Source of the DNA: Cryomorphaceae bacterium
GTDB lineage: Bacteria > Bacteroidota > Bacteroidia > Flavobacteriales > Schleiferiaceae
Assembly: GCA_007116495.1 (NCBI GenBank)
Contig: SKIJ01000101.1
Coordinates: 1-33,971 of the forward strand
Direction: 5' to 3'
Length of the DNA: 33,971 bases
In this document: one piece after another, positions 1 to 33,971 of the stretch
How positions within the stretch are numbered: the first letter of the stretch is position 1
How the letters are laid out: each line of letters opens with the position of its first letter
Program-made: the position numbers and the translations under genes
The notes under the pieces: generated by a model
Seen by the model: the letters and a program-made list of their open reading frames with translations, nothing else
Told to the model about the DNA's origin: nothing
Database searches by the model: none

Positions 1-189
1 GGCCCCATCGGATTTCCAAGTATTACCGCGATCAATGCAGTGCTCAACGCCGATCAACACGATTATTTTTACATGTGTGCCAACCCCGATTCGCCCGGCT
101 ACCACAGCTTTGCGCGCAATAATCGCGAGCACGAACAAAACAAACAACGCTACGTGAAATGGCTACAAAAACAAGGCATTCGACGCTAA
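1..189 (+). CDS. mltG: Endolytic transglycosylase MltG, C-terminal end (partial)
   Basis: The frame is open from the first base to a TAA at 187-189, giving the last 62 residues of a protein whose start lies outside the window. The segment begins GPIGFPSITAINAVLN and continues to DYFYMCAN, which matches the end of the YceG/MltG domain (family consensus around GPI..P...ai.a.lnp...dylYf). MltG is an inner-membrane lytic transglycosylase that cuts nascent peptidoglycan strands. The catalytic Glu lies upstream and cannot be seen. The gene overlaps the next one by 31 bp in another frame, which suggests co-transcription. The assignment rests on a short C-terminal piece, but the motif is distinctive. 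Confidence 0.82.
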   Translation, partial: GPIGFPSITAINAVLNADQHDYFYMCANPDSPGYHSFARNNREHEQNKQRYVKWLQKQGIRR

Positions 190-1082
190 TCATTCTTTTA
201 CTTACGCAATTAGCACTGCAGGCACAGGATTCGCTCAGCGAACGTTTTTTTACACCTTCTGATACACTAAACAAACAGCGACTCAATACATTAGTCATTG
301 GATCAGGTGCTGCGGGTGCTGTTACCCTCACAGGTTTATATCAACTTTGGTATGCCGATTACCCCCGCACTTCCTTTCAATTAACCAATGACAATCGCGA
401 TTGGTTGGGTATGGATAAATTCGGACATGCAACAACAGCTTACTATACAGCCGTAACAGGCATTCGAGCTATGCGCTGGGCAGGTGTTGACAACAAAAAG
501 GCCATCTGGTACGGTGCACTCCCCGGCTGGCTGTTTTTAACCACTGTAGAAGTCTTCGACGGTTTAAGTAAAGAATGGGGGTTTTCTTTTGGCGATATTG
601 CTGCCAATACGGCTGGATCTGCATTAGCTGTGACACAAGAAGCCTTGTGGCAAGAACAAAAAATTATGCTTAAGTTTTCCTTTCACGAAAGTCCTTACCG
701 CGAAAGACGACCAGAAATGCTCGGCGAATCTTTATGGTCTTCGTGGCTAAAAGACTATAACGGACAAACATATTGGCTGTCGGTCAGTCCAGGTAGTTTT
801 GGCTGGGATGTTTGGCCTGAGTGGCTTTGCCTATCTGCAGGCTACAGCGGACGTGGCATGATTACCGGGGATGCAAGCAACCAATCCACAATGCAACAAT
901 TCGCAGACCTTGAACGTGCACCGCAATTTTATGCTTCTCTAGACATAGACCTCACCAAACTACCAGTTAAAAATAAAATTTTGCGCAGCGTTCTCCAAGC
1001 CATTAATGTCATCAAACTACCTTTCCCGGCAGTAGAATTCTCTCCTAATAGAGGATTTAATGCACATGGAATCTACTTTTAG
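159..1082 (+). CDS. DUF2279 family protein (YfiM-like), exported
   Basis: The protein has 307 residues. Residues 1-23 form a cleavable signal peptide with a leucine-rich core ending in ALQAQ. A second hydrophobic, glycine/alanine-rich stretch at about 43-62 is followed by LYQLWYADYPRTSF. The segment around residues 85-135 (MDKFGHATTAYY, then a Trp/Gly-rich helix and KEWGFSFGDI) is the conserved core of DUF2279, annotated in Bacteroidota as a predicted periplasmic or membrane-associated protein. No catalytic role is established. The ATG at 159 lies inside mltG and is preferred because it places the signal peptide at the N terminus. The overlap argues for translational coupling with mltG and hence an envelope role, which is inference. 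Confidence 0.8.
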   Translation: MATKTRHSTLIILLLTQLALQAQDSLSERFFTPSDTLNKQRLNTLVIGSGAAGAVTLTGLYQLWYADYPRTSFQLTNDNRDWLGMDKFGHATTAYYTAVTGIRAMRWAGVDNKKAIWYGALPGWLFLTTVEVFDGLSKEWGFSFGDIAANTAGSALAVTQEALWQEQKIMLKFSFHESPYRERRPEMLGESLWSSWLKDYNGQTYWLSVSPGSFGWDVWPEWLCLSAGYSGRGMITGDASNQSTMQQFADLERAPQFYASLDIDLTKLPVKNKILRSVLQAINVIKLPFPAVEFSPNRGFNAHGIYF

Positions 1083-1245
1083 CGATGCAAACAACCTTTC
1101 AACAAGTTGAAACAACGAAAAAAAACATTGATGCTGTTGATATTTAGATTACTGTTTAAAGATATTTTTCATTCGATATTAACAAATATTTTAAATCATA
1201 ATCCTTATATTATCAGCAAGTTTAACGTTTAAAAATTACACAATA

Positions 1246-1527
1246 ATGAACAAGAAAGAATTAAAAACAAAAGCATCACAAACTATTGATGACGTATCTG
1301 CAAAATTAGACGAGCTTAAAAAGAAACGCGAGGAAGTTTCTAAGGATGCGCACGAAAAATACGACTCAGCCATTGCTGATTTAGAAAAGAGAAAGAGCGA
1401 TCTTGAAGACAAATTTTCGGAGATGAAAAGTGCCTCTGATGAAACCTTCGAAAAAGCTAGTAATGCCTTTTCTGAGGCCTCAGAGTCCTTTAAAGAAGGG
1501 TTTGAAAAATTGACCAACTGGTCATAA
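1246..1527 (+). CDS. Small coiled-coil protein, function unknown
   Basis: This 93-residue protein is very rich in Lys, Glu, Ser and Ala, with no Cys, no signal peptide and no membrane segment. Charged heptad-like spacing runs through almost the whole length (for example AKLDELKKKREEVSKDA and ADLEKRKSDLEDKF), so a long helix or coiled coil is expected. A second, less charged helix follows (ASNAFSEASESFKEGFEKL). The upstream 160 bp is very AT-rich. An intrinsic terminator lies 23 bp after the stop, so this is probably a monocistronic unit. I do not recognise a family. It resembles small stress or apolipoprotein-like amphipathic proteins only in composition. The minus-strand frame over the same bases is a mirror artefact. 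Confidence 0.65.
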   Translation: MNKKELKTKASQTIDDVSAKLDELKKKREEVSKDAHEKYDSAIADLEKRKSDLEDKFSEMKSASDETFEKASNAFSEASESFKEGFEKLTNWS

Positions 1528-1549
1528 CCACTACTCCCGCATAAAACAG

Positions 1550-1576
1550 AAAACCCCGAATTTATCGGGGTTTTTT
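1550..1576 (+). terminator. Intrinsic terminator, probably bidirectional
   Basis: A perfect 10-bp stem (AAAACCCCGA / TCGGGGTTTT) with a 5-nt loop is followed by a T-run on the plus strand. It sits between the convergent coiled-coil gene and the DUF6952 gene. On the minus strand the same hairpin is followed by a T-rich stretch, so it can serve both. Confidence 0.88.
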
Positions 1577-1625
1577 ATTGAAACTTATGCCCGTCATCTC
1601 AACGACTAAACACATAAACATCAAT

Positions 1626-1880
1626 CTATTCAATTGCCGCCTGAACACGTTTCATAAACGCATTCAAAGCTTCTTTCTCGGGTGTTCCGTTTTTGATTTC
1701 TTGATTCACCTCAAGAGCGCCGTAGAGGTTGGAGACCAGTTCACCGATAACTTCGAGTTCTTCGTCTTTGATACCACGAGCGTCGGCAAAATTCTCGAGT
1801 ACTTCCAAGGTTTCGTGGATATAGTCTTCGTCGTTTTCCTTGATGAAACCAAGGGTGTGCTTAATGATTGGTAATCTCAT
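1626..1880 (-). CDS. DUF6952 family small protein
   Basis: The protein has 84 residues, is acidic and predicted helical, with no signal peptide. It begins MRLPIIKHTLGFI and carries the conserved-looking core DEELEVIGELVSNLYGALEV, followed by GTPEKEALNAFMKRV. From memory this is the small Bacteroidota family (DUF6952) that is usually encoded directly after a thioredoxin-like gene. That is the arrangement here: its start overlaps the 3' end of the thioredoxin gene by 20 bp. No biochemical role is known to me. The coupling implies a partner or accessory role in the same redox process (inference). Confidence 0.75.
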   Translation of the reverse strand: MRLPIIKHTLGFIKENDEDYIHETLEVLENFADARGIKDEELEVIGELVSNLYGALEVNQEIKNGTPEKEALNAFMKRVQAAIE

Positions 1881-2172
1881 CGATCATGCGTGTTAAGAGT
1901 TGTCCTTTACTTCCTGCTTCTTCATTGATTAATTTACCGTCTACAAACGAGGCAAACGTTGGTAAATTACTCACATTGGCCAATTTTCTGCTTTCAGGAT
2001 ACTTCTCAGCATCGGCATAAACGAATACCACGCCTTCGGTTTCTCCGGCCAAGCGCTTGAATTTCGGCTTAATCATTCGGCAGTTGCCGCACCAAGTAGC
2101 GCCGTATTGTACCAATACTTTCTTATTGTCTTTGACAATGTCCGCGAGATTGTCTTCGTTTAATTCTTTCAT
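1861..2172 (-). CDS. Thioredoxin family protein (CGNC active site)
   Basis: This 103-residue cytoplasmic thioredoxin fold has no signal peptide. The redox site is WCGNC (C28 and C31), preceded by VLVQYGAT and followed by RMIKPKFK. The cis-proline is P71 in NLPTF. The canonical CGPC of TrxA is changed to CGNC; the middle residue tunes redox potential in this superfamily, so it may be a dedicated reductase rather than the general thioredoxin. It overlaps the downstream DUF6952 gene by 20 bp, forming a two-gene operon. A consensus -7 promoter element lies 35 bp upstream of the ATG. Confidence 0.9.
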   Translation of the reverse strand: MKELNEDNLADIVKDNKKVLVQYGATWCGNCRMIKPKFKRLAGETEGVVFVYADAEKYPESRKLANVSNLPTFASFVDGKLINEEAGSKGQLLTRMIDEITNH

Positions 2173-2207
2173 ATTAAATTATGTTTTTAAGTTTCTAATT
2201 GTTGATG

Positions 2208-2215
2208 CAAAAGTA
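2208..2215 (-). promoter_or_regulatory. Bacteroidota -7 element upstream of the thioredoxin gene
   Basis: On the minus strand this reads TACTTTTG, an exact match to the Bacteroidota -7 consensus TAnnTTTG, 35 nt before the thioredoxin ATG. No clear -33 TTTG is present at the expected 19-20 nt spacing. The 14-mer TACTTTTGCATCAA recurs at the wbqC promoter. Confidence 0.55.
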
Positions 2216-2278
2216 CAAATCACCGTTATCTATTTTGAATCATTGTTGACTACGTTATGCTTTGATAAGTAAAATCTA

Positions 2279-4801
2279 TCAATCAAATTGTATAAACCCA
2301 CCCAGTCCAATCATGGCACCAACTTCTCCTGATTCTGGTAAAATGGTTAATCCAACATCAACGCGCAACGCCCGAAATATGTTCTGCAGGGAATACCCAG
2401 TCTCCAAGTAATGATGTCCATTGACATCGTACATCCCATTGACAAACACCTGCTCCTTTACGCCCATCAAACGGGGATAGAAAAACTGGGTGACCAACAG
2501 TTTGCGAAACTCGTAATGCGTCATGGCTTGGACGTATTCGCTTTGGGTAAAAAATGAGTAATACGGCATGAGTCTAAACTGATTGCGCGTATTCATTGGA
2601 GCAAAAATGGTCTGATTGGCCAAGAAGTGCTTGACGTCTTGAAACATTGGATTTGTATTGAAAAACGTTCCCGCAACCACGTTCCAGTCTAAGGTGCCGC
2701 TCACGCCAAAGGAAACAGCCTGTGCGTAGTTAAGCTGCAAATGCGCAAATCCATCAGAGGCATCGTCGTAAACGCCGGTGCGAAACATCACCCCGTACTC
2801 AGCTACGGATGGACCAAGGTTTGGGTTTTTATAGCCATTGTACGAGCGGTAGGTCAATTTTGGACGAAAGGTCATATCTACGCCCAACCTGTAGGCGTTG
2901 TGGGCAACGAGATTGTCTACCGGGTTATTGGGCAGTAGTTCTCTACTTTTAAAAAGCCAACGTTTATCAGAGGTGTTTTCCAACAACGTCCGTCGGTTGG
3001 CATCGGCCATAACGCGGAGTTCAGTTTTTTTATTCCAGTCGTTTTCAAATGCCAGTCCGACATACGTACGTGCATAGAGCTTTTGAAAATTTTGTCCCAG
3101 CAAAAGCGTGTGTAGGGTATTGACAAAATCAAAGATGGGTTGGTTTTCGTCGAACTGCTCCACGAAATGTCCACCTGTTAACGACAGCTTGCGTTTGTAA
3201 CCGTCGTTGTTATGCTTAAACTCCATCCAACCTTTAGCAAAGGTGGAGTTTTCGGAAAGTCCGTACCGCACTTGTCCACCTGCATTGAATTGATACTTTT
3301 TTCTCAGCCAACTCTTATAGGTCATTCTCCCTTGAACAAAATATCCTTCAACGGTATTGTAGCCCAATAAAGTAAGGGGTGAATGCCACCTGAGTTTTCC
3401 GTATTTGCCAATTTCATAGGTAGCGCCCAAAAAGGGATCGAACCATTCAAAGCGCTTGACGTACTCTGTGGTGTCTTCGTTGAGACCTTTGACTTCTGCC
3501 AAACTATCGCCAAAATCATAACCCCGCTGCTCATCGTCCGACAAAGGAATAGGACGCTTATTCAACCATTGCTCTTCCGTCCACTTGGTAGCCAATGAAT
3601 CTACCTTGCGATAGCGATGGGTAACCACTTCGGGATCTTGCTTTTGTTTGCGCTGCTCTTTCTCGATGCGTTTGAGTTCGCGTTTGAGTTCTTTTTTGCT
3701 ATTGACCGTCACAACCGTATCTCTAGCGCTGTGCACAGACGTTCCCTGCTCCTCTTCATCAATTGCCACTTCGATGGCACCAATAGATGTGTTGATGGTG
3801 ATCTCGTATTCGTCAACATTGGCGATGTACGAGTACTCCCCGGCAATGCCCATAATTTTACCCGAGAAATCGATGCGGTGGTTAACAGGCATCCAAATGC
3901 CTTTATCTACCGCTTGGTGCAACTGTTTGATGCGTACATTAAATCCGGTGATATAGGTACTCAAATCCAAACTGTGAATGGCAAAATCGCCATCGCTGAT
4001 GTAAATGGTCCCCGAATAGGTATCCATCCCTTTGGTTTTGGGCGTAACGCTGATTTTAAAAATGGTTCGTCCGTTTTCCTCAAAAGATCCGCGATAGCCG
4101 AAGCGATAATAGAAAAAAGCGTTGGGCGCCAGAGGCGAAACCGCGCCGGCAACCTTGGGGAAGTAAAAACTGGCATTGATGTAAGCATTGGGTGATGGTG
4201 TTTCTGTAGCTACCGTACGCATAGCAACTACTTTTTCAGCTACCGAGTCGGGTTGTTGAAACCTTAGTTCACTAATGCTTTCTGTGGTGAATGTGCGGTT
4301 TATATAAATATCGTCGCGTTCTAATAATCGTCGAAAGACCCTCGGTGCTTCGGTAACTTTTCCTGAACCACGAGTATATACTTTACATGTATAAGCATCA
4401 ACCAACAAACGATGATACTTACTACGTGCGATCGCTTGTCGCATGATTGCATACGCGGGATCTTCCTCCCCCGGTCGCACCTCAATTACACCAAGCTCAG
4501 TGGCATTGCTGTGCATACGCACGTCAAGCTGTTGCCACGCACCACTACCTGTTACCGTCTTCCGTACATTGCTGTAACCCACATATTGAAACACCACCTC
4601 TTCCGTTCTTCCTGAATCCAATTGTAGCTCGTAATATCCTTGGGCATTGGCAGACACCCCTTTTCCCGTATTTGGCACAAATACAGATACGTAAGGTAGT
4701 GTGTCGCCCGCAATATCCGTAACGTAACCATTTATCCCCTGCGACCACAGGCACCGTGATAAGAAAAAAAAAGCTACAGTAATTCTCGCTGAAGAGAGCA
4801 T
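2279..4801 (-). CDS. DUF5686 / carboxypeptidase-like regulatory domain outer-membrane protein
   Basis: The protein has 840 residues. Residues 1-20 form a signal peptide ending in LWSQG. Residues about 22-95 are a CarboxypepD_reg-like beta-sandwich of the kind found at the N terminus of Bacteroidota outer-membrane proteins (INGYVTDIAGDTLPYVSVFV). The middle section (about 105-330) has the DUF5686 pattern (DPAYAIMRQAI, YTCKVYTRGSG, FYYRFGYRGSF). A Lys/Glu-rich stretch follows at about 370-400. The C-terminal half has alternating aromatic strands typical of an outer-membrane beta-barrel and ends in GLGGFIQFD with a terminal aromatic pattern. Length agrees with the family. Function is unknown; surface or outer-membrane location is inferred. 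It appears monocistronic. Confidence 0.85.
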   Translation of the reverse strand: MLSSARITVAFFFLSRCLWSQGINGYVTDIAGDTLPYVSVFVPNTGKGVSANAQGYYELQLDSGRTEEVVFQYVGYSNVRKTVTGSGAWQQLDVRMHSNATELGVIEVRPGEEDPAYAIMRQAIARSKYHRLLVDAYTCKVYTRGSGKVTEAPRVFRRLLERDDIYINRTFTTESISELRFQQPDSVAEKVVAMRTVATETPSPNAYINASFYFPKVAGAVSPLAPNAFFYYRFGYRGSFEENGRTIFKISVTPKTKGMDTYSGTIYISDGDFAIHSLDLSTYITGFNVRIKQLHQAVDKGIWMPVNHRIDFSGKIMGIAGEYSYIANVDEYEITINTSIGAIEVAIDEEEQGTSVHSARDTVVTVNSKKELKRELKRIEKEQRKQKQDPEVVTHRYRKVDSLATKWTEEQWLNKRPIPLSDDEQRGYDFGDSLAEVKGLNEDTTEYVKRFEWFDPFLGATYEIGKYGKLRWHSPLTLLGYNTVEGYFVQGRMTYKSWLRKKYQFNAGGQVRYGLSENSTFAKGWMEFKHNNDGYKRKLSLTGGHFVEQFDENQPIFDFVNTLHTLLLGQNFQKLYARTYVGLAFENDWNKKTELRVMADANRRTLLENTSDKRWLFKSRELLPNNPVDNLVAHNAYRLGVDMTFRPKLTYRSYNGYKNPNLGPSVAEYGVMFRTGVYDDASDGFAHLQLNYAQAVSFGVSGTLDWNVVAGTFFNTNPMFQDVKHFLANQTIFAPMNTRNQFRLMPYYSFFTQSEYVQAMTHYEFRKLLVTQFFYPRLMGVKEQVFVNGMYDVNGHHYLETGYSLQNIFRALRVDVGLTILPESGEVGAMIGLGGFIQFD

Positions 4802-5108
4802 ATTAGTGTTTAGTCGTTAATACTGCTGAATATTTATTCTTTATGGCATTAAAGGTAAGATTAGAATAAACGTCTAATATCATTATTTTTAGACGTTTTC
4901 CGATCTAAATCCATTGTTACTGTTGGTGATTCAGAAGATGGTAAATCGCTTTTTATTTCTTCTTTTCACAACCGTGTATCGCAAAAAGTGTTGCGCGATA
5001 AAAACCAATTCTAAGCTTATTTTTCAAATCTAATTCATTGTTTAGGAATGCTCAGAAGCACTACAATATTAAATATCAAAAATACAATTAATGATCAATT
5101 CAGTCAAC
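4802..5108. other. Intergenic region between wbqC-family and DUF5686 genes
   Basis: This gap of about 300 bp is AT-rich. It holds the inverted repeat listed separately and a weak -7-like TACCTTTA on the minus strand near 4852, which may serve the DUF5686 gene. A start-less plus-strand frame ends at 5012 (reading DSEDGKSLFISSFHNRV), but it has no start codon and no family I recognise. I see no credible gene. Confidence 0.5.
4868..4898. repeat. Perfect 10-bp inverted repeat with 11-nt loop
   Basis: The arms AAACGTCTAA and TTAGACGTTT are perfect reverse complements. The repeat lies between the stop of the wbqC-family gene and the start of the DUF5686 gene. It could be a weak terminator for the former or an operator for the latter. 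Neither strand has a strong T-run after the stem. Confidence 0.5.
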
Positions 5109-5684
5109 TCACCAAACCCCACCCTCATTAGCCAAAAAATCAATAATGGAAAGCACCGTTTGCTCGTTTTGAAACTGACGAGGATATTGAGGTACATTAA
5201 CATCAGTAAAAGCAGTATTTTTTGGGCGACTCCGTAGATCGTTTGGATAGTCTTTTGTCCAATGATTAGTAAACGACAATTGTGTCTTTGGTAATCGCAA
5301 CCATTGTAAAACCTGTTGATGTAATGCTATGTTTAAATCAGCTAAAAAACTGTATCTGCGATGAAATATATCAGCTAGGTCGTCTTCAAGGTAGGCATAA
5401 AAAGGACTGGATCGATATGCCGTACGCAGACTGTGCAGGTGTTCTTCCACCCAATGCTCGCGGTAGCTGATCCGTGCATCTCTTGTGATGACTTTACCTT
5501 TATTTATGACAGGTACCGACAAGCGAACAATTTTTTGCGGACCATCAATCAGGCAGCGACTGTGTATACTTTGTCTTGGGAGTGTATCATAAAGTTCCAA
5601 GATTGGTGCTTCAGCTTTCAAATACGCCATATACCAATCCACGGGTGCAAGAAAGGGTAAACTAAATACTGTGGCGTTGTGCAT
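5109..5684 (-). CDS. WbqC family protein
   Basis: The protein has 191 residues and no signal peptide. It begins with the WbqC-like pattern FSLPFLAPVDWYMAYLKA, where family members have a conserved ylapi.yf...... core. It continues with the family's RCLIDGPQKIVRLSVPV, basic RDARIS, and HLHSLRTAYRSSPFYAYLED segments. Length agrees with the family (about 200 aa). WbqC-like genes were first noted in O-antigen clusters, and their biochemical function is not settled. Here there is no glycosyltransferase neighbour. A -7 element lies 15 bp upstream of the ATG, so it is probably transcribed alone. Confidence 0.85.
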   Translation of the reverse strand: MHNATVFSLPFLAPVDWYMAYLKAEAPILELYDTLPRQSIHSRCLIDGPQKIVRLSVPVINKGKVITRDARISYREHWVEEHLHSLRTAYRSSPFYAYLEDDLADIFHRRYSFLADLNIALHQQVLQWLRLPKTQLSFTNHWTKDYPNDLRSRPKNTAFTDVNVPQYPRQFQNEQTVLSIIDFLANEGGVW

Positions 5685-5699
5685 GATTTAAATTTGATG

Positions 5700-5707
5700 C
5701 AAAAGTA
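5700..5707 (-). promoter_or_regulatory. Bacteroidota -7 element upstream of the wbqC-family gene
   Basis: The minus strand reads TACTTTTG, an exact TAnnTTTG match, 15 nt before the ATG at 5684, so the leader would be about 10 nt. It lies in the 14-mer TACTTTTGCATCAA that is also present at the thioredoxin promoter. Confidence 0.6.
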
Positions 5708-5840
5708 TATGCTACGCTTTGCGAATGAGACATTAAAATCGTGATTTGAACAACAACAACAAAATGACGTCACCTGATTGACCGTTCCACTTTGAACTCA
5801 TACCAAAGATTTCTGTTTACATATATAATAACAAAATCGA

Positions 5841-5871
5841 TTTGATAATGACGATTTGACACTTAATTTAG
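5841..5871 (+). promoter_or_regulatory. Promoter of the VWA/AAA operon
   Basis: A -33 TTTG (5841-5844) is followed by a 19-nt spacer and TAATTTAG (5864-5871), one mismatch from TAnnTTTG. The predicted transcript starts near 5877, about 45 nt before the ATG at 5923. This is why the upstream in-frame TTG at 5875 is not chosen as the start. Confidence 0.55.
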
Positions 5872-5922
5872 CTGTTGCATTCAAATCTTTTAACACCAAA
5901 TCACGTTACACAACCACTACTT

Positions 5923-7023
5923 ATGCGGTACTCATTTAAACCATACATTGAGCCTAACAAGTCTAATTTCGAAAAACTGTTTGACGTTTTTAAAGAACTG
6001 ATCTTGTACACATCCGGTGATGTTGAAGAAGCATTGGACTGGTTGGACGAACTCAACAAACAATACAACATTTCCGACCCCGACTACACCATAGATGATT
6101 TTGTTGATGAATTAAAAGAGCGCGGCTTTCTTCGTGAGGAAATCGAAACGCCCGGTGGTACCCCTACCCGCTCCATTTCTGAAAAAACCGAACGATTGCT
6201 GCGACGTTCAGCCATGAATAAAATATTTGGCAAACTGAAAAAAAGTCGAGCAGGTAATCACAAAACATCTTTTAATGGCAGCAGCACCGACGAAAGCGAT
6301 GGCACCAGACCGTATCAGTTTGGCGATGCAATCGAACACATCGATATGCAACAAAGTATGAGAAACGCCGCCGTCCGTGGTGGTCTCGACAACCCCGGCC
6401 TGCTACCTGAGGACTTAGAAGTGCGGCAATCGCACCACCAAACCTCCGTATCAACTGTACTGATGATCGACATCAGTCACAGTATGATTTTATACGGTGA
6501 AGATCGCATCACTCCGGCAAAACGAGTAGCGTTGGCATTGAGTGAACTGATCACCACGAGGTATCCGAAAGACAGCTTAGACATCATCGTATTTGGCAAT
6601 GACGCTTGGCCGGTTCCGCTTAAAGAACTACCCTATTTACGCGTTGGGCCGTACCACACCAATACCGTTGCCGGATTGCAATTGGCCATGAATATTCTCG
6701 GTCGAAAACGCACCGGAAACAAGCAAATCATGATGATTACCGACGGGAAACCTTCATGTATTTTAGAGCCCGATGGTTCATACTATAAGAACAGCATGGG
6801 GCTGGATGACTACATCGTCAACAAGTGCCTTCACAAAGCAGCCGAATGTAAAAAACTGGGAATACCCATTACCACATTCATGATTGCTCAGGATCCGTAC
6901 CTCATGCAATTCATCGATTCATTCACCAGCGTCAATGGTGGCAAGGCACTGTTTACCGGTCTCGATGGACTTGGAGAAATTGTCTTTCACGATTACGAAA
7001 AAAACCGAAAAAATAAATTATGA
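5923..7023 (+). CDS. VWA domain protein partnered with AAA ATPase
   Basis: The protein has 366 residues from the ATG at 5923; a TTG at 5875 would add 16 poorly convincing residues. It has no signal peptide, so it is cytoplasmic. Residues about 1-110 are a helical, charged N-terminal region. Residues about 175-350 are a von Willebrand A domain with an intact MIDAS: D183-x-S185-x-S187 (DISHS), Thr at about 246-248, and D274 in TDG. The arrangement resembles the ChlD/BchD-like or CoxE-like half of MoxR/VWA pairs, in which the AAA ring remodels a target recruited by the VWA protein. The stop overlaps the AAA start in ATGA at 7020-7023, so the two are translationally coupled. The client is unknown. 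Confidence 0.88.
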   Translation: MRYSFKPYIEPNKSNFEKLFDVFKELILYTSGDVEEALDWLDELNKQYNISDPDYTIDDFVDELKERGFLREEIETPGGTPTRSISEKTERLLRRSAMNKIFGKLKKSRAGNHKTSFNGSSTDESDGTRPYQFGDAIEHIDMQQSMRNAAVRGGLDNPGLLPEDLEVRQSHHQTSVSTVLMIDISHSMILYGEDRITPAKRVALALSELITTRYPKDSLDIIVFGNDAWPVPLKELPYLRVGPYHTNTVAGLQLAMNILGRKRTGNKQIMMITDGKPSCILEPDGSYYKNSMGLDDYIVNKCLHKAAECKKLGIPITTFMIAQDPYLMQFIDSFTSVNGGKALFTGLDGLGEIVFHDYEKNRKNKL

Positions 7024-8462
7024 TCAAAACACTAGGTGAGCTCCGCCAATCCAATTACCAGCCAAAGCGCGTAAAAGATGAAATCAGAGATAATCTGATT
7101 GTAAAACTTCAAAAAAACGAACGTCTTTTTGAGGGCATTCATGGATATAAGCATACCGTAGAACCACAAATCATTCGTGCCATCTTAGCAGGTCACAACA
7201 TCAATTTTCTGGGGCTTCGCGGCCAAGGAAAAACGCGAATGGCGCGGCTACTTACCGAATTTTTAGATGAATACGTACCCGCCATAGACGGAACGGAATT
7301 ATTCGAGGATCCGCTACAGCCCATTACCCGAGAGGGTAAGGCGATGATTGAAAAACACGGTGACAAAACGCCCATTCGTTGGGTACATCGAAGCGAACGA
7401 TACTTTGAAAAACTAGCCACCCCTGATGTGTCTATTGCAGATTTAATTGGCGATGTTGATCCCATCAAAGCTGCCAACGAACGGTTGAGCTACGCCGATG
7501 AACGGGTCATTCATTTTGGGATGATACCCCGGGCTCACCGGTGTATTTTCGTAATCAATGAATTGCCAGATTTACAACCTCGCATTCAGGTTGCGCTTTT
7601 CAATGCACTTCAAGAAGGCGACGTGCAAATACGCGGTTTTCAACTACGTCTCAACCTTGATACGCACTTTGTATTTACCGCTAACCCCGAAGACTACACA
7701 CAGCGCGGCAGCATCGTAACACCTCTAAAAGATCGCATTGGTTCACAAATCATGACCCACTATCCCGATACAGATGCATCAGAAACCATTTATCGTCAGG
7801 AATCAAAAATTAAGAATGCTGACATTGCAAACTGGAGCAATGCTGTTAACGATACACTGCATTCTCTCATCGACACTGCACGCAAAAGTGAATACATCGA
7901 CCAAAAAAGCGGTGTATCAGTACGACTAGGCATATCAGCTAGAGAGCTTTTGTACGCTGCCGCTGAAGAGCGCTGTTTGATAAATGAACAAACGAAAACA
8001 TCGTTTAGGCCAGTTGACTTTTTAGCCATTGTACCTGCCATTATTGGTAAAGTAGAACTGGTTTATGAGGGCGAGCAAATGGGACCTGAAGACGTCGCCA
8101 ATGTTCTTATCACACAAACACTTCACGATATTTTAGATGATTACGGCCTGCCCGCCATGGACAAAATAAAATCAGCAGACGAATCGCATCCATACAACAA
8201 AGTTGTGCGCTGGTTTGAGTCCAACCAAGAGATCCAACTTGACTCCACTTCAGACGATGGTGTATATCGAGATACGTTAGACAATGTACCGGCATTATCA
8301 AAACTAATCGACGATGTAGAGGTGAAAATTGACAGTGATGAACGCTATTACCTCATGGAGTCCATCTTGTGGGCGTTGTGTTATCGCAACCGACTAAGTC
8401 GTGAAACAGAAGATGGAAAAGTAAATTTCTTTGATACACTATCGTCATACCTTAAAGATTAA
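7020..8462 (+). CDS. MoxR/ChlI-like AAA+ ATPase (magnesium-chelatase-type)
   Basis: The protein has 480 residues. The Walker A motif is GLRGQGKT (65-72). The Walker B region reads IFVINELPDL (176-185), with Asn180 where most AAA proteins have Asp and Glu181 retained. Sensor 1 is TANPED (220-225), followed by the TPLKDRIG arginine-finger region. The phrase ALFNALQEGDVQIRG is characteristic of the ChlI-like branch usually auto-annotated as magnesium chelatase subunit I. There is no chlorophyll or cobalamin gene here, so chelation is unlikely. A C-terminal helical region of about 160 residues follows. It is coupled to the preceding VWA gene. I infer a VWA-directed unfoldase or assembly ATPase with an unknown client. 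From memory, the Asn in Walker B is shared by family members. Confidence 0.88.
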   Translation: MIKTLGELRQSNYQPKRVKDEIRDNLIVKLQKNERLFEGIHGYKHTVEPQIIRAILAGHNINFLGLRGQGKTRMARLLTEFLDEYVPAIDGTELFEDPLQPITREGKAMIEKHGDKTPIRWVHRSERYFEKLATPDVSIADLIGDVDPIKAANERLSYADERVIHFGMIPRAHRCIFVINELPDLQPRIQVALFNALQEGDVQIRGFQLRLNLDTHFVFTANPEDYTQRGSIVTPLKDRIGSQIMTHYPDTDASETIYRQESKIKNADIANWSNAVNDTLHSLIDTARKSEYIDQKSGVSVRLGISARELLYAAAEERCLINEQTKTSFRPVDFLAIVPAIIGKVELVYEGEQMGPEDVANVLITQTLHDILDDYGLPAMDKIKSADESHPYNKVVRWFESNQEIQLDSTSDDGVYRDTLDNVPALSKLIDDVEVKIDSDERYYLMESILWALCYRNRLSRETEDGKVNFFDTLSSYLKD

Positions 8463-8522
8463 CGCCACAAAATGAATGTCGTTTTACACATGACATGATG
8501 AAAAGTTGACACTTACATAACC

Positions 8523-8551
8523 TTGTAGCATCGCAATAATTCATATTTTCG
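8523..8551 (+). promoter_or_regulatory. Candidate promoter of the Na/Pi-cotransporter gene
   Basis: A TTG at 8523-8525 is followed by an 18-nt spacer and TATTTTCG (8544-8551), one mismatch from TAnnTTTG. It ends 7 nt before the TTG start at 8559, so the leader would be very short. The match is imperfect. Confidence 0.4.
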
Positions 8552-8558
8552 CCAAAAT

Positions 8559-10280
8559 TTGAGAAATACATTGGGTTATTCTTGGTTACAATTCATTCAA
8601 CTACTTGGTAGTGTAGCGCTGTTCATATTTGGCATGAAGGTGATGAGCGACGGGATTCAGAAGTCTGCCGGTTCACGCTTTCGCTCTGCGGTTAACACCA
8701 TTACAGCCAATAAGTACTATGGTTTACTTACCGGAATGCTGGCAACGTTTCTCTTGCAGTCATCATCTATTACAACGGTTATTGTAGTTGGTTTAGCTAA
8801 TTCCGGCATACTGAGTCTTTTTCAGTCCATAAGCGTAATGTTGGGAGCCAATATTGGAACAACCATCACCGCTTGGTTGCTTACAATTGTTGAGTTTAGT
8901 GGATTTGATTCAAAAATTGTTTCGCTGGGTATGATTTTCATTGGTGTAATCATGCTTTTCAGCAAGAAAGAGCAATACGTGTTCAACGGTGAAGTGATTG
9001 TCGGTGTTGGTTTACTCTTTCTCGGGATTCAAAGCATGCAAGCGTATACGCCAGACTTACAATCCAATCCGGATGTATTGCGATTTCTGAAAGACTACGA
9101 ATTTGAGAATACAACATTTTTCAATAGATTGTTGTATTTGCTTATGTTTGTGGGCATAGGTGCTGTGGTAGCCATCATAGTTCAATCATCTACAGCTGCT
9201 GTGGCCATTACACTGGTTATGACGGCAAAAGGTTGGATTCCCCTACCCTTTGCGATGGCTTTGGTGTTAGGAGAGAATATTGGAACCACTGTAACGGCAA
9301 ATGTTGCGGCACTTATTGGGAATGTTCAAGCCAAACGTGCTGCCCTTTCTCACTTTTTACTCAATGCATTCGGTATCGTCTGGGCTTTGGTCTTTTTCAA
9401 CTTATTACTTCATTTCACCGTAAAGCTTACCGTTGCATTCTCTGGTCAAGACCCTATGGAAAACACCAATGTCATACCAGTGGCGCTATCATTTTTTCAT
9501 ACATTATTCAACGTAATCAATGTTGGTATTTTCCTTTTTGCTATCCCTAGTTTGGCCAACATCACAAAGCGCATATTCCCGGCTAATGATTTCAATAATG
9601 GAAGTGTACTGTCGAATGAACTTTTTAACAGTGCACAAGCTACGGCTCCACTAATGGCCATTCTACGCGTTAAAAAGGAAATCCACTCAATGGTGAAAAT
9701 ATCTCAGCGTGCTTATCAACTTTTACCCAAAATACTTTTAGAAGGCGAAGAAGTGGTTGCTAAGGAAAAGCTTGAAAAAATTCGCCGGTTAGAATCTACA
9801 ACGGATGAAATGGAAGTCAACATGTTACAGTTCCTTACTAAGGTATCAGAACAAAAATTAGCGCCTTCACTCAGTAGAGAGATTAGAGACCTAATGAGCT
9901 CCATTAATTATATGGAACGCTGTACAGACCTCATTCTTAAATCATCCTATAATCTCATCGGTCAGAAACAAAAAAAGGCATTTTTTACACCGCAGCAGCG
10001 CAACAATGTACTCAATATGATGTCTGCTGTTGGAAAAGCTTTCGACAACTTAGAAGAGGGATTTTTATTAGAGCGCTTTGACTTGAAAAAAGCCGAATCA
10101 CTGGAGAACACAGTCAACGAAACATTTCTCTCCTTGCGCGAGGATTACCTAAAAAAAATTGAGAGTGGAAAATTCACCATCCAAAGTGGATTATTCTACA
10201 TGGATGTTCTCAGTGAACTTGAACGTATGGCTGATCACTTATATAACGTGGTTGTAACCATGAGCGCGCAAAACCAATAG
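8559..10280 (+). CDS. Na/Pi-cotransporter family protein with PhoU-like C-terminal domain
   Basis: The protein has 573 residues. The membrane half (about 1-340) carries two inverted copies of the NptA/Na-Pi-II repeat. The first has QSSS (67-70) and GANIGTT (96-102). The second has QSST (209-212) and GENIGTT (239-245). These QSS motifs form the transport site in the family. Residues about 355-573 are helical and PhoU-like, as in bacterial YjbB-type members. The probable substrate is phosphate or a related oxyanion, moved with sodium. No ATG is available: the frame has a stop at 8526-8528, and the usable starts are TTG at 8559 or TTG at 8571. It lies about 96 bp after the VWA/AAA pair and has its own candidate promoter. 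Confidence 0.9.
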   Translation: MRNTLGYSWLQFIQLLGSVALFIFGMKVMSDGIQKSAGSRFRSAVNTITANKYYGLLTGMLATFLLQSSSITTVIVVGLANSGILSLFQSISVMLGANIGTTITAWLLTIVEFSGFDSKIVSLGMIFIGVIMLFSKKEQYVFNGEVIVGVGLLFLGIQSMQAYTPDLQSNPDVLRFLKDYEFENTTFFNRLLYLLMFVGIGAVVAIIVQSSTAAVAITLVMTAKGWIPLPFAMALVLGENIGTTVTANVAALIGNVQAKRAALSHFLLNAFGIVWALVFFNLLLHFTVKLTVAFSGQDPMENTNVIPVALSFFHTLFNVINVGIFLFAIPSLANITKRIFPANDFNNGSVLSNELFNSAQATAPLMAILRVKKEIHSMVKISQRAYQLLPKILLEGEEVVAKEKLEKIRRLESTTDEMEVNMLQFLTKVSEQKLAPSLSREIRDLMSSINYMERCTDLILKSSYNLIGQKQKKAFFTPQQRNNVLNMMSAVGKAFDNLEEGFLLERFDLKKAESLENTVNETFLSLREDYLKKIESGKFTIQSGLFYMDVLSELERMADHLYNVVVTMSAQNQ

Positions 10281-10347
10281 TTTCAAACGTTCTAGTTGCC
10301 ACCTTAACTACATGGAAGAGCATGGTAAGCTGAGGCAATTTGTGGAT

Positions 10348-11955
10348 TTAATTTGCTTCAGACATGAGGTTCAATACGCCAAAATATCCATCTTTAGCTG
10401 AAGAAATAATCTTTGGAATGGGATTTTCTCCATACTTCATCCACCACATCCAAAGAGAATCATGACGCTCTTGAGGAATCTTGCCCGGATAAAGTAGATT
10501 GAGCAGCTTATCAATGTGTGCCATGGATTCGGAATGATGTCGTTTTTCTGCCCGTAGTAGTTTTTTTTCTAACTTCTCCATGCCCTTTATTTGCTTTGCA
10601 CGCTGTGCGTTGACTGCACCAATCATGCTTCCATCTGTTTTTGCAGCTATCGTTTCCAGCTGATCAAATAAACCGGCAATTACATCCTTCTCCTCTTCCA
10701 GCGTTAGCCTTAAGCTGCTGTGATTACGCACCCAATTTTCTTTCCACTCTTTAGGTGGTAAAAACAAAAGATCGCTTTGTAATTTCTCGTAGCGCTTGAT
10801 GGATTTGTTGTCCATCAACGCAAAGCCATGACGCAGCATTAAAACGGGAAACGGAATGTTAACAGCATCAAAAACACTTTTTAACTGAAGCCAATAGGCC
10901 AACTCTCCGGGACCACCAAAATAAGCAACATTTGGAAGGATACATTCTTGGTACACTGGGCGTAAGATGACGTTCGGACTAAAGTGCTGCGGTTGTTTAT
11001 GCAAATGGACTTTGAATTCTTCAGTAGTCCAAGAGTCCGCCTCGGTTGCAAAGCCATTTGGGGTACGTTTGGGGTAAATGCGACCACCCTCCCCAATAAA
11101 GAACAAATTGACATCTGCCGGATGAGCTTGTTCTGTATAACCAACGTCAGAAAGCAATTTTTTGGATTTGGATAATGGTTCAGAAAACCCCTCCCCAAAG
11201 AGCTCTCGTTCCATTACAGGAATAAATAAGGATTTAAGTGCTTTGTCGTCGCCGTCAATGACCACCAAACCGTACTGGGCGAATAAGTCATGCGCCCATT
11301 GACGCGTTGCATCTGCCCAATTGTCGTGCGTAACATATGCGTTTTTTAGATGGCGCATTATTTCTTCCGATACAGCACCGGCTGGAAGTTGCGATGCAAA
11401 CGTTTCTAGCCATTTTTCCATACCGTCGGTTGGAGAATGTCCAACGCAGCCTTCAACGGGTATGTCAAACGTCCACTTTTTACCATCAATGAAAAAATGA
11501 TTGGCCTCTTCCCAATCGTGGTCCTCAGTTGCCATCCAAAACACCGGAACATAGTTGTGATGTGGGTCAGTTTCCGATAGTGACTTAGCCGTGACAATCG
11601 TACTAATGATTTTGTAAATGCTGTAAAGTGGTCCTGCACCAAAGCACGCCTGATGACCAGTTGTAACAGTAAGGGTGTTGGATTTGTTAAGCGCATCGAT
11701 ATTGGCCAATACCACGTCCTTAGAAGCAATGACACTGTTACACGTCTCGTACTGACGTCTAAGGGATTTAACCAACACATCACGGTGTGTGAATTGAGCA
11801 GCCCTGGTCTTTGCTTGAGCAAGCATGCCCGTATTGTTGGGAGAGTATCCGTATAAATCAGAAGGCAAATTACCGCTTAGATAGTCCTTAATGATGGATG
11901 ATATATGAGGTGCATCGAGAAAACTCAATCGCGCATAACAGAAGGAATCGCTCAT
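10348..11955 (-). CDS. bshC: Bacillithiol biosynthesis cysteine-adding enzyme BshC
   Basis: The protein has 535 residues from the ATG at 11955, matching the usual BshC length of about 530-540. It is predicted to add cysteine to GlcN-malate, the last step of bacillithiol synthesis. The Rossmann-like core shows TVTTGHQACFGAGPLYSIYK near residues 95-115, VPVFWMATEDHDWEEAN, and IRRPVYQ-type and GGPGELAYWLQLK segments typical of the family. A coiled coil (about 440-490) and a C-terminal helical tail follow. A start at 11985 would add 10 residues, but 11955 makes an ATGA overlap with the upstream symporter gene, so it is preferred. It is the last gene of the LysM/symporter/bshC operon. bshA and bshB are not in the window. 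Confidence 0.92.
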   Translation of the reverse strand: MSDSFCYARLSFLDAPHISSIIKDYLSGNLPSDLYGYSPNNTGMLAQAKTRAAQFTHRDVLVKSLRRQYETCNSVIASKDVVLANIDALNKSNTLTVTTGHQACFGAGPLYSIYKIISTIVTAKSLSETDPHHNYVPVFWMATEDHDWEEANHFFIDGKKWTFDIPVEGCVGHSPTDGMEKWLETFASQLPAGAVSEEIMRHLKNAYVTHDNWADATRQWAHDLFAQYGLVVIDGDDKALKSLFIPVMERELFGEGFSEPLSKSKKLLSDVGYTEQAHPADVNLFFIGEGGRIYPKRTPNGFATEADSWTTEEFKVHLHKQPQHFSPNVILRPVYQECILPNVAYFGGPGELAYWLQLKSVFDAVNIPFPVLMLRHGFALMDNKSIKRYEKLQSDLLFLPPKEWKENWVRNHSSLRLTLEEEKDVIAGLFDQLETIAAKTDGSMIGAVNAQRAKQIKGMEKLEKKLLRAEKRHHSESMAHIDKLLNLLYPGKIPQERHDSLWMWWMKYGENPIPKIISSAKDGYFGVLNLMSEAN

Positions 11956-13388
11956 GATCTTTTTTTGGTTGAACTCACCAGCCATAGCCCCAAAAACATA
12001 AGGCTGCCGTTGATAAGCAATAGTTCAAAACTAAATGTATAACCGATTAGCTGCGGACCATACACGTACAAAATACCGGAAATGGTTGGTGCTGCAATAG
12101 CTAATAATGGCACATAACGATCTGTAACATCTCGTTTGGTGAATAATCCAAAGGCATACAATCCTAATAATGGCCCGTAGGTAAAGGTTGCTACGGTAAA
12201 AATTTCTTTAATCACACTCTCCGACACAACGTAGCGAAATACAACGACAACAATAACTAAGAGAACACTGATGCCAACATGAACCCACTTACGCGTTCGT
12301 ATTTCACGAATATCAGCTGTTTTGTCCATTCCCAAAATATCAACGCAAAAGGAAGTAGTCATGGCTGTCAACGCGCTGTCTGCGCTGCTGTATGCAGCCG
12401 CAACCAAACCCAATAAAAAGACGACGCCTATCCAAACAGGAAGACCTTCTGAAAAAGCAACTGCGGCAAACAGTTCATCACCAGCGGCGGAAATATTCAT
12501 CATCGCTGCGTAATCGTAGAGGTATACCCCAAGTCCTAAAAACAGTAAATTTACAGGCAGCAAGCAAAGGCTAAACCATATCATATTCTTTCGGGCGTCC
12601 CCTAAATGTTTACAGGTTAAATTTTTTTGCATCATATCCTGATCCAGTCCGGTCATGGTAATGGTGATAAACATACCGCCTATAAACTGTTTGACAAAAT
12701 GACGTGGTTCACTTCCAAAACTATCCCAGTAAAACATCTTGCTCCAATCGTGATTGGAAACGTAGGCCACGGCACTTTGATTGGGCGACAGCATATCGTG
12801 CAAAAAGTAAAATGTAAATCCCAACGCAAGAAGCATGAAAAGTGTTTGCAATGTATCGGTATAAATGATGGTTTTGATTCCTCCTTTATGCGTGTAAAGC
12901 CAAATCAACAATACCGTACTCAAAACGGCAACCCAGAAGGGTAAGCCCAGAGCGTCAAACACCAACAATTGTAAAACCAAGGCAACGATGTACAGTCGAA
13001 ATGCGGAACCCAATAATCGCGAGAGCAAAAAGAACCAGGCTCCTGTTTGATACGATCGAAATCCAAACCGTTGGTGAAGATAACCGTAAATGGAAACTAG
13101 GTTTAATCGATAATACAAGGGTAAAAGAACAAAGGCAATGACGGCGTACCCGGCAAGATACCCAAATACCATTTGCATGTATGAAAACCCATTTGTGGCC
13201 ACCCAACCGGGTACACTAATAAACGTTACACCGCTAAGCGATGCGCCTATCATACCAAAGGCAACGAGGTACCATGGCGACTGTCGATTTGCAGTAAAAA
13301 ACGTTGCGTTATCGGCTTTACCGGCAGTAAGCCGTGAAATGATAACCAATACAGCAAAATAGATGACGATGACGATAAGCGCCGTCAT
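11952..13388 (-). CDS. Sodium:solute symporter (SSS) family protein
   Basis: The protein has 478 residues, with about 13 predicted membrane helices over the whole length. The family signature region is near the N terminus: FFTANRQSPWYLVAFGMIGA followed by SLSGVTFISVPGW, corresponding to TM1-TM2 with its conserved small residues. A mid-protein GLDQDMMQKNLTCK loop and a SSADSALTAMTTS segment correspond to the sodium-site helix (SA.ds.l....). The substrate cannot be read from the sequence. It overlaps both neighbours by ATGA (13385-13388 upstream, 11952-11955 downstream), so it is translationally coupled to the LysM protein and BshC. Confidence 0.9.
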   Translation of the reverse strand: MTALIVIVIYFAVLVIISRLTAGKADNATFFTANRQSPWYLVAFGMIGASLSGVTFISVPGWVATNGFSYMQMVFGYLAGYAVIAFVLLPLYYRLNLVSIYGYLHQRFGFRSYQTGAWFFLLSRLLGSAFRLYIVALVLQLLVFDALGLPFWVAVLSTVLLIWLYTHKGGIKTIIYTDTLQTLFMLLALGFTFYFLHDMLSPNQSAVAYVSNHDWSKMFYWDSFGSEPRHFVKQFIGGMFITITMTGLDQDMMQKNLTCKHLGDARKNMIWFSLCLLPVNLLFLGLGVYLYDYAAMMNISAAGDELFAAVAFSEGLPVWIGVVFLLGLVAAAYSSADSALTAMTTSFCVDILGMDKTADIREIRTRKWVHVGISVLLVIVVVVFRYVVSESVIKEIFTVATFTYGPLLGLYAFGLFTKRDVTDRYVPLLAIAAPTISGILYVYGPQLIGYTFSFELLLINGSLMFLGLWLVSSTKKRS

Positions 13389-15301
13389 AAACGGGGATAA
13401 ATAACGCGCTGATTAAGATTGCGATCAAGCTCAATCCAAACACGCTGCACATTCTCAAAACTTCCCGAAGGTGTTTGCGAAAACCTGAAATACTGTTGAA
13501 GTGGTTCCTGCTCTATGTTGTTACCAATAATTTCATTGATGAAGTACCAGGTGACGTCAAATCCCTGCATTGCGAAGCGGTTCGCCTCACGGTTGAATGT
13601 TCGCTTGTGTGACGCCATAAAGTCCGATAATCCATGGTGTTCAATGTTGATGAAGTAATTCTCGGGGCGAACCAACTGTAAGCGTCCTAATTTTTTTAAT
13701 TCTACGGTGGGCATCTTTACCAACTCAGACTCAGAAAATAACCGAATATTTTCGTTACGACGTGAAGCGAGAGTATTGACAACATTGGCTATGTATGTTT
13801 GACTGCTCCCCAGCACCACTACAAGTTGTTCCGTAGAGTCACCTAATTCATCAAAGTATGCATCCAGAACATCATCACTAATATCACCCTTCATAGAAAT
13901 AGTATTGGTATCGTTAAGGTTATGAATAAAGCCTTTAGCCCTATCAGCATACACGTTATCGCTTTGATGAAGCAGCAACACCCTTTTTCCCGGATGGCGA
14001 CGATTAATGTATTTAGCAATTGCCTCAACTTGCACCTCTGCACTTGGCAAACATTGATATACATTGGGAATTTGAAGGATGTTTTGCTCAAGGCTGAGAG
14101 GAGAAACCATCGGAACATTGATGTCTTGTTTGGATAACGCGCGCTGCAATTTTTTTAACTCCTTCTGGAAAATAGGCCCGATTACAATATCCATGGAATC
14201 CATTCCAGCAATAATGTCTTTACTAATTGACTTATCTGAGAACACCCATACTTCGGAACGTACGCCATTTCCCATTAAACTATCAAGGGCAAGCTTTACT
14301 CCGGCATAAAAACTCAAACTTACCTCATTGTCCTCAACCCACTTGTGATTTCCCTGCTCATCCATATCATCGCGCTCCATATCCAACGGCAAAAACAACG
14401 CAATGCGAACAATTTTCCCTTTTGGATACACCCTATCCAGTGAGTACAATGACGTATCGCGTTTAACCGATTCGTCTTTCGTGGGTCGCAGTGGAACGAG
14501 CAACATTCTGCCTGGTTTAAGTCCTTCTTGTAAACGAGGATTAAATCGTTCTAAGTCTTCATAAGTGATGTCAAATGCACTGAGTATATCCGATAATTTA
14601 TCACCTTCTTTGATGCGGTAAAGCGTGAACGGTTGACGCGTGGAGTCGGTTGCAGTTGTCATCGCCTGCATTTGCTCATTTTTAAACGTCATTTGCCGAC
14701 GAGTGATTTTTAGTCGTTGGCCTACCTTAAGACCATCACTTAACTCTGGATTCAGAGATATCATCTCACTGGCCGTAATATTGTAACGTCGTGTTAACGA
14801 ATACAACGTTTCACCCGCTTGCACTTCATGTTCAATGTAATTGGAATTGGTGTTGGAAGTAACCGGTTGCTGTTCGTCAGAAGAAAGCGACTCTTTGATG
14901 GGCGATCTTCGTGGCGCTTTTGGGATGCGAATTACCTCATCAACGCGCAAACCAGACTCTTGTAAACCGGGGTTTGTTTCAAACAAGATGTTTTCAGTTA
15001 CGTCGTATTGGCGGGTTAAGCTGTAAATGGTTTCTCCTTGCTTTACGGTGTGAAAGTGAAAGCGCGAGGAGTCAATGGGAACTGTAGCTTTGGGGATGTA
15101 AACCAACACACGGTCACCGTCTTTGAGTACATCTATAGTTTCCGGATTGAGCTCGTAGAATGCATCAACCGTCATTCCGTACTGTCGGGCAATGCCAAAC
15201 GCCGTTTCACCCGGCTGAACAATGTGTTGTTGAAGTTCAGGATCCTGAGCGTAAAATAAAACAGGTAAAAGTATAAAAAACAATAGCCTAGCTAATCTCA
15301 T
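13385..15301 (-). CDS. Exported protein with four LysM domains and a periplasmic-binding-protein-like C-terminal domain
   Basis: The protein has 638 residues. The signal peptide is residues 1-18, ending FYAQ. Four LysM repeats follow at about 25-70, 83-127, 157-200 and 227-270, each with the GET/GD..(Y/F)(S/G)(L/I)..(Y/F) and NP.L patterns, implying peptidoglycan binding. Residues about 297-638 look like a type 1 periplasmic-binding fold (VRIALFLPLD, IVIGPIFQKELKKL, NVPMVSPLSLEQ), similar in plan to LpoA-like or amino-acid-binding domains. The likely site of action is the periplasm, attached to the wall. It is the first gene of a three-gene operon. A -7 element lies 82 bp upstream. From memory, adjacency to guaA is common in Flavobacteriia. 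Confidence 0.87.
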   Translation of the reverse strand: MRLARLLFFILLPVLFYAQDPELQQHIVQPGETAFGIARQYGMTVDAFYELNPETIDVLKDGDRVLVYIPKATVPIDSSRFHFHTVKQGETIYSLTRQYDVTENILFETNPGLQESGLRVDEVIRIPKAPRRSPIKESLSSDEQQPVTSNTNSNYIEHEVQAGETLYSLTRRYNITASEMISLNPELSDGLKVGQRLKITRRQMTFKNEQMQAMTTATDSTRQPFTLYRIKEGDKLSDILSAFDITYEDLERFNPRLQEGLKPGRMLLVPLRPTKDESVKRDTSLYSLDRVYPKGKIVRIALFLPLDMERDDMDEQGNHKWVEDNEVSLSFYAGVKLALDSLMGNGVRSEVWVFSDKSISKDIIAGMDSMDIVIGPIFQKELKKLQRALSKQDINVPMVSPLSLEQNILQIPNVYQCLPSAEVQVEAIAKYINRRHPGKRVLLLHQSDNVYADRAKGFIHNLNDTNTISMKGDISDDVLDAYFDELGDSTEQLVVVLGSSQTYIANVVNTLASRRNENIRLFSESELVKMPTVELKKLGRLQLVRPENYFINIEHHGLSDFMASHKRTFNREANRFAMQGFDVTWYFINEIIGNNIEQEPLQQYFRFSQTPSGSFENVQRVWIELDRNLNQRVIYPRL

Positions 15302-15382
15302 CTAATGTGTTAGTGTTACTTTAAGTGCATCCATTTAATATCATTTGATTTATTTTCGATACCGATTATGGGTTAAGTGGCA

Positions 15383-15390
15383 CAAATGTA
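15383..15390 (-). promoter_or_regulatory. -7 element upstream of the LysM/symporter/bshC operon
   Basis: The minus strand reads TACATTTG, an exact TAnnTTTG match. An upstream TTTG is present but at 22 nt spacing, slightly long. The leader to the ATG at 15301 would be about 75 nt, which separates this operon from guaA. Confidence 0.5.
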
Positions 15391-15425
15391 CTCGTTAAAT
15401 CAGTTGGCACCGCAAACTTTGTTTT

Positions 15426-16955
15426 CTACTCCCATTCGATGGTTGCAGGTGGTTTACTACTGATATCGTACACCACACGGTTAACGCCTTTTACACGATT
15501 AATGATGCGGTTCGATGTCCGAGCTAAAAAATCATAAGGAAGATGTACCCAATCAGCCGTCATTCCGTCGGTAGACTCTACAGCTCTCAAAGCCACAACC
15601 TGCTCATACGTTCGTTCATCACCCATTACACCTACTGATTGTACCGGGAGTAAAATGGCACCGGCTTGCCATACGTTATCGTATAAATTTTCTTCGCGAA
15701 GCCCTTGGATAAAAATATCGTCAACATCTTGAAGAATACGCACTTTTTCTGGAGTGATGTCGCCTAAAATGCGAATGGCCAATCCCGGACCGGGAAACGG
15801 ATGACGTCCGAGTAATTGCGGTGAAATTCCCAAAGATGCTCCTACTCTACGCACCTCATCTTTAAACAACAGACGCAATGGCTCAACAATTTTTAAGGTC
15901 ATAAAATCAGGGAGTCCACCCACGTTGTGGTGCGACTTAATGGTTACCGAAGGACCTCCAGATGAAACAGACTCAATGACATCGGGGTAAATGGTGCCCT
16001 GAGCGAGAAAGTCCACCCCTTCAATACGCTTGGCTTCATCGTCAAATACCTCGATGAACACACGACCTATAATTTTTCGCTTAGCTTCGGGTTCCGACTC
16101 ACCTTTCAGCTGGGTCAAAAAACGTTCCGACGCGTCGACGCCTTTCACGTTGAGCCCCATGTGTTTGTACTGCTCCAGTACGCTTTCAAATTCATTTTTG
16201 CGCAGCAAACCATTATTGACAAAAATACAGTGTAAGCGATTGCCTATGGCTTTATCGAGTAGTACAGCGGCAACGGTACTATCGACACCACCAGACAAGC
16301 CCATAACGACCTTTCCATTCCCTACAGTTTGACGAAGGTTATCAACCGTTTCTTCCACAAACGCAGCGGGAGTCCAGTCACACGCACACTTACAAATATC
16401 CACAACAAAGTTGCCCAGCAGCAAAATGCCATCTGTTGAGTGATACACCTCGGGGTGAAATTGAATCCCAAAAGTTTGTGTTCCGTCAATATGAAAGGCT
16501 GCGACGGCTACATCCTCTGTGCTGGCTATAATCTTGTAACCTTCCGGAAGTTCTTTGATGGTATCTCCGTGCGACATCCACACTTGGGAGCCTTTGGAAA
16601 TGCCTTGAACAAGTGGATTGGTATCGTCTATGAATCCTAAATTTGCGCGTCCGTATTCGCGTACCTCGGATTTCTGAACTGTTCCACCCGCACGATGTGC
16701 TAAGTGTTGAGCACCGTAACATACGCCCAAAATGGGGACGCCGGCATCAAAAGCAATGCTTGGTGGTAGCGGGGCATTTTCCTCCAATACAGAATGTGGA
16801 CTTCCCGAAAGTATGTATCCTTTTACGTTGGCGTCTTTGGGATTGACATTGTGAAAAGGTTGAATTTCACAGTAAACGTTGAGTTCACGTAAGCGACGCG
16901 CAATCAACTGTGTGTACTGCGAGCCGAAATCGACGATGATAATAGTTTCTTGCAT
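15426..16955 (-). CDS. guaA: GMP synthase (glutamine-hydrolysing)
   Basis: The protein has 509 residues from the ATG at 16955; an upstream in-frame start at 17027 adds 24 residues that do not fit the family and would run through the promoter. GuaA converts XMP to GMP using ATP and glutamine. The class I amidotransferase domain has C79 (GVCYGAQ), H167 and E169 (FHPEV). The ATP-pyrophosphatase P-loop is SGGVDS at 221-226. The C-terminal dimerisation domain has [10 protein letters not shown] and ends [12 protein letters not shown], as expected for a complete enzyme. It is divergent from lolD across 70 bp. The -7 element ends 5 nt before the ATG. Confidence 0.97.
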
Positions 16956-16960
16956 GGGCG

Positions 16961-16968
16961 CAAATATA
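16961..16968 (-). promoter_or_regulatory. guaA -7 element, 5 nt from the start codon
   Basis: The minus strand reads TATATTTG, an exact consensus, followed by CGCCC and the guaA ATG. Transcription would start at or within a base or two of the ATG, so the guaA mRNA may be leaderless. The -33 region is weak. Confidence 0.6.
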
Positions 16969-17012
16969 GGGTATTTACATAGGTAAATTAAACAATGTCG
17001 TTCAATTTTGCT

Positions 17013-17020
17013 TAGCTTTG
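17013..17020 (+). promoter_or_regulatory. lolD -7 element, 5 nt from the start codon
   Basis: TAGCTTTG matches TAnnTTTG exactly and is followed by TGCCC and the lolD ATG at 17026. The arrangement mirrors that of guaA on the other strand. No good -33 TTTG is seen. Confidence 0.5.
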
Positions 17021-17025
17021 TGCCC

Positions 17026-17679
17026 ATGATAAAAGCACGTGGAATTTATAAATCGTTTGGCGAATTAACCGTTCTCAACAATGTCGCCTTAAACGTTGAA
17101 AAAGGTGAAGTTGTGTCACTCGCCGGGGCATCTGGCGCCGGAAAAACCACCCTGTTGCAAATACTAGGGACCTTAGATGTACCGGACAAAGGCTCCGTGT
17201 ATTTGGAAGACGTGGAAGTTACCAAACTCAACGACCGTGATTTGGCACGTTTTCGCAACCAAAATATTGGATTTGTTTTTCAATTCCACCACCTGCTCCC
17301 CGAGTTTACCGCTTGGGAAAACATCGCCATTCCCGCCATGATTGCCGGTATGAAACGCGATGATGCCCGTAAAAAAGCTGAAGCGTTGCTCAATTTAGTT
17401 GGATTGAGTGACCGAGCCAATCACCGTCCGGGGGAGTTATCCGGTGGCGAATGCCAACGCGTTGCCGTTGGTCGGTCTCTCATCAATGATCCATCCATCA
17501 TACTTGCCGATGAGCCCACCGGTAGTTTAGATTCTCAGAACGCCCTGCAAATTCACGAGCTCTTTCTCAAACTGCGTCAGGAATTAGGTCAAACATTTTT
17601 AATCATTACGCACAACGAGACCCTCGCGCAAATGGCCGATCGCACCATTCATATCAAAGATGGCCGCATTGCCCCATGA
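17026..17679 (+). CDS. lolD: Lipoprotein-releasing ABC transporter ATPase LolD
   Basis: The protein has 217 residues from the ATG at 17026; a TTG at 17008 would precede the promoter element. The Walker A motif is GASGAGKTT (34-42), the signature LSGGE (138-142), and Walker [13 protein letters not shown] from 158. The stretch [16 protein letters not shown] is diagnostic for LolD rather than other MacB-type ATPases. LolD powers LolCE, which extracts outer-membrane lipoproteins from the inner membrane. The permease genes are not in the window, as is common in Bacteroidota. The stop overlaps the start of the TIGR02757 gene by ATGA at 17676-17679. Confidence 0.92.
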
Positions 17680-18443
17680 GGCCGGTTTACAAACTGCTCA
17701 TAGAACGTGCGGAAGCCTGTAACAACACGGCCTTCATCCCCAACGACCCCATCGACGTGCCCCATCGCTTTTCACAGCAAGGCGACATCGAAGTGGCTGC
17801 TTTTTTTGCGGCGCTCTTTGCTTGGGGGCAACGCAAAACCATTCTCAATAAAACGCGCGACCTCATGATGCGCATGGATAATGATCCCTTTGCTTTTGTG
17901 ATGTCGGCGTCACCGCTTGAACTGCGCGCCATAGAGGGATTCGTCCACCGCACCTTTAACGCGCAAGACGTAGTTGACCTGATTTACGCCTTACGCGCTA
18001 CGCACAACCGTCACGGAAGTTGGGAGGTTCTCTTTCAGCCCCATAAAAATGAACACAACTTTGGGCCATCCATTACCCGCTTTCGAGAAGAAATGCTGAA
18101 GCACGTTAGCAACCCCACTCGGGTGTCGCGATTCTTGTCGGATCCCTCGCGGGGAAGTGCGGCCAAGCGCATCGTAATGTTTCTGCGCTGGATGGTTCGT
18201 CAAGACAATGCAGGAGTTGATTTTGGCATTTGGAAAACCCTCCCCATGAGTAAGCTCTCCTGCCCCTTAGACGTACATACGGCGCGCAGTGCGCGTAAAC
18301 TCAAACTGCTCACCCGCAAGCAAAACGATTGGCGCGCCGTAGAAGAACTCGACGAACACCTACGCCTCATTGACCCCAATGATCCCGCTCGGTTCGACTA
18401 CGCTCTTTTCTGCATGGGATTGGAAGACGCTGCAGATTTGTAG
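17676..18443 (+). CDS. TIGR02757 family protein (DUF2400)
   Basis: The protein has 255 residues, is cytoplasmic, and fits the TIGR02757/DUF2400 length. Family landmarks are DPIDVPHRF near residue 25, EVAAFFAALFAWGQRKTI at about 38-55, a central FLSDPSRGSAAKRIVMFLRWMVR, the LDVHTARSARKL segment at about 198-210, and a C-terminal FDYALFCMG. The HTAR and FALFG-like ending recall helix-hairpin-helix glycosylase folds, but no activity has been shown to my knowledge. It is translationally coupled to lolD. The functional link is not evident, and the pairing may simply be conserved gene order. Confidence 0.9.
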   Translation: MRPVYKLLIERAEACNNTAFIPNDPIDVPHRFSQQGDIEVAAFFAALFAWGQRKTILNKTRDLMMRMDNDPFAFVMSASPLELRAIEGFVHRTFNAQDVVDLIYALRATHNRHGSWEVLFQPHKNEHNFGPSITRFREEMLKHVSNPTRVSRFLSDPSRGSAAKRIVMFLRWMVRQDNAGVDFGIWKTLPMSKLSCPLDVHTARSARKLKLLTRKQNDWRAVEELDEHLRLIDPNDPARFDYALFCMGLEDAADL

Positions 18444-18549
18444 TGGCGTGACCATAACGTTTACGCACCGTCAGCGGATTGCGCTTCAAAAAAATGGTCT
18501 TACTTACTCGACAAAAAAACACCTTGTTTTTTCGTTGTGTTTTTGTGGA

Positions 18550-18560
18550 TTTCGACGAAA
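18550..18560. promoter_or_regulatory. Candidate operator at the umuDC promoter
   Basis: TTTCGACGAAA is a perfect 5+1+5 palindrome placed 8 nt before the -7 element of umuD, between the two promoter boxes. That is where a repressor would block transcription. No match to a known LexA box is claimed. Confidence 0.35.
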
Positions 18561-18568
18561 AAATGATG

Positions 18569-18576
18569 TACTTTTG
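18569..18576 (+). promoter_or_regulatory. umuD -7 element
   Basis: TACTTTTG is an exact TAnnTTTG match, 45 nt before the first ATG of umuD. A TTG lies 23 nt further upstream, which is slightly too far for an ideal -33 box. Confidence 0.5.
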
Positions 18577-18621
18577 GGTGATGCTTAAAAAGCGAAAACA
18601 CCACAGGTTTTTACGCTGTTA

Positions 18622-19083
18622 ATGAATAAAATGACCTTTATGAAGCGGACGATACACAGCGCATCTCTCGACGTTTACAGCGCAGACATAACAACTGAAC
18701 TCGAACTACCCTTAGTTACCGAGGGGATCAGTGCGGGCTTCCCCTCACCTGCCCTGGACTTCGTAGACCAAACAATTGACCTCAACAAACAGTTGGTGCG
18801 TCATCCCTCGGCCACCTTTTACGGCCGAGTAAAAGGCATTTCCCTAAAAGACGCCGGCATCGACGACGAGGATCTGCTGGTCATCGATCGCAGCATTGAA
18901 CCTGAAAGCGGGAAAATAGCCGTGTGCTACATTGATGGTGAGTTTACCGCCAAACGCATCGACGTGCGTAACGACGAGCTTTGGTTGATGCCGGAAAACG
19001 ATGCCTATCCGCCCATTAAAGTGGAGGAAGACAGCGATTTTGTTATTTGGGGCATTGTTACCCACGTCATTAAATCGTTTTAA
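18622..19083 (+). CDS. umuD: UmuD-like translesion polymerase subunit (S24 peptidase)
   Basis: The protein has 153 residues from the ATG at 18622; in-frame ATGs at 18631 and 18640 are also possible. The self-cleavage site is A38-G39 within SAGFPSPA, where E. coli has CG. The catalytic dyad is Ser74 (GISLKDAG, aligned with GDSMIDGG of E. coli) and Lys111 (FTAKRI). The 37-residue Ser-Lys spacing and the 35-residue spacing from the cleavage Gly to Ser equal those of E. coli UmuD. RecA-stimulated self-cleavage would yield the active form that joins UmuC in DNA polymerase V. The stop is immediately followed by the umuC ATG, so the pair forms an operon expected to be damage-inducible (inference). 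Confidence 0.9.
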   Translation: MNKMTFMKRTIHSASLDVYSADITTELELPLVTEGISAGFPSPALDFVDQTIDLNKQLVRHPSATFYGRVKGISLKDAGIDDEDLLVIDRSIEPESGKIAVCYIDGEFTAKRIDVRNDELWLMPENDAYPPIKVEEDSDFVIWGIVTHVIKSF

Positions 19084-20343
19084 ATGTTTGCACTGGTCGA
19101 TTGCAACAACTTTTACGCCTCCTGTGAGCGGGTATTTCGGCCCGACTTACGGCACAAGCCCATTGTGGTTTTATCCAACAACGACGGCTGTGTGATTGCC
19201 CGCAGCAACGAAGCCAAGGCTTTGGGCATTCCTATGGGAGCGCCCGCATTTGAATACGCCTCCCTATTTGACCAGCACAACGTACAAGTGTATTCAGCAA
19301 ATTTTGCCCTCTACGGCGATATGAGCAACCGCGTAATGAGCATTCTTAGCGGATATAGTCCAGATGTGGAAATTTACAGCATAGATGAAGCCTTCCTCAA
19401 GTTTAGCGGATTTGAACAATTCGACTTATTTGCGCACGGTCAATCCATGCGTCAGCAAGTTGGCCGTTGGACGGGTATTCCCATCAGCGTGGGCATTGCG
19501 CCCACTAAGGCATTGGCAAAAGTTGCCAACCGTGTCGTTAAAAAATTCCCGGAACGCACCAATGGTGTCTACGTCATCGACAGCGAAGAAAAACGCGTAA
19601 AAGCACTCAAATGGCTCGACATTAAAGATGTATGGGGTATCGGGCGGCGGCATGCCAAACGCCTTAAAGCACTGCACATCAACAGCGCCCTCGACTTCAC
19701 CGGCCTAGACGACCATTGGGTGCGTAAAAACATGTCGGTAGTAGGACTGCGATTGAAGCACGAACTGCAAGGACTATCGCGACTCGACCTGGAACAGGTA
19801 CAAGCAAAAAAAAGCATCGCCACTACCCGTTCGTTTGAGACCATGTACACCGAGTTTGCTGAGCTTAAAGAACGCATAACCACCTTTGCCGTGTCGTGTG
19901 CTGAAAAGTTGCGCAAGCAAAAAAGCTGCTGCAACGCACTCACGGTGTTTATTTATACCAACCCACACCGTCACGATCTTCCGCAATACAGCCGCAGCAT
20001 TACCCTCAAACTGCCCTTCGCAACCAACTCAAGCATTGAGGTGAGCAACTTTGCCCTAAAGGCACTCCAACAAATCTTTAAATCCGGTTACCACTATAAA
20101 AAGGCGGGTGTGATTGTACACGACTTTACCCCCCAATCTTCCCAACAGCTAAATGTATTTGAGAACCGAAACCTCAAACACATTCCCATCATGGATGCCA
20201 TCGACAGCATCAATCAACGGTTCGGACAGCAGAAGGTGCGACTCGCTGCGCAAGACCCAAAGCGCATCTGGAAAATGAAGCAGCAGCGCCTATCCCCGCG
20301 CTACACCACAAACCTCGCAGACATCATTACAGTTAACGTTTGA
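19084..20343 (+). CDS. umuC: UmuC, catalytic subunit of DNA polymerase V (Y family)
   Basis: The protein has 419 residues, the standard UmuC length. The palm carries D6 ([14 protein letters not shown]) and the catalytic pair D101-E102 in YSIDEAFL, the same positions as in E. coli UmuC. The UmuC-specific [18 protein letters not shown] at 31-48, the helix-hairpin-helix ([15 protein letters not shown]) at about 180-195, and the little-finger domain are present. The C-terminal DUF4113-type tail ([12 protein letters not shown], ending [12 protein letters not shown]) is also intact. It carries out error-prone synthesis past lesions. The ATG abuts the umuD stop. Confidence 0.95.
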
Positions 20344-20501
20344 TGATTGGAAACCTCATTCTCGTAAACAGACCAAATGAAAAAATTATAGCTGTTTTCA
20401 AGAAAAATCCTATTCATAATAAATTACTAATTCCTACAAATGCATTAAACCATTATTCGTGTAGTTAGTTGTAATGTTATTAAACTAAAACACTAATTAT
20501 C

Positions 20502-22193
20502 ATGAAAAAATTACTATTGCTCTTTTTGAGCTTCGCAACATTTACGGCGTTTTCACAAACAGCCAGATTACAAGCCATTCACAACTCCCCCGACCCGGCA
20601 GCTGACACTGTCAATGTTTTTGTCAACGGCGCCCCTTTTGTTCCCGATTTGGCATTTAGAAACGCTACTCCATTTGTCGATGCACCAGCCGGCACGCCTT
20701 TAACCATTTCCATTCTACCAAAAGGAGAAGTTGATACGGCCAATGCTGTGTTTTCAACGAGTGTTACGTTAGCTGCTAACGAAACCTATGTCATCATCGC
20801 CTCGGGAGTTGTTGATGCAACAACCTATCCCACACTTCCGCCCTTCTCATTGGAAATTTTCACCGGCGCTCGTGAAGTTGCCGCTTCAAGTGGCGATGTC
20901 GATGTTCTTATTCAGCACGGTTCACCAGATGCACCTGCTGTGTTGGTCAACGAAACATCTGTACCAGCCGGAAACTTAGTACCCAGCATTGCTTTCCCGG
21001 ATTTTATTCCCGATTACGCCGACTTTGTGCCATTGGATTACGAACTTGACATAAGATTAGTCAGCGACAGTTCATTGGTAGGCAGCTACTCTGCACCATT
21101 AAATACGCTTGGACTAACCGATAGCGCCATTGTTGTATTCGCCAGTGGTTTTGCCGATCCTTCGAACCCCGGTCCCGGATTTGGTTTATTTGCAGCCTTG
21201 GCCAACGGTGATGTGGTTCAATTACCAGAAACTACTCAACGTTTTGCACGAGTGCAAATCATTCACAACAGTGCGGATGCATTGGCAGAGGAGGTTGATA
21301 TATGGTTAGATACCGTGAAAATACTCCCCAATTTCATGTACGGCGATGCCACTCCATTCTTAGATGTCCCTGCAGAACAAAACGTTGTCATAAGTATTAC
21401 AGGACCTAATTCAAACGACACAACGGGTTCCGTTTACAGAACAGGCTTAACATTAGATGAGAATGAAACGTATGTTGTCATTGCCGCAGGTTTAGTAGAT
21501 AATGCCATTACGCCCTTTGAGCCTTTAGATCTCTATATATATGCCGGTGCTCAAGAAGCTGCGATGGATTCAAGTGAAACCGATGTTCTCGTGTTCCATG
21601 GTGCTACAGATGCGCCTACAGTAAACGTAGATGAGCGCACCGTTCCTGTAAACGGCTTGATAACAGGTATTTCATTTGGAGATTTTGATGGTTACTTGCC
21701 ATTATTAACCGACGACTATGAATTGGAAGTTCAGTTAACTGATCAAACAGTAGTTGCTGTATTTGAAGCTCCTCTTCAGTCAGCCGGTTTAGAAGGACAA
21801 GCCATTGTGTTATTCGCTTCAGGGTTTGTTGATGAGACATCCAATCCGGATGCACCGTTTTTCTTAAAAGCCGCATTAACAGATGGAACTGTTATCACGT
21901 TACCATTGATTACCAGATTGAGTAATGAATCATTCGGCAGTTCAGCGGCAGAAATTACGCTCTACCCCAATCCAACGACTGATGTATTATTCATCGATGG
22001 TATTGAATCTGGAACTTCTATACACGCTGATATAATTGATGTAAATGGTAAAACTGTTGAACGCGTTTATAATCCTTCGTTTGGTGGTGGTACTTTTGAA
22101 GTACCAGTTGGTCAATTATCAACCGGATCGTATTTCATACGTTTAAATGAAAATGGTAAAATTTCAACCAGTCGCTTTATCATCCAGAAGTAA
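20502..22193 (+). CDS. Secreted DUF4397 protein with T9SS type A sorting domain
   Basis: The protein has 563 residues. The signal peptide is residues 1-19, ending AFSQ. The body contains two DUF4397 units, at about 21-235 and 248-465. Each is made of two related halves that begin with IHNSPDP/IHNSADA or LIQHGSPDAP/VFHGATDAP and end with NETYV(I/V)IA(S/A)G or V(V/L)FASGF, so an internal tandem duplication is plain. Residues about 484-563 are a T9SS type A C-terminal domain (ITLYPNPTTDVLFIDG ... STGSYFIRL), which directs export across the outer membrane and is normally cleaved. The product is probably surface-bound or released. DUF4397 has an immunoglobulin-like beta fold of unknown function. 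A strong terminator follows 40 bp after the stop. Confidence 0.9.
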   Translation: MKKLLLLFLSFATFTAFSQTARLQAIHNSPDPAADTVNVFVNGAPFVPDLAFRNATPFVDAPAGTPLTISILPKGEVDTANAVFSTSVTLAANETYVIIASGVVDATTYPTLPPFSLEIFTGAREVAASSGDVDVLIQHGSPDAPAVLVNETSVPAGNLVPSIAFPDFIPDYADFVPLDYELDIRLVSDSSLVGSYSAPLNTLGLTDSAIVVFASGFADPSNPGPGFGLFAALANGDVVQLPETTQRFARVQIIHNSADALAEEVDIWLDTVKILPNFMYGDATPFLDVPAEQNVVISITGPNSNDTTGSVYRTGLTLDENETYVVIAAGLVDNAITPFEPLDLYIYAGAQEAAMDSSETDVLVFHGATDAPTVNVDERTVPVNGLITGISFGDFDGYLPLLTDDYELEVQLTDQTVVAVFEAPLQSAGLEGQAIVLFASGFVDETSNPDAPFFLKAALTDGTVITLPLITRLSNESFGSSAAEITLYPNPTTDVLFIDGIESGTSIHADIIDVNGKTVERVYNPSFGGGTFEVPVGQLSTGSYFIRLNENGKISTSRFIIQK

Positions 22194-22232
22194 TCAACAT
22201 TTCAAGTTAGATCGATTTAGTTAAGGTTAAAG

Positions 22233-22268
22233 AAAAACGTCGTCTCGAAAGGGACAACGTTTTATTTT
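22233..22268 (+). terminator. Intrinsic terminator of the DUF4397 gene
   Basis: The stem is AAAACGT/ACGTTTT plus GTCTC/GGGAC, with a single mismatch between them, closed by a GAAA tetraloop and followed by a T-rich tail. It lies 40 bp after the DUF4397 stop. Confidence 0.82.
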
Positions 22269-22309
22269 ATGACAGAATTAGAACGTGTTTTCATGAAAAA
22301 AAGAAGCAC

Positions 22310-22501
22310 ATAACGTTTGAATTGAGTTCTAAAGAACCTGCAGAGGTGAGTATTTTTAGTGCTTCGGGACAAAAAATCTACCATGGCCAAATAGAGAGCG
22401 GAAGAGAAACACTAGACACACGTCAATGGGCTTCCGGTGCATACATCGCAAGGGTATTGCAAAATGAAAGAATAACGAACATTCAGATTGTGGTGCAATA
22501 A
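22310..22501 (+). pseudogene. Orphan T9SS type A sorting-domain relic
   Basis: An open frame from 22211 to the TAA at 22499-22501 contains, from about 22310, a recognisable second half of a T9SS C-terminal domain. It reads ITFELSSKEPAEVSIFSASG, then QKIYHGQIESG, TRQWASGAYIARVL, and ends NIQIVVQ. The frame has no ATG, no signal peptide and lacks the YPNP opening of the domain. The DUF4397 protein before it already has its own complete sorting domain and terminator, so this is not its C terminus. The simplest reading is the tail of a lost T9SS cargo gene. It lies between two terminators. Confidence 0.7.
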
Positions 22502-22528
22502 AAAAACAATTTGCTGCACAGCTTTTAG

Positions 22529-22563
22529 AAAAATCTCGGGACTTGGTCTCGAGATTTTTTTTT
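22529..22563 (+). terminator. Intrinsic terminator after the T9SS relic, probably bidirectional
   Basis: A perfect 10-bp stem (AAAAATCTCG / CGAGATTTTT) with an 11-nt loop is followed by more T's. On the minus strand the mirrored hairpin is also followed by T's, so it may terminate the convergent 1033-aa T9SS gene as well. Confidence 0.8.
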
Positions 22564-22688
22564 CACACTACTGAATAATAATGGTGCTTTTTTACTACAC
22601 AAACAGAAGCCATTACTATAAACATTTAATGATTGGAGATATCTTTCTCATTGTTATAACGAACAATTGCTGCTGCTATAGACAGCCC

Positions 22689-25600
22689 CTAATTGACAAT
22701 AAACTTCAATACCAAGGGTTTATCACCATCCCCGTGAAGCACAATAGAATAAATACCGGCAGCGTAATACTGATTCAACACAACCTCATTTAATGGCACG
22801 GAGGGCGTCGAAAACGAACCGGATTGCATGAAGGCGCCTTTGGAATTGAATATTTCGTAAGAAGTGTATTTGAATTTTCCGTCAAGTGCTCTTAGATAGA
22901 ACCGATTGGTTGAACGAAGGACAGGATTGGGGAATAAGACAATGTTTTGTACGTCGGGAAGGAAGTTGAAGACATTGTCGTGTGTGAGCTTGTCCTTAAG
23001 CAAAGTACCGGGACGTTTCATGAGGACGTGAGTAATGAATTTGCTATCAACATTTTGGTAATAAAAAGTATCTGTTAAAGTTACAGGTCTATGATCCATC
23101 TGACCGCTGAAGTATAAAAAATCATCAGATTTGTTATTTAGGGGTATAATTTGCGCTTTAGAATACCGAGATTCATCTATAATAACTGTTAGTAATCTGC
23201 TTGGAAAAGCATATTCTTTCTCCAAATATCCTTGATGATTGCGCTTTTGAATGCGTGTACTATCACGTTCTGCGAGGACAAGCCATAGCTTATCATCCAG
23301 ATATGTAACATCATGAAATCGAGCACGATCACTTGCAACTTCGGTTGCGAAAATTTTACCATTTGAAGAATTTAACCCTATTAAAATTCCTGATGTAGGA
23401 CAATTTTGTGGACCAACCGCCGCTGCAATTTCCTTCCCTTCATCTAGAGCCTCACCTCGAAACCAACCCCCAAGCCAAATGTTTCCATTGGCTGATTCCG
23501 TAATGCTGTAAATCACGGACAAATCTGTGAACTGAATATCTTTGGAAAACACAACACTTCCAGAGGATTTACTAACTTTTACTATCCTAGTTATCCAATC
23601 TGTATAACGACAAGTTGACGAAGTATTTGGAGAACCTTCTGATAATGAAATTAATAAATGATCATCTGACACTTCTAAATTAGCGAAAAACGAAACTCTT
23701 GATAAACCCTCCATTGAAATATTCTCTGCCCACCTCAATTTACCTTCGGCAGAAATTTTAGCTGAGAAGTATTGAAAGGTATAATCTGACCTAAGTTCAA
23801 AACCATCAATAATCATATTCCCCTTTTCGTAATATCCTAGCAGGTAAGTATTTCCTTCTTCATCCGTTTTAATATCGAGAACACTTACATCGAAGACTCG
23901 CTCTATTTTTAACTCCCATTCCAACTGATTATCAGAGGAGTATTGAGCTACGACAGTTTGAGGTAAGCTTACTGGTTGGCGGGTATCGAAGTGAGGCCCT
24001 GTTGTTACTGAATGGTTCTCGGGAAAAACTAATACTTTACTATCATTATTTGTTAAAGAAACCAAACCTCGCCAAGCAACTACAAGTGATTTTTCAAGGA
24101 GATTTCCCGTTGTATCATAAATGGCATAGTAAAGTCTACTAGCCCAGTCATTCTGAAAAAGAGACTGCTTTACTTCTGGAAAAAAAGCAAAATCATGTCT
24201 CGACATACTTGACACCGTTAAAATACGGTTATCTCTTTTTTGAATGTATGGTTTTGAATATGCGCCGCCACCCGAAAAACTTGTTGTAGCTTCAATGGAT
24301 CTCGACCAGCCGCGTTTACTAGGAATAGCTTTGGGGATGAAATCTCCCGAATATTTAAATGTGTATGTGATATTATTCGATCCAATAATAGACGTTTGCA
24401 GACTTATATACAAATCACCATTTTTATAAAATAAAGAAGGTGTTACATCGCGAAAATGATAATTTATAAAGTTTGGCAATTTCGCTAAAAATCCCGTTCC
24501 TTTTTTAGTTCCATCTGTAATGAATAAAGATAGCCCTTGGGTGGTACTAACTCCCAAGAACACAAATTGATCATCAATTTTTTTCACGGTTTGTCCAATT
24601 GACATCGTTATTCTCCCATACTTCCAGCGATAATTCATTGTTGATTTACTTTCTCTTTGGGTTAAACCATGCATACCATCTCCTATTTCAAATAGTTTTT
24701 CTACCGTATCGTTACGTATAACTATGGGCTCGATTCCGGAAGAGTCAATGTCTGAAAAACAAATTATTCCATTTGAATTTTCACCTACTATAAAAAACTC
24801 GCCTCTGGTTTTAGTTAATGATGGTGAGCTTATTTGAGAAAACGATTGGGAGTTTACTTTGTATGTTAATAATCTTGTTAGCCGAGGATGTTCCTCTGGA
24901 CTAAATTGATAGTCTCGAGTCGGATGCTCCAAAACAATTGTCTTAAAATTCAATGGTCTTGGATTTATGTAAAAATCACCTCTTGCTTGATCACTATTAC
25001 GAAGAGGTAAGAAATCTGTGTGACTGTAGTACAAAGAGTCTTGATTATCGTCACGAAACAAAGTATCTGTAAATACAGTATTGCCGTTTGTCACTAAAGA
25101 TCTAATATATCGTCTATTATTGATATTCTTAAAACCCCAAAAAAGGAATAAACCATTAAAGTTAAAAGTAGGGTCTGGCAAAGCTGATGCATTAAATAGA
25201 CTATCTAGACTAAGCGGTAAGGTATCTAAAGTTTCATTAAAATAATTAAACTTTAAGATGCGGCTCCTACCAAAGTTTAGGCTATACATGCAACTATCCG
25301 CAACTCGAAAGGGGAAATTAAAATCAAATTGCTTTATAACGTTTCCGTCAAAAAATAATACACCATTAGTATGTAAATTAAACAAAACATGGTCGTTTGT
25401 CTTATAATAAAAAGGAGTCCTAGAATAAGGTCGGTGAACAATCGTTGAGTCCACTAAAAAAATACTGTCATTTACAGGAGATATACCATGGAGATGTCTT
25501 TTCTCATCAAAATAATAAAGCGTATCTTGAATTTTGAAAAACAAACTATTCTGTCTTCGATAGGAAATGGAATCATCAACGATGTCAAAGTTCACAAAAT

Positions 25601-25790
25601 CATCGGTGCGTTGAAGACTTCTCTTGATTAACATACCATCTGCATCACGATGTTCCCTAATGAGGCAAACATAATCACCTTTGCTATACACTACTGTGTA
25701 GTCACCTGCCGACTGACTAATATCCTCCAACTGCCCATAGCTAATCGCCGCAAGAAAACTAAAAAGTGAAAGTAATAGTGCTTTACACAT
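22689..25790 (-). CDS. Large secreted protein with T9SS type A sorting domain
   Basis: The protein has 1033 residues. The signal peptide is residues 1-19 (MCKALLLSLFSFLAAISYG). The bulk is beta-rich, with repeated short motifs of the kind seen in propeller-like or SBBP-type repeat proteins (GNTYLLGYYEKGNMIIDG, NGNIWLGGWFRGE, DDKLWLVLAERDS). I cannot name a catalytic domain. Residues about 950-1033 are a T9SS C-terminal domain (NIVLFPNPVLRSTNRF ... YYAAGIYSIVLHG, ending LVLKFIVN). It should be exported to the surface or medium. The gene is visibly richer in A and T than the lolD-umuC region, which suggests relaxed or foreign composition. A -7 element lies 59 bp upstream. Confidence 0.82.
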   Translation of the reverse strand: MCKALLLSLFSFLAAISYGQLEDISQSAGDYTVVYSKGDYVCLIREHRDADGMLIKRSLQRTDDFVNFDIVDDSISYRRQNSLFFKIQDTLYYFDEKRHLHGISPVNDSIFLVDSTIVHRPYSRTPFYYKTNDHVLFNLHTNGVLFFDGNVIKQFDFNFPFRVADSCMYSLNFGRSRILKFNYFNETLDTLPLSLDSLFNASALPDPTFNFNGLFLFWGFKNINNRRYIRSLVTNGNTVFTDTLFRDDNQDSLYYSHTDFLPLRNSDQARGDFYINPRPLNFKTIVLEHPTRDYQFSPEEHPRLTRLLTYKVNSQSFSQISSPSLTKTRGEFFIVGENSNGIICFSDIDSSGIEPIVIRNDTVEKLFEIGDGMHGLTQRESKSTMNYRWKYGRITMSIGQTVKKIDDQFVFLGVSTTQGLSLFITDGTKKGTGFLAKLPNFINYHFRDVTPSLFYKNGDLYISLQTSIIGSNNITYTFKYSGDFIPKAIPSKRGWSRSIEATTSFSGGGAYSKPYIQKRDNRILTVSSMSRHDFAFFPEVKQSLFQNDWASRLYYAIYDTTGNLLEKSLVVAWRGLVSLTNNDSKVLVFPENHSVTTGPHFDTRQPVSLPQTVVAQYSSDNQLEWELKIERVFDVSVLDIKTDEEGNTYLLGYYEKGNMIIDGFELRSDYTFQYFSAKISAEGKLRWAENISMEGLSRVSFFANLEVSDDHLLISLSEGSPNTSSTCRYTDWITRIVKVSKSSGSVVFSKDIQFTDLSVIYSITESANGNIWLGGWFRGEALDEGKEIAAAVGPQNCPTSGILIGLNSSNGKIFATEVASDRARFHDVTYLDDKLWLVLAERDSTRIQKRNHQGYLEKEYAFPSRLLTVIIDESRYSKAQIIPLNNKSDDFLYFSGQMDHRPVTLTDTFYYQNVDSKFITHVLMKRPGTLLKDKLTHDNVFNFLPDVQNIVLFPNPVLRSTNRFYLRALDGKFKYTSYEIFNSKGAFMQSGSFSTPSVPLNEVVLNQYYAAGIYSIVLHGDGDKPLVLKFIVN

Positions 25791-25849
25791 CTGTTCTTTT
25801 CAAAAATTATCGTTCAGAAACCACTAAATGCATGGTTTATTTGGTTTTT

Positions 25850-25857
25850 CAAAAGTA
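25850..25857 (-). promoter_or_regulatory. -7 element of the 1033-aa T9SS gene
   Basis: The minus strand reads TACTTTTG, an exact TAnnTTTG match, 59 nt before the ATG at 25790. No clear -33 TTTG is present at the expected spacing. Confidence 0.45.
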
Positions 25858-25960
25858 GTAAAAAACTCGTGATTAAAGTCTTAAATACAAGAGGGCATTT
25901 CGGTTTTTCTTTACGTCTAATTATGTCCCTAAATGAGATATAGAATAATCATAGACAAAC

Positions 25961-25999
25961 AAAAAAAGGCCAAACAGCACAATGCTGTTTGACCTTTTT
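25961..25999 (-). terminator. Terminator of tRNA-Pro
   Basis: A near-perfect 16-bp stem with one G-T pair (core CAAACAGCA / TGCTGTTTG) and a 3-nt loop is followed by seven T's on the minus strand, starting 5 bp past the tRNA-Pro 3' end. On the plus strand it also ends in a T-run. Confidence 0.88.
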
Positions 26000-26003
26000 A
26001 AAG

Positions 26004-26076
26004 TCGGGGTGACTGGACTCGAACCAGCGACCCCCTGGTCCCAAACCAGGTGCGCTACCAACTGCGCCACACCCCG
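26004..26076 (-). tRNA. tRNA-Pro (anticodon TGG)
   Basis: The gene is 73 nt. The acceptor stem is CGGGGTG/CACCCCG, the D arm GCGC...GCGC, and the anticodon stem CCTGG/CCAGG with loop TTTGGGA, giving anticodon TGG. The T arm is GCTGG-TTCGAGT-CCAGT and the discriminator is A. CCA is not encoded. Confidence 0.95.
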
Positions 26077-26121
26077 AAAACAAATAGGTGTTATTTTGTT
26101 GTGCGGTATTCACATTTCAAT

Positions 26122-26207
26122 TGCGGTGAGAGGGGGATTACCTCCCTTCGGTCGGTGAGCTCCACTTCGTTCCGGTTCGAACCCCGGGTTCTCATCCCCC
26201 TCTCACC
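26122..26207. repeat. Palindromic element derived from the tRNA-Ser 3' end
   Basis: An 18-bp stretch at 26122-26139 is identical, in the same orientation, to the 3' end of the neighbouring tRNA-Ser (26244-26261). A 14-bp arm at 26194-26207 is its perfect inverted copy. Just inside the right arm, GGGTTCTCATCCCCC resembles a T arm with two changes from the tRNA-Ser sequence. The centre contains the 10-bp palindrome GGTTCGAACC (26174-26183). The whole does not fold as a tRNA because there is no anticodon arm. It could be an attachment-site scar, a small tRNA-derived repeat, or a processing or termination structure. Confidence 0.65.
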
Positions 26208-26245
26208 TTTTCGGTGCTATGCAATTTCAAATAACAAAATTACTG

Positions 26246-26333
26246 CGGTGAGAGGGGGATTCGAACCCCCGGTACGATGTTATCGTACGGCAGTTTAGCA
26301 AACTGCTGGTTTAAGCCACTCACCCATCTCACC
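26246..26333 (-). tRNA. tRNA-Ser (anticodon GCT)
   Basis: The gene is 88 nt with a long variable arm, as expected for a class II tRNA. The acceptor stem is GGTGAGA/TCTCACC, the anticodon stem GCAGT/ACTGC with loop TTGCTAA, giving anticodon GCT for AGC/AGU codons. The variable arm is GTACGAT...ATCGTAC. The T arm is GGGGG-TTCGAAT-CCCCC and the discriminator is G. CCA is not encoded. Confidence 0.95.
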
Positions 26334-26431
26334 AATGGAGGACATTTCCTCGTTTTTCGGACGGCAAAAATAGACACCTTTATCGAACTTACAAGTACTT
26401 TTTTTATTTTTTTATCGCCTTTTTTTGGCCT

Positions 26432-26439
26432 TACTTTTG
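26432..26439 (+). promoter_or_regulatory. -7 element of the VWA/nth/elyC-like operon
   Basis: TACTTTTG matches TAnnTTTG exactly. The position 19 nt upstream holds TTTT rather than TTTG. The leader to the ATG at 26505 would be about 60 nt and contains a 12-codon ATG frame (26450-26488) of doubtful meaning. Confidence 0.45.
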
Positions 26440-26504
26440 TCCCACATCATATGACCTTTTTCGCCAGCCTCAACCTTTATGGCATTTAGAAATACAACTC
26501 GTTT

Positions 26505-27851
26505 ATGCGTCAAGTCCTTATCGCTTTTTTTGTGCTGATCTCAATTGGTGAATCCTTCGCGCAAATCCGCATCCTCTTTATCCTCGACGCCTCAAATTCT
26601 ATGAATGCTCGCTGGGAAAACACCTCCCGCTGGGATGTTGCCCGAGAAACACTGAGCAAACTTCTCGATTCGCTGGAACAATCACCTAATCCACCCGAAG
26701 TCGCCCTGCGCGTATACGGACATCAGCGCAATTTCCCGCCGCAGTACTGCGACGACACCAAACTTGAAGTGGCCTTTCACGCCAATTCATACCGGCATAT
26801 GCGCAACAAAATAAAAGGTTTGCGTGCCAAGGGAACCACACCCATTGCCCACAGCTTGGAGGAAGCCGCTCAAGACTTTCCCGACAACAGCAATGGCAGA
26901 AACAGCATCATTCTCCTTACCGATGGCAAAGAAGAATGCGATGGCGATCCGTGTAAAGCCTCGCGCATGCTTCAAGAAAAAGGCATTGCCATCAGACCGT
27001 ATATTATTGGTATGGGGATGGAACTCGACGATATTACCTCGCTGGACTGTGTGGGGCGAACCGTTAATGCTGAATCTCCGGCACAATTGACTCAAGAAAT
27101 GCACTTGGCCGTTCGCTACGCCCTCCTTCCTACCTCTGCACAGGTAGATTTGCTCGATCACCTCGGCAATGCCAGTGAAACCAACGTGGCTGTTAGCATA
27201 GCCGAACAATTCTCTGGGAAACCAGCCTATCACTTTATCCATACCCTCAACCGCATGAACCGACCGGACACCATAATGATTGACCCGGGACCGGTATATC
27301 GTGTCACCGTTCACAGTACGCCTCCGGTAACCCGTGAACACGTGCAAATCAATCCCGGTAAGCATTCTCATATTGGCATCAACCTTCCCCAAGGAGATTT
27401 GGTTTTCAATATTAAACCCGATGGTGCATATACCGATTTGCGGGCCATCGTAAGAGAAAAAGGGAAAAAAGCCATTGTGAATAATCATCCTGTACCCGGA
27501 AAGCATCGCTATTTGAGTGGTGAATACGAATTGGAAATACTAACTCTTCCGCCAGTTAAACAAACGATTGAAATAAAAGCTGGACAATCAGCTGACGTTA
27601 AAATACCCGGTCCGGGCACGGTTACCTTTCAAGCAAACGCCTCTTTTTATGGACACATTTTACACAAAAAGGATAACCAATGGGTAAACATATACACTTT
27701 TGAAGGCACTAATACACGTCATGTAATGGCTATGCAACCGGGTGAATACCGACTGGTTCACCGCTCCATGGCTTCTAAAAGCATACAATTCAATAGAGAT
27801 GTTTCGTTTTCGGTAAATACCGGTGGAAGTACTTTGGTCAAAATTCCTTAA
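26505..27851 (+). CDS. Exported VWA domain protein
   Basis: The protein has 448 residues. The signal peptide is residues 1-19, ending SFAQ. A VWA domain at about 21-205 has an intact MIDAS: D28-x-S30-x-S32 (DASNS), T111/T112, and D140 in LLTDGKEE. Four cysteines (in YCDD, EECDGDPCK and LDCVG) may form disulfides, consistent with periplasmic or surface location. The C-terminal 240 residues are beta-rich, with carboxypeptidase-regulatory or PEGA-like spacing (GPVYRVTVHS, GKHRYLSGEYELEI, GQSADVKIPGPG). There is no clear T9SS domain or lipobox. The partner is unknown; no AAA ATPase is adjacent, unlike the other VWA gene in this window. It is the first gene of an operon, with nth 2 nt downstream. 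Confidence 0.85.
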   Translation: MRQVLIAFFVLISIGESFAQIRILFILDASNSMNARWENTSRWDVARETLSKLLDSLEQSPNPPEVALRVYGHQRNFPPQYCDDTKLEVAFHANSYRHMRNKIKGLRAKGTTPIAHSLEEAAQDFPDNSNGRNSIILLTDGKEECDGDPCKASRMLQEKGIAIRPYIIGMGMELDDITSLDCVGRTVNAESPAQLTQEMHLAVRYALLPTSAQVDLLDHLGNASETNVAVSIAEQFSGKPAYHFIHTLNRMNRPDTIMIDPGPVYRVTVHSTPPVTREHVQINPGKHSHIGINLPQGDLVFNIKPDGAYTDLRAIVREKGKKAIVNNHPVPGKHRYLSGEYELEILTLPPVKQTIEIKAGQSADVKIPGPGTVTFQANASFYGHILHKKDNQWVNIYTFEGTNTRHVMAMQPGEYRLVHRSMASKSIQFNRDVSFSVNTGGSTLVKIP

Positions 27852-27853
27852 TC

Positions 27854-28504
27854 ATGATAAAAAAAGAAAAAGTGGATTACGTTATAGCGGAACTTCAGCG
27901 ATTATATCCAAATCCTCCGGTTCCACTTGATCACAGTGACCCATATACGCTTTTAATAGCTGTTTTGCTTTCTGCGCAGTGCACTGATGAACGCGTTAAC
28001 AAAATCACTCCCCTACTTTTTGCTAAAGCTCGTACGCCCGAACAAATGGAAAGGTTAACGCTGGAAGAAATTGCCGATATCATTCGTCCGTGCGGACTTA
28101 CTCCCATGAAATCAAAAGGTATTTATCACCTCACGCGCATTCTACTCGATAAATACGACGGTCAAGTCCCGGCGGATATGGAAGCCCTTGAAGCGCTCCC
28201 GGCTGTGGGACATAAAACCGCTTCGGTGGTAATGAGTCAAGCCTTTGGTGTGCCGGCATTTCCTGTAGATACCCACATTCATCGACTCATGTATCGATGG
28301 GGGTTTTCCAACGGTAAATCCGTGGTACAAACCGAACGCGACGCCAAGCGGTTATTTCCCAAAGAAAAATGGAATGATCTTCATTTGCAAATTATTTTCT
28401 ATGGACGTGAGTACAGTCCGGCAAGAGGCTGGAACATCGACATCGATTACATCTCCCGACGGATAGGGCGAAAATCTCTTTTGAAAACGTTCACCAAACA
28501 ATGA
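27854..28504 (+). CDS. nth: Endonuclease III lacking Fe-S cluster cysteines
   Basis: The protein has 216 residues. It has the helix-hairpin-helix LPAVGHKTASVV with catalytic Lys121 and the catalytic Asp139 in FPVDTHIHR, matching K120 and D138 of E. coli Nth. LLSAQCTDERVN near residue 38 is also diagnostic. It should act as a bifunctional glycosylase/AP lyase on oxidised pyrimidines. The C-terminal 4Fe-4S loop is missing: where E. coli has GRYTCIAR and three further Cys, this protein has GREYSPARGW followed by a Cys-free basic tail. The only cysteines, C43 and C80, are elsewhere. The gene lies 2 nt after the VWA gene and overlaps the next gene by ATGA. Confidence 0.93.
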   Translation: MIKKEKVDYVIAELQRLYPNPPVPLDHSDPYTLLIAVLLSAQCTDERVNKITPLLFAKARTPEQMERLTLEEIADIIRPCGLTPMKSKGIYHLTRILLDKYDGQVPADMEALEALPAVGHKTASVVMSQAFGVPAFPVDTHIHRLMYRWGFSNGKSVVQTERDAKRLFPKEKWNDLHLQIIFYGREYSPARGWNIDIDYISRRIGRKSLLKTFTKQ

Positions 28505-29241
28505 AACTATTAATCTTATCGCCCGCATTCTATTTTCTTGTTTCTCTTTTAATCATTTTTAAAATTGGACAAAAAAGTAGTCGACAATTTCGAAGACTAG
28601 TCATTGCTTGGAGCCTGTTATTCTACCTGTTTACCACACCTTTTATACCACATGCCATGATTGGCTGGTGGGAAAACCAATATTCTCCCGTTAACCTTCA
28701 GAACCTCGACGATAACCATACGTATAAGATTTTGGTTTTGGGTGCTGGTCACGGAAACGACGAACGCTTAGTAGACCTTACGCGTATTAATTCCCATGCC
28801 CGTGCACGCATAAATGAGGGCGTTCGCATTGCCAACCATTTGCATCAAAGTCATTTGTTTACCTCCGGGCATTCCGGAAATGACAATACACCAACCGGTA
28901 TTGTCATGCGAAATGCGGCAATTCAGCTTGGCTTTAATCCATATCGAATTAGTGTACAGGCAGAACCCCACAATACCAAAAGTGAAGCCGCTAGCTTTTA
29001 CGATACATTTTTTCAAGAAGAAGACACCCTTATATTAGTGACTTCAGCACAGCATTTACCACGAGCGCTCAATCATTTTAAACGTGCCGGCATAGAAAAC
29101 ATCATACCAGCTCCTTGTGATTATGTAACATTCAGAAACAATGAATCTTATAAATTTGGACATTTCATTCCAAAGCTTCACTACCTGCGAAACATGACGC
29201 ATTTCAACAAAGAATGGGTAGGCGTATTGTTTAATTTGTAA
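28501..29241 (+). CDS. ElyC/SanA/YdcF family protein (DUF218)
   Basis: The protein has 246 residues. Two hydrophobic segments at about 3-20 and 33-52 anchor it in the membrane. The DUF218 domain follows, with KILVLGAGHG at about 77-86, a RINEGVRIAN helix, LFTSGHSGND, the EPHNTKSEAASFYD motif and LILVTSAQHLPRAL. These are the conserved elements of the family. E. coli relatives affect envelope integrity (ElyC, SanA), but the reaction is not established. It is translationally coupled to nth through ATGA at 28501-28504 and ends the operon. Confidence 0.86.
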   Translation: MKLLILSPAFYFLVSLLIIFKIGQKSSRQFRRLVIAWSLLFYLFTTPFIPHAMIGWWENQYSPVNLQNLDDNHTYKILVLGAGHGNDERLVDLTRINSHARARINEGVRIANHLHQSHLFTSGHSGNDNTPTGIVMRNAAIQLGFNPYRISVQAEPHNTKSEAASFYDTFFQEEDTLILVTSAQHLPRALNHFKRAGIENIIPAPCDYVTFRNNESYKFGHFIPKLHYLRNMTHFNKEWVGVLFNL

Positions 29242-29275
29242 CGCACAAATTGTCCATTTGGAGCGCTCATTGGAC

Positions 29276-29306
29276 TTTGTTCCCTGCTCACTGTGCCCTA
29301 TTTTTG
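29276..29306 (+). promoter_or_regulatory. Promoter of the E1 dehydrogenase gene
   Basis: TTTG (29276-29279), a 19-nt spacer and TATTTTTG (29299-29306) together form an exact Bacteroidota promoter, the best in the window. Transcription would start near 29311-29313, which excludes the upstream GTG at 29293 as a start codon. Confidence 0.75.
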
Positions 29307-29316
29307 TACACCAATA

Positions 29317-31701
29317 ATGAATATACATACACCTATGAGTAACGCAGAACTTACCGATATATCTAATGTAGAAACCACCTATAAAAATGACGTCATCAAC
29401 GACTTCAAACTAGCGGTTGAAAGCCGCGAAGCCAGCTTGATTGGCCGACGCGAAGTGTTGACCGGAAAGGCCAAGTTTGGCATCTTCGGCGACGGAAAAG
29501 AAGTTGCCCAGATCGCATGGGCCAAGGCCTTTAAAAATGGCGATTTCCGTTCGGGTTACTACCGCGACCAGACCTTTATGATGGCCATCGGTCAGCTCAC
29601 CACCAAAGAATTTTTTGCCAGTTTATACGCCAATACCGATCTCGAAAAAGAGCCTGCTTCCGGTGGACGCCAAATGAACGGCCACTTTGCCACCCGTAGT
29701 TTGGATGAAAATGGCAACTGGAAAGACCTTACCACTCAAAAGAACTCCTCGGCCGATATTTCGCCTACGGCCGGACAAATGCCGAGATTGCTCGGATTGG
29801 CACAGGCCAGTCGATACTACAAAGCGCACAACGACGAAGGTATCCAACAAAACTTTTCCAACAACGGGTCAGAGGTAGCTTGGGGAACCATCGGAAATGC
29901 CTCCACCTCGGAAGGCTTATTCTTTGAAACGTTCAATGCAGCTGGTGTTCTGCAAGTCCCCATGGTTATTTCCGTTTGGGACGATGAATATGGCATCTCT
30001 GTACATGCTAAATTTCAAACCACTAAAGAGAATATTTCTGAAATCTTGGCCGGTTTTGAACGCAACGAAAAACCCGGCTACGAAATCATCGTGGTGAAAG
30101 GTTGGGACTACCCCGCCCTTATCGATGCCTACGAACGTGCCGGTAAAATTGCCCGCGAAGAACACGTGCCCGTTATGATTCACGTGGTGGAAATGACCCA
30201 ACCGCAAGGACACTCGACCAGCGGTTCACACGAACGCTATAAAAGTCCCGAGCGACTTCAGTGGGAAAAGGAATACGACTGTATTGCCCAAATGAAAAAA
30301 TGGATGATTGAAGTGGGCATCGTGACGGAAGAAGAAGCTAACGAAATAGAAAAAGAGGCCAAAAAAACTGCCAGACAAGGCAAAGCCGAAGCGTGGAAAG
30401 AATTTATCGGTACCATAAAGGCAGAACGCGACGAAGCGGTTGGCTTATTGGAAAACCTGCAGAATGAAACCGGCGACCAATCGCTTGGCGCGAATGAATT
30501 AAAAGCCATTACAGAGCCAATTCGCAAAGAATACATGTCGGCATTGCGTAAGGCCGCTAGAAAACACCCCGACGCCGATACCATCCGCAGCATCCATGCG
30601 TGGCTTGAGGATATGTTTGCCCTGCGTCACGACGACTACAGCAGTCACTTGTACGCCGAAAACGAACGTTCCGCATTAAACGCAGAAGAGGTGCGCCCTA
30701 CCTACGACGATGATGCAGAAGAGGTTGATGGACGTATCGTGTTGCGCGACAACTTCGACCGCATCCTCGGGGAAGATGGTAGAGTAATGATTTTTGGTGA
30801 AGACAGCGGTAAAATTGGCGACGTCAACCAGGGATTAGAAGGCCTGCAAGACAAGCACGGTGAACACCGCGTACAAGACACCGGTATTCGCGAGGCGACC
30901 ATCATGGGACAAGGCATTGGATTGGCCATGCGCGGCTTACGCCCCATCGCGGAGATTCAGTATTTGGATTACCTCCTGTACTGTCAACAAATCATGAGTG
31001 ATGACCTAGCGACGGTGCGTTATCGCTCTCGCGGCGGACAAATGGCTCCGACCATCGTCCGTACCCGTGGACACCGCTTAGAAGGCATCTGGCACAGTGG
31101 AAGTCCACTGGGCACCATCTTACACAGCATGCGCGGAATCTACGTATTGGTACCACGCAATATGACCAAAGCGGCCGGTTTCTACAACACCATGTTGGAA
31201 AGCGATGACCCGGCACTAATCATTGAGTGCTTGAATGGCTATCGCTTGAAAGAGAAATTACCCAACAACCTCGGCGACATCCGCACACCATTGGGCATCC
31301 CTGAAGTCATCAACGAAGGCAGTGATCTTACCGTGGTGACCTACGGTTCCAACTGTCGCATAGCACTAGAAGCAGCAGCCGAGTTGGAAACCATGGGCAT
31401 CAACATCGAAATCATCGACGTACAAACCCTTCTGCCATTCGATGTGAACCACCAGATTGTGGAGCACTTGAAAAACACCAACCGCGTTATTTTCTTCGAT
31501 GAAGACGTGCCCGGAGGCGCCAGTGCATATATGATGCAGCAAGTATTGGAGGAACAAGGCGGCTATCAGTACCTCGACGCCAAACCGCGAACACTGTGTG
31601 CTAAAGCCCACCGTCCGGCCTACGGTACCGATGGCGATTACTTCAGTAAGCCCAGCGCCGATGATTTGGTGGATATGGTACTAGAGATGATGAAAGAATA
31701 A
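29317..31701 (+). CDS. Single-chain 2-oxoacid dehydrogenase E1 (alpha-beta fusion, thiamine-diphosphate-dependent)
   Basis: The protein has 794 residues from the ATG at 29317; the ATG at 29335 is equally possible. Residues about 30-380 are an E1-alpha domain with the thiamine-diphosphate/Mg segment GNASTSEG...N (193-207), an unusual GN in place of GD or GE. A charged linker follows. Residues about 460-794 are E1-beta: a pyrimidine-binding half (FGEDSGKIGDVNQGLEGL, IREATIMGQGIGLAMRGLRP) and a transketolase C-terminal half (VTYGSNCRIALEAA, FDEDVPGGASAYM). The family is annotated as branched-chain or 2-oxoisovalerate dehydrogenase E1. It decarboxylates a 2-oxoacid and passes the acyl group to lipoyl-E2. 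E2 and E3 are not adjacent, so the substrate is uncertain. Confidence 0.9.
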   Translation: MNIHTPMSNAELTDISNVETTYKNDVINDFKLAVESREASLIGRREVLTGKAKFGIFGDGKEVAQIAWAKAFKNGDFRSGYYRDQTFMMAIGQLTTKEFFASLYANTDLEKEPASGGRQMNGHFATRSLDENGNWKDLTTQKNSSADISPTAGQMPRLLGLAQASRYYKAHNDEGIQQNFSNNGSEVAWGTIGNASTSEGLFFETFNAAGVLQVPMVISVWDDEYGISVHAKFQTTKENISEILAGFERNEKPGYEIIVVKGWDYPALIDAYERAGKIAREEHVPVMIHVVEMTQPQGHSTSGSHERYKSPERLQWEKEYDCIAQMKKWMIEVGIVTEEEANEIEKEAKKTARQGKAEAWKEFIGTIKAERDEAVGLLENLQNETGDQSLGANELKAITEPIRKEYMSALRKAARKHPDADTIRSIHAWLEDMFALRHDDYSSHLYAENERSALNAEEVRPTYDDDAEEVDGRIVLRDNFDRILGEDGRVMIFGEDSGKIGDVNQGLEGLQDKHGEHRVQDTGIREATIMGQGIGLAMRGLRPIAEIQYLDYLLYCQQIMSDDLATVRYRSRGGQMAPTIVRTRGHRLEGIWHSGSPLGTILHSMRGIYVLVPRNMTKAAGFYNTMLESDDPALIIECLNGYRLKEKLPNNLGDIRTPLGIPEVINEGSDLTVVTYGSNCRIALEAAAELETMGINIEIIDVQTLLPFDVNHQIVEHLKNTNRVIFFDEDVPGGASAYMMQQVLEEQGGYQYLDAKPRTLCAKAHRPAYGTDGDYFSKPSADDLVDMVLEMMKE

Positions 31702-31704
31702 GCG

Positions 31705-32922
31705 TTGAGTAAAGAAAGACTGCATCTCAACTTGGTGGCCGGTGTTTTAGAAGCACTGGAAACCGTATACGGCAAATCCTTTTACGCCGATAAAGTCATC
31801 GAGCGCTTGCTCAAGACCAATAAGAAATGGGGTTCTCGGGATCGCGGATTTGTGGCCGAAACCACCTACGACATGGTTCGCTGGTGGCGTTTATTGTGGG
31901 CCATTTACGATCGTGAGCCAACGCTTAAGCGCAAAGAGCTTTGGAACTTATTTGGCATTTACAGACTTTGGCAAGGAAAAGATCTGCCCGATTGGGATAA
32001 GTTTGACCGCATTCGCGATTTTGATGTCCACGCGCGATTAAACGCCCTTCCCGACGACGTAGGTTTGAGAGAGTCATACGCCGAATGGTTTCACGACTAC
32101 GCCCACGCACAACTGGGCAATAAATGGCCGGACATCGCCAAGGCCATGAATACCCCGGCCGATGTTTATTTGCGCGTCAATACCCTCAACTGTTCACGCG
32201 AGCAAGCTCAAAAGCGTCTGCTTGACGAAGGCGTAACAACCCACGTATTCCCCGACAATGAAGTGGGAATGCGTTTGAATGAGCGTCTCAACACCTTTCG
32301 CTTGGCGAGTTTTCACGACGGCTGGTACGAAGTACAGGATGCCGGGTCGCAACTCATCGGGTCATTCGTAGAAGCAGAACCGGGGATGCGCGTCATCGAC
32401 GCCTGTGCCGGTGCCGGAGGAAAAACTCTTCATTTGGCCGCAGAAATGCACAACAAAGGACAAATCATCGCTATGGACGTCGAGGGCTGGAAACTCAGTG
32501 AGTTGAAAAAGCGCGCCCGTAGAAACAAAGTCTCCAACATTGAAACCCGCGTGATTGAAAACGCCAAAGTCATCAAGCGCCTGCACGACTCCGCCGACCG
32601 TTTGTTGTTGGACGCCCCGTGTAGCGGTTCGGGGGTTATTCGCCGCAATCCCGACAGCAAGTGGAAGATGCAACCCGACCAATTGGAGCGCGTACAAGTG
32701 ACACAAGCCGACATCCTTCGCAATTACAGCAAAATGGTCAAGTCAGGCGGCAAAATGATCTACGCCACATGCAGCATTTTCCCCGCCGAAAACGAAGACC
32801 AAGTAGCCCGTTTCCTCGCCTCTGAAGCCGGCGAAAACTTCACCCTAGAAGCCGAGCGCACCATCCACCCGGGAGATTTTAATACCGATGGGTTTTATAT
32901 GGCGCGGTTGGTAAAGAAATAA
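31705..32922 (+). CDS. RsmB/NSUN-type RNA cytosine-C5 methyltransferase
   Basis: The protein has 405 residues. It starts at the TTG at 31705; the same frame has a stop at 31699-31701, and residues from here match the family start, so no ATG is available. The N-terminal NusB-like helical domain is followed by the SAM motif DACAGAGGKT (232-241), motif IV DAPCSGSG with C306, and motif VI YATCS with catalytic C356. These two cysteines are the release/nucleophile pair of the m5C family. The target is probably 16S rRNA (RsmB-like), but tRNA cannot be excluded. It begins 3 nt after the E1 stop, with a purine-rich GAAAGAATAAG just before it, and is likely co-transcribed with E1. Confidence 0.92.
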   Translation: MSKERLHLNLVAGVLEALETVYGKSFYADKVIERLLKTNKKWGSRDRGFVAETTYDMVRWWRLLWAIYDREPTLKRKELWNLFGIYRLWQGKDLPDWDKFDRIRDFDVHARLNALPDDVGLRESYAEWFHDYAHAQLGNKWPDIAKAMNTPADVYLRVNTLNCSREQAQKRLLDEGVTTHVFPDNEVGMRLNERLNTFRLASFHDGWYEVQDAGSQLIGSFVEAEPGMRVIDACAGAGGKTLHLAAEMHNKGQIIAMDVEGWKLSELKKRARRNKVSNIETRVIENAKVIKRLHDSADRLLLDAPCSGSGVIRRNPDSKWKMQPDQLERVQVTQADILRNYSKMVKSGGKMIYATCSIFPAENEDQVARFLASEAGENFTLEAERTIHPGDFNTDGFYMARLVKK

Positions 32923-32924
32923 AT

Positions 32925-33971
32925 CTAATTAGTTACAACGACTTTTTGTCGGTGTAACACACCATCAACCGTTTCAACCACCACCACAAACGCTCCACGC
33001 CCATAGCTACCATATTCCCAAACAAATTCATTGGCGCTATTGACCTTCTCACTACCAACATTCACCCCGCGCATATCGAATTGTCTAACGCGTTTGATGG
33101 GCGATTTCGAGGTGATGTGAAGTGAGTTGTTATCCGTAAAGTGAACGTTGAAGTGGCGTATCTCATCGTCTTGTTTATCAACAGATAAGTCACAAATCAA
33201 TTGCGACAAATATTCCATCATTCTATCATTATACGACCACGGCACCGAGACATTGGTATCAGGGTTTTCACCCATTCTTACCACCACCATATCGGCTGAA
33301 GGTATGACATTGATGATCTGGCCGTTTTTGCCCATGGCTGAGTACATGTCTTTTGGTGATATCGGAGACAGGTTACCTTGAAACTGAAACCTCAGATAAG
33401 GCGCCATGAAGGTATTGGTGTTGTTCAGCCACCACAACAAACCGTAAGCTTCGTTTTCCGCCTGTGAGGTGGTAATCATTTGGTTGAAATACTGCTGATC
33501 ACTCATGATGGCGTTGCCACTCCAACTTCCATTGCTCAACATAAGCAAACCAAAACGCGCCATAGAACGTGCATTACTGAAAAATACATTTAAATCGTCG
33601 GGAAGCCAGGCGTAAATGCCGGTCATTCCCGTGGTTTGCGTCAATTGCTGAAACACGTACTGATTGATCCCCATTCCGGTGGCATCTTCCAGTACCTCCC
33701 GCAGCAAAGTGTACGGTGCGTTGTGGTAAGACCAGCGCGTACCCGGTGTTGCCATGCACTGCAAACAACTGCTGCTGATGCAGTTTAGGTTGGGCACCCC
33801 TACGTCAAAACCGGTTGTCATGGCCAATTGATGTTCGATCAGAATGGCCGACTCCTCCGCAGGTGTACACGATGTCCACTGATTGCCTAAGTACTGACTA
33901 ACCGGATCCGATATATCCAAATGCCCTTGCTGCTGTGCCAGTCCGACCAAAAAGGCCGTGAGGGACTTCCC
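32925..33971 (-). CDS. Beta-lactamase-family serine hydrolase with T9SS-like C-terminal domain (partial)
   Basis: The frame is open to the window edge, giving 348 C-terminal residues. The first visible residues, GKSLTAFLVGLAQQQG, place the window edge inside the SxxK motif: the Lys is visible, while the nucleophilic Ser lies just outside. The YxN motif is Y-H-N in WSYHNAPYTLL. Further family landmarks are the MARFGLLMLSNG and AYGLLWWLN segments. The last about 75 residues (FNVHFTDNNSLHITSKSP, then RQFDMRGVNV and a final RQKVVVTN) look like a T9SS type A sorting domain. The protein is probably a secreted esterase- or peptidase-like hydrolase rather than a true beta-lactamase. Its stop lies 2 bp from that of the convergent methyltransferase gene. 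Confidence 0.87.
   Translation of the reverse strand, partial: GKSLTAFLVGLAQQQGHLDISDPVSQYLGNQWTSCTPAEESAILIEHQLAMTTGFDVGVPNLNCISSSCLQCMATPGTRWSYHNAPYTLLREVLEDATGMGINQYVFQQLTQTTGMTGIYAWLPDDLNVFFSNARSMARFGLLMLSNGSWSGNAIMSDQQYFNQMITTSQAENEAYGLLWWLNNTNTFMAPYLRFQFQGNLSPISPKDMYSAMGKNGQIINVIPSADMVVVRMGENPDTNVSVPWSYNDRMMEYLSQLICDLSVDKQDDEIRHFNVHFTDNNSLHITSKSPIKRVRQFDMRGVNVGSEKVNSANEFVWEYGSYGRGAFVVVVETVDGVLHRQKVVVTN

Follow-up and report, generated by a model that had tools for sequence, protein, structure and literature searches.

An RtT-like element, probably an RNA module, with a copied tRNA-Ser 3' end in a Bacteroidota tRNA operon

RtT is an old and barely studied RNA of Escherichia coli (Rfam RF00391), found downstream of tRNA genes. 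The tyrT locus (L269) reads tRNA-Tyr, RtT, tRNA-Tyr and then RtT three times over, and at serX (L396) tRNA-Ser is followed by an RtT array. Every unit at these two loci ends in the 3' end of its own neighbour tRNA. The E. coli cores vary in presence, with the Tyr core seen in 4683 and the Ser core in 3331 of 5426 genomes. A section of PMC4986893, citing Bosl and Kersten 1991, reports that E. coli RtT is freed from tRNA transcripts and tied to the stringent response. The same section describes RtT sRNAs, detected by Northern blot, beside tRNA-Asn and tRNA-Lys of Actinobacillus pleuropneumoniae. These resemble the element reported here as a tRNA-associated RtT family, although they are gammaproteobacterial; the comparison is with the published description.

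The window, meaning the whole stretch of DNA that was analysed, comprises 33,971 nt from a Cryomorphaceae bacterium (assembly GCA_007116495.1, contig SKIJ01000101.1). Its Pfam matches include Por_Secre_tail and DUF5686, which we take to be Bacteroidota families. ARAGORN placed tRNA-Ser(GCT) at 26245–26333 and tRNA-Pro(TGG) at 26003–26076, both on the minus strand. In transcript order, tRNA-Ser is followed by a 39-nt spacer, an element of 84 nt, a 47-nt spacer and tRNA-Pro; these lengths were counted from slightly different ends than those given by ARAGORN, between which the Ser–Pro spacer measures 168 nt. Judged by gene layout, the element lies inside the Ser–Pro tRNA transcription unit. No terminator-like site was listed on the minus strand between the two tRNA genes, and an intrinsic-terminator-like site is located past tRNA-Pro (25963–25999, minus strand). 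A first-pass annotation had read the plus strand only; the tRNA-operon setting and the resemblance to RtT RNA appear on the minus strand.

The element (26124–26207, minus strand) runs from the left arm of a helix, P1, through the copied discriminator base, as defined by repeat matching, folding and the Rfam RtT alignment. All three repeats listed by the first-pass annotation were recovered. The sequence TGCGGTGAGAGGGGGATT occurs at 26122–26139 and 26244–26261 (18/18 nt identical, offset 122), ATCCCCCTCTCACC at 26194–26207 is the exact inverse complement of 26125–26138 (14/14 nt), and a 10-nt palindrome without strand, GGTTCGAACC, occupies 26174–26183. The proposed tRNA origin also held, the 18 nt being the 3' end of tRNA-Ser. 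The 18-mer begins precisely at the T-loop position that we take to be A58, a junction seen again in relatives.

Read on the minus strand, the element consists of an inverted T-arm (GATGAGAACC), a T-arm (GGTTCGA), a structured core and a copy of the tRNA that begins at T-loop A58 and runs to its 3' end. The left arm of P1 (5' strand; 26194–26207, minus) is the complement of the acceptor 3' strand and T-stem 3' strand of tRNA-Ser. The right arm (26125–26138) is included in the copied tail, AATCCCCCTCTCACCGCA (26122–26139, minus). The 14 bp of P1 presumably correspond to a 7-bp acceptor and a 5-bp T-stem plus 2 bp, with the structured insert replacing the T-loop. Inverted T-arm and T-arm face each other in the P2 hairpin GAACC-CGG-GGTTC (26179–26191, minus), which is present in 17 of 17 units of A3. 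The core (26138–26175, minus; match to model R1 at 26132–26181) is common to a dispersed repeat family of the genus. It contains a mini-hairpin, AC-GAA-GT (26164–26170, minus), with a GNA loop in most family members, and a hairpin with covarying pairs, ACC-GA-CC-GAA-GG-GA-GGT (26140–26156, minus). The folded element was more stable than its shuffles by 4.9 sd on the minus and 3.9 sd on the plus strand, and none of 200 shuffles was as stable.

Rfam RtT aligned with the element on the minus strand across all 130 positions in a permissive search (32.0 bits), with an E value of 0.0078 when 17 kb was searched and of 1.5e-4 for 321 bp. The bit score does not reach the RF00391 gathering cut-off of 45 bits, and the element is therefore RtT-like and not filed as a family member. 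Letters common to the two are GGATGAGAACC, GGTTCGA, CGAAG, CCGAAGG, GAGG and TAATCC followed by the tRNA end. As in E. coli, the element sits in a tRNA operon downstream of a same-strand tRNA gene, and shares the succession of inverted arm, GATGAGAA(C/G)C, GGTTCGA, structured core and tail from A58 to the tRNA 3' end (18 nt here). The inverted arm pairs with the tail in P1 and is accompanied by the GAACC/GGTTC hairpin, P2. The element differs from E. coli RtT in length (84 versus ~130 nt), in its full 14-bp P1 (versus 8–10 bp), in its core and in phylum. It also stands as a single copy in the window, followed by another tRNA gene; tandem arrays may or may not be a defining trait of RtT, and elsewhere we found an array-like chimera in a second species of the genus (G001) and arrays in G022 and the f32 genomes. 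No RtT match at E ≤ 1 was obtained for the copy in a third species (G002), and the strict filters of the 395-genome RF00391 survey described below missed the window copy itself. Sub-threshold Rfam matches to Plastid-psbl-rps4, sX4, mir-4484 and others were rejected as tRNA-derived or chance. The Bacteroidota and E. coli units may share descent or may have been built convergently from T-arms: the common letters are largely those of the T-arm, and two genomes (G214 and G352) hold a different core within the same frame.

A DNA search with the spacer matched three of 60 genomes, the window's own (G000) and G001 and G002 of the same genus. The first-pass annotation had called for a search of related genomes, and the whole element, arms included, indeed occurs at the identical place in these two further species. 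G002 carries the same unit in the same Ser–Pro operon. In G001, two contig ends carry the unit together with a chimera, a near-complete tRNA-Ser with the core in its T-loop, and the contigs end there. In two other members of the genus, G003 and G004, tRNA-Ser and tRNA-Pro are adjacent and the element is absent. With spacers of 15 nt (G003), 11 nt (G004) and 168 nt (window), the anticipated variation between the tRNA genes is borne out. As three members have the unit and two do not, it is an insertion polymorphism within the genus. Element sequences of G000 and G002 are identical at 78 of 84 positions, and both spacers at ~62%. Four of the six differences form two compensated pairs (53/67 and 58/62), one (41) is the N of the GNA loop and one (36) is unpaired. 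In the G001 copy one P1 pair is broken and the core hairpin has lost one base, so this copy may be decaying where extra copies exist.

Identity with the tRNA starts at A58 in every free-start locus, the exceptions being a unit whose C run is shorter and cross-comparisons to non-adjacent tRNAs. The tracking of tails by P1 arms was tested on 25 units, 20 of them distinct after dropping duplicates, with shifts of up to 2 allowed and tails shuffled among units. Arms and tails paired at 177 of 200 positions against a shuffled mean of 165.7 (sd 1.9), with 0 of 5000 shuffles as high. In a MAFFT alignment, P1 was 99.2% and P2 96.0% paired (97.7% together; 0 of 500 shuffles as high), and pairing fell to 33–74% when the partner was slid by 1–3 columns. 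Kinship between units inflates these tests and most tails are Ser, so the number of independent hosts behind the arm tracking is limited.

We conclude that the tRNA operon probably includes the element as an RtT-like RNA module, which would fold on a helix resembling a tRNA acceptor/T-stem and be excised during tRNA processing. The co-transcript would fold so that P1 imitates the acceptor/T-stem helix, and tRNA-maturation nucleases would cut at the ends of P1. By analogy with reported E. coli RtT, a small RNA of ~84 nt would be released. Homologous recombination at the T-arm seam (GGTTCGA) and across the tail would duplicate and convert units, which would thereby retain the local tRNA tail; the chimeric tRNA-Ser copy in G001 could be a product of such recombination. 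The core belongs to a structured repeat family that has spread outside tRNA loci of the genus as well. The element itself is real, structured and polymorphic. No report of RtT in Bacteroidota was found in the open-access papers searched.

RF00391 was searched over 395 genomes of the phylum. Matches at E ≤ 10 were obtained in 40 and matches at the 45-bit cut-off in none, so RF00391 at its cut-off would not name such units. Among 14 control genomes, E. coli alone matched. Thirty loci were fetched and tail copies were tested in the first 11. Ten of these best 11 loci lie beside a tRNA gene (nine Ser, one Arg), with the tail copied in 10 of 10, and one has no tRNA; the remaining 19 fetched loci comprise two with a tRNA-Pro gene and 17 without a tRNA. 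The loose pattern GATGAGAACC...TAATC matched 51 of the 395 genomes, nearly all by chance, and judged by eye only the window and G238 were RtT-like. In G238, located by this pattern search, tRNA-Arg(CCG) is followed by a unit that ends in a tRNA-Arg tail (RtT 29.7 bits).

Model R2, built from 17 units, matched 34 of the 395 genomes at E ≤ 0.5. Its match to the element (26126–26207, minus strand) scored 56.9 bits, with the element sequence itself in the model. Thirty loci of the 34 matching genomes were tested for tail copies. An exact copy of at least 12 nt from the tail of a tRNA at the locus was present in 22 of 30, compared with 1 of 27 control tRNA loci, and 13 of the 22 tail-copy genomes had not been used in building R2. 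The sole control match (L057) is in G022, itself a carrier. Exact copies were lacking at L449, L451, L452, L454, L457, L458, L460 and L461. Two of these are at contig edges (L449, with tRNA-Ser present, and L454), L452 has a diverged tail, and L458 has tRNA-Cys and a tail carrying an extra T. The left arm, GATGAGAAGC and the tail junction are kept around an unrelated core in G214 (L455) and G352 (L459). G022, of the window's family, has a single unit beside tRNA-Ser(TGA); beside tRNA-Ser(GGA) it has two units and a third that is truncated. All have a nearly identical core, and each has the local tail and spacer. The plan extends to tRNA-Ser, tRNA-Arg and, less exactly, tRNA-Cys in Bacteroidota, and to tRNA-Tyr and tRNA-Ser in E. 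coli.

We propose, tentatively and with real doubt, that RtT-like units may form a cross-phylum class of RNA modules living off tRNA genes. The core would enter a tRNA copy at T-loop 57/58, take over the host 3' end and carry or rebuild the complementary arm, giving an acceptor/T-stem mimic with a foreign loop whatever the host. Spread would take place both in tandem and from one tRNA locus to another, and the core would also have escaped, in the genus of the window, as a dispersed repeat. If architecture, junction and co-adapting arm hold beside tRNA-Ser, tRNA-Arg, tRNA-Cys and tRNA-Tyr in Bacteroidota and Gammaproteobacteria, RtT would belong to a wider class built on tRNA ends as a platform. 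Comparisons among carriers, relatives with empty sites and host tRNAs could then test what it does. Such a class would also explain many unannotated tRNA-end repeats that resemble att scars.

The core also occurs as a dispersed repeat. Allowing up to 3 mismatches, the pattern GNAGCTCANCGACCGAAGGGAG is present 5, 6, 12, 0 and 0 times in G000–G004, counts that include tRNA-locus copies (1 in G000, 2 in G001, 1 in G002), and a reversed control gave 0 in all. Model R1 found 5, 4 and 19 matches in G000, G001 and G002 at E ≤ 0.1, and four further genomes among the 60 had one weak match each (E 0.02–0.06). RNAalifold returned a core hairpin in which one pair occurs as A-U, U-A and C-G, and in the family alignment 97.6% of cells were paired (0 of 500 shuffles as high). 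Dispersed core copies sit outside tRNA loci, and the core can therefore exist without a role in a tRNA unit. The first-pass idea of other copies in the genome was half right: the core (~38 bp) is dispersed, but the whole palindromic unit has not spread. The unit might be a functionless by-product, a tandem tRNA-Ser duplicate that decayed after a dispersed repeat landed in its T-loop, with the palindrome made by template switching. The dispersed family fits such an origin, as do the G001 chimera of almost a whole tRNA-Ser with the core in its T-loop, the absence of the element from G003 and G004, and the dispensability of E. coli units (Tyr core in 4683/5426 and Ser core in 3331/5426 genomes). 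However, the element was kept at 78 of 84 nt between G000 and G002 while the spacers fell to ~62%, with two compensated pairs, and the same architecture is found in other families and in E. coli. We regard a by-product as unlikely.

The processed module was also weighed against a mobile single-stranded-DNA repeat, REP- or MITE-like, whose hairpins would be transposase signals and for which the tRNA T-loop would be one target. The core resembles REP/BIME elements as a small structured repeat dispersed between genes, with covarying hairpins. In a section of PMC2965389, enterobacterial attenuator candidates similar to rtT are assigned to BIMEs. Copies between heptamers read GAA^[core]^T, matching TTCGAA^TCC of the tRNA; the support is weak, as these letters also belong to the conserved core. 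Dispersed intergenic palindromic copies exist for the core only, and here the core lies inside a unit with a tRNA tail. Against mobility, the Y1 (RAYT) transposase PF01797 had 0 matches in G000 (94% complete), G001 and G002 (88% complete), and a plain REP/RAYT element was rejected on this absence from three carriers. A clean empty site for the dispersed copy G000:C28 (L021) was not found; in G001, G002 and G004 the two flanks match separate contigs, and the copy sits at a break in gene order. Mobility also leaves the tRNA arms and tails unexplained. A free-standing tRNA-derived repeat, as in the first-pass annotation, is not the best explanation of the whole unit, and we think a mobile REP- or MITE-like origin improbable.

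Integrases use the T-loop-to-3'-end sublocation of tRNA genes, and the direct repeat spans it here. Even so, the attachment scar first suggested, left at tRNA-Ser by an integrative element since lost, is extremely improbable and was rejected. Att sites do not have the inverted arm, P2 or conserved core, tandem arrays on the same plan stand beside many different tRNAs in two phyla, the observations require no larger element, and empty sites differ by only ~150 bp, which is unit plus spacers with no integrated element, remnant or trace of other genes. The earlier remark that the symmetry exceeds a simple att duplication stands, with an inverted arm that tracks the host tRNA.

Most G002 core copies and several in G000 and G001 are held in heptamer arrays. 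Copies at L012, L016, L028, L033 and elsewhere are intergenic, within 7-bp repeat arrays (AATGTAG/AATGTAA, AATTGAG/AATTAAG), for which the TAACTGA heptamers in a section of PMC4679880 offer a comparison. The exact core 22-mer was found in two records only of the species-genome collection, both Saprospira grandis (L034, L035), where it lies away from tRNA genes at a conserved position, with GA-rich hairpin repeats after it. At L057 in G022, after tRNA-Pro(TGG) at 1692–1769, copies of the tRNA-Pro tail lie downstream of another short insert (CAGGATCACGAAGTAAC...), which may represent a second type of tail repeat. The element had no match in the phage collection, and the pattern GATGAGAACC...TAATC gave nothing convincing among the viral-contig matches listed (3 passed, one being the window's own locus). 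Among the matches listed for GATGAGAASC...GGTTCG were prophage contigs with RtT arrays. Four IMG/VR contigs (L283, L300, L358 and L362) carry tandem RtT-like arrays with tRNA-Ser-like tails and no detected tRNA gene.
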